Source: Herpetosiphon geysericola (GTDB lineage Bacteria; Chloroflexota; Chloroflexia; Chloroflexales; Herpetosiphonaceae). From it: a stretch of DNA of 64,000 nucleotides. Position numbers and translations under genes: made by a program. The notes under the pieces were generated by a model that was given only the letters and a program-made list of their open reading frames with translations, ran no database searches and was not told the DNA's origin. The DNA is taken from NCBI RefSeq assembly GCF_001306135.1, contig NZ_LGKP01000046.1, positions 1 through 64,000 on the forward strand. Reading direction: 5' to 3'. How positions within the stretch are numbered: the first letter of the stretch is position 1; each line of letters opens with the position of its first letter. Positions 1-64,000 of the stretch are shown piece by piece.

Positions 1-17
1 ATCAGGTCAGAAAATGC

Positions 18-83
18 TATACTAGCCATGGACGGAACTCCTTCGGATGGTGGGTAAGCACTTCCATCGTGGGACTTCCGTCC
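18..83 (+). promoter_or_regulatory. -10-like box followed by a strong hairpin (possible small RNA or leader)
   Basis: An extended -10 element (TGCTATACT, TATACT at 18-23) is followed seven bases later by a 54-base segment. Its ends are perfectly complementary (GGACGGAA at 30-37 with TTCCGTCC at 76-83). An inner stem pairs GATGG 46-50 with CCATC 64-68. A short T-rich stretch follows. It may be a terminated small RNA, an attenuated leader, or the terminator of a gene left of the window. No known riboswitch family was recognised. Confidence 0.4.
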
Positions 84-210
84 TTGTTTGTCAAGCAATG
101 CTTTCATCATAACTCACATCAAGCGTAAGTATGGTATTCTATAGTACCTACGCTCAGAGCAAAGCATAACAACCCTCCAGATCAGCAATTCCATTCTGAA
201 AGGAACTTAA

Positions 211-1623
211 ATGAAGGATCATCGGCTGATTACCCTGCTCGCGTTGTTCGTGATTATTCTTGCTGGGGCCAGCATGGTTCACCCGTTAGAGGCCAAAACT
301 GTTAGTAGCGATAACTTGGTTTTGGGCAATCCTAGCGGGGCGGTCGCCAGCAGCAGCTATCCTACCAATTATTTGATTCAACGGAACCAATATGCGCTTT
401 CGTATCATCGTGATAATGGCATCGCCAATTGGGTCAGTTGGCACCTCGATAGCGGCGATATTGGCAGCGCCTCACGCAGCGATTTCCAATCAGACAGTAG
501 CTTGCCCAGTGGTTGGTATCGGGTCGCCACCGGCGACTACAGCGGCAGCGGCTACGATCGCGGCCACATGACTCCCTCCGGCGACCGCACCTCAAGCTCC
601 AGCGACAACCAACCAACCTTCTTCATGACCAACATCATTCCCCAAGCTCCCGATAATAATCAAGGCCCATGGGTCGACCTCGAAACCTATGCCCGCGAGT
701 TGGTTAGCGCAGGCAACGAGTTGTACATGATCACAGGTGGCGCTGGCTCACGCGGCACAATCGCCAACGGCAAAGTGCGCATCCCCAACTCAACTTGGAA
801 AATCATTGTGGTGCTAAGCCAAGGCAGCAACGACCTGAGCCGCATCAGCAACAACACTCGCGTCATTGCAATCAACATGCCAAATGTGCAAGGCATTCGC
901 GATAACGATTGGCGCGATTATCTGACCACGGTCGATGCGCTTGAAAGCTTGACTGGCTATAACTTTCTCTCGAATGTTTCAACCAGCATCCAAAGTGTGA
1001 TCGAAGCGCGGATCGATGGCTCGACAACTCCTGTACCAACCGCCGTGCCAACCTCAGTGAGCAACCCAACCGCGACTCCAGTGCGCACGGCAACGCCCCC
1101 ACCAAGCACAGGCTGTAGCTCAACGCGCTTGTTCTTCTCGGAATATGTTGAAGGCAGCGGCAGCAACAAAGCCTTGGAACTTTACAACAACACTGGAGCC
1201 AGTGTCAGCTTGAGCGGCTATAGCATCCAGCTGTATGCCAATGGCGCGACCAACGCCACTAGCAGCGTTAATTTGAGCGGCTCGCTGGCCAATGGCGCAA
1301 CCTATGTGATTGCCAATGCCTCTGCTTCGAGTAGCCTCTTGAATCTGGCCAACATCACTAATGGCGTAGCCAACTTCAATGGCAACGATGCCTTGGTACT
1401 GACCTACAACGGCGCAGTTGTTGATAGCTTTGGCCAAGTTGGCAACGACCCAGGCATCAATGGTTGGGGTGGGTTGACCAGCGACCGCACATTGCGCCGC
1501 AAAGCAAGCATCGCCTCAGGCGACACCAATCGCAGCGATAGCTTTAGCCCAAGCAGCGCATGGGATGCCTATAGCAGCGATACCTTCAGCGGATTGGGCA
1601 GCCACAGCGTGAGCTGTCAATAA
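211..1623 (+). CDS. Secreted NUC-family DNA/RNA non-specific endonuclease with C-terminal lamin-tail domain
   Basis: This 470-residue protein starts at an ATG behind AAAGGAAC. A signal peptide covers about residues 1-28. The NUC (beta-beta-alpha metal) nuclease domain spans about 45-265 and carries the DRGHM motif with the catalytic His at residue 119, followed by a conserved PSGDRT segment and the metal-site region TNIIPQAPDNNQGPW. A short Thr/Pro linker (about 270-300) leads to a beta-sandwich resembling a lamin-tail domain (about 305-470; motif LFFSEYVEGSGSNKALELYN). Family knowledge: NUC enzymes cleave DNA and RNA, here outside the cell, consistent with nutrient scavenging or lysis of prey. 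It is a single gene closed by a hairpin terminator. A close paralogue with a different C-terminus lies at 27487-28638. Confidence 0.9.
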   Translation: MKDHRLITLLALFVIILAGASMVHPLEAKTVSSDNLVLGNPSGAVASSSYPTNYLIQRNQYALSYHRDNGIANWVSWHLDSGDIGSASRSDFQSDSSLPSGWYRVATGDYSGSGYDRGHMTPSGDRTSSSSDNQPTFFMTNIIPQAPDNNQGPWVDLETYARELVSAGNELYMITGGAGSRGTIANGKVRIPNSTWKIIVVLSQGSNDLSRISNNTRVIAINMPNVQGIRDNDWRDYLTTVDALESLTGYNFLSNVSTSIQSVIEARIDGSTTPVPTAVPTSVSNPTATPVRTATPPPSTGCSSTRLFFSEYVEGSGSNKALELYNNTGASVSLSGYSIQLYANGATNATSSVNLSGSLANGATYVIANASASSSLLNLANITNGVANFNGNDALVLTYNGAVVDSFGQVGNDPGINGWGGLTSDRTLRRKASIASGDTNRSDSFSPSSAWDAYSSDTFSGLGSHSVSCQ

Positions 1624-1650
1624 CGCTTTAGACAATTTTCCTGAAACCAA

Positions 1651-1692
1651 GAACAGGCTACTGGAGTACTATCCAGTGGCCTGTTCGTCCTT
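1651..1692 (+). terminator. Hairpin terminator after the first nuclease gene
   Basis: The arms 1651-1665 and 1672-1686 (GAACAGGC..ACTGGA / TCCAGT..GCCTGTTC) form a 15-bp stem with one T-G pair and a 6-base loop. The downstream tract is short (GTCCTT), so termination may be moderate. Confidence 0.6.
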
Positions 1693-1794
1693 AAGGACGA
1701 GAACGATTCGCCCTCGGATACCTGTTTGGAAATCGAACAGCCATGGTATGCTTAGGCTGTGGGTAGGCTCCTAGCCTACAGGAGGAAATGCTGG

Positions 1795-2697
1795 ATGGCA
1801 ATGTTAAATGTTGTAGATGTTAAAAAGTCTTTTGCGGGAACGCAAGCAGTTCGCGGAGTCAGCTTTAATGTTGAACCAGGCGAATTGTTTGGTGTACTTG
1901 GCCCCAACGGGGCTGGCAAAACCACCACGATCCGCATGATTCTCGATATTTTGCGCCCCGATAGTGGCTCGATTGAAGTCCTCGGCGGCCCAATGGACGA
2001 AAGTAAGAAAAACCGCATCGGCTATCTACCCGAGGAACGCGGCCTCTATCGTAACCTCAAAGTTATTGATTGTATGGTCTACTTGGCAACTCTCAAAGGC
2101 ATCGAACGCAACGAGGCTCGCAAAAGGGCCAGTGCTTATCTCGAACGGGTTGAACTCGGCCATGTCGCCCAGAAAAAAGTCAGCGAACTGAGCAAAGGGA
2201 TGCAGCAAAAAGTGCAATTTGGCACGACGATTTTGCACGAGCCAGATATCGTAATTATCGACGAACCCTTTGAAGCACTCGATCCGGTCAATACGCGTAT
2301 GGTTAAAGATTTATTGTTTGATATTCGGCGTGAAGGCCGCGCGGTGCTGATGTGCACCCACCAAATGCACCTGATCGAAGAGATGTGCGACCGGATTGTG
2401 ATGTTCAATCGCGGCGAAATTGTTTTGAATGGCACCTTGCGCGATGTACGCCGCCGCTTCGCTCCCAACGCAGTTTGGGTTGAAGGCAATGGTTCGTTCG
2501 ATAATTTGCCTGGCATCGAGAGCGTGCAAACTGAGAATGGCCAAGTGCAGCTCAATCTGCAAGCTGGCACCAGCCCTCAAAGCGTCTTCCAAGCCTTGGC
2601 AAGCCGTGGCGACACCAGCATCGATCGCTTCGAAGTGGCGATTCCGTCGCTTGACGACATTTTCGTGCGGGTCGTCAATGGGGAGCGTGGCCAATGA
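1795..2697 (+). CDS. ABC transporter ATP-binding protein (NatA/ABC-2 exporter type)
   Basis: This is a 300-residue ATPase subunit. The Walker A motif GPNGAGKTT (Lys42), the signature LSKGMQQK and the Walker B motif IVIIDEPFEALDP are all intact. A C-terminal extension of about 80 residues after the nucleotide-binding domain is usual for the NatA/CcmA-like exporter branch. The start was chosen at ATG 1795 because GGAGGAA lies 7 bases upstream; an upstream in-frame GTG at 1759 would lie before this Shine-Dalgarno. A small hairpin (GTAGGCT/AGCCTAC, about 1762-1778) abuts the ribosome-binding site and could modulate translation. The next gene overlaps by ATGA, so this subunit works with the two permeases that follow. 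The substrate cannot be read from sequence. Confidence 0.9.
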   Translation: MAMLNVVDVKKSFAGTQAVRGVSFNVEPGELFGVLGPNGAGKTTTIRMILDILRPDSGSIEVLGGPMDESKKNRIGYLPEERGLYRNLKVIDCMVYLATLKGIERNEARKRASAYLERVELGHVAQKKVSELSKGMQQKVQFGTTILHEPDIVIIDEPFEALDPVNTRMVKDLLFDIRREGRAVLMCTHQMHLIEEMCDRIVMFNRGEIVLNGTLRDVRRRFAPNAVWVEGNGSFDNLPGIESVQTENGQVQLNLQAGTSPQSVFQALASRGDTSIDRFEVAIPSLDDIFVRVVNGERGQ

Positions 2698-3932
2698 GCA
2701 AGGCAAAATGGTGGACCATCGCCGCTCATGAATATGCAGTTCATGCCAAACGCAAAGGTTTTTTGATTGCCACCTTTGGCACGCCGCTCTTGCTAGTGGC
2801 AATCTTCGCGGCAATCTTTGCCTTTATTGCCTTTGGTGATCAAAGTAATAGCCTTGGCGTGGTTGACCAAGCAGGCATCACCCAAAAACTGCCTGCTACA
2901 GTCACGATCACCGATACCTTGCGCAAAGATGTGGCGGTTATTCGCTTTGATGATGAAAATTTAGCCAAAGCGGCGCTCAGTAAGCAAGAAATCGATGGTT
3001 ATGTCGTTATTCCAAGCGATTATCTGCAAAGCGGAGCCTTGCGCGGCGTTGCCAACGAAGGCAATTTGAGCAGCGATGCCCGTGATCGTTTCAAAGATTA
3101 CATGCAAAAAGCCTTGATTAGCAATCAACCATCGTTGAATGATCAACGAGCGCTTGAGCCAATTGATCAGGTCTACAATCGCAAGCCAAATAGCGCTGTT
3201 GAAACCAGCGAAGGCCAAGGGATTTTGCTCTTTTTCGCGCCCTATCTGTTTGGCATTTTCTTCTTTATCGCTGTGTTTAGCTCAAGTGCCTACTTGATGA
3301 CTGCCTTGGTTGAAGAAAAAGAATCACGGGTGATGGAGATTTTGGCGACCTCGTTGCGACCATTTGAGCTGATGGTTGGCAAAATTGTCGGCCTTGGTTT
3401 AGTTGGTTTAACCCAAATTAGCATTTGGGTGGGCACAGCGCTGCTTGCCTTCACAATTGCCCGCGCCAACATCGAAGGTATGGCCAATTTGACCTTGCCA
3501 ACCAACGTCTTGTTGATTGGGGCAGTGATGTTTGTGCCAGCCTATCTGATGGTTGCTGGAGCACTCGGCGCAATTGGCGCAAGCGTTTCAGCAGTCCAAG
3601 AAGGCCAGCAATTCTCGGGCATTATCTCGATCTTGATGATTTCGCCAGTCTGGTTTATCAACATGATTATTGAAAACCCGAATGGCCCCTTAGCCCTGTT
3701 CCTGAGCCTGTTCCCCTTCACAGCGCCCATTGTTATGATGCAGCGGGTTGCGTTGGTCAGCGTGCCAGCATGGCAAATTGGGCTATCAGTGCTGTTATTG
3801 GTTGGCATGGCTTTCGTAATGATTTGGCTTTCAGCCCGAATTGTGCGGGTTGGAATGTTGCGCTATGGCAAACGGCTTACATTGACCGAAATTCGCCGCG
3901 CATTGAGCCTTGGAGGTCAGCATGGCGAATAA
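2694..3932 (+). CDS. ABC-2 type permease (NatB-like), first of two
   Basis: A 412-residue membrane subunit whose start overlaps the ATPase stop (ATGA). One transmembrane helix near residues 22-45 is followed by a large extracytoplasmic domain (about 50-175). Five or so helices lie in the C-terminal half, with the EEKESRVMEILATSLRP segment typical of ABC-2/NatB permeases at the start of the core. It pairs with the ATPase and the second permease as a probable heteromeric exporter. The family includes Na+ exporters and drug or peptide exporters; the cargo here is undetermined. Confidence 0.85.
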   Translation: MSKAKWWTIAAHEYAVHAKRKGFLIATFGTPLLLVAIFAAIFAFIAFGDQSNSLGVVDQAGITQKLPATVTITDTLRKDVAVIRFDDENLAKAALSKQEIDGYVVIPSDYLQSGALRGVANEGNLSSDARDRFKDYMQKALISNQPSLNDQRALEPIDQVYNRKPNSAVETSEGQGILLFFAPYLFGIFFFIAVFSSSAYLMTALVEEKESRVMEILATSLRPFELMVGKIVGLGLVGLTQISIWVGTALLAFTIARANIEGMANLTLPTNVLLIGAVMFVPAYLMVAGALGAIGASVSAVQEGQQFSGIISILMISPVWFINMIIENPNGPLALFLSLFPFTAPIVMMQRVALVSVPAWQIGLSVLLLVGMAFVMIWLSARIVRVGMLRYGKRLTLTEIRRALSLGGQHGE

Positions 3933-5208
3933 AATGCTCAGTGTCGCCCAAAATGAATTTATTAAACACATTCGTAAACCAACCTTTTGGCTCGCGGTTT
4001 TCGGCATGCCCCTGCTGATTGCAGTGGTTGGCTTTTTTAGCCAATCCAGCAACAATAATAATCGCAGTGGGTTTGCAGTGCCAGGCTTGGGCGACCCAGC
4101 CAAAATCAACGAAGATATTCTTTCGGGCAAGCTTAAAATTGGCTTTGTTGACGAAAGCGGCGTGATTAAAGGCATTCCCAGCAGCTTCGATCCGCAAACC
4201 GCCTCGTTGTATATCCAATACCCCGATGTGGCCCAAGGCTTGGCAGCCATGGAAAAAACCGATATTCCAGCCTTGTATGTGATTCCAAGCGATTACTTGG
4301 CCACAGGCAAGGTGCAGCGCTATAGCAACCAAGTTAATCCATTTGGCGATTCGCTCCAATCGTCATTGGTCGAATTATTACTAAGCACCAGTTTGTATCC
4401 CGATAACGGTAGCAGTTACGCCTTTTTGCTCCAGCAGCCAACCACCCAACTCAAAGTTGAGGGGCCTGATGGGCCGATCAACAAGGCGACAAACGAAGGC
4501 GAACGCATGCAATCGGCCTTTGTTTTAGGTATGGGCCTGGCCTTATTGCTCTATATTTCAATCTTCTCATCGGCCAACTTGCTGTTGCAATCGCTGATTG
4601 AAGAAAAAGAAAATCGGGTAATCGAGGTGATGCTTTCGTCGTTGCGGCCCCGCAGCTTGTTGCAAGGCAAGATTCTTGGTTTGGGCCTGTTGGGCCTAGT
4701 TCAAGTTGCAATCTGGATTACGATGGGCGCGGTTATTACGGGCCAAGGTGCAGCCTTGGGCAGTATGATGGCCAATGTCGAAATTCCAGTTAGCGCATGG
4801 TTGCTGGCCTTGCTGAGTTTTGTGCTTGGCTATGCCATGTATGCCTCACTGATGGCGGGCATTGGGGCCGTCGCCAATACAATGCGCGAAAGCTCACAGC
4901 TGACGGTGATTGTTGGCTTGCCAATTATTATCCCGTTGATGTTTTTGAGCGTGATTATCGAGCAACCAAATGGTGGCCTGACCACGGGCCTGAGTCTCTT
5001 CCCATTGACTGCACCAGTTGTGTTGACGATTCGTAGCGTCTTGACCAGCGTGCCACTCTGGCAAGTTGGGCTGTCGCTTGGATTAATGGTCTTGACCGTG
5101 CTTGGCTTGCAATTTGTCACCGCGCGCATGTTTCGGGCGAGCACCTTGTTGCGCGGCAGCAAAGCCTCATTTGGCGCAATGTGGCAAGCCTTACGCCAAG
5201 GAGAATAG
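3922..5208 (+). CDS. ABC-2 type permease (NatB-like), second of two
   Basis: This 428-residue paralogue of the preceding permease has the same plan: an N-terminal helix, an extracytoplasmic domain, then a helix bundle with EEKENRVIEVMLSSLRP. The start at ATG 3922 has GGAGG 5 bases upstream and lies inside the 3' end of the previous gene (11-base overlap), which indicates translational coupling. Two different permeases with one ATPase suggest a heterodimeric membrane domain. A strong intrinsic terminator follows and closes the three-gene operon. Confidence 0.85.
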   Translation: MANKMLSVAQNEFIKHIRKPTFWLAVFGMPLLIAVVGFFSQSSNNNNRSGFAVPGLGDPAKINEDILSGKLKIGFVDESGVIKGIPSSFDPQTASLYIQYPDVAQGLAAMEKTDIPALYVIPSDYLATGKVQRYSNQVNPFGDSLQSSLVELLLSTSLYPDNGSSYAFLLQQPTTQLKVEGPDGPINKATNEGERMQSAFVLGMGLALLLYISIFSSANLLLQSLIEEKENRVIEVMLSSLRPRSLLQGKILGLGLLGLVQVAIWITMGAVITGQGAALGSMMANVEIPVSAWLLALLSFVLGYAMYASLMAGIGAVANTMRESSQLTVIVGLPIIIPLMFLSVIIEQPNGGLTTGLSLFPLTAPVVLTIRSVLTSVPLWQVGLSLGLMVLTVLGLQFVTARMFRASTLLRGSKASFGAMWQALRQGE

Positions 5209-5246
5209 GCTGCAACAATCAAATTGCTGGCGGCGTTAATTAATCC

Positions 5247-5279
5247 GAGAGCAATTTTGCCAAATTGCTCTCGTTTTTT
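5247..5279 (+). terminator. Rho-independent terminator of the ABC exporter operon
   Basis: A perfect 11-bp stem, GAGAGCAATTT (5247-5257) with AAATTGCTCTC (5262-5272), has a 4-base loop and is followed by six T residues. Confidence 0.9.
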
Positions 5280-5374
5280 AGCAGCAAATCTGCTAAAGTA
5301 GATTCCTGAGTTGGAACTTGTTCGTTTGTTGGGTTTTGTGTGGAAGAGCTTTGCTCTAGGAGGAACCTAGCGTT

Positions 5375-7747
5375 ATGCGAAAACGCATCGGCTTAATACT
5401 GGCCTTGCTGGCAGTTTTGTTCACAACAATGCCTGCAGCAGCAGAAATTGTCAATGTCCCCTACTACGAAGAACCAGAATTTTTGCTCGACGACGAAGAG
5501 TTGTTGAAACTTGCCCAACTGCAAGCCAACACCTACCCAGGCGTTGGCACCACGATCAGCCCCGATGACACCACCGTGTTGATTGGCAACTATCGCTACA
5601 GCGATACAGGCTCAGCCTTCTTGAATGTTGTGGATGGCTCAATCGTGCCAGTTCAACCATTGCAATTGCCAGAAGATAGCGAATTCTTCCCTATCGCTGC
5701 AACCGAAATGGTTTGGCTCGATAATGACCATGTTGGGCAAGTCTTGTATGACCTGTTCATGGGTGGCATGGTGCTGTCAATTGAGCGCAGCACTGGTGCA
5801 ACCAACCTGTATCCAGTCAATATGCCCTTCATTCCATTATCAATTTCACCCAACGCCTCAAGCTTATTGGTTGTGACCTTCGAGCAAGCTGAACTCGAAG
5901 TCATGCGCCAAACGCCTGATTCGGTCAAATTGCCGTTCAGTGTCGAAGCGCCAAAAACGACCATGGAACGGGTCAAACCAAAAGATCGGGTTGCCTACTA
6001 CGCCCATACCGACTCACGTGGCCGGATGAGCGAAGAAACCCTTGATTTGGCAGTTTTCGACCTGAACACTGGCTCATTAACCCCATTGTACAGCGTGCCC
6101 GACCACACCTTGCTCTACGATTATGCTTGGTCGAAAGATGGTAGCAAGCTGGCCTTGATTCGCGATAGCGTGATTTTGGGCGAAGGCTTTGGCGAAAAAC
6201 GCTTGGTTGACATTATGACCCAAGATGCTCTTGGCGGTCTGTCACCCAAGGATAACCCACTCTTCACCCAAAATGTGCTCGATACCTTCGATCTGACAAC
6301 TGGCAACTTCAAGCCTGAAGCTTGGCGGGCAGTCGATGGCGATGGTCGGGTTGTGCGCGACATCGAATGGAGCACCGACGGCCAACGCTACATCGTGCGC
6401 TTGGAACGCCCAGCACGCATTGCTGGACGGCCAAACCCAACCTATATCTTCCCAGATATGGCGAGCTACGAATTCCACAGCGTTGATGGCACGTTGTTGC
6501 GCGAATTGTACACGCCAGAGTTGCAAACTCCTGACGCGTCAGCAATCAAGTTCCTATCACCAGATGAGGTCTTGTTTAATACCGTCACTGGTACCAACCA
6601 AGCCTTGTACTACTTCAACCAAGGTTCAGGTGAGTTCCGCAAGATCTCAACCATGGATGGCACCTACTTCGGCGCTATCAGCACCAACCTGACCCAACAA
6701 TTGATCTTCAGTTATATGTCGTTCAGCCAGCCAGCTGATATTTATCGCATGAACTGGAATGGCCAAGCCTTGAGCCGCTTGACCTGGGGTAACGGCGAGC
6801 TTGAAAAACTCAACAATGTGCGGGTTGATAGCGTTTCGTTTACCGTCAACAGTGGTGCCCAACGCAACGGCTTCTTGATCCAACCAGGTGGCGCTGAATT
6901 CCCACCAAAAGATGTGCCAATTGTGTTCTGGCAAGAAGGTGGTCCACGCTCAACCATGACCCAATTCTTTGCTGCCAACACGGAAAACCCCTACAACTTG
7001 TTGCCAAACTTTGGCATCGCTGTGTTGTATGTGCCTCTTCCAGGCCGCTTAGGCTTCGGGCCAGAATTCTTGAACGCCTTGGCTGATAACGACAACTTCG
7101 GCAAAATCGACATCGACGAAGGTGCCGAAATTGTTGGCCAAGCAATCTCACGCGGTTGGACGTCACAAAGCAAAATTGGGGTTACTGGTTGTTCATACGG
7201 CGGCTATTTCAGCGCCCAAAGTATCACCCGCCACCCAACCCGCTACGCTGCTGCCAACCCACAATGTACCTTGTTGAACAATGCCAATGAATTCCACTTT
7301 GGCTTGGGGCCATTAATTGCCTACCTCGAAGGTGGCTCACCAATGGATAAGCCAGCTGAATACGCCGAAGATTCGCCATTGAATCGGGCTGACCGCGTGC
7401 GCACCCCAACCCTGTTGTTCCATGGCGAATTCGACTTCTTGCCAGTCAAGTATGCAGTCGATTTCCATGATCAAATCGAAATTCAAAAGCATCGGGTCAA
7501 GTTGGTCACCTATGAGCTCGAAGGCCACGGCCTGAGCGAGCCAGCTAACCAATTCCGCGCTGCTCAAGAGCAAATCTTGTGGTTCCGCCAATATTTGAGC
7601 GGTAACCCAAGCGTTGCTGGCGAGCCAGTCGTCGCCGATGCAGCAACCATGACGGTGCCTGAAACCACGAATGTAATCGTGTTTGAAGAAACCACCACGG
7701 TTGCCCCAAGTTTCCAACTCAGCAAAAACTGGATTGCTGCTCAGTAA
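5375..7747 (+). CDS. Secreted prolyl-oligopeptidase-family (S9) serine peptidase
   Basis: This 790-residue protein starts behind AGGAGGAACC. A signal peptide ends near AAA-E (about residue 24), so it is exported. The N-terminal two thirds (about 50-490) look like a beta-propeller of the dipeptidyl-peptidase/acylaminoacyl-peptidase type. The C-terminal alpha/beta-hydrolase domain (about 500-750) carries the nucleophile in GCSYGG (Ser607), the acid in HGEFDF (Asp687) and His718 in EGHG. All three catalytic residues are intact. Family knowledge: S9 enzymes cleave short peptides, often after proline. It is monocistronic with its own terminator, and fits extracellular or periplasmic peptide degradation. 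Confidence 0.88.
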   Translation: MRKRIGLILALLAVLFTTMPAAAEIVNVPYYEEPEFLLDDEELLKLAQLQANTYPGVGTTISPDDTTVLIGNYRYSDTGSAFLNVVDGSIVPVQPLQLPEDSEFFPIAATEMVWLDNDHVGQVLYDLFMGGMVLSIERSTGATNLYPVNMPFIPLSISPNASSLLVVTFEQAELEVMRQTPDSVKLPFSVEAPKTTMERVKPKDRVAYYAHTDSRGRMSEETLDLAVFDLNTGSLTPLYSVPDHTLLYDYAWSKDGSKLALIRDSVILGEGFGEKRLVDIMTQDALGGLSPKDNPLFTQNVLDTFDLTTGNFKPEAWRAVDGDGRVVRDIEWSTDGQRYIVRLERPARIAGRPNPTYIFPDMASYEFHSVDGTLLRELYTPELQTPDASAIKFLSPDEVLFNTVTGTNQALYYFNQGSGEFRKISTMDGTYFGAISTNLTQQLIFSYMSFSQPADIYRMNWNGQALSRLTWGNGELEKLNNVRVDSVSFTVNSGAQRNGFLIQPGGAEFPPKDVPIVFWQEGGPRSTMTQFFAANTENPYNLLPNFGIAVLYVPLPGRLGFGPEFLNALADNDNFGKIDIDEGAEIVGQAISRGWTSQSKIGVTGCSYGGYFSAQSITRHPTRYAAANPQCTLLNNANEFHFGLGPLIAYLEGGSPMDKPAEYAEDSPLNRADRVRTPTLLFHGEFDFLPVKYAVDFHDQIEIQKHRVKLVTYELEGHGLSEPANQFRAAQEQILWFRQYLSGNPSVAGEPVVADAATMTVPETTNVIVFEETTTVAPSFQLSKNWIAAQ

Positions 7748-7762
7748 TTTAGTTGCATGCAA

Positions 7763-7795
7763 CAAGCGGAGCCGTTATGGCTCCGCTTGTTTTTT
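7763..7795. terminator. Bidirectional terminator between S9 peptidase and thiN
   Basis: CAAGCGGAGCC (7763-7773) pairs with GGCTCCGCTTG (7779-7789) around a 5-base loop, with a T-tract on the plus side. It lies between convergent genes and can serve both. Confidence 0.88.
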
Positions 7796-7797
7796 GT

Positions 7798-8451
7798 TTA
7801 AGCTAAATAGCCCGCCTGCAATTCGCGCTCGATTATCGCTAACAACAGCCCCGAGCGAATGCTCACCTGCGCGTTGGCCGCAGCAAATTCGTTGCTTACG
7901 CCACGTGCCGGACCAATCGGCAAATCCTCATCGCGCAAGGGATAGCGCAAGCCCTCAGTGCGCACGCCGCCAACATCGCCCAAGGGCAAGAGCGAAACCC
8001 GCAGGCCCACGTTGCCTTGAAATTCCAAATGCTGGCGAATCAAGCGCACTTCCCAAGCGCCATCAAGCAGCGCTACATCACGATCAATCAAAGCAGGATG
8101 GGTCAGCAACAATTGATTGGCCATGTGCATATCGGGGCGGCCACCAAGCGCCGCCAAAATGCGAATTTTATCTGCGCCACGTTCAACTGCTAGCAACAAC
8201 GCCAATTCGAGATCGGTCTCGTTTTTGGCGGCAGGAAAGCGCAAAATTTCGACCTTGCGGGCTTGCATAATTTCCAACATGGCAGGCTGAATCGAATCCA
8301 AATCGCCAATAATCACATGTGGCGTAACCCCGTGATTGAGCGCATGGCGTGCCCCGCCATCAGCAGCAATCAATAAATCGGTGCTGCTCAACAAGGGCAA
8401 TGCAGAGCGAATATCTGCTTGCGGTGCATCGGCCAGAATAACTGCTAGCAT
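7798..8451 (-). CDS. thiN: Thiamine pyrophosphokinase
   Basis: A 217-residue protein with the hallmark motifs of the thiamine pyrophosphokinase catalytic fold: AADGGARHAL near residue 30 and IGDLDS near 48, then the KNETDLELAL segment near 76 and LGGRPDMHMAN near 103. The predicted reaction transfers pyrophosphate from ATP to thiamine, giving thiamine diphosphate in the cytoplasm. Its start overlaps the stop of the upstream HAD gene (TAATG), so the two are translated together. The ThiN family is the bacterial alternative to ThiL. Assignment is by motif reading. Confidence 0.85.
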   Translation of the reverse strand: MLAVILADAPQADIRSALPLLSSTDLLIAADGGARHALNHGVTPHVIIGDLDSIQPAMLEIMQARKVEILRFPAAKNETDLELALLLAVERGADKIRILAALGGRPDMHMANQLLLTHPALIDRDVALLDGAWEVRLIRQHLEFQGNVGLRVSLLPLGDVGGVRTEGLRYPLRDEDLPIGPARGVSNEFAAANAQVSIRSGLLLAIIERELQAGYLA

Positions 8452-9119
8452 TAGGCTCCTTGGCTCAGTGGCGCTAAATCCAATAATTCAGTTAGCGAGC
8501 TAATCACATAATCGGTTTGCACCGCCCGCACTTTGGCGCCAGGCCGCTGCAACAGCACCGTGGTCATGCCAAATTTTGCTGCGCCAGCATGTTCTTGGGT
8601 GTCGCCATCACCAACATATACCACCTCGCGCGGGTCAACTCCAAGCGCATCGATCGCATGTTGGTAAATGCCAGGCTCGGGCTTGGCCGAACGCACATCG
8701 CAGGAGTAGGCAATTGCATCAAATAACTTGAGCAAGCCCAGCGGTTCCATCATCGGAATCGTCTCTGCTGAGCAATTGGTGACCAAGGCAATTTGGTGGC
8801 CCCGATCGCGCAAGGCTTGCAGGGTCGGAATGGTGTCGGGATAGACCCGCAGCGTGTTGAAAAACTCCAAGCGCTGTTTGGTCAAGGTCGCATGCACCTC
8901 AGGCGTGACCGTGATGCCCAAGTAGCTCAGCGTTTGGTCAACAATTTCCTCAGCTTGGCGATAGGTACCGACCATACGCGCTTGATACGAGCGCCCAGCA
9001 GCAGTATGAAAGGCATGATCGTCGATACCTAAGATTGGAGCCGCCAAGGTGGCCCAGTTGTAGCCAGGGTCTGGCTCGATCAAGGTAAAGTAAAGGTCAA
9101 TAAAAATAGGTCGTGGCAT
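8451..9119 (-). CDS. HAD-superfamily hydrolase
   Basis: A 222-residue HAD phosphatase or dehalogenase-like protein. Motif I is FIDLYFTL (nucleophile Asp in DxYxT form, the usual second Asp replaced by Tyr, as in several haloacid-dehalogenase-like members). Motif II is LVTNCS, motif III is the Lys in SAKPEPG, and motif IV is YVGDGDTQEH. A cap domain lies between motifs I and II. The start was set at 9119 because GGAG lies five bases upstream; a longer reading frame has no such site. It forms a two-gene operon with thiN, so a housekeeping phosphatase role near thiamine metabolism is possible but unproven. Confidence 0.82.
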   Translation of the reverse strand: MPRPIFIDLYFTLIEPDPGYNWATLAAPILGIDDHAFHTAAGRSYQARMVGTYRQAEEIVDQTLSYLGITVTPEVHATLTKQRLEFFNTLRVYPDTIPTLQALRDRGHQIALVTNCSAETIPMMEPLGLLKLFDAIAYSCDVRSAKPEPGIYQHAIDALGVDPREVVYVGDGDTQEHAGAAKFGMTTVLLQRPGAKVRAVQTDYVISSLTELLDLAPLSQGA

Positions 9120-9222
9120 AAACGCTCCGTCGCATAAAATAATCTTGCAGCTATTGTATGCAGATTGGCGTTTTATGGTACGATGCTGGCTGATTGTGGC
9201 CTTTAATTCCGAAGGGTTGTGC

Positions 9223-11748
9223 ATGGATCGGCCAAGCGTTTCAATTATCGTGATCAATTTTAATGGTAAAAAACACCTTATTGCTTGTTTAACTTCCTTG
9301 CTTTCCCAGCGCTACCCAAGCAATGCGCTCGAGATTATTGTGGTCGATAATGCCTCACACGATGGCTCCTGCGACTTAATTCGCCAACAATTCCCCAGCG
9401 TCCGCCTCATCGAAAATCGCGATAATTTGGGCTTTGCGCCAGCAGTTAATCAAGCGGTGCGCTTGAGCCAAGCCCAATATGTGGCTTTGATCAACAACGA
9501 TGCCAAAGCAGATCCCGCTTGGATCGCGCAGTTGGTGGCCGAGATTGAAGCGCATCGGGCAGAAAAGGTGATTGCCGTAGGCGCAAAAATGCTCGATTGG
9601 GAAGGCCAGCAGATTGATTTTATCCAAGCAGCATTAAATATTTTTGGCCATGGCAACCAACCCTTTACTCGCATGCCAGCCACCAGCGTTTTGGGCCAAG
9701 CTGGCCCGCAACTCTTTGCCTGTGGCGGGGCGATGCTGGCTGATCGCGCGGCATTTTTGGCAATTGGCGGCTTCGATGAAAGCTATTTTGCCTATTTCGA
9801 AGATGTCGATTTTGGCTGGCGGGCTTGGTTGCTCGGCTATCAAGTGCGTTTTACCCCAGCTGCGGTGGTCTATCATCGCCAACATGCCACCGCCAACACC
9901 ATGGGCGGGCATCAAATTCGCAGCTTGCTTGAACGCAATGCGCTGCGCACAATCATCAAACATTATGCAGACGAGCAACTGTGGCGGATTTTGCCAGCAG
10001 CCTTGTTGCTGATTATTCAACGCAGCTTGCTCGATGGCGCTGGCGGCTTTGATCGCAAAGAATTTGATTTGCGCCTGCGCAACCAAGGCGACCAAACCAG
10101 CACGATGCACGTCCCTAAAATTATGTTGAGTTATATCGCGGCCTTGGGCGATGTGCTCGATGGCTGGGATGCGCTGTGGGCTGAACGCCAACGCATTCAG
10201 CAATTGCGCCAACGCAGCGATGCTGAACTTTTTACCTTATTTGAACAACCATTTGGCTTGATCGATATTGATATTCAATTACATATGCAACAACAAACCA
10301 TGGTTGAGAGTTTTAAATTGCGAGAACTTATGCCGCACCCAACCACCAACGTGCTGATCATCAGCATTGATCCATTGCAAGCAGCCTTGGCCGGGCCAGC
10401 AATTCGCAGCGTGCAAATTGCCAAACAACTCAGCCAACATTGCAAAGTCGTGCTCGCCGCGCCAGATCGGGCTGATTTGACGATTGCCAATGTGCAAACC
10501 ATCGCCTTCCCTAGCAATGATGGCACAAGTTTGGGCGAGTTGGCGCTGAATGCAGAAGTGATTATCGTGCAAGGCTACAGTTTACAAAAATATCCCCAAT
10601 TGCTGAATGCAGAACGCATTTTGGTGGTTGATCTCTATGATCCCTTCCATTTCGAGGCGCTTGAGTTGGCCGAACGCCGGGGCATGAGCCTTGAACGAGC
10701 AATTGAGGTCAACGATGCCAGCGTTGAAGCCATCAGCGAGCAATTAGCCTTGGGTGATTTCTTTATCTGTGCCAGCGAGCGCCAGCGCGATTTGTGGCTG
10801 GGCGCGTTGACCGTGAGCAAGCGCCTAACGCCCGAGCACTATCGCAATGATCCAACCTTGCGCAAATTGATCGACCTTGTGCCATTTGGCTTGCCAAGCG
10901 AGCCACCGCAAGCAACCCAGCCCGTGATGCGCGGCGTAATTGAGGGCATTAATCACGATGATGTGATTGCATTATGGGGTGGAGGCATCTGGGAATGGCT
11001 TGATCCCTTGACAATTATTCGGGCCATGGCTGAATTGCAGCAGAGCCACCCGCAGTTAAAATTGGTCTTTATGGGTGGTCAGCACCCAAATAGCCACGAC
11101 GTTGGCGTGATGCAGCGCTATACCGAGGCCGTTGATCTCGCCAAAGGGCTTGGTTTATATGCCAAAACCGTCTTTTTCAACCAAACATGGGTTGAATATG
11201 ATCAACGGGTCAACTATTTGCTCGAAGCTGATCTGGGTGTTAGCGCCCACCATAACCATACAGAAACCCGCTTTGCCTTTCGCACGCGCTTGCTCGATTA
11301 TCTCTGGGCTAGTTTGCCGATGATTGTCTCTGCAGGCGATAGTTTGGCCGATGTGGTGCAGCAAGAGCAACTTGGCCACGTAGTAGCGATTGAGGATGTG
11401 CAAGGCTGGGTCGCGGCCTTGGCTCACGCAGCTGAGAACCGTCCAAATCGTGAGCAACGCCAAGCTCAATTTGCCCACGTGCAACAAACCTATACTTGGC
11501 AGCAAGCCTGTGCGCCGTTGATTGCGTTTTGCCGCCAACCGCAGTATGCCGCCGACAAACGCCGCAATGTTAAGGCCCAAAGCAAGCAACCAGGCCACAC
11601 CAGCATGCGCTACCGCATGGATGAGCTTGATCGGGTTGTAGCCGAGAAAAACGAGCATATCGCTCACCTCGAACAGCATATCAAAGGCATGGAAAATGGC
11701 AAGGTCATGCGCCTATTGCGCTGGCTCAATCGTTTGCGAAAACGTTAA
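9223..11748 (+). CDS. Two-domain glycosyltransferase (GT2 fused to GT4-like)
   Basis: This 841-residue protein opens with a GT-A family 2 domain (about 5-300): VSIIVINFNG, VVDNAS, the DxD-like NNDAKADP, and EDVDFGWRAW near residue 208. A second, GT-B/GT4-like domain follows (about 365-770), recognisable from NVLIISIDPLQ, the middle glycine-rich IALWGGGIWEWLDPLTIIRAM and LVFMGGQHPN. The C-terminus (about 790-841) is a basic coiled coil. The start at ATG 9223 precedes the conserved MDRPSVSIIV; an upstream in-frame extension is possible. It heads a cluster of glycan genes and probably adds two sugars during cell-envelope polysaccharide or glycolipid synthesis. Acceptor and donor are unknown. Confidence 0.8.
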   Translation: MDRPSVSIIVINFNGKKHLIACLTSLLSQRYPSNALEIIVVDNASHDGSCDLIRQQFPSVRLIENRDNLGFAPAVNQAVRLSQAQYVALINNDAKADPAWIAQLVAEIEAHRAEKVIAVGAKMLDWEGQQIDFIQAALNIFGHGNQPFTRMPATSVLGQAGPQLFACGGAMLADRAAFLAIGGFDESYFAYFEDVDFGWRAWLLGYQVRFTPAAVVYHRQHATANTMGGHQIRSLLERNALRTIIKHYADEQLWRILPAALLLIIQRSLLDGAGGFDRKEFDLRLRNQGDQTSTMHVPKIMLSYIAALGDVLDGWDALWAERQRIQQLRQRSDAELFTLFEQPFGLIDIDIQLHMQQQTMVESFKLRELMPHPTTNVLIISIDPLQAALAGPAIRSVQIAKQLSQHCKVVLAAPDRADLTIANVQTIAFPSNDGTSLGELALNAEVIIVQGYSLQKYPQLLNAERILVVDLYDPFHFEALELAERRGMSLERAIEVNDASVEAISEQLALGDFFICASERQRDLWLGALTVSKRLTPEHYRNDPTLRKLIDLVPFGLPSEPPQATQPVMRGVIEGINHDDVIALWGGGIWEWLDPLTIIRAMAELQQSHPQLKLVFMGGQHPNSHDVGVMQRYTEAVDLAKGLGLYAKTVFFNQTWVEYDQRVNYLLEADLGVSAHHNHTETRFAFRTRLLDYLWASLPMIVSAGDSLADVVQQEQLGHVVAIEDVQGWVAALAHAAENRPNREQRQAQFAHVQQTYTWQQACAPLIAFCRQPQYAADKRRNVKAQSKQPGHTSMRYRMDELDRVVAEKNEHIAHLEQHIKGMENGKVMRLLRWLNRLRKR

Positions 11749-11760
11749 GTGGTAAAGCTT

Positions 11761-11893
11761 TTTAACCACGAAGAACCCGAAGAGCACGAAGATGGGGCTA
11801 TGGGCATGGGCGCTGGGTCTAAGCCGAGCACCCTATCCCCAGCCCCCGAACCCTGATCCCTATGTTCTTTGTTCTATGCTCTATGTTCTAAAT
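11761..11893 (+). repeat. Interspersed low-complexity repeats (ACGAAG and TTCTATG types)
   Basis: This gap carries an ACGAAG-type repeat (about 11776-11793), a segment of clustered CCC runs (about 11835-11862) and a run of TTCTATG/TTCTTTG-like units (about 11864-11892). Related copies occur near 37198-37227, 43427-43490, 43604-43640, 49871-49919 and 58253-58400. No coding potential was recognised. Confidence 0.6.
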
Positions 11894-11901
11894 GGATAGG
11901 G

Positions 11902-11907
11902 TATAAT
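11902..11907 (+). promoter_or_regulatory. -10 box upstream of GT4 gene
   Basis: A consensus TATAAT lies 35 bases before the next start codon. No convincing -35 was seen at 17 bp, so this rests on the -10 alone. Confidence 0.45.
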
Positions 11908-11941
11908 AACCACGTTTAACTAGTATGGCTGGAATTTTCCC

Positions 11942-13102
11942 ATGAAAATATTATCTGCCTTGACCTACTACGCGCCGCACTGGACGGGCTTGACGATGCA
12001 CGCCCAACGGGTGGCTGAAGGACTCGCAGCTCGTGGACATCACGTCACTGTCTTAACAATCCAGCATGAGCCAACGCTGCCAACTGAAGAAATCTTGAAT
12101 GGCGTGCATGTATTGCGGCTCAAGCCTGCGGCCCAAATTAGCCGAGGCATGCTCGCACTCAACTTTCCATTTGTCGCTGCCAAATTGATTCGCAGCCACG
12201 ATGTGGTGCACGTGCACACGCCTCAGCTTGAGGCTTTATTGCTTTCAGGCTTATGCCGCGTGCTGAATAAGCCACTGCTGATGAGCCATCATGGCGATTT
12301 GGTCATGCCTACTGGGTTGGTCAATCGGGCGATCGAAAAGGTGATGATTGGCCAAATGGTGCTGGCTGGCAAATTAGCCCGCCGCGTCAGCGCCTATAGC
12401 CGCGATTACGCCGCACATTCCAGCTTTTTACAAAAATTCAGCAAAAAATTGACCTATATTTACCCACCAGTCGAGTTGCCAACGCCAATTCCTAGCCAAG
12501 TTGCGGCCTGGAAAGCGGAACTTGGGATTAGCGATAAGCCAATTGTTGGCTTTGCTGGGCGCTTCGTCGAAGAAAAAGGCTTTGATTTCTTGCTCAAAGC
12601 CATGCCAATGATCGCCGAGGTCTTTCCCGAGGTGCGCTTTGTATTTGCTGGTGAGCACAAAATGGTCTATGAAGATTTTTATTCAGCGTGTTTGCCCATG
12701 ATCGAGCAAAACCGCGAGCGGATTGTGTTCCTTGGCTTGTTGCGTGATCCTCAAAAACTGGCTAATTTTTATGCCATGTGCGACTTATTTACCTTGCCAA
12801 GCCGCACCGATTGTTTGGCGATGGTCCAGATCGAGGCCTTGTTGGCAGGCACGCCGCTGGTGACCAGCGATATCCCAGGCGCACGGGTCGTAGTCCAAGA
12901 AACTGGGTTTGGGCGCTTGGTAGAGGCCCAAAATCCGCGCGCCTTGGCCGATGGCATTATTGAAGTGCTGAAAAATCCCCAAGCCTATAAAGTTCAGCCT
13001 GCCAAAGTGGAGCAAGTTTTCTCAGTAAAAGGCATCCTCGATAGCTACGAACGGACGATGGCCGAAATGTGTGGCCAGCCCGTTTCAGCATCGGTTGTAT
13101 AA
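11942..13102 (+). CDS. GT4-family glycosyltransferase
   Basis: A 386-residue GT-B glycosyltransferase. The N-terminal Rossmann half has the glycine-containing acceptor loop (YYAPHWTGLTMHAQRVAEGLAARGH cut at residues 9-33) and the C-terminal half has VGFAGRFVEEKGFDFLLKA, VFAGEH and the donor-site region SRTDCLAMVQIEALLAGTPL. The canonical E-x7-E appears as D-x7-E. It lies between a -10 box and a closely spaced methyltransferase gene (15-bp gap), within the envelope-glycan cluster. Family knowledge: GT4 enzymes are retaining and use nucleotide sugars on the cytoplasmic face. The specific sugar is unknown. Confidence 0.85.
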   Translation: MKILSALTYYAPHWTGLTMHAQRVAEGLAARGHHVTVLTIQHEPTLPTEEILNGVHVLRLKPAAQISRGMLALNFPFVAAKLIRSHDVVHVHTPQLEALLLSGLCRVLNKPLLMSHHGDLVMPTGLVNRAIEKVMIGQMVLAGKLARRVSAYSRDYAAHSSFLQKFSKKLTYIYPPVELPTPIPSQVAAWKAELGISDKPIVGFAGRFVEEKGFDFLLKAMPMIAEVFPEVRFVFAGEHKMVYEDFYSACLPMIEQNRERIVFLGLLRDPQKLANFYAMCDLFTLPSRTDCLAMVQIEALLAGTPLVTSDIPGARVVVQETGFGRLVEAQNPRALADGIIEVLKNPQAYKVQPAKVEQVFSVKGILDSYERTMAEMCGQPVSASVV

Positions 13103-13117
13103 GAAAGAGCAATCACT

Positions 13118-13993
13118 ATGACTGAACAACCTTACGCCCCTTTAGCGCCCCACGATGCAGCGCTGATGGATACAATGCTGCGCAACGAGGCCGACCCAGC
13201 CTATAGCCGCCGCGCCCGCCGCTTGATGCAATATCTCGATTTGCAAGCTGGCGATACGGTGCTCGATTGCGGTTGTGGCTATGGGTTCTACACCTTGATG
13301 ATCGACAAGCTGCGTGATTTGCACGTCGTTGGCTTCGACGAGGCCTTTGATCGCTTGTTGGTTGGCCAAGAGCATGCCAAACGGGCGACGTTTGTGCGCG
13401 GCGATGGCCAAGGCATGCCTTTTGCCGATAATAGCTTCGATAAAATTCTGCTCTCGGAAGTGCTCGAACACATTCCCGATCAACAAGCAGCCTTGCACGA
13501 ATTGCGCCGCATTCTCAAGCCAGGCGGCATTTTAGCCATCTCGGTGCCGCACGCCAATTATCCATTGTGGTGGGACCCAGCAAGCTGGATCTGGACGCGG
13601 CTTGGTGGTAAGCCCTTTACCCACACCAAATTTGGCAGCATTTGGGAAAACCACGTGCGCTTGTATGAACCAGCTGAATTGGTACGCCAAGTGCGCATGG
13701 CCGATTTCGAGGTTGAATGCTGCGAAGAAGCCACCCACTACGCTATTCCCATGACGCCGTATGTGGTTTATGGCATTGGCAAGCCCTTAATCGAATCGGG
13801 GATTTTGCCCGAACGCTGGATGAAGAGTGCCGATCGCATGCGCGGCGACCAAAATCAAGGCAGCAAATTGAACCCACTCAACTTGGCCCGTGGGATCATC
13901 AATTATGTCGACCAATTGAATGAACGCCCAGAAACCCTGCAAAAACGCAGTTTTGTGAATGTCTTTGTCAAAGCGCGCAAGCCCTTGAGTTAA
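13118..13993 (+). CDS. Class I SAM-dependent methyltransferase
   Basis: A 291-residue protein with motif I VLDCGCGYGFYT near residue 48, an acidic motif-II region FDEAF, LLSEVLEHIPDQ near 111 and KPGGILAISVPH near 133, all typical of the Methyltransf_11 fold. It sits 15 bp after a GT4 gene and 21 bp before a GT39 gene, so it probably methylates a lipid-linked sugar or glycan intermediate in the same pathway. The substrate is an inference from context only. Confidence 0.82.
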   Translation: MTEQPYAPLAPHDAALMDTMLRNEADPAYSRRARRLMQYLDLQAGDTVLDCGCGYGFYTLMIDKLRDLHVVGFDEAFDRLLVGQEHAKRATFVRGDGQGMPFADNSFDKILLSEVLEHIPDQQAALHELRRILKPGGILAISVPHANYPLWWDPASWIWTRLGGKPFTHTKFGSIWENHVRLYEPAELVRQVRMADFEVECCEEATHYAIPMTPYVVYGIGKPLIESGILPERWMKSADRMRGDQNQGSKLNPLNLARGIINYVDQLNERPETLQKRSFVNVFVKARKPLS

Positions 13994-14014
13994 GTCTTTC
14001 AGGAGATCGTTTCC

Positions 14015-16057
14015 ATGCTACGAGGTGTCTTACCGAGCCAGCGCTTAGGCTGGCTTTGGCTCTTAGGCTTGCTTGGAACTGCCCTAGCGCTCATGATCAA
14101 GGTGCAAGCGAAGCTTCAGTTTCGTCAGCTTGATGGCGCAGTCTTGCTGGGCGCAGCAGTCAGCTTGGGCATTTGGTGGTGGTTGATCAAACGCCAACCA
14201 CCAAAGCCAGATGTGCAGCCAACCCTCGCTCAGCGCCCAATCAAGCATTTAACCTTGCGTTTAGGCATCAGCGCCGTGGCAATGTTTAGTGCGCTCGTAG
14301 CATGGCATAATCTGTTTGGCAATGAATTTAATCCACTTTCAACATGGGCATGGCTGCTAGCAGTTGGCTTATGGCTCTTGGCATGGCTACCATGGCAACG
14401 CCCACGCCTACCCAAAGCCGATCGCGCCGAAACCAAACGGGCATGGCTGACCTTCGGCTGTTTACTGGCTGTAACTGCGGTTGGCTTATGGATGCGGCTC
14501 TATCGGCTTGATCAAATGCCCTACGACATGACGGTTGATCACGGCTGGAAGATGGAAGATGTTTACACCATTTTGCAGGGTGGTCGGCCTTTATTTTTGC
14601 CCAACAACACAGGCCGCGAACCAGGCCAATTCTATTACATCGCCACGTTGATTCGCTTTTTTGGCGTGCCCTTTGGCTTTATCGCACTCAAGCTTGGCAA
14701 CGTAATTATCGGCACGTTGACGATTCCATTTATCTATTTATTTGCCCGCGAGCTTGGTGGGCGCAAACTTGGCATTTTGAGCGCGATGCTGTATGCCTTG
14801 GGCAAATGGCCGCTCGAAACCACGCGCATGGGCTTGCGCTTTCCCTATGCCACCTTGCCCGCCGCTTTGGTGTTGTGGTCGCTCTGGCGCTATGTGCGCT
14901 TGGGCAAACGCAGCGATGCCTTGCTGGTTGGTTTCTGGATGGGCATGGGCTTGTATGGCTATATTGGGGTTCGGGCTGTGCCATTCGTAATTGCCGCCGT
15001 CTTTGGCTTGATGGCCTTTGATCACCGCCGCCGCAACCGTAAGGGCTGGCTGACATTGCTCGGCCATGGCAGTCTAACCCTGATTACAACAGCGTTGATT
15101 TTCCTGCCGCTGGGCCATTTTATGCTCGATTATCCCGATGTTTTCTGGTTTCGCGTCAGCACGCGTACCAGCAACCATCTCGATGAGATTAGCCGTGAGT
15201 TTTGCCAAGATACCAGCAGCGAACGCGCCTGCGATATTAAAAAATTCGTCGCCAACAACGTCAATTTAGCGGTAGCTTTCAATTGGCGCGGCGATCGTAA
15301 CGAAGTCAATAATGTGCGCTTCGACCCATTGCTGGATAAAGTTAGCGCAGCCTTGCTCTTGCTCAGCTTGCCAATCGTCGTTTGGCGCTTGTTCATCGAG
15401 CGCTCATGGCGTTGGTGGATGCTGGTGGTAAGTTTGCCGTTGCTTGGTTTGGCTACAACCCTCAGTTTGGCCTACCCGATTGAAAACCCGAGCGCTGCCC
15501 GCACTGGCGTGCTGATGCCCGTCATTTTCACTATGGCCGCCGCGCCCTTGGCCCTCGCAATTGAGTGGATCACCAAAGCCAAGCCGTTTGATCAATGGTG
15601 GCATGGCTCGCGAGCCGTGCAAGGCTTGCTTAGCGTTGGCATGGGCGTGTGGCTTTTGGCATGGGCTGGGCGCGAAAATTTCCAGCGTTACTTCGTCGAT
15701 ATGGCGCGCCAATATACGGGCTTTATTCCCAATAATCGTGAGGTTGCCGATGCAATTCGCTACTATCGCGATGCCCAAGGCGTGCCCTACGCCAATGCCT
15801 ACCTCATGCTCAACAGCTATTTCTGGAAGGAATCGCGCAACATTAGCGTGCATTTGAACGATATGCAATGGTATGCCAGTAACACGATTAAGCCCGAAAT
15901 GGAGTTGGTGGTGCCCGAAAAACGCCCAGTGATTATTGTGCTCAATCCTGATGATCAAGTGCATATTGAGCAATTGCAGCGCGAGCATCCTGAGGGCGAG
16001 TTGCGCCGCATCAGCAGTGCAGTTGGCAAAGATTTTCTTGTGTTTCACCTGCGCTGA
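14015..16057 (+). CDS. GT39-type membrane glycosyltransferase (ArnT/PMT-like)
   Basis: A 680-residue integral membrane protein starting behind CAGGAGATC. About a dozen hydrophobic helices alternate with loops. The first large extracytoplasmic loop contains MPYDMTVDHGWKMED near residue 168, an acidic signature of PMT/ArnT-like enzymes that use polyprenyl-phosphate sugars, followed by NNTGREPGQFYYIA. The soluble C-terminal part (about 550-680) faces outside. Its stop overlaps the start of selB by one base (TGATG). Expected role: transfer of a sugar from a lipid carrier to an envelope acceptor. Polytopic topology was judged by eye. Confidence 0.78.
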   Translation: MLRGVLPSQRLGWLWLLGLLGTALALMIKVQAKLQFRQLDGAVLLGAAVSLGIWWWLIKRQPPKPDVQPTLAQRPIKHLTLRLGISAVAMFSALVAWHNLFGNEFNPLSTWAWLLAVGLWLLAWLPWQRPRLPKADRAETKRAWLTFGCLLAVTAVGLWMRLYRLDQMPYDMTVDHGWKMEDVYTILQGGRPLFLPNNTGREPGQFYYIATLIRFFGVPFGFIALKLGNVIIGTLTIPFIYLFARELGGRKLGILSAMLYALGKWPLETTRMGLRFPYATLPAALVLWSLWRYVRLGKRSDALLVGFWMGMGLYGYIGVRAVPFVIAAVFGLMAFDHRRRNRKGWLTLLGHGSLTLITTALIFLPLGHFMLDYPDVFWFRVSTRTSNHLDEISREFCQDTSSERACDIKKFVANNVNLAVAFNWRGDRNEVNNVRFDPLLDKVSAALLLLSLPIVVWRLFIERSWRWWMLVVSLPLLGLATTLSLAYPIENPSAARTGVLMPVIFTMAAAPLALAIEWITKAKPFDQWWHGSRAVQGLLSVGMGVWLLAWAGRENFQRYFVDMARQYTGFIPNNREVADAIRYYRDAQGVPYANAYLMLNSYFWKESRNISVHLNDMQWYASNTIKPEMELVVPEKRPVIIVLNPDDQVHIEQLQREHPEGELRRISSAVGKDFLVFHLR

Positions 16058-17937
16058 TGATTACGCTTGGCACTGCTGGCCATGTTGATCATGGCAAATC
16101 GAGCTTGGTTCAAGCCCTGACGGGCATCAATCCCGATCGTTGGGCCGAAGAGCAACGCCGCCAAATGACGCTTGATTTGGGCTTTGCATGGTTCAACACG
16201 CCTGCTGGCCATTCGGTCAATTTGGTTGATGTGCCAGGCCATGAACGCTTGATCAAACAGATGTTGGCCGGAGCAACTGGCTTTGACGGCGTGCTCTTTG
16301 TGGTTGCCGCCGACGAAGGTATGCAGCCGCAAAGCCACGAACATCTGCAAATTCTCAGCCACCTCGGCATCGATCAAGGGCTAATTGTGCTGAGCAAAAG
16401 CGATCTCGTCGATGCTGAATGGCTTGCATTTATCAGCAGCGAGATTCAAGCCCAAGTCGCCAATACCAGCCTTGCAAATGCGCCAATTGTGCCAGTTTCG
16501 GCCCGCACTGGCGCTGGCATGGCCCAACTGCACACAGCAATCGATCGCTTAATTAGCCAATTGCCAGCCCGCACAATCCAGCAACACACTCCACGTTTAC
16601 CAATCGATCGGGTGTTTAGCATCGATGGCTTTGGCACAGTCGTCACGGGCACGCTGCGCGATGGCAATTTGAGCGTTGGCATGGAAATCGAAATTCAACC
16701 CCAACAGCTGCGTGGTCGAATTCGCGGCCTACAATCGCAACAAATCAGCCAGCAATCAGTCCAAGCTGGCATGCGCGTGGCAATCAATCTCAGCGGCATC
16801 GAGCGCCAACAGCTCAAACGAGGCGATGTTGTAACCTTACCCCATAGCTTTGCCCCAACTAATTTACTTGATGTGCTCGTTGCAACAACTGCCGATGCAC
16901 CAACCCTAAGCCACAATATGCCGTTGCAGCTCTACCTTGGCAGCGCCGAAATCAGCTGTAGCTTGGCCTTGCTTGATCGTGATACGTTGCCAGCCGAGGC
17001 CCAAGCATTTGCTCAATTGCGCTTAAACCAAGCCAGCATCGCCCAACGCGGCGATCGCGGTATTTTGCGCCGAGCCTCGCCAGCAGCGACAATCGCAGGA
17101 ATTAAGGTGCTCGATGCCCATCCCCAGCGCCATCGCCGCATGCGCCCAGCAGTAATCGCGCATTTGCAACAACTGGTTAGTGGCTTGCCGCATGAAATTC
17201 TGATTCAAGCGATCGCGCAGCAATGTTTACCCTGGCAGCAATTACAACAACGCAGTGGCTTGGATGCCCAAACCGCCTTAGAAGGCCTAACCACAGGCTG
17301 CAACAACGGCATGATCGTCATCGTCTCAGCAACACTGGCCACGCTCACGGTTAGCAGTTTAATCACCAGTTCAGGCTATTGGCAGCAAGTGCAAACCAAA
17401 TTGCGCCAAATTCTCGCCGAGTATCATCAAACCTGGCCCTTGCGCCAAGCGATGCCCCGCGAGGAATTGCGTAAACGCATGGGCCTCGAAGCAAGTAGTT
17501 TCAGCCAAATTAGCCAAGCCTTAGCCACGCAGCCATGGCTCCAAATCGAAGCCAACCAGATTAAACTTGCTGACCATCAGGCCCAGCCTAGTCCCAGCCA
17601 ACAAGGCCAAATTCAAGCCTTGCTAGGATTATGGCAGATCAATCCGGCCCTGCCGCCGAGCCGTGAACATTGGCCAAGCATCGATCAAGAACTTTGGCGG
17701 TATCTGTTGCAAACCAAGCAGCTGATCCAAATTGCGCCAGAGGTCTATTTCTTGCCAACCCACTATCAGCGCATGTACAGCTGGGTGCTGGCGCAACTCG
17801 CCAATGGCCAAAGCATCAGCCTTGCCCAAGCGCGCGATGCTTGGCAAACCAGCCGCAAATATGCCCAAGCCATGCTTGAGCACTGCGATCAACTGCGAAT
17901 CACGCGGCGAGTTGGCGATGAGCGAGTGTCCTATTGA
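16057..17937 (+). CDS. selB: Selenocysteine-specific elongation factor SelB
   Basis: A 626-residue translational GTPase, the usual SelB length. G1 is GTAGHVDHGKS (Lys14). The switch-I segment RRQMTLDLGFAWF is diagnostic of SelB rather than EF-Tu. G3 is DVPGHE, and G4 is SKSD in place of the common NKxD. Domains 2 and 3 follow, then a C-terminal array of winged helices (about 370-626) that in known SelB bind the SECIS hairpin. Family role: delivering Sec-tRNA to in-frame UGA codons. It is translationally coupled to the GT39 gene, an odd partner. No selA, selD, selC or selenoprotein is visible in this window. Confidence 0.88.
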   Translation: MITLGTAGHVDHGKSSLVQALTGINPDRWAEEQRRQMTLDLGFAWFNTPAGHSVNLVDVPGHERLIKQMLAGATGFDGVLFVVAADEGMQPQSHEHLQILSHLGIDQGLIVLSKSDLVDAEWLAFISSEIQAQVANTSLANAPIVPVSARTGAGMAQLHTAIDRLISQLPARTIQQHTPRLPIDRVFSIDGFGTVVTGTLRDGNLSVGMEIEIQPQQLRGRIRGLQSQQISQQSVQAGMRVAINLSGIERQQLKRGDVVTLPHSFAPTNLLDVLVATTADAPTLSHNMPLQLYLGSAEISCSLALLDRDTLPAEAQAFAQLRLNQASIAQRGDRGILRRASPAATIAGIKVLDAHPQRHRRMRPAVIAHLQQLVSGLPHEILIQAIAQQCLPWQQLQQRSGLDAQTALEGLTTGCNNGMIVIVSATLATLTVSSLITSSGYWQQVQTKLRQILAEYHQTWPLRQAMPREELRKRMGLEASSFSQISQALATQPWLQIEANQIKLADHQAQPSPSQQGQIQALLGLWQINPALPPSREHWPSIDQELWRYLLQTKQLIQIAPEVYFLPTHYQRMYSWVLAQLANGQSISLAQARDAWQTSRKYAQAMLEHCDQLRITRRVGDERVSY

Positions 17938-18038
17938 GCTTAACGAAGTGTTAGAAAAGCTTGGCAGCCCTAGCCCCGCCCAAATGCTCGTGTTATGCTG
18001 AAGCAATGGTGTTTGTGCCAGCGGAAAGGATGTCGAAC

Positions 18039-19229
18039 GTGAGTACAAAACGTTTATCAATTAAACAACTTGGTAGTGTGCTTTTGATTAGTGCCGCCGC
18101 AGGCGCAGGCGCACGTTATCTCGCCAATAAAACTCGCCAACAAGGCCAAAAAATCTACGATTATACAACTCCCCAAAAATTAATCGATTGGTCGGTTGCG
18201 CGCACAATCGCCTTGCGCGTTTCGCAATGGCAGGAGCATCCGGTCGTCAATCGGGCTGAACGCCAAGCTGAATACGATCAGATGGTCGAGCGTAGCCAGC
18301 CCTTAATCGATGAATATTTGAATGTCAAGCTGCCTGAAACCCTTTCACGGGTCAAAGTCGTTGACCGCAAAGAATGGATCGATGCCAATTTGCGTTCGTT
18401 TGAGCGCTTGTTCGAGCCAATCGAAAAGCTGTATCGTCAAGCAGCCCAAAATGCAGGCCGCAATCCATCGGTTAATGCGATTAATCGGGCGTTTGTCGGC
18501 GCCCAAGTTGGGGCCATGGTTGGGGTTTTAGCTCGCAAGGTGCTTGGTCAATATGATTTGAGTTTGCTCTCGCCCCAAGCTGAGCCAGGCATGCTCTATT
18601 TTGTCGAGCCAAACATCGCCCGCGTTCAAGAAGGTTTAGGCGTTGATGACCATGACTTCCGCTTGTGGATTACGCTGCACGAAACCACTCACGCCTATGA
18701 GTTTGAAGCCTATGGCTGGGTGCGCGATCACTTCAGCAATTTGATTCAGCGCTATTTCAATGAGCTTGGCGGCCAGCTCGATGCCTTGCGCAATGGCTTT
18801 GGCAGCTTCATCAACCGTATTTTCAGCAACAGCAAAGACCAAACCGATGGCCATTGGATGGAGCAATTGCTAACTCCAACTCAGCGCCAAGTATTTAGTG
18901 AATTGCAAGCATTGATGTCGTTGGTTGAAGGCTATAGCAATCACATTATGAATGAAGTTGGTCGCGAAATTCTGCCAAACTTCGATCAAATTGAAGCGCG
19001 AATGAGCGATCGCAAAGAAAAACGCTCAATCTTCGATGAATTGTTCAACCGCATCACGGGCATGAGCCTCAAAATGCAGCAATACGAGCAAGGCGAGCGC
19101 TTTGTGAATGCCATTGCCGACCATGGTGGCAAGGATTTGGCAGCCCGCGTTTGGGAAGGCCCAGAAATGCTGCCAACCCTCGACGAAATTCGAAACCCGC
19201 AACTGTGGATCGCTCGCGTCGGGGTATAA
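18039..19229 (+). CDS. Zinc-dependent metalloprotease-like protein, DUF2342 (F420-associated) family
   Basis: A 396-residue protein of the family known as coenzyme F420 biosynthesis-associated / DUF2342. The HExxH-like zinc motif appears as HETTHAYEFE near residue 211, with the usual downstream acidic and aromatic residues. Start: GTG 18039, with AAAGGA 8 bases upstream; the alternative ATG at 18030 overlaps the Shine-Dalgarno. A short hydrophobic stretch near residues 12-24 could be a weak membrane segment. Family knowledge: widespread in Actinobacteria and Chloroflexi, and of uncertain function. No F420 genes are adjacent here. Confidence 0.78.
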   Translation: MSTKRLSIKQLGSVLLISAAAGAGARYLANKTRQQGQKIYDYTTPQKLIDWSVARTIALRVSQWQEHPVVNRAERQAEYDQMVERSQPLIDEYLNVKLPETLSRVKVVDRKEWIDANLRSFERLFEPIEKLYRQAAQNAGRNPSVNAINRAFVGAQVGAMVGVLARKVLGQYDLSLLSPQAEPGMLYFVEPNIARVQEGLGVDDHDFRLWITLHETTHAYEFEAYGWVRDHFSNLIQRYFNELGGQLDALRNGFGSFINRIFSNSKDQTDGHWMEQLLTPTQRQVFSELQALMSLVEGYSNHIMNEVGREILPNFDQIEARMSDRKEKRSIFDELFNRITGMSLKMQQYEQGERFVNAIADHGGKDLAARVWEGPEMLPTLDEIRNPQLWIARVGV

Positions 19230-19250
19230 TTAAGCCGTTCAAGTGTTCCA

Positions 19251-19287
19251 CCATGCTTCGATGATCAACATCGAGGCATGGTTTTTT
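19251..19287 (+). terminator. Rho-independent terminator after DUF2342 gene
   Basis: CCATGC-T-TCGATG (19251-19263) pairs with CATCGA-G-GCATGG (19269-19281) with one mismatch, followed by six T residues. Confidence 0.88.
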
Positions 19288-19327
19288 GGTTAAAATACTG
19301 CTGCTCTTTTAGCCAATTAGGAATTGT

Positions 19328-19810
19328 ATGCACCAATTGAATCAAGCCCAAGCAGCTTTACTTAGTGGCGATCTTGCTCGTGCGCGCAGCCAGCTGGCGC
19401 TTGTCATTCAACAAGAGCCAAATAATGTGTTGGCATGGCTCATGCTCAGCGAAGTTGTGCAGCAACCAGAGCGCCAACGCGAATGTTTGCAACGGGTTTT
19501 GGCGCTCGAACCACACAATCAAACCGCCCAAAAACGCCTAGCTGCAATCGATCAGCCAGCAATTGCCCCAGCCAAGCCAGCAATCGCCCCAAGCGCAGTT
19601 CAGAAGCTCAATCAGCAACCCCAACCAGCGCGCCAACCAAACACGAACCCTCCAGCAAACACCAGCTTAATCTCAATGCTAGGGATTGCAATCACCTTAG
19701 TTATTTTGTTAATTATAGCTGTGATGGTGTTGCGTGGAATCCCTGAAACCCCAAGCGAGCAGAGCCAAAGCCTGCAAGGATTGCTTGGCCTAGCCATCGC
19801 CCAAAGGTGA
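19328..19810 (+). CDS. TPR-repeat protein with single C-terminal membrane helix
   Basis: A 160-residue protein. Residues 1-75 form about two tetratricopeptide-like helical hairpins (AQAALLSGDLARARSQL, LAWLMLSEVVQQPERQR, LQRVLALEPHNQTAQKRL). A Gln/Ala/Pro-rich linker (about 78-115) leads to one transmembrane helix (about 118-140, ISMLGIAITLVILLIIAVMV) and a short tail. This predicts a cytoplasmic TPR scaffold tethered to the membrane. No specific family was recognised, and the partner is unknown. Confidence 0.7.
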   Translation: MHQLNQAQAALLSGDLARARSQLALVIQQEPNNVLAWLMLSEVVQQPERQRECLQRVLALEPHNQTAQKRLAAIDQPAIAPAKPAIAPSAVQKLNQQPQPARQPNTNPPANTSLISMLGIAITLVILLIIAVMVLRGIPETPSEQSQSLQGLLGLAIAQR

Positions 19811-19853
19811 AGCATGATACAATATCATGAGAATTTTAGTGCTTGGAGTTGCC

Positions 19854-20531
19854 ATGAATGCTTCGCAATTGCTTAAACAAGAACGCGCTGATGCCGTGGC
19901 ATTACTTGAATCGTTAACTGAAGACCAATGGCAGGCGAGTACGCTCTGCGAAGGCTGGAACGTCACCGATTTGTTGGCGCATATGGTCGCCCGCGAATCG
20001 CAACCAATCCGCTTTATTGTGGCTGAATCAACCAAGGGCAAGCTCGGCGTGCACCCCGACGAGTTGATGCGCAAAGCGCGCAACCAAGGCCGCTTCAAAT
20101 TATTGCAGCAATTTCGCAATGGCCCACCGCTGGCCTTTCGTTTGCCCGGGATTGCGTTGGCCAATTTTATCGAGCAATGGGTGCACAACGAAGATTTGCG
20201 CCGCGCAGGCTTGAACAAACCACGCATTTCCTCGCCAGCAGTGCAAAATCTGATTTGGAAAATGCTGCATATCAATGCGCGCATGATGTTGCGCTCATTC
20301 AAAACGCCAGGCGTTTTGAGCTTGGTGCGCCCCGATGGTCAGGCCTTGGCGTTTCAGGTTGGCGGCGCATTTCCCCGTCAAGCAGACCCTACCGCTGCTA
20401 CCGTGAAGCTAATTGGCGAGCCAGGCGAGATTTTGCTGTATTTATTTGGCCGCAAAAGCGCCGCAAACGTGACGATCGAGGGCGATCAGCGCTTGGCCCA
20501 AGCCTTACGCGACACAACGATGGGGCTATAG
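19854..20531 (+). CDS. Maleylpyruvate isomerase (MDMPI/DinB-like) family protein
   Basis: A 225-residue protein of the MDMPI N-terminal family, recognised by an N-terminal helix bundle with LTEDQWQASTLCEGWNVTDLLAHM (cut around residues 24-47), whose His is a likely metal ligand, and WVHNEDLRRA near residue 109. Family knowledge: members are metal enzymes acting with thiol cofactors such as mycothiol, but many are uncharacterised. The start at ATG 19854 has GGAG 6 bases upstream. An extended -10-like TGATACAAT lies at 19815-19823. It is followed after 10 bp by a membrane-protein gene. Confidence 0.75.
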   Translation: MNASQLLKQERADAVALLESLTEDQWQASTLCEGWNVTDLLAHMVARESQPIRFIVAESTKGKLGVHPDELMRKARNQGRFKLLQQFRNGPPLAFRLPGIALANFIEQWVHNEDLRRAGLNKPRISSPAVQNLIWKMLHINARMMLRSFKTPGVLSLVRPDGQALAFQVGGAFPRQADPTAATVKLIGEPGEILLYLFGRKSAANVTIEGDQRLAQALRDTTMGL

Positions 20532-20541
20532 GAGAGCAGCA

Positions 20542-21030
20542 ATGCAACAGCGGAAGGTCGCTCATTATATTGTTACTGGATTAATGCTCATCCTTGGTTT
20601 GATCTTCGGTGCTTTCTTTGTGGTTTGGTGCGGCCTGTTGCGCTTTCTTTTTACCGAAGATGGCTGGACTGGGTGGTTTTTGCTGATTATGGCTGGCTTT
20701 ATCGCATGGCGCGCCATCGAGGCTGGCCGCGATGCTTGGGATGGCTTGCCCAGCGCGCCACCAAGCGCGATTGCTGCCTTGTTGGCAACTCAATTTTTGT
20801 TTGTGGTGATTCAGGTGCATGCCCGCTGGTCAGGCCAAAGCACGGGCATCGATTTGCTCACAATTTTGCCGCATGCGCTGATTTTTGGCTGTATCGGCTT
20901 AATCTTCAGCCTCAATGGTCAATTTACTGGCCACCTGATCGAATATGCCGATGACGAATTTTTGGCTGAGCCAGCACCAAGCAATGAGCATGACGATGAC
21001 GATGATTTGATGTATTTGGGGGGAGCATGA
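20542..21030 (+). CDS. Small integral membrane protein, unknown family
   Basis: A 162-residue protein with about four hydrophobic segments (about 10-32, 44-60, 76-92 and 106-128) and an acidic C-terminal tail with EHDDDDDL. No family was recognised. It follows the MDMPI gene by 10 bp and overlaps the next gene by ATGA, so it is part of an operon with the nucleoside phosphorylase pair. Function is unknown. Confidence 0.7.
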   Translation: MQQRKVAHYIVTGLMLILGLIFGAFFVVWCGLLRFLFTEDGWTGWFLLIMAGFIAWRAIEAGRDAWDGLPSAPPSAIAALLATQFLFVVIQVHARWSGQSTGIDLLTILPHALIFGCIGLIFSLNGQFTGHLIEYADDEFLAEPAPSNEHDDDDDLMYLGGA

Positions 21031-21788
21031 TTTTATTGCTCGGTGGCACTGGCACCTATTTTCTCGACCTTGAGGCCACCTTGGGCGCTGGCAGCTACCA
21101 AACGCTGGAAACGCCCTATGGCACCGCAGGCTCAATCTATCAGCCAGCTCAGTTTGGCGGCAAAATTGGCCTTGCCTCGCGCCATGGCTGGGGTCGTTTA
21201 GATGTCTCGCCACCTTTCGTCAACAGCCGCGCCAACATTTGGGCCGCCAAAGAGCTTGGCTACAACCAGATTTTAAGCTGGAATGGGGTCGGCGCAATCA
21301 ATCAACTCTTGCAAGTTCACGATTTAGTCGTGCTCAACTACGTGCTCAATGGCACCAAAACTCGCCCGATCAATTTTGCTGGCGATCGCCCAAGCCCAAC
21401 AGCTTGGCAAATTCCGCAAGCTGTTTTCGATGTGGCGAGTGCTCAAGCGCTCTACCAGCAAGCCCGCAAGCAGCAAGCCCGCAGCTTCGATTGTGGCACT
21501 TACGCATGTTCGGAAGGTCCACGCCTAGAAACTGCCGCCGAAATTCGGGCTTGGGCCAATTTTGGGGCCGATGTGGTTGGCATGACTTTAGTGCCAGAGG
21601 TGTTGTTGGCTTACGAGTTAGGGATTAAATTTGCCTCGTTGGCCTATGTGACGAACTATGCGACCGGAGTTGAGCCAAGCGCAGGTGCACCACGCTTCTT
21701 TGGGGTTGAAGTGGCCCAAACATGTCTCCAAATTGTGCTAGCAACCGCAGAACAGTTGCTGGCAACTAGCGATATGAGCAACCAATGA
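21027..21788 (+). CDS. MTAP/PNP-family nucleoside phosphorylase
   Basis: A 253-residue protein of the trimeric purine-nucleoside/methylthioadenosine phosphorylase family. Seen: the phosphate-binding loop LLGGTGTYF (residues 4-12), SRHGWGR near 50, the base-site region GTYACSEGPRLETAAEIR (about 157-174), and GMTLVPEVLLAYELG, the ribose-binding Met region. Expected reaction: phosphorolysis of methylthioadenosine, methylthioinosine or a purine nucleoside to the free base and sugar phosphate. It overlaps both neighbours by ATGA. The downstream gene is a degenerate paralogue. Substrate class cannot be decided by eye. Confidence 0.82.
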   Translation: MILLLGGTGTYFLDLEATLGAGSYQTLETPYGTAGSIYQPAQFGGKIGLASRHGWGRLDVSPPFVNSRANIWAAKELGYNQILSWNGVGAINQLLQVHDLVVLNYVLNGTKTRPINFAGDRPSPTAWQIPQAVFDVASAQALYQQARKQQARSFDCGTYACSEGPRLETAAEIRAWANFGADVVGMTLVPEVLLAYELGIKFASLAYVTNYATGVEPSAGAPRFFGVEVAQTCLQIVLATAEQLLATSDMSNQ

Positions 21789-22447
21789 CGTTTACCATAA
21801 CCTCACTTAATACGCCATTTGGGCTGGCGATGTTTGCCACAAAAAACAGCCCCAGCGGGACGCTCGCAATTTTGCTCGACGAACCAAACCCGCATGCGGC
21901 GCTGTATGCAGCCAAAACTCAAGGCGTAAGTTGGATTATCGAGGCCGTGAGCATGCTGCCATGTGATGGTCTGCTTCAGCCAGACGATATTCTGATTCCC
22001 GATCAGCTGGTCGATTTAACGCAGCAACGCGCATCGACCTTCTTTCGCAATCGTGGTTATGGCTTTGTTGGCCAAAACCCAGTCTGGTGTCCCGATTTGC
22101 GTTCCAGTTTATTAAGCGCTGCCCAAAGCGTCAGCCAACGGGTGTTTAGTCGTGGTACACTGGCGGTTGGCGAGGCCACTACGACGCTTGAGGCCGCCCA
22201 AAGCTGGCAAGCCCATGGCCTAAGCCAAAGCGCTGCCCCAGCGGCCTATCTCGCTAAAGAATTAGAATTATGCTACGCTGTCGTTGGCATTGTTGGCACG
22301 GCAGCCAGCACCCTTGGCAATACATTAATTGCGGCAGTCGCCCAGCACTTGCCTTCAAGCACAAGCTGCAACTGCCGCCAGACCATGCAATCGGCGCGCG
22401 ATCGAGGCCTGATTGGCGACGATTGGCGAACATGGATTGGGGAATAA
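21785..22447 (+). CDS. Degenerate MTAP/PNP-like paralogue, possibly a non-catalytic partner
   Basis: This 220-residue protein shows the MTAP/PNP fold pattern without its key sites. It has no N-terminal GGTG loop. It keeps the segment LQPDDILIPDQLVDLTQQRASTFF (split around residues 60-83) and the CPDLRSSLLSAA helix. The GTYxCxEGPRxET region reads GTLAVGEATTTLEAA, and the GMTxVPE motif reads LSQSAAPAAYLAKELEL. It overlaps the intact phosphorylase by four bases. The likely reading is a pseudo-enzyme that pairs with or regulates its neighbour. A diverged enzyme with a different substrate is the alternative. Confidence 0.6.
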   Translation: MTFTITSLNTPFGLAMFATKNSPSGTLAILLDEPNPHAALYAAKTQGVSWIIEAVSMLPCDGLLQPDDILIPDQLVDLTQQRASTFFRNRGYGFVGQNPVWCPDLRSSLLSAAQSVSQRVFSRGTLAVGEATTTLEAAQSWQAHGLSQSAAPAAYLAKELELCYAVVGIVGTAASTLGNTLIAAVAQHLPSSTSCNCRQTMQSARDRGLIGDDWRTWIGE

Positions 22448-22448
22448 G

Positions 22449-23198
22449 ATGGCACTCGTATTACGTAACAGCACACAAATCGAAAAAATGCGCACCGCTG
22501 GCCGTTTGGTCGCTCAAACCCATGCCATGCTGCGCGAATATGTCGTTCCAGGCGCAGTGTTGCTTGATTTGGATAAATTAGTTGAGGACTATCTGCGCGA
22601 GCATGGCGCAACGCCATCGTTTAAAAATTACAAAGGCTTTCCAGCCTCAACCTGTATTTCAATTAACGATGTGATTTGCCACGGGATTCCCGATAAATCG
22701 CGCTTGAAAGATGGCGATTTGGTGGCGATTGATATTGGCGCGTTTCTCGACGGCTGGCATGGCGATTCATGCGTAACCTACGCCGTTGGCAACATCGATG
22801 CTCAAAGCGAAAAGCTGATGAAAGCAACTGAAGAAGCCATGTGGCGAGGGATTGCCCAAGCCCGACCAGGCAATACGCTTGGCGATATTGGTGCCGCAAT
22901 TCAAGAATATACCGAAAGCCAAGGTCTCTCGGTAGTACGCGAATATACTGGCCACGGCATTGGCCGCAACATGCACGAAGCACCAACCGTTTTACATTAT
23001 GGTGAGTGGGGCAAGGGCTTACGCTTACGCGCTGGAATGACCTTCACCATTGAGCCAATGGTCAATCTTGGTAGTTACGCCACGCGTTTGCTTAAAGATG
23101 GCTGGACGGTTAAAACCGTCGATGGCTCGCGCTCGGCCCAATTTGAACATCAAATCGCTGTTACCGATGGCGATCCCTATATTTTAACGGTGCTGTAA
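22449..23198 (+). CDS. map: Methionine aminopeptidase type I, first copy
   Basis: A 249-residue type I methionine aminopeptidase without an N-terminal zinc-finger extension. All five metal ligands are visible: Asp in AIDIG, Asp in HGDSC, His in TGHGIGR, Glu in FTIEP and Glu in AQFEHQ. Role: removal of initiator methionine from nascent proteins. It starts at ATG 22449, one base after the preceding stop codon. It is immediately followed (3-bp gap) by a second, very similar map gene, so this is a tandem duplication, and both copies look functional. Confidence 0.9.
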   Translation: MALVLRNSTQIEKMRTAGRLVAQTHAMLREYVVPGAVLLDLDKLVEDYLREHGATPSFKNYKGFPASTCISINDVICHGIPDKSRLKDGDLVAIDIGAFLDGWHGDSCVTYAVGNIDAQSEKLMKATEEAMWRGIAQARPGNTLGDIGAAIQEYTESQGLSVVREYTGHGIGRNMHEAPTVLHYGEWGKGLRLRAGMTFTIEPMVNLGSYATRLLKDGWTVKTVDGSRSAQFEHQIAVTDGDPYILTVL

Positions 23199-23201
23199 AC
23201 A

Positions 23202-23954
23202 ATGGCAATCAGGATCTACAATCAATCACAAATTAACGAAATGCGTAAAGCAGGCTTGTTGGTGGCCCAAGCCCACGCCATGCTGCGCGAATATGTTGTT
23301 GCTGGTGCGGTGTTGCTTGAGCTTGATCAACGAGTTGAGCAATTTATTCGCGAGCATGGCGCAACGCCATCATTCAAAGGCCATGGTGGGTTTCCCGCCT
23401 CAACCTGTATCTCAGTCAACGATGTGGTCTGCCATGGTATTCCCGATGGCACGCGGCTGAGCAATGGCGATATTGTCTCAATTGATATTGGCGCATGTCT
23501 CAATGGCTGGCATGGCGATTCGTGTGTGAGTTATGCCGTCGGCAAGCTCGATTCACAAAGCGCCAAGCTGCTGAAAGTGACCGAAGAAGCCATGTGGCGC
23601 GGGATTGCTCAAGCTCGAGTTGGCAAAACCATTGGCGATATTGGTGCAGCGATGCAAGAATACACCGAAAGCCAAGGCTTCTCGGTGGTGCGCGAATATA
23701 CTGGCCACGGCATTGGCCGCAAAATGCATGAAACCCCGCCAGATGTCTTTAATTTTGGCGAATGGGGCAAAGGCCTCAAATTGCGGGCTGGCATGACCCT
23801 GACGATTGAACCGATTGTCAATATTGGCTCGGCACGAACTCGCGTGCTGCGTGATGGCTGGACCGCCAAAACCGTCGATGGCTCGCGTTCGGCTCAATTT
23901 GAACATCAACTAGCGATTACCACTGGTGATCCAGAAATTTTAACCAAATTATGA
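23202..23954 (+). CDS. map: Methionine aminopeptidase type I, second copy
   Basis: A 250-residue tandem paralogue of the preceding enzyme, with the same metal ligands (SIDIG, HGDSC, TGHGIGR, LTIEP, AQFEHQ). Long stretches are identical (for example MLREYVV and QARxGxTxGDIGAA). Differences cluster at the N-terminus and around NMHEAPTVLHYG versus KMHETPPDVFNFG near the substrate pocket, so specificity could differ. The gap to the first copy is 3 bp with no clear Shine-Dalgarno of its own, suggesting coupled translation. Its stop overlaps the lspA start by ATGA. Confidence 0.9.
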   Translation: MAIRIYNQSQINEMRKAGLLVAQAHAMLREYVVAGAVLLELDQRVEQFIREHGATPSFKGHGGFPASTCISVNDVVCHGIPDGTRLSNGDIVSIDIGACLNGWHGDSCVSYAVGKLDSQSAKLLKVTEEAMWRGIAQARVGKTIGDIGAAMQEYTESQGFSVVREYTGHGIGRKMHETPPDVFNFGEWGKGLKLRAGMTLTIEPIVNIGSARTRVLRDGWTAKTVDGSRSAQFEHQLAITTGDPEILTKL

Positions 23955-24451
23955 AATTAACCAAACGCTATAGTGGTTTCGCAGCCATGCTTGTGGCGAT
24001 TCTTGCGCTTGATCGCTGGGTTAAATGGTGGACGCTCGATACACTTACGCCCGTGGGCAACCCAGGCACCGAGCCAATTCCTGGTATTTTGCGCTTCGTC
24101 TATGTTGAAAATCGCGGCGTAGCCTTTGGCTTTTTGGAAAACAACTCGCTCTTGCTAGGGATTCTGGCGCTCGGCGTGATTGGCTTTGTGCTGTTTCGCT
24201 CGCGCACATGGTTTCGCGATGCAGGCCTGCTTGGGCAAACGGCGGTTGTGGCAATTATCGCTGGCGGTTTGGGCAATATTATCGATCGTTTTGCCTATGG
24301 CTTTGTGGTTGATACCTTCCACATTATTCCGCTGCCAATCTTTCAAGTGTTTAATATTGCCGATATGGCGATTTCGTTTGGCGCGGTTAGCCTATTTATC
24401 ACGCTGTGGCGCGAGGATGCAGCTAAACGTCGTAGCCAACAAACTGCTTAA
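23951..24451 (+). CDS. lspA: Lipoprotein signal peptidase (signal peptidase II)
   Basis: A 166-residue, four-helix membrane aspartyl protease. The motifs ENRGVAFGF (about 50-58), GGLGNIIDRFAYG (about 107-119, catalytic Asp) and FNIADMAIS (second catalytic Asp) are intact. It cleaves signal peptides before the lipidated cysteine of prolipoproteins; the protein at 54069-55526 is a possible local substrate. It ends the operon that includes the two map genes and is followed by a strong bidirectional terminator. Confidence 0.9.
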   Translation: MKLTKRYSGFAAMLVAILALDRWVKWWTLDTLTPVGNPGTEPIPGILRFVYVENRGVAFGFLENNSLLLGILALGVIGFVLFRSRTWFRDAGLLGQTAVVAIIAGGLGNIIDRFAYGFVVDTFHIIPLPIFQVFNIADMAISFGAVSLFITLWREDAAKRRSQQTA

Positions 24452-24456
24452 CCCAC

Positions 24457-24491
24457 AGCGCTCCTAAAGTCAAAGTCTAGGAGCGCTTTTT
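24457..24491. terminator. Bidirectional terminator between lspA and the GGDEF gene
   Basis: A perfect 10-bp stem, AGCGCTCCTA (24457-24466) with TAGGAGCGCT (24478-24487), is followed by a T-tract and lies between convergent genes. Confidence 0.88.
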
Positions 24492-24495
24492 AATT

Positions 24496-26244
24496 TTAGG
24501 CGCCAAACGTTTGAATCGTATTGCGCCCAGCAGCTTTGGCTTGATACAACGCTTGATCTGCTTGCTGAATCAACTGCTCCAAGGAAATTTCTGCATGCTC
24601 GTGACAAAGCGCCAAACCAAGGCTTACCGAGCTTCTAATTAGCTGTTGCTCATAGGTTAGGCGTTGCTGTTCAATTGCGCTACGCAAGCGTTCAGCAACC
24701 AACAGCGCCTCGGCCTTGGTTACACGGCTCAACAGCACAATAAACTCCTCGCCGCCATAGCGGCCAAGCAAATCGGACTGGCGCAAGGCTGCTTGGGCGG
24801 TTGTCGCAATCGATTGCAGCACGAGGTCGCCGACATGGTGGCCATGCTGATCGTTAATCTGCTTGAAATGATCAATATCAAATAGCATAATTGCGAGTGA
24901 ATTGCCAGCCAACGCTGCTTGCTCCAACAAGACTTGGGCCGAAACCAAAAAATGGCGGCGATTATACAGCCCAGTCAAGCTGTCAATCGTTGCCAAGCGT
25001 TCCAATTCAATTCGTTGCCGATCACGTTCTTGCATCTCTGCCACCAATTCCTGAGTTTTTTGATAATACAAACGGGCTTGCTGTTGGGCTTGCAGCACCT
25101 GATGGGTCACTTGCAATAAGCGCAAACGTTGGTCGGAGCGTTCGTTAAACAAGCTTTCGCGCAAGTGATGATAGGCTTTGAAGTGCTGGATGGCATTGGC
25201 ATAGTCGGCCACTTGCTCGTAGATAGCGGCCAAAGTGCTATGCGCCCTTGCTTGTTGGCAAAGATCGTTGGTCTCGATTGCCAGCGCCAAACCACGCTGC
25301 CCAAACCCCAAAGCCTGAGCATAATCATGCTGACTTGCTACTAGAATACCACGCTGGATCAATGAAAAAATCATATCTTCTTGAAAGCCAAGCTGTTGTG
25401 CCAAACTAAAACTGGCTTCAAATTCGGCCATAGCTTGGGCTGAGCGACCAAAGCGCTGATACACCACACCCAAAATATTCATGACCTCGACAATTCCCTG
25501 CGACCAACCAAGCGCTTGATACAGCTCCAAACTGGCATTGGCATACATCAAGGCATCGTACAATTGGCCATATTCCAAAGCAACCCAGCAGCTATTATCG
25601 AGCATTGTGGCATATAAACGTTTTTGGGCTTTAGTCTCAAGTTCGGCTGGAAGCAGTTGAAATGCTCGTTGTAAATAGCTTTCAGCTTCCATTGGCTGCT
25701 CTAAAACCCGATATAAATAGCCAATATTACTATTCAGAATCGTTTGCATCCATTCATTATTAGTGCTAATCGCAATTTCTTCAGCAATTAAATAATGCTC
25801 CAAGGCTGCATCAAGCTGCGATTGTAGCGCCAAGGTAACGCCTAGAATATTATGCAATGCCATTTTATCGACCCAATTATCAATAAATTGATCGGGAGCA
25901 TCTTGATAATAGCTAGCAGCAGGATTTTTCAATTCAAAGATATTTGGATTCACATAGTCACAATATTCGAGCGCTTTATAAAAACAATTCAATGCTTCAG
26001 CATACTTTTTATGTACACTATAAAATTTACCACGCCAATACCATGCTTCAACGAGGCCCTGATAATAGGGGGTGTAAGCAAATAAGCCATTAGTGGCTTG
26101 ATACTCTGCCTGATAATTTATCTTCCATGCTTGCGATAAATCAATATGGCGTAAATTTGCGGCCCATACATTTAACAAATCGATAGTACGAGCAGGATTG
26201 GTAGATTGCTTTACTTCTTGCTGAATTTGCTGTGATAAAACCAT
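24496..26244 (-). CDS. Diguanylate cyclase with N-terminal TPR array
   Basis: A 582-residue protein. Residues about 20-390 form a superhelix of tetratricopeptide-like repeats (for example LQSQLDAALEHYLIAEEIA, YANAIQHFKAYHHLRESL). A short coiled coil (about 385-425) joins it to a C-terminal GGDEF domain (about 425-582) with DSLTGLYNRRHF, DIDHFKQINDQHGHHVGD and the active-site GRYGGEEF. An RxxD inhibitory site was not obvious. No membrane helix is present, so it is a cytoplasmic c-di-GMP synthase responding to a bound protein or peptide. The start was set at ATG 26244; an upstream start in the same frame cannot be excluded. Confidence 0.83.
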   Translation of the reverse strand: MVLSQQIQQEVKQSTNPARTIDLLNVWAANLRHIDLSQAWKINYQAEYQATNGLFAYTPYYQGLVEAWYWRGKFYSVHKKYAEALNCFYKALEYCDYVNPNIFELKNPAASYYQDAPDQFIDNWVDKMALHNILGVTLALQSQLDAALEHYLIAEEIAISTNNEWMQTILNSNIGYLYRVLEQPMEAESYLQRAFQLLPAELETKAQKRLYATMLDNSCWVALEYGQLYDALMYANASLELYQALGWSQGIVEVMNILGVVYQRFGRSAQAMAEFEASFSLAQQLGFQEDMIFSLIQRGILVASQHDYAQALGFGQRGLALAIETNDLCQQARAHSTLAAIYEQVADYANAIQHFKAYHHLRESLFNERSDQRLRLLQVTHQVLQAQQQARLYYQKTQELVAEMQERDRQRIELERLATIDSLTGLYNRRHFLVSAQVLLEQAALAGNSLAIMLFDIDHFKQINDQHGHHVGDLVLQSIATTAQAALRQSDLLGRYGGEEFIVLLSRVTKAEALLVAERLRSAIEQQRLTYEQQLIRSSVSLGLALCHEHAEISLEQLIQQADQALYQAKAAGRNTIQTFGA

Positions 26245-26546
26245 AGTACGCTTTCGTTGGCAAACTTCTTGCTCTCTGGATTGATCCAATCCAGATTGAT
26301 CGCACATGCGACGATCAATATAAAAACTTTAACATATGCATAATCTTTGCACCATCCCCTCAATGGTGCAACCAACGTTTGGTAAAATCTACCGCTTTCG
26401 GGAGATTTTTTGCAACGTACGTGAGTAGTTTTGCAAGCGTAAGCAATTTTGTTAAGCAATTGATCTAGACTACATTCAAACGCTATTTTTGAAACGGCTT
26501 GACGCTCAATTGCCAACATCAACGCCAATCAAGGAGCATCGCAGCA
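26245..26546. other. Intergenic region between divergent genes (302 bp)
   Basis: This AT-richer spacer separates the divergent GGDEF gene and the pseudo-GTPase/roadblock gene and must hold both promoters. No clear paired -35/-10 set was identified. A Shine-Dalgarno AAGGAG at 26531-26536 serves the plus-strand gene. No small gene or RNA was recognised. Confidence 0.5.
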
Positions 26547-27431
26547 ATGACAACCCAGCGCATCTTAGTCGTTGGCGCTGAAGCAGAGCCGAAAACCGCA
26601 TTTATTCAGTCGATTTGTGACACGTGGAGCAGTCACGAGCTTGATGGAGCAAACATCCAGAGTAGCCAAAGCAGCGTACTCATGGATATAGGCCATTTGG
26701 ACTATGCCGAACAACCTTCGGTATGGTATGGAATTCCTGCGAGTGCTAGCCCAATCATCCATGAGTTTGCCCAAACCATCAACGGCTGTATTCTATTAAT
26801 TGATCCAATCACTGATAATGCGGCAATGCTCGATCTTGCCGATCAGCTTCAGCAGTTGGTTACTGGGCCAATTATTTTGCTGCTAACCCAGCAAGCAGCC
26901 GTATCCGACCATCTTCGCGCCGCCTTAAATCGTTCAAACCATTACATAGTAGACAGTTACATCATGCATAAACCAGAATCAATCCAACGAATCATGACCG
27001 CCTTAGGTGGCACATTACCCACCAGCAGCTCGGTGCAAAAAGAATATATTACTGCTACCTTTGATCAAGCCAGCCAAGTGCAGCTGCTGTTTGAGCAACT
27101 CGCCCAAAATACCAATCACGACATTATTGGCACAGCCTTAATCGACACCAACGGCGAACTGCTGGTTTCAACCTTGCCAGCCAAGATTAGCCCTGAACAA
27201 TTGGCAGCGATTAGCGGGCCATGGTTACGCATCGCCGATAAAGTTGCCCATAGCGCAGCTTTAGGCCAAACCGAAGAAAGCATTATTCGTACTGCTGAAG
27301 GCTTGTGTATTATTCGCCCAGTACATAGCCATATTTTGATTACGTTGCTCCAGCCACACGCCAACCTCGGCCTTTTTTGGCTGAATGTTGCTGATATGGA
27401 GCGCCCATTGATGGAGCTATTAGCAGCCTAA
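26547..27431 (+). CDS. Degenerate small-GTPase-like domain fused to a roadblock/LC7 domain
   Basis: This 294-residue protein combines two domains usually on separate proteins. Residues about 5-170 follow the pattern of the MglA/SRPRB-like small GTPases next to roadblock proteins: a P-loop position GAEAEPKT (residues 10-17, with Pro15 replacing the second glycine), then SVLMDIGHLDY and VWYGIPASASPI where a GTPase has FGTPGQERF, and a strand ILLIDPI. Residues about 178-294 resemble a roadblock/LC7 domain (LIDTNGELLVS, with a buried terminal helix). GTPase motifs are degraded, so nucleotide hydrolysis is doubtful. The start at ATG 26547 is 10 bases behind AAGGAG. Likely role: polarity or gliding regulation by analogy with MglA/MglB (inference). 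Confidence 0.65.
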   Translation: MTTQRILVVGAEAEPKTAFIQSICDTWSSHELDGANIQSSQSSVLMDIGHLDYAEQPSVWYGIPASASPIIHEFAQTINGCILLIDPITDNAAMLDLADQLQQLVTGPIILLLTQQAAVSDHLRAALNRSNHYIVDSYIMHKPESIQRIMTALGGTLPTSSSVQKEYITATFDQASQVQLLFEQLAQNTNHDIIGTALIDTNGELLVSTLPAKISPEQLAAISGPWLRIADKVAHSAALGQTEESIIRTAEGLCIIRPVHSHILITLLQPHANLGLFWLNVADMERPLMELLAA

Positions 27432-27446
27432 TGAACGCACAATCGA

Positions 27447-27484
27447 GGCATCCCGCTAGGTGCTAGCGGGATGCCGTTTTTTTT
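27447..27484. terminator. Strong terminator between the roadblock gene and the second nuclease gene
   Basis: A perfect 13-bp stem, GGCATCCCGCTAG (27447-27459) with CTAGCGGGATGCC (27463-27475), is followed by eight T residues. The flanking genes converge. Confidence 0.92.
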
Positions 27485-27486
27485 AG

Positions 27487-28638
27487 CTATTTGGTAACGT
27501 AGGGCAAGAAGATTTGCACTTGGGGAATTGCCACGGTTGCAGTTGATGAAGGCGTGGCACTGGCGCTAACAATCGGGGTTATGCTTGGCGTAGCGCTTGC
27601 CAACGGCGTTGGGGTAAAAGTAAAGCTTGGCGGCCCGCTATCAGTTGGGCTAGCGGTGACGCTCACTGCTGGCGTAACAGTGCGGGTTACGGTTGCCGAG
27701 ACTGTTGCTGGCGTGACAGCTTGGGTTTCCGTCATGCTTGGCGTAGCAGTCCGTGTTGCGCTTGGGGTTGCCGTGGCCGTGCGGGTTGCGGTTGGGCTAA
27801 CCGTGCCTGGCGTGACCGTTACCGCTGGCGAGCCATCAACTTGGGCCTCAACAAAATTTTGAATTGCTGTTGGCACATTCGAGAGAAAGTCAAAGCCAGT
27901 CATGCTTTCAATATAATCGATGCTGACCCGATATTGCTCCCAAGGATTGCTGCGAATGCCTTGGTTATTGGGCATCCAAATGCCAATCACCCGAGTATTG
28001 GCGGCGACGCGATTCGCATCATCATTCCCCACAGGCAGGATAACAATCACCTTCCAGGTGAAGGCGGGAATGTTCACCCGACCACTGGCAATTGTGCCTT
28101 TTGTGCCATAGCCACCAGTCATAATGTAGAGTTCGTTGCCAGCCCGCGCCCATGTGCGGCACATATTTTCCAAATTGGCCCATGGGCCTTGGTTATTGTC
28201 TGGTGCTTGGGGAATCATATTCGACATGATGAAGGTTTGATCGTTGGCAGCCCGCGAGACGGTGCGGTCGCCTGAGGGAATCATATGGCCACGGTCATAG
28301 CCGCTGCCGCTATAATCGCCTGGCTGGACTCGATACCAACCACTTGGCAGGCTTGAATCGGCCACAAAATCGCCGCGCGAGGTGCTACCAAGATCTTGTA
28401 CTTCCAAGTGCCAACTAACCCAAGCTGGAATGCCAGCATCGCGTTGGTAGGCCATGGCATATTGGGTGCGTTCGATTAAATAATTATCTGGTACCAATGG
28501 ATCGCTGACCGCATTGCTTGGGTTGCCCAGCGTGAGGTGCAAACTATCGTTGGGAGCCGCTTGGGTGGTTGGTTGACGCAGGCCCAGCGCCAACAGTCCT
28601 AAAATGAGTAGACCAAAAAGCCGACGCAGACCAGTCAT
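27487..28638 (-). CDS. Secreted NUC-family endonuclease with Thr/Pro/Ser-rich tail
   Basis: A 383-residue paralogue of the nuclease at 211-1623. A signal peptide (about 1-27) precedes the NUC domain (about 40-265) with the conserved YDRGHM catalytic motif, PSGDRT and SNMIPQAPDNNQGPW. In place of the lamin-tail domain it has a 110-residue low-complexity Thr/Ala/Ser/Pro/Val tail and ends in QIFLPYVTK, an ending shared with other exported proteins here. The start at 28638 was chosen because AAAGGA lies 9 bases upstream; a TTG at 28659 precedes that site. Expected activity: metal-dependent cleavage of DNA and RNA outside the cell. Confidence 0.88.
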   Translation of the reverse strand: MTGLRRLFGLLILGLLALGLRQPTTQAAPNDSLHLTLGNPSNAVSDPLVPDNYLIERTQYAMAYQRDAGIPAWVSWHLEVQDLGSTSRGDFVADSSLPSGWYRVQPGDYSGSGYDRGHMIPSGDRTVSRAANDQTFIMSNMIPQAPDNNQGPWANLENMCRTWARAGNELYIMTGGYGTKGTIASGRVNIPAFTWKVIVILPVGNDDANRVAANTRVIGIWMPNNQGIRSNPWEQYRVSIDYIESMTGFDFLSNVPTAIQNFVEAQVDGSPAVTVTPGTVSPTATRTATATPSATRTATPSMTETQAVTPATVSATVTRTVTPAVSVTASPTDSGPPSFTFTPTPLASATPSITPIVSASATPSSTATVAIPQVQIFLPYVTK

Positions 28639-29037
28639 GACAGCAATGTCCTTTCGCAATGAAAGTATGATGAATAGCTTGCATACTGTACCATAGCTGT
28701 CTAGGCATAAATCAGCTGTATATAACCACTAAAATCCTGCCTAGCGCTGGCCTCACCTGTATGGGGGATAGAGGGCTACAACAAAGCTGTTATATGATCA
28801 TACTTGCAATTTTAGAAATTAGCTGTATCGTTACAGAAGTGAAGTAAGACACATGCTTTGCAAAAACGAGCGCTTTCTGGAGCAGCTCGTTTTTTGCAAT
28901 CTACAGATGCAAACAACGCGGCAATGAAGCTGGCGAGGCAGGCGTAGCGCTCGTCAGCTTTGTTGTATGCCCAAAATTCCCAGCATGGGCTTACGAATCA
29001 CGGCAAAATCCTGTTGGAATCTATGAGGAGTCAGCAT
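28639..29037 (+). other. Intergenic region with two hairpins upstream of the MFS gene (399 bp)
   Basis: The left part (28639-28857) holds the minus-strand nuclease promoter region, with nothing coding. Hairpin 1 pairs TTGCAAAAACGAGC (28858-28871) with GCTCGTTTTTTGCAA (28885-28899), with one extra T. Hairpin 2 pairs AAGCTGGCGAG (28927-28937) with CTCGTCAGCTT (28950-28960). Both precede the MFS start, and hairpin 1 carries T residues on its 3' arm, so an attenuator or separate small transcript is possible. Confidence 0.45.
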
Positions 29038-30228
29038 ATGGGCAGCCGTTTGGCGCTCTGGCGGTCGAATGCACGGCCCGGGGTTCGGGGTAGTTTATAT
29101 TATTTATGTTTTTGGTCAAGCGTTGGCATGTATGTGCCGTTTATCAATGTGTACTTTACCAACCTTGGCTTAAGTGGCCAACAAATTGCCATGTTTGGGG
29201 CGATTAGCCCGTTGGCGGTGCTGTTGTTTAATCCCTTGGTGGGCGCAACGGCTGATCGGCGGGGCTGGCATGTGCAATTATTGCTCAGTATGTTGACGTT
29301 CACTGCCTTGAGTCAAATTGCCTTGGCATTTCCAACCAGCTTCTTTACAATCTTGCCAGTGATGGTTATGTTGGCGGTGGCTCGTGGCCCAATCGCGCCC
29401 TTGGCCGATAGTATGATCGCAGGCATGGCGGTGCGCCATCAGCTGGCGTATGGCAAACTGCGGCTCTGGGGGTCGGTTGGCTACGCCGTAACCTCATTAT
29501 TGGGCGGCATTTGGTGGGCCAAAACTGGCTATCCAACCATGTTTATTTTGACTGGGTGTATGACAGGCTTGGTTGCGATTGTTGCCAATAGCCTTGATCA
29601 CACTCCAGAATTGCGCAAAACAACGGTCAAGCCAGCCAAAGCACCACGCGATGCAGCCTTTATCGCGATTGTAATTATCACAGGCTTGGTCGGCGCAGCC
29701 TTCAGCATGGTTTCGATGTTCGATGGCAACTTGATTCAAAAACTCAGCGGTGGCAGCACGATGATGCTTGGTATTTTGCCCTGTGTGATTGCCAGCACCG
29801 AAGTGCCAGTCATGTTGAAGGCTGATCGGGTGATTGCGCGCTTTGGGACGGCCAAAACCCTCGCCATTGCCACCTTGATTCTTGGGCTGGGCTTTATTGG
29901 CAGCGGCATGGTCAGCGAAGCTTGGATGTTGATTCCAATTGGCATGTTTCGGGCTTGTGGCTTTGGCTTGTATTCAGTCGCAATTATTCGCCTGATTACC
30001 GAGCGAATTCCAACCAACTTGCTAGCCACCGCCCAAGGCCTGATTAGCGCCATCGGTGGCGGCTTATCACCGTTGTTGGCAACCCAAGCTGGCGGCTATA
30101 TGTTCGATGTTTCAGGGCCACAATTGGTCTTTATTGTTGCTGGCATGTGCATTGGTTTGGCAACCTTGGTGGTTGGGCTGGGCCTCAAATTGAATTGGTT
30201 CAAGCCAGCCGCCCCAATCAACGCCTAA
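29038..30228 (+). CDS. MFS transporter (MFS_1-like / LacY-NupG branch)
   Basis: A 396-residue, twelve-helix major facilitator. The segment FINVYFTNLGLSGQQIAMFG near the first helices, the loop GATADRRGWH between helices 2 and 3, and RLWGSVGYAV near residue 140 are typical of the MFS_1-like group (nucleoside, phenylpropionate or sugar symporters). The start at ATG 29038 has GAGGAG upstream. It stands alone, flanked by a structured leader and a terminator. Substrate unknown. Confidence 0.8.
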   Translation: MGSRLALWRSNARPGVRGSLYYLCFWSSVGMYVPFINVYFTNLGLSGQQIAMFGAISPLAVLLFNPLVGATADRRGWHVQLLLSMLTFTALSQIALAFPTSFFTILPVMVMLAVARGPIAPLADSMIAGMAVRHQLAYGKLRLWGSVGYAVTSLLGGIWWAKTGYPTMFILTGCMTGLVAIVANSLDHTPELRKTTVKPAKAPRDAAFIAIVIITGLVGAAFSMVSMFDGNLIQKLSGGSTMMLGILPCVIASTEVPVMLKADRVIARFGTAKTLAIATLILGLGFIGSGMVSEAWMLIPIGMFRACGFGLYSVAIIRLITERIPTNLLATAQGLISAIGGGLSPLLATQAGGYMFDVSGPQLVFIVAGMCIGLATLVVGLGLKLNWFKPAAPINA

Positions 30229-30246
30229 TTGGCCTTTTCGGCGGTG

Positions 30247-30280
30247 CAGCATCACTCTCCAGTGGTGCTGTTTTTATTTT
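30247..30280 (+). terminator. Rho-independent terminator after MFS gene
   Basis: CAGCATCACT (30247-30256) pairs with AGTGGTGCTG (30261-30270), one T-G pair, 4-base loop, followed by a T-rich tract. Confidence 0.85.
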
Positions 30281-30288
30281 AGCCCAAC

Positions 30289-30317
30289 TTGACAACAACG
30301 ACAGCATTGCGTAGAGT
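30289..30317 (+). promoter_or_regulatory. Sigma-70-type promoter of the expansin gene
   Basis: TTGACA at 30289-30294 and TAGAGT at 30312-30317 are separated by 17 bp. The predicted start of transcription leaves a leader of roughly 28 bases before ATG 30352. Confidence 0.6.
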
Positions 30318-30351
30318 GACAACTATTAATTATTAGTTAAAGGTAATTCGG

Positions 30352-31173
30352 ATGCTCACTAGAACCATGCTTCGTTGGCTATTGTTCGCAAGTTTGTTAA
30401 TCGTTGGGCTTGGGAGTTATGCTTGGCAACAGCAGAGTTTTGCCCAAAGCCCAACCACCATCACCAACCCATGGGCGCTGCGCCAAGGCCAAGCCACCTA
30501 TTACACCGCCACTGGTTTGGGCAATTGTAGTATTCCCTTAGGACCAAATGATGTTTTATTCGGTGCTATGAACAACCCCGATTATGCCATAGCCGATTAT
30601 TGTGGCGCGTTCGTTAAAATCACTGGTCCCTTGGGATCGGTCACAGTTCAAATTACCGACCGCTGCCCTGAATGCCAAACTGGGCATATCGACCTTAGCC
30701 CGCAAGCGTTCGACCGAATTGCGCGGCGGGTCGATGGAATTGTGCCAATCACTTGGCAATTGATCAGCAATCCAGCCACCACAGGCAAGGTTGGCTATCA
30801 TTTTAAAGATGGCAGCAACCAATGGTGGACAGCGGTGCAGCCCCGGAATCATCGCAATGCAATTGCCAAATTTGAGTATCGTATGGGCCAAGCACCGTAT
30901 AAAGTGGCACCACGCTTTATTTTCAATTATTTTATTGCCGAAACTGGCATGGGTGCTGGCCCCTACAGCTTTCGCACCACCGATGTCTATGGCAATGTGA
31001 TTGTTGATGAGAATATTGTGCTTGGCGATGATGTAACCAGACCTGGATTGCAACAATTCCCCTATGTTGCGCCTCCAGGCTCAGCAACCCCGACCCCAAG
31101 CCCAACGCCGCGCCCAACCGTGCCACCAGAAAGCCTCACCGAACACGTTTGGCTGCCGTATACGCGGAAATAA
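30352..31173 (+). CDS. Secreted bacterial expansin (EXLX-type), DPBB plus CBM63-like domains
   Basis: A 273-residue protein. A signal peptide (about 1-33) precedes a double-psi beta-barrel domain (about 42-140) with GQATYYTA, VQITDRCPE and HIDLSPQAFDRI, then a beta-sandwich (about 145-235) with NQWWTAVQPRNH (Trp158 and Trp159) and KFEYRMG. These match the layout and key residues of bacterial expansins such as BsEXLX1, including the conserved Asp of ITD and of DLS; the Tyr found after ITD-x in BsEXLX1 is Cys here. The C-terminus is a Pro/Thr linker ending in VWLPYTRK. Expansins loosen cellulose or peptidoglycan without hydrolysis. Confidence 0.85.
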   Translation: MLTRTMLRWLLFASLLIVGLGSYAWQQQSFAQSPTTITNPWALRQGQATYYTATGLGNCSIPLGPNDVLFGAMNNPDYAIADYCGAFVKITGPLGSVTVQITDRCPECQTGHIDLSPQAFDRIARRVDGIVPITWQLISNPATTGKVGYHFKDGSNQWWTAVQPRNHRNAIAKFEYRMGQAPYKVAPRFIFNYFIAETGMGAGPYSFRTTDVYGNVIVDENIVLGDDVTRPGLQQFPYVAPPGSATPTPSPTPRPTVPPESLTEHVWLPYTRK

Positions 31174-31184
31174 ACTAAAACACC

Positions 31185-31212
31185 AAGGCCCAGCGCGATT
31201 GCACTGGGCCTT
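31185..31212. terminator. Hairpin between expansin and glnA 3' ends
   Basis: AAGGCCCAG (31185-31193) pairs with CTGGGCCTT (31204-31212). It lies between convergent genes and may terminate both; T-tracts are weak. Confidence 0.6.
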
Positions 31213-31234
31213 GACTGTAGCTCGCTCCAGAAAT

Positions 31235-32656
31235 TTAGAACTTGCTCCAGAGGTATTGGTTGGTCACTTCGTGGTGGAATTGAACTTCCGAGCGCTTGAT
31301 CAAGGTGCCCAAGCGATGTGGACAGCGATCAGCTGAGGCCGTCTTCAGTTCAGCGTACTTAGCTTGAATTTCTTCGCCCAAGACCGAAGCGATAATTTCG
31401 CTCGATTGAAAAGCGTCGATTGCATCGTAAATGTTATCGGGCAATACGTTTGCACCCTTGCGAACTGACAAATCGGCCTTTGGCCCTTCTAAGCCGACCT
31501 TCAAAAGCGCGTAAATTGCCATGTATGGGTTGGCATCGGGAGCAATCGAGCGCACTTCAATCCGCGCTGAACGAGCGTTGCCTAATGGAATCCGCACCAT
31601 CGAACCACGGTCAATTGCCGAAGCCTTGATTTGGTTTGGCGCTTCGTAGTGTGGGTCGAGGCGGCGATAGGAATTGACGCTGGCGTTCAACAACAAACAC
31701 AGATCCAAGCCACTGGTCAAAATGCGGTCGACATAGTTCCAGCCATATTCTGACAAGCCTTCTTCGCCATTGGCATCGTAGAACAAGTTGGTATCGCCCT
31801 TGGCCAATGACATGTTGGTGTGCATCCCGCTGCCGTTGACCCCAGTTACGGGCTTGGGCAAGAAGCTGGCGGTCAAATCGAGTTTGTAGGCCAATTGGCG
31901 ACAAATCAATTTATACAGCAACACTTGGTCGGCTGCGACCGAGGCTTCGGTGTAGGAATAGTTCATTTCGAACTGTGAAGGCGCAACTTCTGGGTGATCT
32001 TTTTCATTTTCAAAGCCCATTGCGCGTTGTGCTTCAGCAGCAGCATCAATGAACAAGCGCAGCGGATCGCCAGGCAATGAGTTGTAGTAGCCACCAGTGC
32101 TGACCAAATCGAAATGGCCGGTATCGCGGTAGTGTTGCTCGGCGTTGCGGCCCTTGAACAAGAAGCCTTCAATTTCGTTGGCAACATTACAAACAATGCC
32201 TTCTTTGGCCAACAATTCAGCGGTGTAAGCTTGCAAGCGGGCGCGGAAGTCGGCTGCATAGACTGAGCCATCGCGTTCGAGCACTTGACCAAACACCAAC
32301 ACTTTACCAGGCCCAAAGATATCGGATGGCAACCAGTAGAATGCACCCCAATCGATGCCCAAGCGCAAGTCGGATTCTGATTGTTGCGAGAAACCACGGA
32401 TTGAAGAGCCATCAAAGGTCAAGTTATCAGCTGATTTCAACAAGAATTTTTTGTCGTAATCGAGCATGTGCAAGCGGCCTTCAAGGTCGGTGAAACAAAC
32501 GGTCACAGCCTTGATGCGGCGTTCGTCGTTCAAATAGCGCATGCGCTCTTCTTGCAACTTGTCCAATGAGGTGCGGGCAACCCGTTGAGCTTTGGCAGCG
32601 AGGTTCAGTTCTTCCAACTCTTCGTAGGGAATTTCGAGAAAGTCGCGAAGTGTCAT
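31235..32656 (-). CDS. glnA: Glutamine synthetase (type I)
   Basis: A 473-residue GS I protein. The N-terminal beta-grasp has FTDLEGRLHMLD and DGSSIRGF. The catalytic domain has the metal-site Glu of EIEGFL, APSQFEMNYSY, the ammonia/glutamate loop GVNGSGMHTNMSL and ARSARIEVRSIAPDANPYMA. NIYDAI near residue 417 aligns with the NLYDLP adenylylation loop, so a modifiable Tyr is present. Role: ATP-dependent amidation of glutamate, the main ammonia-assimilation step. AAAGGA lies 9 bases before the ATG, and a TATAAT on the minus strand about 125 bases upstream is a promoter candidate. Confidence 0.9.
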   Translation of the reverse strand: MTLRDFLEIPYEELEELNLAAKAQRVARTSLDKLQEERMRYLNDERRIKAVTVCFTDLEGRLHMLDYDKKFLLKSADNLTFDGSSIRGFSQQSESDLRLGIDWGAFYWLPSDIFGPGKVLVFGQVLERDGSVYAADFRARLQAYTAELLAKEGIVCNVANEIEGFLFKGRNAEQHYRDTGHFDLVSTGGYYNSLPGDPLRLFIDAAAEAQRAMGFENEKDHPEVAPSQFEMNYSYTEASVAADQVLLYKLICRQLAYKLDLTASFLPKPVTGVNGSGMHTNMSLAKGDTNLFYDANGEEGLSEYGWNYVDRILTSGLDLCLLLNASVNSYRRLDPHYEAPNQIKASAIDRGSMVRIPLGNARSARIEVRSIAPDANPYMAIYALLKVGLEGPKADLSVRKGANVLPDNIYDAIDAFQSSEIIASVLGEEIQAKYAELKTASADRCPHRLGTLIKRSEVQFHHEVTNQYLWSKF

Positions 32657-32780
32657 GGTGTGTCATCCTTTGTTACTAACAAAGCCATACTCGGTGTCCC
32701 GCGAGCATGAAGGCTTCGTAGTGGGTTTGGAACATTCAGGGATATGGCCAAGGAACGCGCGATCCATTCAACTAGGTCGC

Positions 32781-32786
32781 ATTATA
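32781..32786 (-). promoter_or_regulatory. -10 box of glnA
   Basis: The plus-strand ATTATA reads TATAAT on the minus strand. A recognisable -35 was not found at optimal distance. The long leader (about 120 bases) could hold nitrogen control sites, but none was identified. Confidence 0.4.
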
Positions 32787-32932
32787 CGCAATCCCATCAC
32801 ACCAGAACTTGTGTAATCTATCCAAAGTTTAAATTGCGCTATTTGTACAAGTTGCACAAAAGCTTTGCCGATTGCTTGCCGCTAGAGGCCGCATGGCGGG
32901 TTGTATTCGAAAGAGTGATTGTAGCAATTTGC

Positions 32933-34828
32933 CTAATCAATGGCCTCGACCGAGCATGGAAAAATAATGGTAAAAATCGAGCCTTGGCCAAACACGCTTT
33001 CAACCTGAATCGTGCCATTCAATAGCTCAATAAAATGGCGACATAACGCCAAGCCCAAGCCCGTACCGCCATAACGCCGGGTCGTCGAGGCATCGCCCTG
33101 AGTAAATGGCTCAAACAAACCCAATATTTGCTCGTTGGTCATGCCAATTCCAGTATCGCTCACCCGACATTGCACATGCTGGCTGGCTGGGTCAAAACTC
33201 ATACTTAGATTGATGCTGCCATGGTTGGTAAATTTCGCGGCGTTGCTCAAAAGATTAAGCAAAATCTGGCGCAGCATGGCACGATCAGTATGAATTAATG
33301 GCAGCTGTTTGTTTGGTTCAAAAGCAAGGCTGTTGGCGTTTTTGTGGGCCATTGGGCTGATCGTGGCAATTAATTCATTGCCCAATCCATTCAAATCAAA
33401 GGTTTCGGCAGCAATTTGATATTTGCCAGCCTCAACTTTGGCCAGATCAAGCACATCATTAACTAAGGTGAGCAATTGATGGCCTGCTTCGTTAATTTGG
33501 CCAATATCATGGTGAAAATCCGCAAGCATGCTGGGATCGCTAAAATCGGTGTCATCCATCAGCAATTCGCTATAGCCAATAATCGCATTCAGCGGCGTGC
33601 GCAGCTCGTGGCTCATATTGGCCAAAAATGTGCTTTTGGCGCGATTGGCGGCTTCAGCAGCATCGCGGGCATGGCGCAAAGCTTCTTCTGCTTGTTTGCG
33701 CGCAGTTATTTCTTGAATTGTGCCCTCAGCATAGAGCACAGTCCCATCATCTGCATACACCAAGCGCGAGGTTTCGCTAATCCAGATCCGTTCGCCATTC
33801 GCAGGCCGATACACTTCCGACTCAATTTCATCATACGAGCCATTGGTTTGCAGCAGCTCGCGCAAATACTCCACGCGCTCAGGATCAACATACATCGTGT
33901 TGAGATCGGCCACATAATCGACCAATTCATGTTCGTTGGCAAAGCCTGCTAAGCGCACGAGAGCAGGGTTGGCTCGCAACACTCGGCCATCAAGGGTTAT
34001 GCGAAAAATCCCAATTTTGGTTGTTTCAAAGATCGTGCGATAATCGCGCTCGGCCATACGCAGCGCATCGGTTAATTCATGATGCTCAGTTATATCCTGC
34101 AACGAGCCATAGATTTTGATTGGCTGGCCAAATTCTAGCTCGACGCGCCCAGTAAAACGGCCCCAAAATGAACGCCCACGAAACGTGCGCATTTCAAGGC
34201 TCAGATCAAATGAACCACGCTGCTCGATCATCTGACGAAAAATTGACTCTAACTGAACAAGCGTGGCATTGGTATGAAAAAAATTCTGATTCTCGATCGT
34301 CGGCGTGTATTCAAGCGGCGATGTATCTAAAATTCGATACATTTCGCGCGTCCAATAAACTTGATTGGTGCGCAGGTCGATCTCCCAGCCCCCAACATGG
34401 GCGGTTTGCTCAGTTTGCAGCATCAAGCGTTCAAGCCGATTGCTCTCGGTAATATCGCGCACCAACCACACTTGGCGCGGGCCATGTGCCGCCAAGGTGC
34501 ATTCCAAAAGGCAGCTTTGGCGTTGACGATTAACAATAAAGCCTTGAATTGTTTGGCCTAAGCTTGAGGCTGAGGCAGTTGCATATAATTGGCGCATGCT
34601 GGCAGCTTCCGTTGGATACAACAACTCAAACCATTGCTCAGCAGTGGTAATTTCAGCGTTGCTATAGCCAATCATCGCCGTAACTGCTTGATTGAAAAAA
34701 ACCTGAGAACCTTGAAACCAGACCAAACCAACCGGAAATTGCTCAAGCGTCACATCTTTACGGCGGGTCGCTTTGATCAAACGGCGTTGCCAGGCGCTGG
34801 TTAGCGGCCATTTCAGTTTCTGAGGCAT
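32933..34828 (-). CDS. Cytoplasmic PAS-domain sensor histidine kinase
   Basis: A 631-residue kinase with no transmembrane helix. Three PAS/PAC units lie at about 28-130, 135-260 and 265-385 (PAC tail ITARKQAEEALRHARDA). The dimerisation domain holds SHELRTPLN with phospho-acceptor His407. The ATPase domain (about 510-625) has an N box LLNLLSNAAKFTNHG, G1 VSDTGIGM and G2 GGTGLGLAL. No receiver domain is fused and no response regulator is adjacent, so it is an orphan. PAS domains suggest sensing of small ligands, redox state or light; the ligand is unknown. Confidence 0.88.
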   Translation of the reverse strand: MPQKLKWPLTSAWQRRLIKATRRKDVTLEQFPVGLVWFQGSQVFFNQAVTAMIGYSNAEITTAEQWFELLYPTEAASMRQLYATASASSLGQTIQGFIVNRQRQSCLLECTLAAHGPRQVWLVRDITESNRLERLMLQTEQTAHVGGWEIDLRTNQVYWTREMYRILDTSPLEYTPTIENQNFFHTNATLVQLESIFRQMIEQRGSFDLSLEMRTFRGRSFWGRFTGRVELEFGQPIKIYGSLQDITEHHELTDALRMAERDYRTIFETTKIGIFRITLDGRVLRANPALVRLAGFANEHELVDYVADLNTMYVDPERVEYLRELLQTNGSYDEIESEVYRPANGERIWISETSRLVYADDGTVLYAEGTIQEITARKQAEEALRHARDAAEAANRAKSTFLANMSHELRTPLNAIIGYSELLMDDTDFSDPSMLADFHHDIGQINEAGHQLLTLVNDVLDLAKVEAGKYQIAAETFDLNGLGNELIATISPMAHKNANSLAFEPNKQLPLIHTDRAMLRQILLNLLSNAAKFTNHGSINLSMSFDPASQHVQCRVSDTGIGMTNEQILGLFEPFTQGDASTTRRYGGTGLGLALCRHFIELLNGTIQVESVFGQGSIFTIIFPCSVEAID

Positions 34829-34962
34829 AGAGTATCGTCCTCACAACACAAGTTTCAAGCCTTCGGTCCAAGCCCTATTGTAGTATGAGAAGCCTTACGA
34901 TCCAAGTGGGTTAAGCAGGTTTATCCTTTATGACGCACTGCACAGCAGCAAGCAACGACCAT

Positions 34963-34971
34963 GCTATAATG
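34963..34971 (+). promoter_or_regulatory. Extended -10 promoter of the PhaR-like gene
   Basis: The TGCTATAAT extended -10 lies 37 bases upstream of the GTG start. The same nine-base pattern recurs before the response-regulator gene (60941-60949) and, slightly changed, at 16-23. Confidence 0.55.
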
Positions 34972-35008
34972 AGTTTCCCGCAGCACAATTCAGATCGCAG
35001 GAGGCGTT

Positions 35009-35515
35009 GTGGAATTAATTAAGAAATACGGCAATCGTAAGCTTTATCATACCAATGCCAAACAATATATTACCTTGCATGGCATCGCCAAGTTAATCCG
35101 CGCTGGCAGCGATGTTCGGGTGGTCGATAATGTTACTGGCGAAGATTTGACGGTGCAAACGTTATCGCAAATTTTGCTCAATAACAAAGGCCGCCGTTCA
35201 GGCCCACTGCCAATTCCGCTCTTATCCGATCTGATTCAAACCAGCGGCGAGACGCTCTCACAGATGCGCCGCAACCTATTCCAATCGCTTGGTGGCAACC
35301 AAATCGTTGAAGCCGAAATTCGCTTGCGGCTTGAGCATTTGCTTGATGAAGGCAAAATTAGCGAAGAGTTATGTCAACGTATGGGCCAATTATTGCTGAA
35401 TGATTCTGGCCATGCGCACGCCGAAAATCTGCCCGATCGCTCTGATGTTGAACGCTTGAAAGGCCAAGTTGAGCAACTAGCCAACTTAGTTGAACAGTTA
35501 TTACAGGATAAATAA
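35009..35515 (+). CDS. phaR: PhaR-like polyhydroxyalkanoate-associated regulator
   Basis: A 168-residue protein whose first 60 residues (IKKYGNRKLYHTNAKQYITL, VRVVDNVTGEDLTVQTLSQI) match the PHB/PHA accumulation regulator DNA-binding domain. A helical, Gln/Leu-rich C-terminus (about 100-168) may form a coiled coil. It starts at GTG 35009, with GGAGG 5 bases upstream. Family knowledge: PhaR represses phasin and PHA genes and binds PHA granules. No PHA synthase is in this window. The 3' neighbour is a patatin-like lipase, which would fit lipid or polyester storage (inference). Confidence 0.82.
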   Translation: MELIKKYGNRKLYHTNAKQYITLHGIAKLIRAGSDVRVVDNVTGEDLTVQTLSQILLNNKGRRSGPLPIPLLSDLIQTSGETLSQMRRNLFQSLGGNQIVEAEIRLRLEHLLDEGKISEELCQRMGQLLLNDSGHAHAENLPDRSDVERLKGQVEQLANLVEQLLQDK

Positions 35516-35577
35516 GCAATCGCCGTTTCTCCGATTCGTTTGCCGACGTATCGCCAATGGCAATGAGGCCACGATCA

Positions 35578-36813
35578 ATGAAGAATTCAACCCCATCTAA
35601 ACGCGCGCTCGTTCTTGCCGGTGGTGGCATCTCTGGAGCTGTTTACGAAATTGGCGCACTCCGCGCCATCGATGATCTCCTCACAACCCTCACAATTAAC
35701 GATTTTGATATGTATGTTGGCACCAGCGCAGGCAGCTTAATTAGCTCGTGTCTGGCCAATGGCATTACCACCCGCGAGTTGCTGCGCATTCTCGAAGGCG
35801 CCTTGCCCGATGCCAAACGCCTGCAACGCGACCAAATTTTGGCGCTCAATTTGCGGGGCTTAGTCAAACGCGGGCGCCGCTTGCCACGGCTTTTGGCCCA
35901 ACGGGCGCTCGAAACCTTGCGCCATCCACGCGATTTTGCGCCCTTGGATTGGGCTTGGAAGATGCTCGAAGGCTTGCCCAACGGCATTTATTCAACCAAT
36001 AGTTTAGAGCGCTATCTGCGAAATTTTTTGGCCGAACGCGGGAGCAACCACTTTGCTGAGGTGCAACGCGAACTGTATATCGTCGCAACCGAGCTTGATA
36101 GCGGCGATCGGGCGGTGTTTGGCGAGGGCAGCCTGCGCAATGTGCCAATTTCGGCAGCAGTCGCCGCGTCCAGCGCGATGCCAATCGTCTATGAGCCAGT
36201 GCGGATCAATGGCGTTGATTATATTGATGGTGGCGTGCGTGGCACTGCCAGCCTCGATGTGGCGATTGATCGCGGTGCAAAATTGATTGTCTGTGTCAAT
36301 CCACTGGTTGCCTTTGATAATCGCAAGCAACAGCTTGGCAGTCGCATCGCCGATGCAGGGATTCAGGCGATTGGCAACCAAGTATTTCGCACCTTTATTC
36401 AGGCTGGTTTACACTATCACATCAAAAAATTACGCCAACAACACCCAGATGTCGATATTATTTTGATTGAGCCACGGGCTGATGATGCGACGGTGTTTGG
36501 CGAACATGTGCTGCATTATGATGAGCGAATGATGCTTGCCCGCCATGGCTACGAATCAGCCACTATTCGCATGGCCGACCAATATCAAGCTTACAAGGCG
36601 ATTTTGGCCAAACACGGCGTGCAAATCAGCCGCCAACGGGTGGCTAAAGAGCTGCATCATCTGTTTGCTAGCGACGATGCAGACACCGTGCACTCGTTAC
36701 TGGCCAGCGACCCCGATGGCAAGCGCCTGACCAACCCTCAAAAAAGCTGGCGCACTGCCAACCTCGCCCATACCCTCGACGATCTCGATGCGCGGCTTGG
36801 CACCTTGGAATAA
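35578..36813 (+). CDS. Patatin-like phospholipase
   Basis: A 411-residue protein with the patatin catalytic dyad: oxyanion-hole loop LVLAGGGISGAVYEIG (about 10-25), nucleophile Ser in GTSAGS (about 53) and Asp in DGGVRG (about 217). A helical C-terminal region (about 290-411) extends beyond the catalytic domain. Expected reaction: hydrolysis of acyl esters of phospholipids or storage lipids in the cytoplasm. The start at ATG 35578 was preferred because GAGG lies nine bases upstream; an in-frame ATG at 35557 is possible. It lies 62 bp after the PhaR-like gene. Confidence 0.85.
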   Translation: MKNSTPSKRALVLAGGGISGAVYEIGALRAIDDLLTTLTINDFDMYVGTSAGSLISSCLANGITTRELLRILEGALPDAKRLQRDQILALNLRGLVKRGRRLPRLLAQRALETLRHPRDFAPLDWAWKMLEGLPNGIYSTNSLERYLRNFLAERGSNHFAEVQRELYIVATELDSGDRAVFGEGSLRNVPISAAVAASSAMPIVYEPVRINGVDYIDGGVRGTASLDVAIDRGAKLIVCVNPLVAFDNRKQQLGSRIADAGIQAIGNQVFRTFIQAGLHYHIKKLRQQHPDVDIILIEPRADDATVFGEHVLHYDERMMLARHGYESATIRMADQYQAYKAILAKHGVQISRQRVAKELHHLFASDDADTVHSLLASDPDGKRLTNPQKSWRTANLAHTLDDLDARLGTLE

Positions 36814-36820
36814 TTGAGAT

Positions 36821-36932
36821 GCCCTCACCCCAACCCCTCTCCCGTGCGCGGGCGAGGGGCTTTAATGTCATCGTTCGTGCATGAAGCGTGGTAAAAACGG
36901 GTGCTCCTCTCGCCCGCGTCTGATTGGTGAGG
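36821..36932. repeat. MITE-like palindromic element with terminator hairpin
   Basis: An element of about 110 bp has short inverted ends (CCCTCACC at 36822-36829, GGTGAGG near 36926-36932). Inside, CCCCTCTCCCG (36834-36844) pairs with CGGGCGAGGGG (36849-36859), followed by GCTTTAAT, so it can end transcription of the patatin gene. A second GC-rich arm (CTCTCGCCCGCG) lies at 36906-36917. No transposase is present. Confidence 0.55.
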
Positions 36933-37010
36933 AAAAAAACCAATTCAACAGCATCTATTCTATGCTATCTGGGTAATGGTTCATCACGTTAACCATCATG
37001 ACGCTTTTCT

Positions 37011-37072
37011 ACCCTTCCGTCACGCCAGCGGGAAACGCAGGGGGCTTTAATCCCCCTGCACCCCCTCAAGGG
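37011..37072 (+). repeat. Interspersed palindromic repeat, copy 1
   Basis: The unit begins CCCTTCCGTC, contains GCAGGGGG (37037-37044) paired with CCCCCTGC (37052-37059) and ends CACCCCCTCAAGG. The same unit recurs at 43515-43578 (inverted), 49780-49838 and 56670-56734. Other sequence from 36933 to 37239 shows no gene; TTCTATG/TTCTTTG-like units lie at about 37198-37227. Confidence 0.75.
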
Positions 37073-37239
37073 CACGACGCGGACACCACGCATCCATTGA
37101 TAAACCTGCGGATTCGTGGTGGACAGCGAAAACCGACCCTCGATGGGGGTGGATTGCGGCAATATGCTGATTGCTAACGCAATAAACTAATACAGCTATG
37201 TTCTATGTTCTTTGCTCTATGTTCTTTTTTAACCTCTAC

Positions 37240-37268
37240 TTGACAAATTCATTAATTTTTTATAAAAT
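37240..37268 (+). promoter_or_regulatory. Consensus sigma-70 promoter of the chitinase gene
   Basis: TTGACA (37240-37245) and TAAAAT (37263-37268) are spaced exactly 17 bp. A second TATAAT sits at 37272-37277. The leader to ATG 37339 is about 60-65 bases. This is the best promoter match in the window. Confidence 0.8.
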
Positions 37269-37338
37269 CTTTATAATTTCAATGGAATAAATAAGGTTTT
37301 AGTCCGTAGGCCAAAATGACAATCAATGGAGGAATGTC

Positions 37339-40020
37339 ATGGATGTTGCGTACCGAAGGACGGCCAAGCTACGCGGAGCATTTTCGCTCACCATCACCCT
37401 CGCTCTGCTGGCGGGAATGTTGCTGACGCGTGGCACGCCAACGCAAGCGGCAGGCAATGCAGACTGTCGGCCTGATGGGATGGCTCCAACTGCTGGAGTC
37501 GACACGCCCTATTGTACAATTTACGATACCGCTGGCCGCGAAAAGATGGGCAGCGATCATCCCCGGCGGATCATCGGCTATTTTCCAAGTTGGCGGACAG
37601 GCACTAATGGCCAGCCAGCATACCTCGTCAACAATATTCCTTGGAATAAAATCACCCACATCAATTATGCCTTTGCTCACATTCAAAACAGCCGCATCTC
37701 AGTTGGCAGCAACACTGCCACCAATCCCTCGATTGGCATGACTTGGCCCGGCGTTGCTGGCGCTGAAATGGACCCAGCCTTGCCTTACAAAGGTCACTTC
37801 AATCTTTTGACCCAATACAAACGCCAACACCCGAATGTCAAAACCTTGATTTCAGTTGGTGGTTGGGCGGAAACTGGCGGTTATTTTGGCGATAACGGCG
37901 ATCGGATTAGCGATGGCGGCTTCTTCAGCCTCACCGTCAACGCCGATAACAGCGTCAATACTGCTGGCATCAACACCTTTGCCGATTCAGTGGTTGGCTT
38001 TTTGCGCGGCTACAATTTCAACGGGGTCGATATTGATTATGAATATCCAACCTCGATGAACAACGCTGGCCATCCGCTTGATTGGGTGTATGCCAACCCA
38101 CGCCGCGCTAGCCTGATGAAAGGCTATGTGGCCTTGATGAAAACCTTGCGCGAAAAGCTCGACGCTGCTGGGGCTGCTGATGGCAAATATTACATGCTGA
38201 CGATTGCCTCGCCATCATCGGGCTACTTGCTGCGCGGCATGGAAACCTATCAAGTAACCCAATATCTCGATTATGTCAATGTTATGTCATATGACTTGCA
38301 TGGCGCATGGAACGAGTATGTTGGGCCAAACGCTGCGCTCTATGATGATGGCAAAGATGCAGAATTAGCTGCGGCTGGAGTGTATACCACGGCCCAATAT
38401 GGCGGCATCGGCTATCTCAACACCGACTGGTCGTATCATTACTTTCGTGGCAGCATGCCAGCGGGCCGAATCAACATCGGCGTGCCCTATTACACCCGTG
38501 GCTTCAAAAATGTCAACGGTGGTACAAATGGCTTGTGGGGCACAGCGGTTGGCTCGAATTGTCCAATTGGCTTGACCAAGTGTGGTGATGGCGCACGCGG
38601 CATCGACAACATCTGGCACGACACCGAAAATGGCCAAGAAGTTGGCGCTGGCGCAAACCCAATGTGGCACGCCAAAAACCTCGAACAAGGCCTTGCTGGC
38701 AGCTACATCAGCCAATTTGGCTTGAACCCAGCCACCGACCCAGAAGATCGCTTGACTGGTACTTATGTCCGCAACTACAGCAGCTCATTGGTTGCGCCAT
38801 GGCTTTGGAATAGCCAAAAGCGCGTGTTTATCTCAACTGAAGATGAGCAATCGCTGGGAGCCAAAGCTGATTACGTGGTCAACAAAGGCTTAGGCGGGAT
38901 AATGTTCTGGGAGCTTTCAGGCGACTACGATTGGCACGCCGAGCGCAACAACGGCCAAGGCGAATATTTCATGGGCGATACCTTGACCAGCCTGCTGTAC
39001 GACAAGTTCCGCAGCGCCCCAGCCTATGGCGCAAACAAAGCCAATCGCACGATGCCCAGCAATTTGCTCAACATTAAGGTCGATTTCACCAACTGGCCAA
39101 TTGGCGATAACAACTATCCCATTAGCCCCAAAATGGTGATTACCAACAACTCAAGCGTGACGATTCCAGGCGGCGCAACCTTTGAATTCGATTATGGCAC
39201 CTCGGCTCCCAATAATGCCAAAGATCAATCGGGCTTTGGCTTTACGGTAACGAGCAGTGGTCATACTGGCAGCAATGCTGGTGGCTTGCGTGGCGATTTC
39301 AACCATATTCAATTCAAGTTCCCAGGCTGGCAAACCTTGGCTCCTGGTGAGAGCGTAACGATTGATTTCGTCTACTACTTGCCAATGAGCACGCCATCGA
39401 ACTGGACTGTGAACTTTAACAACACGACCTATGGCTTGGTGAGCGATTATCCACGCGGCACGGTGGTTGGCCCAACGCCAACGGTTGGCAACCCAACCAA
39501 TACCCCAGTTGCCACCGCCACCCGCACGCCGATTGCAACTGCAACCCGCACGCCAGTTGGCCCAACCGCGACGCCAACTCGCACGCCAATTGCCACCGCG
39601 ACCCGCACGCCTGCGCCAAGCGCAACCCCAACCCAGCCAGGCAGCTGTACTGCTCCAGCCTGGGAAAGTGGCAAAGTCTATGTGCGCGGCGATTTGGTTT
39701 CGTACAACAACCATCAATGGTTTGCCCAATGGTGGACCCAAAATGAAACCCCGGGCAATGCTCAAGTGTGGCAGGATCAAGGTGTTTGTGGTGGGGGCAA
39801 CCCAACCAATACGCCAGTTGTGCCAGCAACCAACACCCCAGTGCAACCAAGCGCTACGCCAACCAACACAACAGGCGTGCAGCCATGGGCAGCCAACGTG
39901 AGCTATGTGGCTGGGGCAAAAGTCAGTTATAACGGCGTCATTTATACCTGTCTGCAACCGCATACCTCGTTGCCGGGCTGGGAGCCAAGCAACGTTCCAG
40001 CGCTCTGGCGCGCCAACTAA
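37339..40020 (+). CDS. Secreted multidomain GH18 chitinase with two CBM5/12 modules
   Basis: An 893-residue enzyme. A signal peptide (about 1-38) precedes the GH18 barrel (about 70-570). The catalytic motif reads NGVDIDYEYP, with the acid/base Glu235 and the preceding D-x-D intact and Asn at the first Asp position of the usual DxxDxDxE. A beta-sandwich (about 588-705) follows, then a Thr-Pro-Ala linker, a chitin-binding CBM5/12 domain (about 768-815, ending WQDQGVC), a second linker and another CBM5/12 (about 846-893). Shine-Dalgarno GGAGG precedes ATG 37339. Role: hydrolysis of chitin from fungal walls or arthropod debris. Confidence 0.9.
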   Translation: MDVAYRRTAKLRGAFSLTITLALLAGMLLTRGTPTQAAGNADCRPDGMAPTAGVDTPYCTIYDTAGREKMGSDHPRRIIGYFPSWRTGTNGQPAYLVNNIPWNKITHINYAFAHIQNSRISVGSNTATNPSIGMTWPGVAGAEMDPALPYKGHFNLLTQYKRQHPNVKTLISVGGWAETGGYFGDNGDRISDGGFFSLTVNADNSVNTAGINTFADSVVGFLRGYNFNGVDIDYEYPTSMNNAGHPLDWVYANPRRASLMKGYVALMKTLREKLDAAGAADGKYYMLTIASPSSGYLLRGMETYQVTQYLDYVNVMSYDLHGAWNEYVGPNAALYDDGKDAELAAAGVYTTAQYGGIGYLNTDWSYHYFRGSMPAGRINIGVPYYTRGFKNVNGGTNGLWGTAVGSNCPIGLTKCGDGARGIDNIWHDTENGQEVGAGANPMWHAKNLEQGLAGSYISQFGLNPATDPEDRLTGTYVRNYSSSLVAPWLWNSQKRVFISTEDEQSLGAKADYVVNKGLGGIMFWELSGDYDWHAERNNGQGEYFMGDTLTSLLYDKFRSAPAYGANKANRTMPSNLLNIKVDFTNWPIGDNNYPISPKMVITNNSSVTIPGGATFEFDYGTSAPNNAKDQSGFGFTVTSSGHTGSNAGGLRGDFNHIQFKFPGWQTLAPGESVTIDFVYYLPMSTPSNWTVNFNNTTYGLVSDYPRGTVVGPTPTVGNPTNTPVATATRTPIATATRTPVGPTATPTRTPIATATRTPAPSATPTQPGSCTAPAWESGKVYVRGDLVSYNNHQWFAQWWTQNETPGNAQVWQDQGVCGGGNPTNTPVVPATNTPVQPSATPTNTTGVQPWAANVSYVAGAKVSYNGVIYTCLQPHTSLPGWEPSNVPALWRAN

Positions 40021-40037
40021 GCTCGCCATTGTTCAAG

Positions 40038-40085
40038 CCGCCGCGCCATGCACTCTAGGCCAGTGCATGAACGCGGCGGTTTTTT
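40038..40085 (+). terminator. Rho-independent terminator of the chitinase gene
   Basis: The outer stem CCGCCGCG (40038-40045) pairs with CGCGGCGG (40072-40079), and the inner stem CATGCACT pairs with AGTGCATG, followed by six T residues. Confidence 0.9.
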
Positions 40086-40093
40086 AGACCCAA

Positions 40094-40137
40094 AACCCTC
40101 ACACCTGCAAGTTGTTTTGCAGGCGTGAGGGTTGTTT
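40094..40137. terminator. Second hairpin, likely terminator for the minus-strand anti-sigma gene
   Basis: AACCCTCACACCTGCAA (40094-40110) pairs with TTGCAGGCGTGAGGGTT (40117-40133) with one mismatch. On the minus strand it is followed by TTTTGGG. It lies just past the anti-sigma stop codon. Confidence 0.75.
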
Positions 40138-40161
40138 AACTAGCATAGACCTAAGGTTGAT

Positions 40162-41460
40162 TTAGTTAGGACGGGCGGTTGGCGGCGGCGTTGGGCCGCT
40201 TGGTGGCACTGCCGTTGGCAGCACAGTGCTGGTTGGCGTTGGATCGGTAGGGTTATGCGGCGGGCTAGTTGGAACCACCGTTGCCGTAGCTGGAGGTAAG
40301 GCCGTTGGCACTTGGGTTGGACACCCCGTGATCTCACAGGGCAATGCTGGCGGTGGCATCGTTGGGCAAACCGTGCTGCCACAGGGCAATGGCGTGCTGG
40401 TCGCTGGTGGCAAGGCAGTTGGCTCTTCGGTTGGAACAATTGTTGGACACACCGTAGCGCCACATGGTGCTGGCGTGCTGGTTACTGGTGGAACAACTGT
40501 TGGACAAACCGTGCTGCTACAAGGCAACGGGGTGCTGGTTGGGAGCGGCGTTGAGCACACAGCACCATGACATGGCAATGGCGTGTTGGTTGGATAATGT
40601 GGCTCTTCGGTTGGAATCGCCGTTGGATATGGTGCAACCACGGTTGGCTGTTGGCCCGCTGGCGTAGCGGTTGGTGGGCCTTGAGTTGGCACAGTCGTTG
40701 GCCAGGTTGGATTACATGGATTGGTCGTGCTTGGCACACAGGCTGGCGTTGGCGTACTCGTTGGCACAAGCGTTGGCAAAGCTGTGCCGATTGGTGGTGA
40801 TTGCGTTGGCACGCTTGGCCCACATGGGTTGGTAGTGCTTGGTACACACGTTGGCAATGGCGTGGCTGTAATACTTGGATTACAGGTGGTTGAACCTGGG
40901 ACACACGTTGGCAGCGCCGTCGCAACTTCAGTTGGCACAGTCGTGGGAACTGTCGGATCACACGGCTTGGTTGTGCTTGGGATACAGGTTGGAACCAGCG
41001 TGCCAATTGCGGTTGGCACAGGCGTGGGAACTGTTGGATCACACGGCTTGGTTGTGCTTGGAATACAGGTTGGCCGAGCGGTCGCAACCTGGGTTGGTCG
41101 CGCAGTCCGCGTAACAACCGAAGCTACTTGGTCAGAGTTTCCGGTCTCAACTGGTTTGACTGCCCAGACCCCGCCAGCAATCAAAAATATCAGGCCCACA
41201 GCAAAAGACCACATCATCACAGTTTTTGTTCGAATCATTGTCGTTACTCCAAGCTTGGCACGGATTGTCCGCACCTGTTCGGTCGTAAGGTGGAGCGTGG
41301 TGGTTGGCAACTGTTCTAACAACTGGCTGGTTGTTTGTTGCTGACGAAGTGCTTGGCGACAAGCTGCACATTCAGCAACATGCTGATTCAGCACATGCCA
41401 CTCATCCTCAGTCAGGTGTTGCCAATCGCTGAGGAGCGGCTGAAGATCATGACACTTCAT
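40162..41460 (-). CDS. Transmembrane anti-sigma factor (ZAS domain) with cysteine-pair repeat tail
   Basis: A 432-residue protein. The N-terminal zinc-binding anti-sigma motif is H27-x3-C31-x2-C34. A helical segment leads to one transmembrane helix (about 83-105). The exported remainder (about 110-432) is Pro/Thr-rich and carries five units of type C-[IV]-P-[SG]-x-T-x-P-C-x-P (the third shortened) followed by five units of type [LA]-P-C-x4-C-[PS]-T, about 20 cysteines in all. The start at ATG 41460 has AGGAGG 9 bases upstream and lies within the sigma-factor 3' end (14-base overlap). Predicted role: binds and inhibits its cognate sigma until an outside signal, perhaps redox or metal, is sensed (inference). 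Confidence 0.8.
   Translation of the reverse strand: MKCHDLQPLLSDWQHLTEDEWHVLNQHVAECAACRQALRQQQTTSQLLEQLPTTTLHLTTEQVRTIRAKLGVTTMIRTKTVMMWSFAVGLIFLIAGGVWAVKPVETGNSDQVASVVTRTARPTQVATARPTCIPSTTKPCDPTVPTPVPTAIGTLVPTCIPSTTKPCDPTVPTTVPTEVATALPTCVPGSTTCNPSITATPLPTCVPSTTNPCGPSVPTQSPPIGTALPTLVPTSTPTPACVPSTTNPCNPTWPTTVPTQGPPTATPAGQQPTVVAPYPTAIPTEEPHYPTNTPLPCHGAVCSTPLPTSTPLPCSSTVCPTVVPPVTSTPAPCGATVCPTIVPTEEPTALPPATSTPLPCGSTVCPTMPPPALPCEITGCPTQVPTALPPATATVVPTSPPHNPTDPTPTSTVLPTAVPPSGPTPPPTARPN
40315..41075 (-). repeat. Coding tandem repeats of the anti-sigma tail
   Basis: Within the anti-sigma gene, ten cysteine-pair units of two types alternate with Thr/Pro spacers. The proximal five (toward 41075) are CxPS-type and the distal five (toward 40315) are LPC-x4-C-type. 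Repetition at DNA level suggests expansion by slippage or recombination, and copy number may vary between strains. Confidence 0.75.
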
Positions 41461-41980
41461 GGCCACGTTCCTCCTCATATAAACTCCGAAAACGATCACG
41501 GGCCCGTGATAATCGTTTGCGGACTGCACCTAATTCTTCACCGTTTAAATTGGCGACTTCTGCTGGACTACAGCCAGCGTAATGGACCATCAAGAGCACT
41601 TCTGCATCTTGGGGTTTGAGTTTGGCTAAGCAACCACGGATGGCCTGTGTCATTTCAACATTCTGAGCAAAATTATTGGCTTCTGGTTGCCAGCTACGCA
41701 TAAACCAACTCCAACGCCGTTGGCGCCGCAGGTGATCTAAGGCGAGGTTGCTGGCAATCCGAAAAAGCCACGCTTGGGGAATCGCTGGCAAAACCGCCGG
41801 ATCAAGCACCTTGATCGCGCGGAGAAAGGTTTCTTGCACCAAATCGGCTGCCTGCTCAGGTTGCCCCACAATTCGCGTCAGATAGCGAAACATTGCATCG
41901 TGATAGTCATCAAACCATTGGCTTATGACCTTGGTCACTGCCGTCTCTCGTTCGGTTGTGTGCACATAAGGAATAATCAT
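41447..41980 (-). CDS. ECF-type RNA polymerase sigma factor
   Basis: A 177-residue sigma-70-family protein. Region 2 (about 18-85) has MFRYLTRIVGQPEQAADLVQETFLRA and WLFRIASNLALDHLRRQRR. Region 4 (about 115-170) has LAKLKPQDAEVLLMVHYAGCSPAEVA and the helix-turn-helix helix LGAVRKRLSRARDRFR. Only regions 2 and 4 are present, which defines an ECF sigma. Its stop overlaps the start of the anti-sigma gene. The start at 41980 is tentative because no strong Shine-Dalgarno is seen; a longer N-terminus from 42016 is possible. Targets are unknown, but a candidate promoter faces the divergent redoxin gene. Confidence 0.87.
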   Translation of the reverse strand: MIIPYVHTTERETAVTKVISQWFDDYHDAMFRYLTRIVGQPEQAADLVQETFLRAIKVLDPAVLPAIPQAWLFRIASNLALDHLRRQRRWSWFMRSWQPEANNFAQNVEMTQAIRGCLAKLKPQDAEVLLMVHYAGCSPAEVANLNGEELGAVRKRLSRARDRFRSLYEEERGHEVS

Positions 41981-42087
41981 AGGCTGCTTGCCCCGGCCGT
42001 AGCATGCTGTCTGCAATTAATGACGAACAGCGAACCCAAAAATGGACAGCTAGCATCGCACTGCTGCAAAATTGCTCAAATGTGCAT

Positions 42088-42114
42088 GAAACCAGTACCG
42101 CAAGTTTATTCGTA
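42088..42114 (+). promoter_or_regulatory. ECF-like promoter candidate before the redoxin-like gene
   Basis: GAAACC (42088-42093) and CGTA (42111-42114) are 17 bp apart, resembling the common ECF pattern GGAACC-N16/17-CGTC. It lies 57 bases before ATG 42171 and faces away from the sigma gene. Confidence 0.4.
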
Positions 42115-42170
42115 AGGTTGAGCACGTACAGTTATCAAGCGATTCATTAGTACTGAGGTCATAGTTCTCC

Positions 42171-42629
42171 ATGAGTGATCTGACGTTGTTTACCCATGAT
42201 TATCGGTCAACGATGTGGCATAAATTAAATCAGCAGCAACCGATTGTGGCAATCTTCGTTAGTCATTCGGTCGATGCACGTTCGCAACAGATGCTGCGCA
42301 CGCTCGAAGCGCAACAGGCGCAATTTCGCCAATTACAAGCGCAACCAGTCATTTTAACCAAAACCAATCCCGCCCATTTAAACGCATTTATTCAGCATTT
42401 CCAGCCAATTTATCCTGTGCTCAGCGATCCGACGGGCGCTGTGTTTCGCAGCTATAGCTACGCCAGCGAACAACTCGAAGTACAAGGTGGCATTTTGGTC
42501 TTGCCACCACGCTCAATCACCGCAGTTTTTCGTTTTGTGCCGCAAAACGATGAACAACAATTGCCAATCAATGAGCTTTTGGCCTGTGTCAACATGTTGA
42601 ATTATTACAACTCAAGCGTTACGGCCTAG
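42171..42629 (+). CDS. Thioredoxin-fold (AhpC/TSA-like) protein lacking catalytic cysteine
   Basis: A 152-residue protein with the redoxin pattern: strand IVAIFVSHSVDARSQQML where a peroxiredoxin has the CxxC or TxxC site, then YPVLSDPTGAVFRSYSYAS (about 82-100) and a C-terminal strand-helix. The peroxidatic position reads SHSVDARS with no Cys, and the only cysteine is near residue 141. It may be a binding or regulatory protein and not a peroxidase. It is divergent from the sigma/anti-sigma pair, and its 3' end overlaps the convergent AraC gene by 18 bp. Confidence 0.6.
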   Translation: MSDLTLFTHDYRSTMWHKLNQQQPIVAIFVSHSVDARSQQMLRTLEAQQAQFRQLQAQPVILTKTNPAHLNAFIQHFQPIYPVLSDPTGAVFRSYSYASEQLEVQGGILVLPPRSITAVFRFVPQNDEQQLPINELLACVNMLNYYNSSVTA

Positions 42630-43349
42630 CAATTGGCGATATTGGCGCGGAGTGAGGCCTGTAATCAAGCGAAATTGACGCGAAAACGCGCTATGATCAG
42701 CATAACCACAGGCCAAGCCAATCGCGGCAATCGAATCATTGCCCGCCAGCAGCTGAATACTGGCATCAATGCGAGTTTTAATTAGCAGTTGCTTGGGGGT
42801 TAATTCAAAAATCTGTTGAATCGCCCGTTCGTATTGGCTTAGCGACAGTTGAGCCAGGGTTGCCAATTGCTGAATTGAGTTAATTTCAGCAAAATGTTCG
42901 TTTAAATAATCGATAGAGCTAGCCACCCGCCGCCAAGTTGGGGCGTTGCGATTTGGGCTACGCAGATCGCGCGAAATCCCAATTAGGCCCATAATGCTGC
43001 CATTGCGATCGCGCAACGGTCGTTTGTGGGTCACACACCAGCCCATCTGCAAATCGGGGTACATATGCACCTCTAGGCGATGATTCAGCGCGCAGCCAGA
43101 GCGAATAACCTGCTGATCTTGGCTGGCATAACTTGCGCCCAACTCCAACGGAAATAAATCTTCGGGCAAACGCCCAATCAACTCCTGCTTACTCCGACAA
43201 CCACAGCGCAACCGCAAGGTTTCATTGACCACCCAATAGCGCCCTACCCGATCCTTACAGAAAAACACCACATCGGGCAACAGATCAAATAATGGCACGA
43301 GTTGCGCCACATCTGGATACTCAATTGTGCAAAAATCCGCATACTGCAT
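42612..43349 (-). CDS. PAS-domain AraC-family transcriptional regulator
   Basis: A 245-residue protein. An N-terminal PAS domain (about 12-130; VVFFCKDRVGRYWVVNE, PLRDRNGSIMGLIGISRD) is joined to an AraC/XylS DNA-binding domain (about 145-245) with the two helix-turn-helix units NSIQQLATLAQLSLSQYERA and IAAIGLACGYADHSAFSRQF. It lies divergently beside the hydroxyproline operon. AraC-type activators control such clusters in Pseudomonas, so local control is a reasonable inference. A minus-strand TACAAT sits about 7 bases before the ATG, suggesting a leaderless or nearly leaderless message. Confidence 0.82.
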   Translation of the reverse strand: MQYADFCTIEYPDVAQLVPLFDLLPDVVFFCKDRVGRYWVVNETLRLRCGCRSKQELIGRLPEDLFPLELGASYASQDQQVIRSGCALNHRLEVHMYPDLQMGWCVTHKRPLRDRNGSIMGLIGISRDLRSPNRNAPTWRRVASSIDYLNEHFAEINSIQQLATLAQLSLSQYERAIQQIFELTPKQLLIKTRIDASIQLLAGNDSIAAIGLACGYADHSAFSRQFRLITGLTPRQYRQLLGRNA

Positions 43350-43426
43350 AGCCTAATTGTACAAGACAAATCGCCATAAACCCGCTATTGTAGGAGTTGG
43401 GGATCGGTTGTTGGGGATTGGGGGTC

Positions 43427-43578
43427 GGAACCGCGAAGGACACGAAGTTTGATCCACGAAGCGCACGAAGAGCACGAAGGGGGAATAGAAACATAGTCAC
43501 ATTCCAGCACCTAAATATTTGGGGTGCAGGGGCTGAAAACCCCTGCGTCTCCCGCCTTGAGGCGGGACGGAAGGGTGG
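43427..43578 (-). repeat. Left inverted copy of a repeat of about 150 bp flanking the hydroxyproline operon
   Basis: Read on the minus strand, this segment matches 49780-49922 through nearly its whole length: CCACCCTTCCGTC, the GC-rich hairpins (CCCGCCTTGAGGCGGG, 43551-43566; GCAGGGG/CCCCTGC, 43526-43546), CCAAATATTTAGGTG, TATGTTTCTATTCCCCC and the ACGAAG-type units. More ACGAAG units lie at 43604-43640. The rest of 43350-43774 holds G-rich and C-rich low-complexity runs and no credible gene. Confidence 0.85.
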
Positions 43579-43774
43579 TGAAACGAACGTGCATGAACCA
43601 GTGACGAAAACCACCAAGAACACGAAGGACACGAAGTTTTGAGCCATGAAGGGGGATGCGACTTTAGACGTTTGGCTCTTAGAAGCATCAACGGGTTGGC
43701 AACAGACGGTTGGCACAGCACGCGATACCGATCCCCAGCCCCTGACCCCCGACCACTCGTTACAAGGAGGCATA

Positions 43775-44704
43775 ATGCACATTGCAATCATCGATTCGCA
43801 TACCGCTGGCGAACCAACTCGCATTGTCATTAGCGGCGGCCCTGAGCTTGGCGGCGGCACAGTTGCCGAGCAACGGGCTGTGCTGGCCCAACACTACGAT
43901 TGGCTGCGCTCGGCGGTGGTCAACGAACCTCGCGGCTCCGATGTACTGGTCGGCGCAATTTTATGTCAACCAAGCGACCAACGCTGTTGCACTGGCGTGA
44001 TCTTCTTTAATAATGTTGGCTATCTGGGCATGTGCGGCCATGGCACGATTGGCTTGGTTGCAACCCTCGCCCACCTCGGCAAAATCGGGGTTGGCGAGCA
44101 CCTGATTGAAACACCCGTCGGCATCGTCAGCGCAACCTTGCACCCCGATGGCCAAGCAACAATCGAAAACGTGCCAAGTTATCGCTATCGTGCCAATGTT
44201 GCGCTCGATCTGCCCAATCATGGCCGAATTCATGGCGATATTGCTTGGGGCGGCAATTGGTTTTTCTTGGTCAACGACCATGGACAAGATCTTAGTTTGG
44301 CGAATGTCGAGCAGCTGACCAATTTTAGTTGGCAGATTCGCCAAGCCCTCGAAGCAGCCAAAATTACTGGCGCCAACAATGACCTGATCGATCATATTGA
44401 ATTGTTTGGGGCTGGAACTGACGGAGCCAACAGCCGCAGTTTTGTGCTTTGCCCGGGCAAGGCCTACGATCGTTCGCCCTGTGGCACGGGCACAAGCGCC
44501 AAATTGGCCTGCCTCGCCGCCGATGGCAAACTAGCTCCAAACACAACTTGGGTGCAAGAAAGCATCATTGGCAGCCGCTTTCACGCAGAATATCGCAATA
44601 CTGGCGAGGCAATTATTCCCAAAATTACAGGCTCGGCCTATGTCACGCTTGAAGGCCAACTGATTCTGCACGAGGCAGATCCGTTTCGCTGGGGGATTCA
44701 ATGA
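43775..44704 (+). CDS. 4-hydroxyproline 2-epimerase (proline racemase family)
   Basis: A 309-residue proline-racemase-family enzyme. Both catalytic cysteines are present, Cys87 in GMCGHGT and Cys236 in SPCGTGTSA, which favours an epimerase/racemase over the trans-3-hydroxyproline dehydratase, whose first Cys is Ser or Thr. Expected reaction: trans-4-hydroxy-L-proline to cis-4-hydroxy-D-proline. The start at ATG 43775 has AAGGAGG 4 bases upstream and begins with the conserved [11 protein letters not shown]; upstream in-frame sequence is repeat-derived. First gene of a six-gene operon whose remaining members complete hydroxyproline breakdown; overlaps the next gene by ATGA. Confidence 0.88.
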
Positions 44705-45810
44705 GCAGCGCGATCATCGTCGGCGGCGGGATTGTGGGCTGTGCAGTGGCGCTGGAATTGGCCCAAGCTGGCGTGCAAGTTACCCTCATCGAGCGCGATT
44801 GCCTTGGCAGCGGGGCAACGGCAGCTGGCATGGGCCATATTGTGGTGATGGATGAGGGCGAAGCGCAATTAAAGCTTACTTTGTATGGCCAGCAACTCTG
44901 GCAAGCGCTCACCGCCACACACCCACAGCGCCATGAATACCATGAATGCGGCACATTGTGGGTTGCCACCGATGCTGAAGAATGGCAAGTAGTTGCTGAA
45001 AAAGCAGTGGTTTATCGCCAGCACCAAATTGCCTGCAAAATATTGGATGCAGCGGCCCTGTATGCCCACGAACCAGCGCTGCGAGCGGGCTTGGTAGGCG
45101 GTTTATTAGTACCAAACGATAGTGTAGTCTATCCACCCAAAAGCGCAGTGTACCTGTGGCAACAAGCTGAAACCCATGCAGCCAAACTGGTGTACGGCGA
45201 AGTGAGCAGCATTCAACCCAACACTGTTTCTTTGAGCGATGGACGCCAACTACATGCCGATGCGATTGTGGTTGCCAATGGTCAGCGTTGCATTGAGCTA
45301 TTGCCAGAGTTGCCAATTCGTGCCAAACGCGGCCAATTGGTGATTACCGAGCGCTATCCCAGCTTGATCAAGCATCAGCTGGTCGAATTAAGCTACATCA
45401 AAAACGCCCATGCGAGCAGCGGCGATTCGGTGGCTTTCAACCTTCAGCCACGGCCCAACGGCCAACTGCTGATTGGCTCCTCGCGCCAGTTTGATCGCAC
45501 CGATCGCCAAATCGATCAACAGTTATTAAGCATGATGTTACGCAAAGCGATTGACTATGTGCCAGCGCTGGCCGATGTACGCTGCCTGCGCACTTGGACT
45601 GGCGTGCGTGCCGCGTCACCCGACGGCTTACCGCTAATTGGCCAGCACCCTGAGCATACGTGGTTGTGGGTGAATGTTGGCCACGAAGGCTTGGGAATTA
45701 CGACCGCGTTGAGTAGCGCCCGCCTGTTGGCCGACCAAATGCTACAACGCCCAGCAGCGCTCGATCTTCAACCCTACCTGCCACGCGGCTTGCAGCAGGA
45801 GCAACGATGA
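44701..45810 (+). CDS. FAD-dependent oxidoreductase (DAO fold), probable D-hydroxyproline dehydrogenase subunit
   Basis: A 369-residue glycine/D-amino-acid-oxidase-fold protein. The N-terminal dinucleotide motif is [18 protein letters not shown] (about 6-23), and the C-terminal FAD region includes [25 protein letters not shown] (split near residues 312-336). It overlaps both neighbours by four bases. With the following [2Fe-2S] and FAD/NAD-fold genes it matches the three-subunit D-hydroxyproline dehydrogenase known from Pseudomonas. Expected reaction: oxidation of cis-4-hydroxy-D-proline to 1-pyrroline-4-hydroxy-2-carboxylate, with electrons passed through the partner subunits. Confidence 0.85.
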
Positions 45811-46049
45811 AACAAATTCACATTTCAATCAATGGCACACGCTATCAGGTTGCTGAGCACAGCAATCTCGCCGCCGTGCTGATGCACAACGCCATCGTCA
45901 ATCGGCGCTCGGTTAGCGGCGAGCCACGCATGGCCGTCTGTGGTATGGGTAGCTGTGGCGAGTGCCGCGTCACAATCAACCAGCAAGCTCATCAACTGGC
46001 CTGCTTGCAACAATGCTCCGAGGGCATGGAGGTACAGTGTGAGCCTTAA
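45807..46049 (+). CDS. Small [2Fe-2S] subunit of D-hydroxyproline dehydrogenase
   Basis: An 80-residue ferredoxin-like protein. The cysteine pattern C45-x4-C50-x2-C53-x12-C66 (CGMGSCGEC) is that of a plant-type [2Fe-2S] cluster. It corresponds to the small gamma-type subunit of hydroxyproline or HCN-synthase-like dehydrogenases, moving electrons between the two flavoprotein subunits. It overlaps the preceding gene by ATGA and the next by 11 bases, so the three proteins are probably made in equal amounts. Confidence 0.85.
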   Translation: MKQIHISINGTRYQVAEHSNLAAVLMHNAIVNRRSVSGEPRMAVCGMGSCGECRVTINQQAHQLACLQQCSEGMEVQCEP

Positions 46050-47265
46050 TCTGGTCATTGTCGGGGCTGGTCCAGCAGGTTTGGCCGCCGCCTGGAGTGC
46101 AAGCCAAAGCAAGGCTAATGTCATCCTGATCGATCAATATGATCAGGCTGGTGGCCAGATTTGGCGTGGTGGAGCAAATGCTGCGCCGAAGCGTTATCAA
46201 CATTTGTTTGCCCAGCAGACCAAACTGCGTTATCTCAATAAAAGCCATGTGCTTGGCGCGAACGACGATCACTTGTTTTTGGCAACACCGAATGGGCCAC
46301 AACAACTCGCGTTTGATCGCTTGATTTTGGCCAACGGCGCCCGCGAATTGTTCTTGCCGTTTCCTGGCTGGACGCTGCCTAAAGTGCTGGGGGTTGGCGG
46401 CTTGCAGGCCTTGGTCAAAGGTGACTTGCAGATTGCAGGCAAAAACGTTGTCGTTGCAGGCAGCGGCCCGTTGTTGGTTGCGGTCGCTAGCCAATTAAAA
46501 CAGCGTGGCGCAATCGTTAAAGCGCTGGTTGAGCAAGCGCCATTGGGCCAACTGTTGGGTTTTGGTAGGAGCTTGGCTGGCTATCCAAGCAAAATCATGC
46601 AAGCAGCCCAAAGCCTAGCCAGTTTGCGCAATACGCCGTTTTACCCAAATACATGGGTCGTGGCAGCTGAAGGCAATGGCGCGGTGCAACAGGTGCGTTT
46701 AAGCAATCATCACAGCATCGAATGCGATTATTTGGCCTGCGGCTGGGGCTTAATTGCCAACACTGAGCTAGCCCAACAACTTGGTTGCACGCTCAAACAC
46801 GGCTCGGTGCTGGTTGATCGCAGCCAACAAACGAGCGTCAATCATATCTATGCTGCTGGCGAATTAACTGGCATTGGCGGCGAAGATAAAGCAATCATCG
46901 AAGGCCAAATTGCGGGCTTTGCAGCAACTGGTAATTATCATGCGGCCAGCCAATTGGCCCACAAGCAAGCCCAAGCCCGCCAATTTAGTCAACAATTAGC
47001 AACCCGTTTCGCCCTGCGGCCAGAGTTAAAGCAACTTGCGCAGGCCAATACGCTGGTTTGTCGTTGCGAAGATGTGCCATTTGAACAATTGCAAACACAG
47101 CCATCGTGGCGCAACGCCAAACTCCAAACTCGCTGTGGCATGGGCATGTGCCAAGGCCGAGTTTGCAGCGGCGCAACGCAATATTTGTTCGGTTGGGGTC
47201 AAGATAGCGTGCGCTTTCCGATTCATCCGGTCAGCGTCGCCGATTTATTAATGGAGTCAATATGA
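46039..47265 (+). CDS. FAD/NAD(P)-fold oxidoreductase with C-terminal BFD-like [2Fe-2S] domain, dehydrogenase alpha subunit
   Basis: A 408-residue protein. It has an N-terminal Rossmann motif VGAGPAGLAAAW, a second glycine-rich motif VVVAGSGPLLVAV (about 134-146), and a C-terminal BFD-like cluster domain with LVCRCEDV and CGMGMCQGRVC (about 343-385). The start is GTG 46039 with GGAGG at 46028-46032; a longer in-frame reading frame runs through the [2Fe-2S] gene and is not real. It resembles HcnB-type alpha subunits and should pass electrons from the D-hydroxyproline-oxidising subunit toward the respiratory chain. Confidence 0.83.
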   Translation: MSLNLVIVGAGPAGLAAAWSASQSKANVILIDQYDQAGGQIWRGGANAAPKRYQHLFAQQTKLRYLNKSHVLGANDDHLFLATPNGPQQLAFDRLILANGARELFLPFPGWTLPKVLGVGGLQALVKGDLQIAGKNVVVAGSGPLLVAVASQLKQRGAIVKALVEQAPLGQLLGFGRSLAGYPSKIMQAAQSLASLRNTPFYPNTWVVAAEGNGAVQQVRLSNHHSIECDYLACGWGLIANTELAQQLGCTLKHGSVLVDRSQQTSVNHIYAAGELTGIGGEDKAIIEGQIAGFAATGNYHAASQLAHKQAQARQFSQQLATRFALRPELKQLAQANTLVCRCEDVPFEQLQTQPSWRNAKLQTRCGMGMCQGRVCSGATQYLFGWGQDSVRFPIHPVSVADLLMESI

Positions 47266-48176
47266 GCATGTGGCATGGAATTATTCCGGCAATTACCACC
47301 CGTTTTAATCACGATGGCAGCGTTGATCATGGCTTTTTGGCCGAGCACTGCCGTTGGATGTTGGATGCTGGCTGTGTGGGGATCGTGCCGCTTGGCTCGC
47401 TGGGCGAGGGCGCAACTCTCAGCGCTGCTGAAAAGCAGGCAATTCTGCAAACCTGCGTCAAGGTTGCTGGCAAGAATCCTGTTATTCCTGGGATTGCGGC
47501 ACTTTCAACTGCCGAGGCTTGTCAGCTGGCCCAAATTGCCGAAGCCGAAGGCTGCTCAGGCTTAATGGTCTTGCCGCCATACCTGTATTCAACCGATTGG
47601 CACGAAATGCAAGCCCATATGAGCGCCGTCATCAGCGCCACCGAGCTACCAGTGATGATCTACAATAATCCGGTGGCCTATCGCACCGATTTTGTGCCCA
47701 GCCAAATTGGCGAATTAGCCGAGCGCCACCCAAATGTGCAGGCAGTTAAAGAATCGAGCACTGATGTGCGGCGGGTAACGGCAATTCGGGCCGAGCTTGG
47801 GCAACGGCTCGAAATTCTGGTTGGGGTTGACGATGCGATTGTTGAAGGCATTGCTGCTGGCGCGGTGGGCTGGATTGCTGGCTTGGTTAATGCCTTTCCC
47901 CATGAATCAGTCGAATTATTTCACTTGGCGCAGGCCGTTAGCGCAGGCCATGGCGATCGCGAACGTTTAGCAGCGATGTATGCTTGGTTCTTGCCATTGC
48001 TACGCCTCGATACCATGCCAAAATTTGTCCAATTGATTAAACTAACCCAAGCAATGGTGGGCATGGGCAGCGAAACTGTCCGCGCACCACGGCTTGAATT
48101 AGTTGGAGCCGAGCGCGAAGCAGCAGTCGCGGTGATTGAACAAGCCCTCGCGCGGCGGCAGGAGTTATGGCCATGA
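47262..48176 (+). CDS. DHDPS-family lyase, probable 1-pyrroline-4-hydroxy-2-carboxylate deaminase
   Basis: A 304-residue class I aldolase-fold protein. The Schiff-base Lys163 sits in AVKESS, the conserved Tyr in MIYNNP (about 134) and the substrate loop is LGSLGEGATL (about 44-53). Within this operon the expected reaction is deamination of 1-pyrroline-4-hydroxy-2-carboxylate to 2-oxoglutarate semialdehyde and ammonia. Sequence alone would also allow N-acetylneuraminate lyase-like or KDG-type substrates; the neighbours decide. It overlaps the upstream and downstream genes by four bases each. Confidence 0.83.
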   Translation: MSMWHGIIPAITTRFNHDGSVDHGFLAEHCRWMLDAGCVGIVPLGSLGEGATLSAAEKQAILQTCVKVAGKNPVIPGIAALSTAEACQLAQIAEAEGCSGLMVLPPYLYSTDWHEMQAHMSAVISATELPVMIYNNPVAYRTDFVPSQIGELAERHPNVQAVKESSTDVRRVTAIRAELGQRLEILVGVDDAIVEGIAAGAVGWIAGLVNAFPHESVELFHLAQAVSAGHGDRERLAAMYAWFLPLLRLDTMPKFVQLIKLTQAMVGMGSETVRAPRLELVGAEREAAVAVIEQALARRQELWP

Positions 48177-49735
48177 AACCTATTTTGATCAACGGTGAAT
48201 GGCAGCTTGGCGATTATGTTGGCAGCTTTCAGGCAACCAACCCGACAACTGCCCAAACCATCGCCACTGAATACCCAATTTCTGGGCGTGGCGATTTAGA
48301 ACTCGCCTTAAATGCTGGAGTTGCAGCCTCGCGTGAACTGGCGCAAAGCAGTGCAGAGCAACGCGCAACATTTCTCGAACACTATGCAGACTTAATTGAG
48401 GCCAATCGTCAACAATTAAGCGAGCTAGCTCATAGCGAAACAGGTTTGCCAATCGAGCCACGTTTGAATAGCGTAGAATTGCCGCGCACAGTCAATCAAT
48501 TACGTCAAGCTGCGAATGCTGTGCGCAACCATACCTGGGAATTAGCAACGATCGACACAAAAGCCAATATTCGCTCGTTATATGGCAGTTTGGCTGCGCC
48601 AGTCGCCATTTTTGGGCCAAATAATTTTCCGTTTGCCTACAATGCGATTGCTGGCAGCGATTTTGCCTCAGCCATCGCCGCAGGCAACGCCGTGATTGCC
48701 AAGGGCCACCCAAGCCATCCGGCTACCACTGAACGCTTGGCCCAATTGGCGCATGAGGCGGTTGTGGCAGCTCGTTTGCCAGCAGCGAGTGTGCAATTGC
48801 TCTATGGCTTGCCCGACGAATTGGGCTTGGCGCTGGTCAGCCATCCATTAATTGGCGCGATTGGCTTCACTGGCTCGCGGCGTGCAGGCTTGGCGCTCAA
48901 AGCTGCTGCCGATCAAGCGGGCAAAGCAATTTACCTTGAAATGTCGAGCATCAACCCAGTTGTGATGCTGGCGGGAGCTGTAACCGAGCGCGCCGAAGCC
49001 TTGGCGGCAGAATTTGCTGGCTCGTGTACCTTGGGTGCTGGTCAATTTTGCACCAACCCAGGCTTGCTAATTTTAGAACATTCAGCAGCAAGCAATGATT
49101 TTATTGAAGCAACCAAAACTCATTTCAGCCAATACCCAAGCCTAACGTTGCTTAACCAAGGCGTTTTGGCAGGCATCGAAGAGGGCATCAGCGCGTTGCA
49201 AGACGCAGGCGCGCAAGTATTGGTTGGCGGCCATGGGTTGGATGATGGCTATCGCTATGCCAATAGTTTGCTGTATGTGGCTGGCAACAGCTTTCTCGCC
49301 AATCCTCAAGCACTCAGCCACGAAGTCTTTGGCCCAGTCAGCCTGATTGTGGAGTGTGCCGACCAAGCCGAGGTTTTGCAAGTTCTCGATTGTCTTGAAG
49401 GCAATTTGACTGGCAGCATCTACAGCAGCAGCGCTGGCACAGACGAAGCGTTTTATCAGGTGGTAGCCGAGCGCTTACGAGCAAAAGTTGGGCGTTTGCT
49501 CAACGATAAAATGCCAACTGGCGTGGCAGTTAGTTCGGCCATGAACCATGGTGGGCCGTATCCGGCGACAGGCCATGCAGGCTGGACGGCAGTTGGCTTT
49601 CCAGCAACAATTCGACGCTTTGCGGCGCTACACTGCTACGATAATGTGCGCGAATCACGCTTGCCCAGCATTCTGCAAAACGCCAATCCGCAGGCAATTT
49701 GGCGCTTGGTCGATGAGCAATGGAGCAATGCTTAA
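48173..49735 (+). CDS. Aldehyde dehydrogenase, probable 2-oxoglutarate semialdehyde dehydrogenase
   Basis: A 520-residue aldehyde dehydrogenase. The catalytic Cys293 sits in GAGQFCTNPG and the general-base Glu in YLEMSSINP; FGPNNFPFA (about 143) and the cofactor loop FTGSRRAG (about 225) are in place. The start at ATG 48173 makes an ATGA overlap and has AGGAG 8 bases upstream. FCTNPG and SSINPV are typical of the alpha-ketoglutaric semialdehyde dehydrogenase branch. Final step of the operon: 2-oxoglutarate semialdehyde to 2-oxoglutarate, feeding the TCA cycle. Confidence 0.87.
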   Translation: MKPILINGEWQLGDYVGSFQATNPTTAQTIATEYPISGRGDLELALNAGVAASRELAQSSAEQRATFLEHYADLIEANRQQLSELAHSETGLPIEPRLNSVELPRTVNQLRQAANAVRNHTWELATIDTKANIRSLYGSLAAPVAIFGPNNFPFAYNAIAGSDFASAIAAGNAVIAKGHPSHPATTERLAQLAHEAVVAARLPAASVQLLYGLPDELGLALVSHPLIGAIGFTGSRRAGLALKAAADQAGKAIYLEMSSINPVVMLAGAVTERAEALAAEFAGSCTLGAGQFCTNPGLLILEHSAASNDFIEATKTHFSQYPSLTLLNQGVLAGIEEGISALQDAGAQVLVGGHGLDDGYRYANSLLYVAGNSFLANPQALSHEVFGPVSLIVECADQAEVLQVLDCLEGNLTGSIYSSSAGTDEAFYQVVAERLRAKVGRLLNDKMPTGVAVSSAMNHGGPYPATGHAGWTAVGFPATIRRFAALHCYDNVRESRLPSILQNANPQAIWRLVDEQWSNA

Positions 49736-49779
49736 TTCTTGAAGCAAAACCTGAGATTGGGTACTTCGATGTAGGTTTT

Positions 49780-49922
49780 CCACCCTTCCGTCCCGCCAGC
49801 GGGAGACGCAGGGGGGTTTCAGCCCCCTGCACCCCCAAATATTTAGGTGTTGGAATGTTCCTATGTTTCTATTCCCCCTTCGTGCTCTTCGTGGATCAAA
49901 ACTTCGCGTTCTTCGTGGTTCC
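49780..49922 (+). repeat. Right inverted copy of the operon-flanking repeat
   Basis: It begins with the palindromic unit (GCAGGGGGG/CCCCCTGC, about 49807-49830), continues through CCCCAAATATTTAGGTG and TATGTTTCTATTCCCCC, and ends with ACGAAG-type units read as CTTCGTG. It is the inverse of 43427-43578 with few differences, the main one being one fewer 9-10-base ACGAAG unit. It starts 45 bp after the last operon gene. A reading frame across it (49720-49980) is repeat-derived. Confidence 0.85.
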
Positions 49923-50013
49923 CGTTTACCCCAGCCAAATCAGCAAGCAATCATTGTCAGAGCCAAGCGCAGCATGCTAGACTGACGGCAGTTTTGCCAA
50001 CAGGAGCATTGCG

Positions 50014-50835
50014 ATGGCTAGCATAAAACCTCAATTATCGCCATGGGTTCGAATTATGTTTTTGATTGTTGCGCTGGTGTTAATTGCTGGCGTTTCGTTG
50101 TTGCTGGCCCCAAATTTGGTTGGGCCACGTTGGCCTTGGGCATTACGTCCGTTTGCGACCCGCTTTTTAGGTGCGGTCTATGCTGCTGAAATGGTGGCGG
50201 TGCTGTGTACGCTCATCATCAAGGATTGGTCGGTGGCACGCTTGACCATCCCGCAAGCTGTGACCTTTACCACTGTGGTTACGGGAGCATCATTGGCATG
50301 GCTGAGTAATTTTGATTTTGCGCGGCCAATCGTCTGGCTTTGGTTCATTATCTACACGATTCCAACCTTAGTCTTGGGCTGGTTTTGGTGGCAGTATCGG
50401 GCTTGGCCAGCGGTCAATCCGCAAGCGCTTGGCTGGTTGCGCAGCATCTTATTAATCGAAGCCTTGGTTTTAGCAGGCTATGGAGTTGCTTGTATTGTTG
50501 CGCCAGCTTGGGCAACCGCTTTTTGGCCATGGAACATTGATGCGTTTCATGCCCAAATTTATAGCGCTTTGTTCATCACGGGAGCAATCGGCGCATGGAT
50601 CGTTGCTGGCGGTGGCAATCGCCATGAATTATTGACCCTTGGTGGCAGCCAAGTCGTCCTAGGCTTGGGCGTAATTGCAGGTTTAGCACTGGTCGATGTT
50701 GGCGCAGCAAACCTAAGCGTGCCATGGGCTAGCCTTGGAACACAGATTTGGGTCGCAAGTTTTGGGTTAATTGCCTTGGTTGGGGGGTTATTGATTGGGC
50801 GGGCATTGCAACAGCGGCGTTCAATCGGCGGGTAA
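50014..50835 (+). CDS. Polytopic membrane protein, unknown function
   Basis: A 273-residue protein with about eight hydrophobic helices spread evenly (for example near 13-33, 43-66, 76-92, 98-118, 135-155, 168-192, 203-222 and 234-260). Shine-Dalgarno AGGAGC lies before ATG 50014. No family was recognised; short charged loops and no large domains are seen. It stands alone between the repeat and a GC-rich hairpin. Confidence 0.65.
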   Translation: MASIKPQLSPWVRIMFLIVALVLIAGVSLLLAPNLVGPRWPWALRPFATRFLGAVYAAEMVAVLCTLIIKDWSVARLTIPQAVTFTTVVTGASLAWLSNFDFARPIVWLWFIIYTIPTLVLGWFWWQYRAWPAVNPQALGWLRSILLIEALVLAGYGVACIVAPAWATAFWPWNIDAFHAQIYSALFITGAIGAWIVAGGGNRHELLTLGGSQVVLGLGVIAGLALVDVGAANLSVPWASLGTQIWVASFGLIALVGGLLIGRALQQRRSIGG

Positions 50836-50853
50836 ACTTCTCCCCGCTTCCCT

Positions 50854-50876
50854 CGGGCTCGAAAACCTTGAGCCCG
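50854..50876 (+). terminator. GC-rich hairpin after membrane-protein gene
   Basis: CGGGCTC (50854-50860) pairs with GAGCCCG (50870-50876). No T-tract follows, so it may act weakly or only as a stabilising 3' structure. Confidence 0.4.
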
Positions 50877-50913
50877 CGCTACGCCTCGTCGTGCATTGTA
50901 CCACAACTCTAGG

Positions 50914-50942
50914 TTGCCCGTGCTTGCAGGCTCAAGTATAAT
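50914..50942 (+). promoter_or_regulatory. Sigma-70-type promoter of the AAA ATPase/cpaF operon
   Basis: TTGCCC (50914-50919) and TATAAT (50937-50942) are spaced 17 bp, leaving a leader of about 80 bases before ATG 51032. Confidence 0.65.
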
Positions 50943-51031
50943 ATTGATTATTGTTCATTCGGTGTGCGCAGATAGGGGAGATCTGCCAATCCCCGCCGAT
51001 CTTAACTTGTTGAAGCTCAGGAGATCACATT

Positions 51032-52393
51032 ATGTCTGCGTTTCCTTTACGTGAATTTGCTTCGACTGCTCAACCATCCGTTGATAATGGGCCGCAATTT
51101 CCCAACGAACCAACTTCGATCGAAGAAACCGGGCTTGGGATGGGTTTTATTGCCGATCTTGTCCTAAAAGTTATTTATTTCAATGGCACCATTAGCGCCC
51201 AGCGGATCTCAGAGCAAACCTGTTTGCCCTATCTCAACGTCATCGACAAAGTGCTTCAGTTTCTCAAAATGAGCGAGTATGTCGATATTGTCGGGGCGGA
51301 GCAAGGCTTTGGCGAACGTTCGTATCAATATGTCATTACCTTGCAAGGCTCACGCAAAGTCAACGAGGTGCTTGATCGCTCGCAATATGCTGGGGCAGCG
51401 CCAGTACCGCTTGCAGCCTACATCGAGATGGTCAATCGCCAGTCGATTGGTGGCATGACAATCAATCAACAACGGATTCGCGAAGCCTTCAAGGATCTCG
51501 TTGTCAACGACGAAATGCTCGATAAAATTGGCCCTGCTGCCAACTCGGCACGTTCACTATTCCTCTATGGCCCGCCAGGCAATGGCAAAACCACCATCGC
51601 CGAAGGGATTTCGCGGATTATGGGCGGCTCAGTCATGCTGCCTTATGCAGTCGAAATTGATGGCCAAGTGATTAAGCTTTACGATCCGCTCAATCACGCG
51701 ATTTTGACCAAGCCCGAAATGCGCCAAGATGATGTACCAGCGCCCTTTGGCGCAGTTGCCACAACGATTCCGCCTGCACCTGATCGGCGTTGGTTGCACT
51801 GTAAACGGCCACGGGTGATGGTTGGTGGCGAGTTAATTTTGGAACAATTGGAGCTTATCTTCGATCCGATCTCCAAAGTCTATGAGGCGCCCTACCAAAT
51901 GAAAGCCAACGGCGGCTTGTTCCTGATCGACGACTTTGGGCGGCAACGCTGTCGGCCAGAAGAATTATTGAACCGCTGGATCGTGCCGCTCGAAAAGAAA
52001 ATCGACTTTTTGGCCTTACAAACTGGCAAAAAAATCGAAATTCCTTTCGATGTGTTGATCGTCTTTTCGACCAACCTCGACCCCAAGGGCTTGGTTGATG
52101 ATGCCTTCTTGCGGCGGATTCGGCATAAGATTGAGGTTGCCAACCCAACGCCCAACGAATATCGCGATATTTTCCGCATCGTGTGCAAATCCAAGGGTGT
52201 GCCCTATAGCGACGATGGCTTGCGCTATTTGATTCAAGAACACTATTTCAAAGTCAACCGCGAATTGCGCTGTTGTCACCCACGCGATTTGCTTGATCAA
52301 GTGCTTGATGAAGCCAAATATCGTGGCCAACCGCCCCAAATGAACAAAGACCTTTTGGATCGGGCTTGTGAAGCCTATTTTGTCAAAATGTAG
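51032..52393 (+). CDS. AAA-type ATPase with N-terminal winged-helix-like region
   Basis: A 453-residue protein. Residues about 30-130 look like a winged-helix module (GFIADLVLKVIYFNGTISAQ, LPYLNVIDKVLQFL). The AAA domain follows: Walker A GPPGNGKTT (Lys186), Walker B LFLIDDFG (about 294), sensor-1 VFSTNLDP (about 350), and an arginine-rich FLRRIRHKI. It is separated by 12 bp from a CpaF-type secretion ATPase, and no other pilus genes are here. A role in assembling, loading or regulating the CpaF machine is inferred. The exact family is not recognised. Confidence 0.78.
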   Translation: MSAFPLREFASTAQPSVDNGPQFPNEPTSIEETGLGMGFIADLVLKVIYFNGTISAQRISEQTCLPYLNVIDKVLQFLKMSEYVDIVGAEQGFGERSYQYVITLQGSRKVNEVLDRSQYAGAAPVPLAAYIEMVNRQSIGGMTINQQRIREAFKDLVVNDEMLDKIGPAANSARSLFLYGPPGNGKTTIAEGISRIMGGSVMLPYAVEIDGQVIKLYDPLNHAILTKPEMRQDDVPAPFGAVATTIPPAPDRRWLHCKRPRVMVGGELILEQLELIFDPISKVYEAPYQMKANGGLFLIDDFGRQRCRPEELLNRWIVPLEKKIDFLALQTGKKIEIPFDVLIVFSTNLDPKGLVDDAFLRRIRHKIEVANPTPNEYRDIFRIVCKSKGVPYSDDGLRYLIQEHYFKVNRELRCCHPRDLLDQVLDEAKYRGQPPQMNKDLLDRACEAYFVKM

Positions 52394-52405
52394 TGAGGTC
52401 AAGCT

Positions 52406-53950
52406 ATGTCACTTCTCAAACGTCTTGGAAGCACGCCAACAAGCCCAGAACCAGCTGCACCACCAGCCCCAGTTCAACCAATGGCTGGCGAGCAATCAAT
52501 GCCTGAATATCGTTCATCGTCGTTGACGCCGCTAAGCCCACCACCGCCACCAGCCCCAAGCTCGGCCCCAATGCCAAGTGGCAACTTGAGCGCCTTGGCT
52601 GGCTCAAGCTCTGGCCTCAGCGCTGGCACAATCAACACCAGTGGCTTTTTGGTACTCGCCGATCGCGATGCGCATCGCAAATTACTTGAGCTTTCACTCT
52701 GGATTGTCGATAAAATTCAGGCTTCGGTTGGCTCGCAAACCCAGCTGCAACGCAACGAAGATTCCGAGCGGCTGATTCAAGAGCGCTTTACCACCTTCGT
52801 CCGCCAATCGAGCACAAACCTTGATCAAGATGGCATGAAATTGCTCTATCAAATGGTGCTTGATGAATTATTTGGCTTCGGCCCGCTTGAGCAACTGATT
52901 CGCGATGATAGCATCACTGAAATTATGGTCAACAGCGCCACCGTGGTGTATGTTGAACAACGAGGTAAATTGACCCTTTCACCAGTTATTTTCGCCTCGG
53001 AAGATCATGTGCTCAAAGTGATCGACCGGATTATTCGCCCACTTGGGCGGCGGGTTGACCGCAAGTGGCCAATGGTCGATGCACGTTTGCCTGATGGCTC
53101 GCGGGTTAATGCGATCATTCCACCATGTGCAATCGATGGTTCATCGTTGAGTATTCGTAAATTCTCCAAGAAAAAGCTCCAAGTCAGCGACTTGATTAAC
53201 TATGGCTCAATGACCAAGGAAATGGCCGACTTCCTCAATGCCTGTGTGGTCAGCGCCATGAACCTGATCGTCTCTGGCGGTACTGGTTCTGGGAAAACAA
53301 CCTTGCTCAACGTGCTTTCCAACTTCATCCCCGATCACTACCGCATTTGTACGATTGAAGACTCAGCAGAACTTCAACTCGGTAAAGATCACGTTATCCG
53401 ACTTGAATCCAAGCCAGCAGATGTTGATGGCTCTGGCTTGGTGACCATCCGCGACCTTGTGAAGAACTCGCTGCGGATGCGCCCCGACCGGATTGTGGTC
53501 GGGGAAATTCGCGACGGCGCAGCGCTCGACTTGCTCCAAGCAATGAATACTGGCCACGACGGCTCAATGTCGACTGTCCACGCCAACACGCCGCGCGACG
53601 CAATTCGGCGTTTGGAAACCTTGGCCTTGATGTCGGGCTTGGATTTGCCAGTCGCGGTTATTCGCGAGCAAATTGCCTCGGCAGTGCATGTGATTGTGCA
53701 ACAAGCGCGTTTGCGCGACGGCTCGCGGAAAGTTGTAGCGGTGACCGAAGTCCAAGGCATGGAAAGTGGTCAGGTTGTGTTGCAAGACATCTTCATTTTC
53801 GAAGATCAAGGCACTGCGCCTGATGGCAAAGTGTTGGGTGTTTTACGGCCAACGGGCACGCGCCCCCGCTTTACGCCAGTTCTCGAAGCCAAAGGCTTCA
53901 AATTGCCTCCATCAATCTTCGGCGCAACCTTCCCAGGCATGCGGCGCTAA
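52406..53950 (+). CDS. cpaF: CpaF/TadA-family secretion ATPase
   Basis: A 514-residue type II/IV secretion ATPase of the CpaF branch. Residues 1-75 are a disordered Pro/Ala/Ser region. The N-terminal domain (about 90-260) is followed by the RecA-like domain with Walker A SGGTGSGKTT (Lys297), the Asp-box IEDSAEL, Walker B RIVVGEIRDGAALDLLQAM and the His-box MSTVHANTPRDA. Family role: powering Flp/Tad-type pilus or secretion assembly as a cytoplasmic hexamer. The usual neighbours tadB, tadC, cpaB and flp are missing; the only partner is the upstream AAA ATPase. Confidence 0.88.
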   Translation: MSLLKRLGSTPTSPEPAAPPAPVQPMAGEQSMPEYRSSSLTPLSPPPPPAPSSAPMPSGNLSALAGSSSGLSAGTINTSGFLVLADRDAHRKLLELSLWIVDKIQASVGSQTQLQRNEDSERLIQERFTTFVRQSSTNLDQDGMKLLYQMVLDELFGFGPLEQLIRDDSITEIMVNSATVVYVEQRGKLTLSPVIFASEDHVLKVIDRIIRPLGRRVDRKWPMVDARLPDGSRVNAIIPPCAIDGSSLSIRKFSKKKLQVSDLINYGSMTKEMADFLNACVVSAMNLIVSGGTGSGKTTLLNVLSNFIPDHYRICTIEDSAELQLGKDHVIRLESKPADVDGSGLVTIRDLVKNSLRMRPDRIVVGEIRDGAALDLLQAMNTGHDGSMSTVHANTPRDAIRRLETLALMSGLDLPVAVIREQIASAVHVIVQQARLRDGSRKVVAVTEVQGMESGQVVLQDIFIFEDQGTAPDGKVLGVLRPTGTRPRFTPVLEAKGFKLPPSIFGATFPGMRR

Positions 53951-53972
53951 GCTCAAAGCTTTTCATCAAGCA

Positions 53973-54006
53973 ACAACCCGTAGGAATAGTGAATCCTACG
54001 GGTTGT
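53973..54006 (+). terminator. Terminator of the AAA/cpaF operon
   Basis: ACAACCCGTAGGA pairs with TCCTACGGGTTGT as a 13-bp perfect stem around an 8-base loop, followed by a short T-rich sequence. Confidence 0.75.
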
Positions 54007-54023
54007 TTGGCGCTGGCAGGGTG

Positions 54024-54032
54024 TGCTATGAT
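54024..54032 (+). promoter_or_regulatory. Extended -10 promoter of lipoprotein gene
   Basis: TGCTATGAT lies 36 bases before ATG 54069, with AAGGGGAG as Shine-Dalgarno. It resembles the TGCTATAAT elements seen elsewhere in the window. Confidence 0.45.
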
Positions 54033-54068
54033 CACTAGTAAGAATCATTCATAGCAAAGGGGAGCGTA

Positions 54069-55526
54069 ATGGCTCGACAAACCTGGACTCGCCGAAGTGC
54101 AATCTTGGCTGGCTTGCTGCTAGCGCTGTGGGGCTGTGGGCAGTATATCGCCCCAGCCACCAAACTCGCGATTAATCCAAATGCCGACTCAGGTGCTTAC
54201 TACCCAGCAATCTATGTTGATAACAACGATCTCCGGCATTATGCTTGGGCCGAATGCCAAGCAGGCAATGGCTGCGACTTAATTTATAGTCGAATGCGCG
54301 GCCCCAATGAAGTCTTACGGCATACGATCAGCGCCGATAATTCGACTGCCACCCTTGGCTACACCAGCTTAACCGGCGATATCAGCGGCACAATCCACTT
54401 GGCCTACCTTAGTAACCAAACCAGTTTGACCCAAGGCGAGCCAAGTTATCGCCCATATGTCGTCAGCATTAGCCCCGACGGCGCAACCGTCAGTCAACCA
54501 GTCAGTTTGCAAGGCGAAAGCATCAACAATAGTTTGATCAGCCCCATCGCCGTGCGCAATACCACTGGCTCACGCGTTGGCGTTGTCTACACAATGCTCA
54601 TTCAAGAACAGCAAACGACGAAGCAAGCGCTCGTTTATCGCCAAATTGTGCCCAGCTTAAGCCAACCAGTGGTGATCGAAAGTGTTACCACCAACATCAT
54701 CCTGATTCAACCGCACGTTGGGATTGATAGCAACGATCAAATTCATGTGGTCTATGGCAAGCGTTCGTCAATCGTCAATCAACGCAATTTTGGCGGCGAC
54801 CCAACCCTTGATGAAATTCGGTATGCTCATGGCGATCTCAGCGGCATGACAGCTCGCACCGTTGATAGTTACACCAGCGCCTCAAACATTATTCCCTTTG
54901 TCTACGATCTCAGTTTGAGCGATAACGTGTATGTAACCTATATCAAGCATCCAAATGGCGCTCCACCGCGTGGAATTGCAACCGATAGCCTGCGCATCCA
55001 CAATGCAACCACTAACGTGACCAGCGATTTAGTCTTGCCATCGATTCGCGAGCCATGGAGCATCAGTGAAATTAGCACCGTCAGCGATGGCACAGGTCGC
55101 CCAACTGTCTATTTTGCAGGCAGCAACAATAGCTTCAGCGATCCGTTTGTCTATGATGTTTGGCAATATGATGTCCAAGCCAGTGATGGGATTAATCTCA
55201 CCAATACGCCTGCTAAGCATGAAAATAATCTTGCAAGCAGTCGCTTCCAGCTTGTTGATCTGGTTGCATGGCAGGCCGATAGTTTTAGCAGCAGCGGCTG
55301 TACAACTCAAATTATTAGCTATCGCAGTGATCTTGCCAATCAATTGCATATCGCTGAGCAGTTTCTCAACCCATTGGGCTGCACCCCAAGCGTGCTCCAA
55401 ATGAGCGTTGGCAATGATGTCGCGGCTGGCGTTTGGATCTCGGTTGCCAAAAATAATCCAACCCTCAACGTTCCAGCAACTGCATTTAATAGTTATGGAA
55501 CGTTTTTACCCATTACCCAACGCTAA
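54069..55526 (+). CDS. Exported lipoprotein or secreted protein, beta-rich, unknown function
   Basis: A 485-residue protein. The N-terminal signal sequence ends in LALWGC, a plausible lipobox with Cys at about residue 23, so it may be a lipoprotein. The rest is beta-rich with repeated segments such as PAIYVDNNDLRHYAW and HVGIDSNDQIHVVYG, which resemble blades of a BNR/sialidase-like propeller. The C-terminus is GTFLPITQR, similar to the endings of the nuclease at 27487 and the expansin at 30352. No enzyme motif was recognised. It is a single gene with its own promoter. Confidence 0.65.
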   Translation: MARQTWTRRSAILAGLLLALWGCGQYIAPATKLAINPNADSGAYYPAIYVDNNDLRHYAWAECQAGNGCDLIYSRMRGPNEVLRHTISADNSTATLGYTSLTGDISGTIHLAYLSNQTSLTQGEPSYRPYVVSISPDGATVSQPVSLQGESINNSLISPIAVRNTTGSRVGVVYTMLIQEQQTTKQALVYRQIVPSLSQPVVIESVTTNIILIQPHVGIDSNDQIHVVYGKRSSIVNQRNFGGDPTLDEIRYAHGDLSGMTARTVDSYTSASNIIPFVYDLSLSDNVYVTYIKHPNGAPPRGIATDSLRIHNATTNVTSDLVLPSIREPWSISEISTVSDGTGRPTVYFAGSNNSFSDPFVYDVWQYDVQASDGINLTNTPAKHENNLASSRFQLVDLVAWQADSFSSSGCTTQIISYRSDLANQLHIAEQFLNPLGCTPSVLQMSVGNDVAAGVWISVAKNNPTLNVPATAFNSYGTFLPITQR

Positions 55527-55640
55527 AGCTTGTAATCAGGCCAAAGGATGACTTAACAATCAGCCTCATGCCGCTACAACAGATTGGGCTATGCGCTGAT
55601 ACTGCTCACAGCACTTATTTACACGATTTTTGAGGAGCCT

Positions 55641-56645
55641 ATGCAAGCAGTAGCCCAATATACCCAGCGCCCTGCAAGTTTAGCTGATATTCCAGCAGCA
55701 GTTGCGCTAATCAACCGTTGTTCGCTTGAAGAAGCCAATGTGATCGAAATTACTGAAGCCGAGTTAGCCAGCGAGTGGGAAGATCCTGAGTTTGATATCA
55801 CCACCGATAGCTTAACCATGTGGGATGGCGAAAACCTGATTGGGGTCGCAGGGGTCTTCAATCACGATCCATTTGTTCATGGCTATGGTTGGACGCGGGT
55901 ACATAGCGATTATGCTGCCACCGACATCCAAAGCCAACTTTTGGATTGGTTGGAGCAACGCACCAGCCAAGATATTGCCAAAGCCCCAAGCGATGCTGCG
56001 GTCAGCGTGTATCACGGTGTGCTGAGCACCAATCACGAATTGGCCAACAGTCTGCAAGCCCATGGCTATAGCCTTGTGCGCCACTTTTTGCGCATGGTAA
56101 TTGAATTGGATGATTATACGCCGCAACCAGTCCAATTGCCCGAAGGTTTGATCATTCGACCCTATGATCCGGCAACCGAATTGCCTGCGGTTGTCACAGC
56201 GGTGCGCGATTCGTTCCGCGACCATTGGGGATTTACCGAATCGCCCTTTGAAAAAGAGCTGAAACATTGGGAAGAAATGATCAGTCGCGAGCCTAATTAT
56301 GATCCTTCGCTGTTCTTCATCGTCTGCGATGGTGACCAAATTGCCGCAGTTGCTATGTGTTGGAAGCACATCACCGAAGATCCAACAATGGGTTGGGTTG
56401 GTACGCTGGGCGTGTGTCGGCCATGGCGGCGCAAAGGCTTGGCCAAAGCTATGCTCTACCATGCCTTCAACGAATTTGCCAAGCGTGGCCAAGAGCGAGT
56501 TGGCTTAGGTGTCGATGCTTCAAGCCTGACTGGCGCAACTAAGGTCTATTCCGACGTTGGCATGAAGTCGGTGCGCCAATTCGACCGCTACCAAAAAGTA
56601 TTGCGGCCAGGGGTTGAACTCGGTACCGAAACTGTCGAAGCCTAA
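55641..56645 (+). CDS. Tandem GNAT acetyltransferase
   Basis: A 334-residue protein with two GNAT folds (about 5-155 and 165-325). The second has a clear acetyl-CoA loop VCRPWRRKGLAKAMLYHAF (about 258-276) and the GLGVDASSLTGATKVYSDVGMK ending (split near 293-314). The first domain has a degenerate loop. This arrangement resembles mycothiol-synthase-like proteins, but substrate assignment is not possible. The start at ATG 55641 follows GAGGAG; the longer reading frame starts in untranslated leader. Confidence 0.8.
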   Translation: MQAVAQYTQRPASLADIPAAVALINRCSLEEANVIEITEAELASEWEDPEFDITTDSLTMWDGENLIGVAGVFNHDPFVHGYGWTRVHSDYAATDIQSQLLDWLEQRTSQDIAKAPSDAAVSVYHGVLSTNHELANSLQAHGYSLVRHFLRMVIELDDYTPQPVQLPEGLIIRPYDPATELPAVVTAVRDSFRDHWGFTESPFEKELKHWEEMISREPNYDPSLFFIVCDGDQIAAVAMCWKHITEDPTMGWVGTLGVCRPWRRKGLAKAMLYHAFNEFAKRGQERVGLGVDASSLTGATKVYSDVGMKSVRQFDRYQKVLRPGVELGTETVEA

Positions 56646-56669
56646 TAGTTCTTGGCAATCCATGGTTCG

Positions 56670-56734
56670 CCACCCTTCCGTTCCTCCATCAGAGGGAAAC
56701 GCAGGGGGTTTTCATCCCCCTGCACCCCCTAAAG
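56670..56734 (+). repeat. Interspersed palindromic repeat, copy 4
   Basis: This is the same unit as at 37011-37072: CCACCCTTCCGT, then GCAGGGGG (56701-56708) paired with CCCCCTGC (56716-56723), and ACCCCCTAAAGG. The remainder of the gap up to 56869 shows no recognisable feature. Confidence 0.75.
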
Positions 56735-56869
56735 GACAATCTGGGGTGTGACAAAGATAGTGGAATAAAATTAAAATCCCATTCACAACAAGGCAGCAAT
56801 ACTTTACGTACTCACAATATGGAAGCAAGATTTAATGCGAAGAAACGCGCTAGATTGCTAAAATTCCAA

Positions 56870-56912
56870 GCCAACCACCAGAGTAGTATACTGTGGTGGT
56901 TGGCGTTTTTTT
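56870..56912 (+). terminator. Terminator-like hairpin directly upstream of the YciI gene
   Basis: GCCAACCACCA (56870-56880) pairs perfectly with TGGTGGTTGGC (56894-56904), followed by seven T residues. It ends 12 bases before the next start codon. The loop holds TATACT, which could be a -10 box. It could therefore be an attenuator, a terminator of upstream reads, or both. Confidence 0.75.
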
Positions 56913-56924
56913 AGGAGCACTCTC

Positions 56925-57230
56925 ATGGTCCATTTTATGTTGGAAATTACCTATACCGTGCCGCTAGAGCAAATCGAGCCCATAGTGGCTGAACACCGCG
57001 CTTTCTTACAAACAGGCTACGACCAAGGCTTGTTGCTAATGGCAGGCCCACAAAATCCGCGCATCGGCGGGATTGTGATTGCCCGTGCGGCCTCGCTTGC
57101 GGCAATTCAGGCCTTCTTCGCCAACGATCCATATCAAAGTGCCAATGTTGCTGAGTATCGTTTTGTCGAGTTCAATCCAGTTAAACATCAGCCATGGCTC
57201 GAAGAATGGGTAACAGGCAACGTTGAATAA
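56925..57230 (+). CDS. YciI-family protein
   Basis: A 101-residue ferredoxin-like alpha/beta protein with the YCII pattern: an N-terminal strand FMLEITYTV, EHRAFLQTGYDQGLLLMAGPQ (split at residues 24-44), the conserved His and Asp of EHR and NDPY, and a C-terminal EFNPVK. Shine-Dalgarno AGGAGC lies just after a terminator-like hairpin. Family members are small dimeric enzymes or binding proteins of mostly unknown role. Confidence 0.8.
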   Translation: MVHFMLEITYTVPLEQIEPIVAEHRAFLQTGYDQGLLLMAGPQNPRIGGIVIARAASLAAIQAFFANDPYQSANVAEYRFVEFNPVKHQPWLEEWVTGNVE

Positions 57231-57235
57231 CGCTC

Positions 57236-57273
57236 ATTGGCTGGTTGGAGGATTGATCTTGCAACCAGCCAAT
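57236..57273. terminator. Bidirectional hairpin between YciI and isoaspartyl peptidase genes
   Basis: ATTGGCTGGTTG (57236-57247) pairs with CAACCAGCCAAT (57262-57273), 12 bp perfect, between convergent genes. Confidence 0.65.
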
Positions 57274-57279
57274 TGCTCC

Positions 57280-58194
57280 TTAATCGTGCAAAAACGGTTC
57301 GTCAGCATGCACCGCAGCAACCGCTGGCTCGTCGCCACGCCGATAGGCAAAAGCCATCCGTGGCGTATTATGCGCCCAGCCAAATTCGCCTTGAGCATTC
57401 AACACAATACACCCAGCCAAGCCTTGCACCCGCCGCTCCAAAAAGGCAATGTTGGCTTTGGCCGCTTCGTGAGGCGCAGCAGTGCGCAACTGATCAGTAA
57501 CACTTTTGGCCAAACAGACTTTCATAATCGATTCGCCCCAGCCTGTGGTCGAGCAACCGCCAGTTTCATTATCTGCATACAAGCCACTGCCAACCAACGG
57601 CGAGTCGCCGACCCGCCCCGGCAATTTATTGGGAATCCCACCGGTTGAGGTAGCTGCGGCAATTGTGCCAAAACTATCAAGCGCCACCGCACCAACCGTA
57701 TCGTGGGCCGAATGAAAGGCATCGCGGCCTTTGTAGTTGGGGTTTGATTGTTGTTCTTGCCAGCGTTGACGTTCACGCTCCACCACCAACTCAGCAGGAT
57801 CGCACAACTCTGCGCCATGCTCGATTGCAAATTGTTCAGCACCATTGCCAACAATCAACACATAATCGCTTTCAAGCACTTGGCGGGCAACGCTAATCGG
57901 ATGCCGCACCCGTTGGACTGCAGCAACCGAGCCAGCCCGCATACTCGCGCCATCCATAATCCCTGCATCCAATTCAACTTCGCCAATCGCATTCAGAAAC
58001 GAACCCACCCCAGCATCAAATGTTGGGTCATCTTCGAGCACCCGAATCGCAGCTTCAACCGCATCAAGCGCCTTGCCGCCTTGTGCCAATACCGCCCAAC
58101 CAGCATCGAGCGCCGCCAAACAGCCCTGTTTGTGGGCCTCAATTTGATCATCGGGCATGTTCCAAGCCCCACCATGGACAATCAGGGCAATCAT
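57280..58194 (-). CDS. Isoaspartyl peptidase/L-asparaginase (Ntn hydrolase)
   Basis: A 304-residue precursor of the plant-type asparaginase family. The autocatalytic nucleophile is Thr166 in HDTVGAVALD. The glycine-rich VHGGAW at the N-terminus, GVGSFLNAIGEVELDAGIMDG (split at about 62-82) and the GRVGDSPLVGSGLYADN oxyanion region (about 194-210) are intact. Cleavage before Thr166 should yield alpha and beta subunits. Expected activity: hydrolysis of isoaspartyl dipeptides and asparagine. The start at 58194 has AAAGGAG upstream. Confidence 0.88.
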   Translation of the reverse strand: MIALIVHGGAWNMPDDQIEAHKQGCLAALDAGWAVLAQGGKALDAVEAAIRVLEDDPTFDAGVGSFLNAIGEVELDAGIMDGASMRAGSVAAVQRVRHPISVARQVLESDYVLIVGNGAEQFAIEHGAELCDPAELVVERERQRWQEQQSNPNYKGRDAFHSAHDTVGAVALDSFGTIAAATSTGGIPNKLPGRVGDSPLVGSGLYADNETGGCSTTGWGESIMKVCLAKSVTDQLRTAAPHEAAKANIAFLERRVQGLAGCIVLNAQGEFGWAHNTPRMAFAYRRGDEPAVAAVHADEPFLHD

Positions 58195-58404
58195 CGCTGC
58201 TCCTTTGCTGCGAAGAATGAATGCTTCAATGATTGGTATTTTAATCGAATTCATGGGGGTTGGGGATTAGGGATCGGGATTTAACTCAGCGTGGCGTTGG
58301 GCTATTGGCTATCGAAGATTTATTGGAATTTCAAACCAGCCTATAGCCAAAAGCCTATAGCCTATCCATACCGATTCCCAGCCCCCAACAACCGATCACC
58401 AATA

Positions 58405-59163
58405 TTACTTCATCGCCATCAAAATTTGCCATTGGCTCGTTTCATCGAAGGCAACGATTGGCAAGACTGCATCGCCAAACACAGCTTGCACCCGTAGGCC
58501 AGCTCGTTGCAAATGCTGCTGCCATTCGGGGAAGGTATACAAACGAATTCGCTCGCCTGGATGCACCGCCTCGCCGCCATTTGGCTCAATATAGCGATAG
58601 GCGGTTTCAATCGTACCAGTGATGGGATTAAAGTGCGATTCGCGGAGCACATAGCCTGGCCCAACCTGATGCCAACCTCGTCGATAATGTTGCATATAGC
58701 TACTAATCTGATAGGGATTGATACATTGCAGCACCAACCGCCCTTGGGGTACGAGATGATCGGCCAGATCGTTCAGCAGTTGTTGATGTTCACGATCGCT
58801 GAAAAAGCCCAACGAGCTATTCATAATCAGCACGACATCATACATTCCCAAATCGTCAAGTTGGCGCATATCGCCAGCAATCACCCGCGCGGGCAATTGT
58901 TCAGCAGTAATGTGGGCGCTCAACTGTTCAACTAAGGGCGTTGCTAATTCAACCCCATCAATGTGATAGCCACGCCGCGCCAAACCCAACAGATGCCGCC
59001 CATTGCCACAGGCCAAATCCAAAATCCGCATATCTGGGGTTAAATTCAACACCGTTTCCAAAAAATCAACTTCATTGTTGGTCAAGCTTGCGGCAACATC
59101 AGCATAAGTTGCAAACTCGTGAATTTGAAACAATTCTTCCCACCACATCCGCTGTTCATCCAT
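58405..59163 (-). CDS. Class I SAM-dependent methyltransferase
   Basis: A 252-residue methyltransferase. Motif I is ILDLACGNGRHLLGLARRG (about 46-64), followed by the acidic VELATP and the post-motif DVVLIMNSSLGFF (about 110-122). The C-terminal beta-rich part may define the substrate pocket. The start at 59163 (ATG) has GAGG 5 bases upstream; GTG 59169 is an alternative. It is divergent from the STAS genes. Substrate unknown. The gap 58195-58404 holds only G-rich and C-rich low-complexity repeats. Confidence 0.8.
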   Translation of the reverse strand: MDEQRMWWEELFQIHEFATYADVAASLTNNEVDFLETVLNLTPDMRILDLACGNGRHLLGLARRGYHIDGVELATPLVEQLSAHITAEQLPARVIAGDMRQLDDLGMYDVVLIMNSSLGFFSDREHQQLLNDLADHLVPQGRLVLQCINPYQISSYMQHYRRGWHQVGPGYVLRESHFNPITGTIETAYRYIEPNGGEAVHPGERIRLYTFPEWQQHLQRAGLRVQAVFGDAVLPIVAFDETSQWQILMAMK

Positions 59164-59175
59164 TGCCACCTCGCT

Positions 59176-59181
59176 TATAAT
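59176..59181 (+). promoter_or_regulatory. -10 box of the first STAS gene
   Basis: TATAAT lies 33 bases before ATG 59214 in the short divergent gap. No clear -35 was seen. Confidence 0.4.
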
Positions 59182-59213
59182 TTACAAACAATGCCAGTGA
59201 TTGAGGGTCGCAT

Positions 59214-60074
59214 ATGTTGCCAGAAACACTTATTCAACAAATGAGCCATGGCTGGATTCACGCTCCGATTGCCTCGCTGATTTACCACCGCAGCGGGCGC
59301 GCCGAATTACTCAACCTTGCGGGAATGGAGTTATTGCAATATCAACCAGAAGAAGCCACCCAAGCGCAACAGCATTATAATCTGCATCGTGACCCTTCGC
59401 TCCAAGCGCCACTCACCAAAAATGCCATTACCTCCGCATTCGAGGGCAAAAAATCCCGCATCAGCGAGCTTGATTATGAGTTGCTGAACGTCCATGCCCG
59501 TCCATCTGGCAAGCATATCGTGGCGCGGCTCAATCTTGCTCCCTTGCGTGTCGAGGAAAAAACTGGCGAGTATATTGTGGCGTTCTTTACCGATATTACC
59601 GCTCAAGTAACAATGCGCCGCGAACTGGATGCTCGCAAGCACGAAATTCAGCTTGTAGAACAGCAACAAGAAGCGATGCGCGCCGAAATCGAGGCCCGCT
59701 CCGCTCCGGTTGTGCCAGTTCTGCCTGGCATTTTGGTGCTGCCACTGGTTGGCGCAGTCGATTCACGCCGCGCCGAATATGTGCTGAATTGTTTGTTGGA
59801 AGCTGCCTCAGAGCATAGCGCCGACACATTATTGCTTGATGTAACGGGCATTCCAGTTGTCGATACCGCAGTTGCTAATTATCTGCTGCAAGCAATCAAA
59901 GCGCTTAAGCTGCTTGGCACCGATACAATCGTCGTTGGCATCAGCCCTGAAATTGCCCAAACCTTGGTTCAATTGGGCTTGCGGCTTGAAGATATTACCA
60001 CCCGCGCCGATTTGCAAAGCGGCTTGCAAACTGCGCTCCGTCGGCAAGGCCAAGTTATTCGTGCTCGTTCGTGA
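59214..60074 (+). CDS. PAS-STAS (RsbR-like) regulatory protein, first copy
   Basis: A 286-residue protein. A PAS-like domain (about 10-130) is joined by a coiled coil (about 132-165, RRELDARKHEIQLVEQQQEA) to a STAS domain (about 168-280) with LVLPLVGAVDSRRAEYVL, DVTGIPVVDTAVANYLLQA and TTRADLQSGL. The Thr residues in VVDT and TTRAD lie where RsbR-type stressosome proteins are phosphorylated (family knowledge, not tested here). It is followed 9 bp later by a paralogue and then a receiver-domain protein. Possible role: partner-switching or stressosome-like signalling. Confidence 0.8.
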   Translation: MLPETLIQQMSHGWIHAPIASLIYHRSGRAELLNLAGMELLQYQPEEATQAQQHYNLHRDPSLQAPLTKNAITSAFEGKKSRISELDYELLNVHARPSGKHIVARLNLAPLRVEEKTGEYIVAFFTDITAQVTMRRELDARKHEIQLVEQQQEAMRAEIEARSAPVVPVLPGILVLPLVGAVDSRRAEYVLNCLLEAASEHSADTLLLDVTGIPVVDTAVANYLLQAIKALKLLGTDTIVVGISPEIAQTLVQLGLRLEDITTRADLQSGLQTALRRQGQVIRARS

Positions 60075-60083
60075 GGTGCGCCC

Positions 60084-60938
60084 ATGGCTTCTAGCTTAAA
60101 TACACTCATTCGTAGTAGCGCTTGGTCGGTTATGTCAATCGGATCAGCAATTTACGACAGCACTGGCAAGGCGGTCTATACCAACACTGCCTTGCGGCGG
60201 ATTTTCAATCTCAGCCCAGCAGAAATGTTGGAGCTTCAGGGCAACTACAATTTATTTGATGATCCTTCGCTAGCCGATCCCGAGGTTCAGGCCGCGATCA
60301 AACGCGCCTTTGCTGGCGAAAAAGTCCTTTTGCCAACTTTAGATTATGTGATTGTCGATGCCCATGGCCAGCCAAGCAATCGCCACTTAGCTGCACGGTT
60401 TACGCTCAAACCACTGGGCGATGTTCAGCCACCAGAATATGTCGTGGGCTATTTTCACGATGTCAGCGAAGCAATGGAGCTGGAAACCCAAATTAGCGCC
60501 CGCCGCGACGAAATTGCCCGGATGAGCCAGCAAGATTCTTTGCTCAAGGCCGAAATTGCTGCGCGGGCGGTGCCAGTTGTGCCAATTTTGCCAGGTATTT
60601 TGGTCTTGCCCTTGGTTGGCGGCATCGATCCCGTCCAAGCTGATCAAATTATCACCGCTTTGTTACAAGCCAGCTCGCGCAACAACGCCGACACCGTGAT
60701 TTTAGATTTGACTGGCGTGCCAGTGGTTGATACCGCTGTGGCCAACTACATTTTGCAGGCCATCAACGCGCTTAAGTTGCTTGGCACCGAAACGATTGTG
60801 GTAGGCATTAGCAACGATATCGCCCAAACGATTGTGCAATTAGGCATTCGCTTGGATAGCATCGCCACCCGCGCCGATTTGCAAAGTGGCTTAATGGCCG
60901 CCCTCGAACGCCAAAACTTGACGATCGAGTCGATCTAA
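60084..60938 (+). CDS. PAS-STAS (RsbR-like) regulatory protein, second copy
   Basis: A 284-residue tandem paralogue of the preceding protein with the same PAS, coiled-coil and STAS layout (LVLPLVGGIDPVQADQI, DLTGVPVVDTAVANYILQA, ATRADLQSGL). The STAS halves are much more alike than the PAS halves, so the pair probably senses different inputs but shares a complex. One change is ATRADLQ in place of TTRADLQ at the second candidate phosphosite region, although a Thr remains. GAGG precedes the ATG by 7 bases. Confidence 0.8.
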   Translation: MASSLNTLIRSSAWSVMSIGSAIYDSTGKAVYTNTALRRIFNLSPAEMLELQGNYNLFDDPSLADPEVQAAIKRAFAGEKVLLPTLDYVIVDAHGQPSNRHLAARFTLKPLGDVQPPEYVVGYFHDVSEAMELETQISARRDEIARMSQQDSLLKAEIAARAVPVVPILPGILVLPLVGGIDPVQADQIITALLQASSRNNADTVILDLTGVPVVDTAVANYILQAINALKLLGTETIVVGISNDIAQTIVQLGIRLDSIATRADLQSGLMAALERQNLTIESI

Positions 60939-60940
60939 CG

Positions 60941-60949
60941 TGCTATAAT
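60941..60949 (+). promoter_or_regulatory. Extended -10 promoter of the response-regulator gene
   Basis: TGCTATAAT directly after the second STAS gene gives the REC gene its own start in addition to any readthrough. Confidence 0.55.
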
Positions 60950-61014
60950 CGCTGCATTATTCTCGCTCAATCTGGCTATGCCTTGGCATTGGCTTGTGGA
61001 TAGGAATTTTGGTT

Positions 61015-62049
61015 TTGACCTTCATTTTGTTGCTTGATGAAGATCGGGCGTTTTCGGCCACGCTCGCTCGCACTTTAGAGATGGCTAGTTATCGGGTGAT
61101 GCGCGAGTGGACTGAAACCAGCGCCCGCGAAGTTGCCCGCACCCAACAGCCCGACCTGATTTTGCTCGATCTTGAGCTGGGCCGCGAACAAGGCTGGGCC
61201 TTGCTTGATGAACTGGTTGGCTTGGGCTTGCGGGTCATGGTGATGTCGCATCGCAGCAGCGCCGAGGATATTGCCCGTGGCTTGCGTGCTGGCGCGACCG
61301 ATTATATTACCAAGCCCTATCGCACTGAAGAATTGCTGGCACGGATTGCGATTCGCTTGCGCCAAGCCCCGCCACCTTCCCTGCAACGCGCCGATACCCG
61401 TGCGCCCAAATTGGCAGCCGAGCCTATAATCGAAACGCCTGAGCCTGAACCAGTGGTTGAGGTCGCAGCGCCTGCCTTGAATATTCCGCTTGGTCAGCGA
61501 CTGCGCCAAGCTCGCAAGCAGCGCAATATCTCGCTCGTCCAAGCCAATTTGGATACTAAAATCCAAATGTACTATATTCAGGCAATCGAAGAAGAAAAAT
61601 ATGCCTTGTTGCCGCGTGGCAGCGCCGCCGAAGAAATTGTGCAACGTTATGCCCAATTTTTGAGCGAAGATCCAGCCCAGGCCTTGGCCGAGTTTCGGCG
61701 TTTACACCATAGCGATGTTGAAACCCTCCGCAATTTGGGCGGTCAGCCAGTGCGCTATCAACGCCGAATTTCGTGGCCGTTGGTTTTGAGCCTCGTGGCG
61801 CTGTTAACTTGTGGCTTGGGTTCAGGCGCAATTGCCCTGCTCTTCCCTGAAGAAATGCGCAACGTCACAACCAACGTGCGGGCGATGTTCAGCGACCCAA
61901 CCGCCACGCCAACGCTCACGCCAACGCCGACGGCGACTCCAACATTAACCCCAACGCTCACGCCGACGGCAACCCCCAGCCCAACGCCAACAGCAACGCC
62001 AGAACCAAGCCCAACCCTTGATCCAAATGCGCCAACGGCGACGCCTTAA
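61015..62049 (+). CDS. Receiver-domain protein with RodZ-like HTH, one membrane helix and Thr/Pro tail
   Basis: A 344-residue protein if started at TTG 61015 (AGGA about 9 bases upstream); TTG 60994 is an alternative. The receiver domain (about 1-118) has the acidic pair DED, phospho-acceptor Asp in LILLDLELG, MSHRSS and the Lys of ITKPY. After a Pro/Glu linker comes a RodZ/HTH_25-type domain (about 155-235; LGQRLRQARKQRNISLVQANLDTKI split at 160-184). One transmembrane helix (about 255-277) and an exported Thr-Pro tail (about 295-344) follow. This links a cytoplasmic phosphorelay input to the envelope. It may act with the two PAS-STAS proteins. Confidence 0.78.
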   Translation: MTFILLLDEDRAFSATLARTLEMASYRVMREWTETSAREVARTQQPDLILLDLELGREQGWALLDELVGLGLRVMVMSHRSSAEDIARGLRAGATDYITKPYRTEELLARIAIRLRQAPPPSLQRADTRAPKLAAEPIIETPEPEPVVEVAAPALNIPLGQRLRQARKQRNISLVQANLDTKIQMYYIQAIEEEKYALLPRGSAAEEIVQRYAQFLSEDPAQALAEFRRLHHSDVETLRNLGGQPVRYQRRISWPLVLSLVALLTCGLGSGAIALLFPEEMRNVTTNVRAMFSDPTATPTLTPTPTATPTLTPTLTPTATPSPTPTATPEPSPTLDPNAPTATP

Positions 62050-62058
62050 GGAGTTTAT

Positions 62059-63339
62059 ATGTCAATCAAAGCTGATCGCTGGATTAAGCGCATGGCCCAA
62101 GAACACGGCATGATCGAGCCATTTATCGATGGCCAAGTGCGCGGCGGAGTCGTCTCCTATGGCTTGTCGTCGTATGGCTACGATATTCGGATCGCCGATG
62201 AATTTAAAATTTTCACCAATGTCAATTCGGCAATTATCGACCCCAAAAACTTCGATCCGCGCTCATTCGTCGATGTCAAAGCTGATGTCTGTATCATTCC
62301 ACCAAACTCGTTTGTGCTCTGCCGCACCATCGAATATTTCCGCATTCCGCGCAATGTGCTGTGCGTGTGCGTCGGCAAATCAACGTATGCACGCTGTTTT
62401 AGCGGCGATACTCGGGTCGCGCTGGTTGATGGCACAAACCCAACCTTGGCGGAAATGGCTAAACGCTCAGAGCAAGGCGAGCTATTCTGGGGCTATAGCA
62501 TTGGGCCAAATGGCCGAATCATTGTGACGCTGCTTGAACAGCCACGCTACATCGGGCGCGACAGCTTGCTGGAAATCACGCTTGATAATGGACAGACCAT
62601 CCAATGCACTCCTGATCATGAGTTTATGCGGCGCGATGGCACGATGGTGCAAGCAGCCAATTTGCGGCCAAACGATTCTTTGATGCCCTTATATCGCCAA
62701 CTTTTTCGTGGCTATGAAATGGTCTATCAATTGATCAATGGCCATTATTTCCCAACCCATCGCCTAGCCGATGAATGGAATCTTCGCCATAATATTTATG
62801 CCGAGCAAGCTCATACCCATCGCCATCACATTGACCATGATCGCCTCAACAACCAACCATGGAACATCATGCGCATGGATGCTGAGTATCGCCAATTGCG
62901 TCAACCAGCAACTTTGCAATCAATCCAGACGTTAAATGATCAGCGCAATCAGACCAATCAACAGCATTACCGTCAAGCGCCAGTTGGGCAGCACACGCCC
63001 CAACCAGTCAACCACAAAATCACCGCGATCAAGGAATTGGCTGGCACACACGATGTCTATTGTTTATCGGTGCCTGAAGCTGGCAACTTTGCGCTTGATG
63101 CAGGCGTTTTTGTTTCAAACTGTGGTCTGATCGCGAATGTAACGCCCTTCGAGCCAGGCTGGGAAGGCTACGTGACGATCGAAATTAGTAATACCACCCC
63201 ATTGCCAGCCAAAATCTACGCCAACGAAGGCATCGCCCAAGTGCTGTTTTTCGAGGGCGATGAGTTGCCAGAAGTGGCCTATGATGATCGTTCGGGCAAG
63301 TATCAAGGCCAAACAGGCGTAACCTTGCCGCGAATTTAA
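62059..63339 (+). CDS. dcd: dCTP deaminase containing an in-frame intein
   Basis: A 426-codon gene with AAGGAG 5 bases before the ATG. Residues 1-112 and 355-426 together give a 184-residue dCTP deaminase, the normal length. The catalytic segment GKSTYAR (Ser and Arg equivalent to E. coli Ser111 and Arg115) ends the first part. [14 protein letters not shown] and the catalytic Glu of VTIEISN start the second. The 242 residues between carry intein motifs. Family role: dCTP to dUTP (some members also form dUMP) for thymidylate supply. The unspliced protein should be inactive because the catalytic residues are split. Confidence 0.92.
62395..63120 (+). other. Intein (242 aa) with HNH-like endonuclease core
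   Basis: It starts with Cys113 (block [11 protein letters not shown]) and ends with Ser-Asn354 before the +1 Cys355. Block B has QCTPDHEF with the TxxH-type His. Block F reads [19 protein letters not shown]. The terminal dipeptide is Ser-Asn in place of the common His-Asn. The middle contains [20 protein letters not shown] (about residues 254-273), an HNH-type core with His256, His257 and Asp259. The insertion lies right after the catalytic Arg of Dcd. Confidence 0.92.
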
Positions 63340-63347
63340 TTATTGAT

Positions 63348-63376
63348 TTGGCCATTTTAATAAATCAGCCTACAAT
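63348..63376 (+). promoter_or_regulatory. Sigma-70-type promoter candidate of acpS
   Basis: TTGGCC (63348-63353) and TACAAT (63371-63376) are spaced 17 bp. A small ACCACCATG/GTGGTAG-like hairpin lies in the leader. Confidence 0.5.
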
Positions 63377-63419
63377 ACAAGCAACCACCATGTTCGTGGT
63401 AGCAAGGATGTAAAAGCAT

Positions 63420-63803
63420 ATGTTGGTAACAGGTGTTGATTTAATTGAGATCGATCGGATTAATCAGGCAGTTTCGCGCTGGGGCCAGCGTTTTGCCCGC
63501 CGCGTGTGGACAGAGGCAGAATGGTTGCGTTGCCGTGATAGCGCTCAATCGCTCGCCGCACGCTGGGCAGCCAAGGAAGCTGCTGCTAAAGCCCTTGGTG
63601 TTGGCTTAAAGGGCATCGGCCATCCCGCTTGTTCGGTTGCATGGCGCGAGATTGAAGTGGCTAATGATCCTCAAGGCAAGCCTATGTTGCGGCTCCACGG
63701 TGCAGCCCATCAACGCTCTGAAGAGCTAGGCATTCGCCATTGGTCGGTCAGCCTTTCGCATAGCGGCGAGCAAGCAATCGCGTTTGTGGTAGGCATGGGC
63801 TAG
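63420..63803 (+). CDS. acpS: Holo-[acyl-carrier-protein] synthase
   Basis: A 127-residue phosphopantetheinyl transferase of the AcpS group, the usual length. The Mg-binding Asp of VTGVDLIEIDRI and the Glu of ARWAAKEAAAKALG are intact, and SVSLSHSGEQAIAFV forms the C-terminal strand. Reaction: transfer of 4'-phosphopantetheine from CoA to a serine on apo-ACP, needed for fatty-acid synthesis. AAGGATG precedes the ATG. A long perfect terminator follows. Confidence 0.9.
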   Translation: MLVTGVDLIEIDRINQAVSRWGQRFARRVWTEAEWLRCRDSAQSLAARWAAKEAAAKALGVGLKGIGHPACSVAWREIEVANDPQGKPMLRLHGAAHQRSEELGIRHWSVSLSHSGEQAIAFVVGMG

Positions 63804-63814
63804 CTCAAATAGAA

Positions 63815-63854
63815 TCAATGGGCGCTAGCAGTTGGCTAGCGCCCATTGATGTTT
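63815..63854. terminator. Bidirectional terminator after acpS
   Basis: TCAATGGGCGCTAGC (63815-63829) pairs perfectly with GCTAGCGCCCATTGA (63835-63849), 15 bp, between convergent genes. Confidence 0.88.
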
Positions 63855-63860
63855 AAGCAC

Positions 63861-64000
63861 CTAATTAGCCAAAAACGAAATCAAACGGCCTTCTGCGTCG
63901 TACAACGAAGCATCATCTGGATCATTATTATTCCAAATTGGGCCTGATGCGGTGGAATTAATCGTGCGAGTTTCGCCAGCAGCCAAACTTCCAGCCAGCG
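63861..64000 (-). CDS. 3' end of a gene with lamin-tail-like C-terminus (partial)
   Basis: The minus strand from the right edge reads through about 45 codons to a TAG at 63863-63861. The translated end includes GSLAAGETRTI, GPIWNNNDPDDASLYD and GRLISFLAN. This resembles the last strands of a lamin-tail domain (pattern IWNN-x-x-D-x-A-x-LYD-x-x-G), as on many exported nucleases and surface proteins. The rest lies outside the window, so the enzyme part is unknown. Confidence 0.65.
   Translation of the reverse strand, partial: LAGSLAAGETRTINSTASGPIWNNNDPDDASLYDAEGRLISFLAN

What the first reader, a model, noticed from the sequence alone, without database searches (positions are those of the whole stretch)
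62059..63339. Intein inserted at the active site of dCTP deaminase
The Dcd reading frame is split after the catalytic Arg (STYAR) by 242 residues starting with Cys and ending Ser-Asn before Cys+1. Removing it restores a normal 184-residue enzyme with the catalytic Glu downstream. Splicing is therefore required for activity, making dUTP/dTTP supply dependent on protein splicing. Known inteins favour such conserved catalytic sites (established), but Dcd is an uncommon host as far as I can recall.
Basis: partly seen in the sequence, partly recalled or inferred. Interest (0 to 1): 0.75.

Follow-up and report, generated by a model that had tools for sequence, protein, structure and literature searches.

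The report
Shrunken intein in dCTP deaminase
A self-removing protein segment (an intein) interrupts the active site of a nucleotide-making enzyme in a Herpetosiphon bacterium; it has lost most of the DNA-cutting part that once let it spread but still looks able to splice, and it belongs to a family already known from a phage and now seen in several bacterial phyla.

Summary
Confirmed. ORF 62059-63339 (+, 426 aa) is a dCTP deaminase split after residue 112 (GKSTYAR|C) by a 242-residue class-1-type intein (62395-63120); removing it leaves 184 residues. Two sister Herpetosiphon genomes carry the intact 184-aa gene, so the junctions are exact. (1) This is a decayed copy: a sister species has a 378-residue version with an HNH core, a downstream His-Asn motif and a C-terminal HTH-like stretch; the window copy keeps only the HNH core, and another sister has deleted that too. 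(2) In the three shrunken copies the splicing parts vary at 70 silent but 1 amino-acid-changing codon, the endonuclease remnant at 28 and 14: indirect evidence that splicing works. (3) Dcd is not a rare host: 24 distinct inteins sit at this exact site, in Chloroflexota, Proteobacteria, an acidobacterial MAG and cyanophage CL131, whose intein was shown in print to excise. Haloarchaeal Dcd inteins, also published, sit at another nearby site. G000 has one Dcd and no dCMP deaminase was seen among its PF00383 hits, but dependence of dTTP supply on splicing is unproven. New member of a known kind; the within-genus series of empty, full and shrunken alleles is its main interest.

The parts
62059..62394 (+). 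N-extein: Dcd residues 1-112, ending ...VGKSTYAR (catalytic Arg112)
   Evidence: 99% identical to uninterrupted Dcd of two sister genomes
62395..63120 (+). Intein, 242 aa (precursor residues 113-354), Cys1 to Asn242
   Evidence: PF14890, TIGR01445, TIGR01443 over cut-off; absent from empty alleles; Hint fold in model
62395..62778 (+). N-terminal splicing part (precursor 113-240): Cys1, block-B TPDH at precursor 184-187
   Evidence: alignment A1: C1, T72, P73, D74, H75 in 24 of 24; among three shrunken copies 57 silent and 1 amino-acid-variable codons
62779..62886 (+). Stump of the HNH endonuclease (precursor 241-276, with [24 protein letters not shown] at 253-276), lacking the downstream HxxxHN motif of full-length relatives
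   Evidence: 14 silent and 5 amino-acid-variable codons among up to four copies; beta-beta-helix in model
62887..63018 (+). Low-conservation remnant (precursor 277-320, ending PVNHK) in place of the about 175-residue endonuclease/HTH-like part of the 378-aa allele
   Evidence: residues 281-320 have 13 silent and 9 amino-acid-variable codons among three copies
62819..62825 (+). Direct repeat ATCGCCA, copy 1; the 69-bp deletion seen in sister genome G003 fits recombination between such repeats
62888..62894 (+). Direct repeat ATCGCCA, copy 2 (69 bp downstream)
63019..63120 (+). C-terminal splicing part (precursor 321-354), with [23 protein letters not shown]
   Evidence: TIGR01443; 14 silent and 0 amino-acid-variable codons among four copies
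63121..63339 (+). C-extein: Dcd residues from Cys+1 (precursor 355-426) with catalytic Glu375, plus stop

Best explanation
The gene makes one 426-residue precursor. The Hint-fold intein excises itself by the class-1 pathway: N-S acyl shift at Cys1, transthioesterification by Cys+1, cyclisation of Asn242, then S-N shift. This ligates Arg112 to Cys355 and gives a 184-residue dCTP deaminase (a trimer, from established knowledge of the family). The precursor should be inactive because the insert separates Arg112 from the strand that carries Glu375. The intein entered as a mobile HNH-endonuclease intein. The window copy has since lost most of the endonuclease and should no longer home; it persists because precise loss is hard and failed splicing would destroy the only dcd gene. 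Shown: anatomy, exact empty site, full-length relative, selection pattern. Inferred: actual splicing in this organism, chemistry steps, inactivity of the precursor, loss of homing.
For: Profile hits over cut-off. Exact empty alleles in 2 of 6 Herpetosiphon genomes. High-confidence intein model (mean pLDDT 88.5, pTM 0.81) whose best Foldseek matches are DnaE, DnaB and RecA inteins. Cys1, TPDH and Asn242 invariant in 24 of 24 aligned inteins. Among the three shrunken Herpetosiphon copies, splicing parts 70 silent and 1 amino-acid-variable codons, remnant 28 and 14 (Fisher p 2.1e-6, codons taken as independent). Complete HNH core, HxxxHN and HTH-like stretch in 15 of 24, not in the window copy. 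The same-site phage CL131 intein was shown in print to excise in E. coli (PMC6293099; passages and section 11 read).
Against: No direct splicing data for this protein. The penultimate residue is Ser rather than His, and block F reads GNF; but Ser stands there in 12 of the 24 aligned, window and the 378-aa sister copy included. The HNH stump gives no Pfam HNH match at E up to 1, and neither does the 378-aa sister copy. The model of the whole precursor is poor (mean pLDDT 47.2), so nothing is shown structurally about the unspliced state. The phage relative is only 32% identical.
Confidence: 0.95

Rival explanations
1. The intein is domesticated: splicing is conditional and serves as a switch on dCTP deamination, which is why the splicing domain is kept after homing was lost.
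For: Strong purifying selection on the splicing parts after loss of most of the endonuclease; sits at the catalytic Arg; Cys1 and Cys+1 could respond to redox or metals (known for some inteins, recalled).
Against: The same selection is expected simply because unspliced Dcd should be inactive. Two of the six Herpetosiphon genomes live without it, and of 40 genomes of the order or nearer with a match, 31 show a Dcd frame of 187-284 aa, too short to hold it, so it is dispensable.
Confidence: 0.05
2. The copy is still a homing element: the retained HNH core is enough, alone or helped in trans by a full-length copy, to cut empty dcd alleles.
For: The [10 protein letters not shown] core survives in the window copy and its beta-beta-helix is modelled with high confidence.
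Against: The downstream HxxxHN motif and the HTH-like stretch, which with the core define the 15 complete copies, are gone; the remnant is relaxed; in G005 the core has an H to Y change.
Confidence: 0.03
3. The insert no longer splices and the cell uses an unspliced or cleaved Dcd, or does without it.
For: Penultimate His missing.
Against: Ser there is common in the family (12 of 24, window included); the codon pattern shows selection on the splicing parts; single dcd in the genome.
Confidence: 0.02

Closest known systems
Dcd intein of Aphanizomenon phage vB_AphaS-CL131 (gp069, PMC6293099)
   Same: Same host enzyme, same junction (YAR|C...N|CG), HNH core plus a similar C-terminal HTH-like/RRFP stretch
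   Different: 352 residues as cut (the paper gives aa 133-483), HNH_3 match over cut-off, Lys penultimate, 32% identical; in a phage
Dcd inteins of Gammaproteobacteria (Thiofilum, Halochromatium, Chromatium, Azomonas and others), a Rhodocyclaceae MAG, a Chloracidobacterium MAG and five other genomes of the same Chloroflexota order
   Same: Same site, 58-73% identical to the window intein, same HNH+HTH-like layout where complete
   Different: Of the 24 aligned (phage and Herpetosiphon included) 15 are complete; 9, including the window copy, are shrunken
Haloarchaeal dCTP deaminase intein ('dtd' allele, PMC4071816; passages seen)
   Same: Host enzyme, region next to the active site
   Different: Different site (VVHA|S...N|TAG, Ser1 and Thr+1 as read from 4 genomes), larger frames of 688 aa or more. 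That these 4 are the published allele is inferred
GyrB, RtcB and NrdD-like inteins beginning mostly CF(T/S)GDT
   Same: Related splicing domain (about 29-46% identity; NCBIfam NF052663 E 3e-45). Host names other than NF052663 are my reading of the flanks
   Different: Other host proteins; far below that model's cut-off (155 of 1050 bits)
Npu/Ssp DnaE and Ssp DnaB inteins
   Same: Hint fold and splicing layout (Foldseek E from 1.6e-8)
   Different: About 13-18% identity, other hosts

Membership tests
Class 1 intein | Nucleophile (Cys/Ser/Thr) at position 1 | tested here: met
   Cys1, 24 of 24 in alignment A1
Class 1 intein | Block B TxxH | tested here: met
   TPDH 72-75, 24 of 24
Class 1 intein | C-terminal Asn followed by Cys/Ser/Thr +1 | tested here: met
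   Asn242 24 of 24; +1 codon is TGT or TGC (Cys) in all 24 distinct filled genes
Class 1 intein | Penultimate His (usual, not obligatory) | tested here: not met
   Ser241; S 12, H 9, R 2, K 1 of 24. Active exceptions are known (recalled), and the excising CL131 intein has Lys
Class 1 intein | Hint fold | tested here: met
   Model mean pLDDT 88.5; top Foldseek hits are inteins
Class 1 intein | Homologues lacking exactly the insert | tested here: met
   21 distinct uninterrupted dcd genes fetched, two in the same genus; L091 among them has a frameshift further downstream
Class 1 intein | Splicing activity | not testable with these tools
   Only indirect codon evidence
HNH homing endonuclease (active) | Complete HNH motif with downstream HxxxHN and a DNA-binding part | tested here: not met
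   Window copy: core only; no HxxxHN, no HTH-like stretch (motif patterns of my own); no Pfam HNH hit
dCTP deaminase (Dcd) | TIGR02274 above cut-off | tested here: met
   156 bits against 92.8
dCTP deaminase (Dcd) | Catalytic Arg and Glu either side of the insert | tested here: met
   Arg112 and Glu375 align with residues 106 and 129 of chain 4a6a, the catalytic residues as I recall them for the mycobacterial enzyme

The most novel reading that the evidence does not exclude
After losing homing, the mini-intein has become a conditional splicing switch that ties dCTP deamination, and so the dCTP/dUTP balance, to a cellular signal. The evidence does not exclude this, but necessity of splicing explains the same data.
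Probability: 0.05. Interest if true: 0.65.

Novelty: new member of a known kind. Interest (0 to 1): 0.36.

Why it matters
One gene in six Herpetosiphon genomes shows several states of the intein homing cycle side by side: empty, full-length with endonuclease, shrunken, and shrunken further. This makes gain, decay and loss of an intein testable between close relatives. It also shows that Dcd, with at least three insertion sites near the active site, is a regular intein host in bacteria, archaea and phages.

Tried and rejected
Viral vector for this intein: 80 IMG/VR loci were kept of 268 confirmed; only 3 of the 80 (L125, L134, L144) are Dcd inteins at this site, and L125 and L134 gave the same values, so no near donor was found. 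Of 104 phage records with a match, 40 were listed; among those only CL131 had a match covering the insert.

Conversion tract: the 11 codons right after the junction are invariant in all six Herpetosiphon dcd genes. The chance of this at that place is 0.0025, but a run that long anywhere has probability 0.185, so I do not press it.

Intein tree against extein tree: the intein tree has only 3 starred inner branches of 20, too weak to map transfers; the spread over phyla is stated from presence alone. Chromatium okenii and Thiodictyon inteins fall in different groups although their Dcd group together (90/75), but supports are middling.

First codon count: one search gave 18 amino-acid-variable codons in the remnant (p 1.2e-7), but 4 of them (residues 277-280) compared the shrunken copies with unrelated positions of the 378-aa copy. 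recounts: 14 with three shrunken copies (p 2.1e-6), or 14 with the four-copy count stopped at residue 276 (p 4.6e-6); the HNH stump alone gives 14 silent and 5 (p 0.003). The dN of the HNH region has the same flaw in pairs with G004.

Whole-precursor structure: mean pLDDT 47.2, no use for the unspliced active site.

Considered and rejected: Hedgehog or bacterial intein-like domain (those lack this downstream extein and +1 context, recalled); frameshift or assembly artefact (two genomes with the same 242-residue layout); split or trans-splicing intein (one continuous ORF).

Not tested: ribonucleotide reductase, thymidine kinase, dimeric or MazG-type dUTPases.

Full report
What is there. The ORF at 62059-63339 (+) codes for 426 residues. 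Residues 1-112 and 355-426 are dCTP deaminase (PF22769, TIGR02274) and residues 113-354 are an intein (PF14890, TIGR01445, TIGR01443), all over their curated cut-offs. Against solved Dcd 4dhk the two flanks match one continuous chain with no gap at KSTYARCG. Against chain 4a6a the alignment pairs Arg112 with residue 106 and Glu375 with residue 129; that these are the catalytic Arg and Glu is recalled knowledge.

Exact junctions. The six genomes of the genus searched (G000-G005) each have a dcd matched by the query. The products are 426 aa (G000, G005), 403 aa (G003), 562 aa (G004) and 184 aa without intein (G001, G002). G004's gene is identical to that of Herpetosiphon llansteffanensis CA052B (L016), which places the window in Herpetosiphon, Chloroflexota. 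The inserts are 242, 242, 219 and 378 residues.

A decaying homing intein. The 378-residue allele has an HNH-like core, a following AHIKHHN motif and a C-terminal TGSIRGAARLLDCDRSVFRRFP stretch that I read as a helix-turn-helix; 15 of 24 aligned same-site inteins have all three by my patterns. Of eight inteins scanned against Pfam, HNH_3 passes its cut-off only in the phage CL131 copy; the 378-aa allele gives no HNH match. The window copy keeps the core [10 protein letters not shown] and then has about 39 unrelated-looking residues where the long allele has about 175. In G005 residue 256, in the core, is Tyr instead of His. G003 lacks the core through a 69-bp gap whose ends in the window sequence are two ATCGCCA repeats. 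In the 378-residue allele, third-position GC of that long part is 0.20, against 0.40-0.57 elsewhere in the gene.

Selection. Among the three shrunken Herpetosiphon genes, the splicing parts have 70 silent and 1 amino-acid-variable codons, the exteins 54 and 1, and the endonuclease remnant 28 and 14 (Fisher p 2.1e-6, splicing parts against remnant, taking codons as independent). With the fourth, full-length copy added the splicing parts have 75 and 2 and the exteins 64 and 2; the remnant count was inflated by four misaligned codons and is replaced. Between G000 and G005 the N-terminal splicing part has 45 silent and 0 replacement differences. This is what a splicing-competent intein in a needed enzyme should show.

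History. Two flanking genes split the genus into {G000, G002, G004} and {G001, G003, G005}, with dS of 0.07-0.34 within and 0.52-1.13 between. Each group has one empty and two filled alleles, so gain or loss happened more than once, or filled and empty alleles have been exchanged. Intein dS between G003 and G005 (0.66 in the N-terminal part, 0.31 in the short C-terminal part) exceeds that of their extein (0.23 and 0.17) and lies at or above the flanks (0.12, 0.30), suggestive of separate intein histories but noisy. Both empty Herpetosiphon alleles have Arg codon AGA at the junction; the 19 other empty alleles read and 23 of 24 filled ones have CGN, the exception being phage CL131. I cannot explain this.

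Distribution. In the scan of species genomes by six peptide patterns, 60 loci were confirmed; 17 (L016-L031, L058, the last cut by a contig end) are Dcd inteins at this site, and the rest are mostly GyrB-, RtcB- and NrdD-like hosts, judged from flanking sequence. In 400 Chloroflexota genomes, 40 genomes of the window's order or nearer have a match; 9 are interrupted here (G000, G003, G004, G005, G017, G064, G207, G215, G347) and 31 show a Dcd frame of 187-284 aa; I read the junction itself only in fetched loci. Three of 80 viral loci carry it, as does phage CL131. In haloarchaea, 4 of 16 searched genomes have a Dcd intein at another site.

Structure. The intein alone is modelled well (mean pLDDT 88.5; stretches under 50 are 169-173 and 191-200, in the remnant) and matches known inteins. 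The precursor model is poor.

Dependence. G000 has one Dcd, no PF00692 dUTPase, a frame with two ThyX-family (PF02511) matches over cut-off, one of which scores below the NCBIfam thyX cut-off, and two PF00383 hits: a cytidine deaminase over cut-off and a RibD-like stretch, of which I scanned only the 97 matched residues, below the full-length cut-off. So Dcd may matter a great deal for dUMP, and may even be bifunctional, but reductase and salvage routes were not tested.

Literature. Searches of open PMC papers: intein + dCTP deaminase (4 papers), intein + deaminase + Halobacteria + homing endonuclease (2), intein + Herpetosiphon (0), intein + deoxycytidine triphosphate deaminase (2), inteins + Chloroflexi + homing endonuclease (4), a five-term search on mini-inteins (0), intein + dcd (6, unrelated as far as the listing shows). 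PMC6293099 (passages, section 11) and PMC4071816 (passages) report Dcd inteins; PMC7412058 (passages) speaks of terminase inteins. The other papers were seen as listings only. In these searches I found no report of the bacterial chromosomal Dcd inteins; subscription papers and intein databases were not searched.

Verdict. A sound observation and a largely sound reading. It is a new member of a known kind, with a good natural allele series.

Noticed in passing
L021 (Chromatium okenii DSM 169, NZ_NRRQ01000014.1), ORF of 835 aa: Dcd with two inteins separated by only five extein residues (STYAR): a 411-aa intein, LAGLIDADG-like by my reading, at GK|C...HN|S and a 234-aa intein at the window's site; strain LaCa (L019) has only the second at this place.
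   Followed up: partly
L005 and L006, dcd junction: Both empty Herpetosiphon alleles use the Arg codon AGA at the insertion point, unlike the other 19 empty alleles read; perhaps a homing-resistant target or a trace of intein loss.
   Followed up: partly
L077, L079, L080 (G000 contigs C23, C9, C8): Three further PF14890 places in the window's genome, two over the cut-off, read from the ORFs as inteins in a DnaB-like helicase (mini), in GyrB (apparently Ser1) and after a GGGK P-loop of another protein; host names are my reading.
   Followed up: partly
G000:C14:43554-44825 (L187, L188): One 548-aa frame with two successive ThyX (Thy1) matches, a possible duplicated thymidylate synthase domain.
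   Followed up: no
L203-L206 (haloarchaeal genomes): Dcd inteins with Ser1 and Thr+1 at a second site, seven residues beyond the Arg of GRSSLGR.
   Followed up: partly
L091 (Chloroflexota genome G325): An uninterrupted dcd with a frameshift a few codons after the junction position; sequencing error or decaying gene not settled.
   Followed up: no
window 61910-62048: The gene just upstream of dcd ends in a long Pro/Thr-rich run (PTLTPTATP repeats).
   Followed up: no
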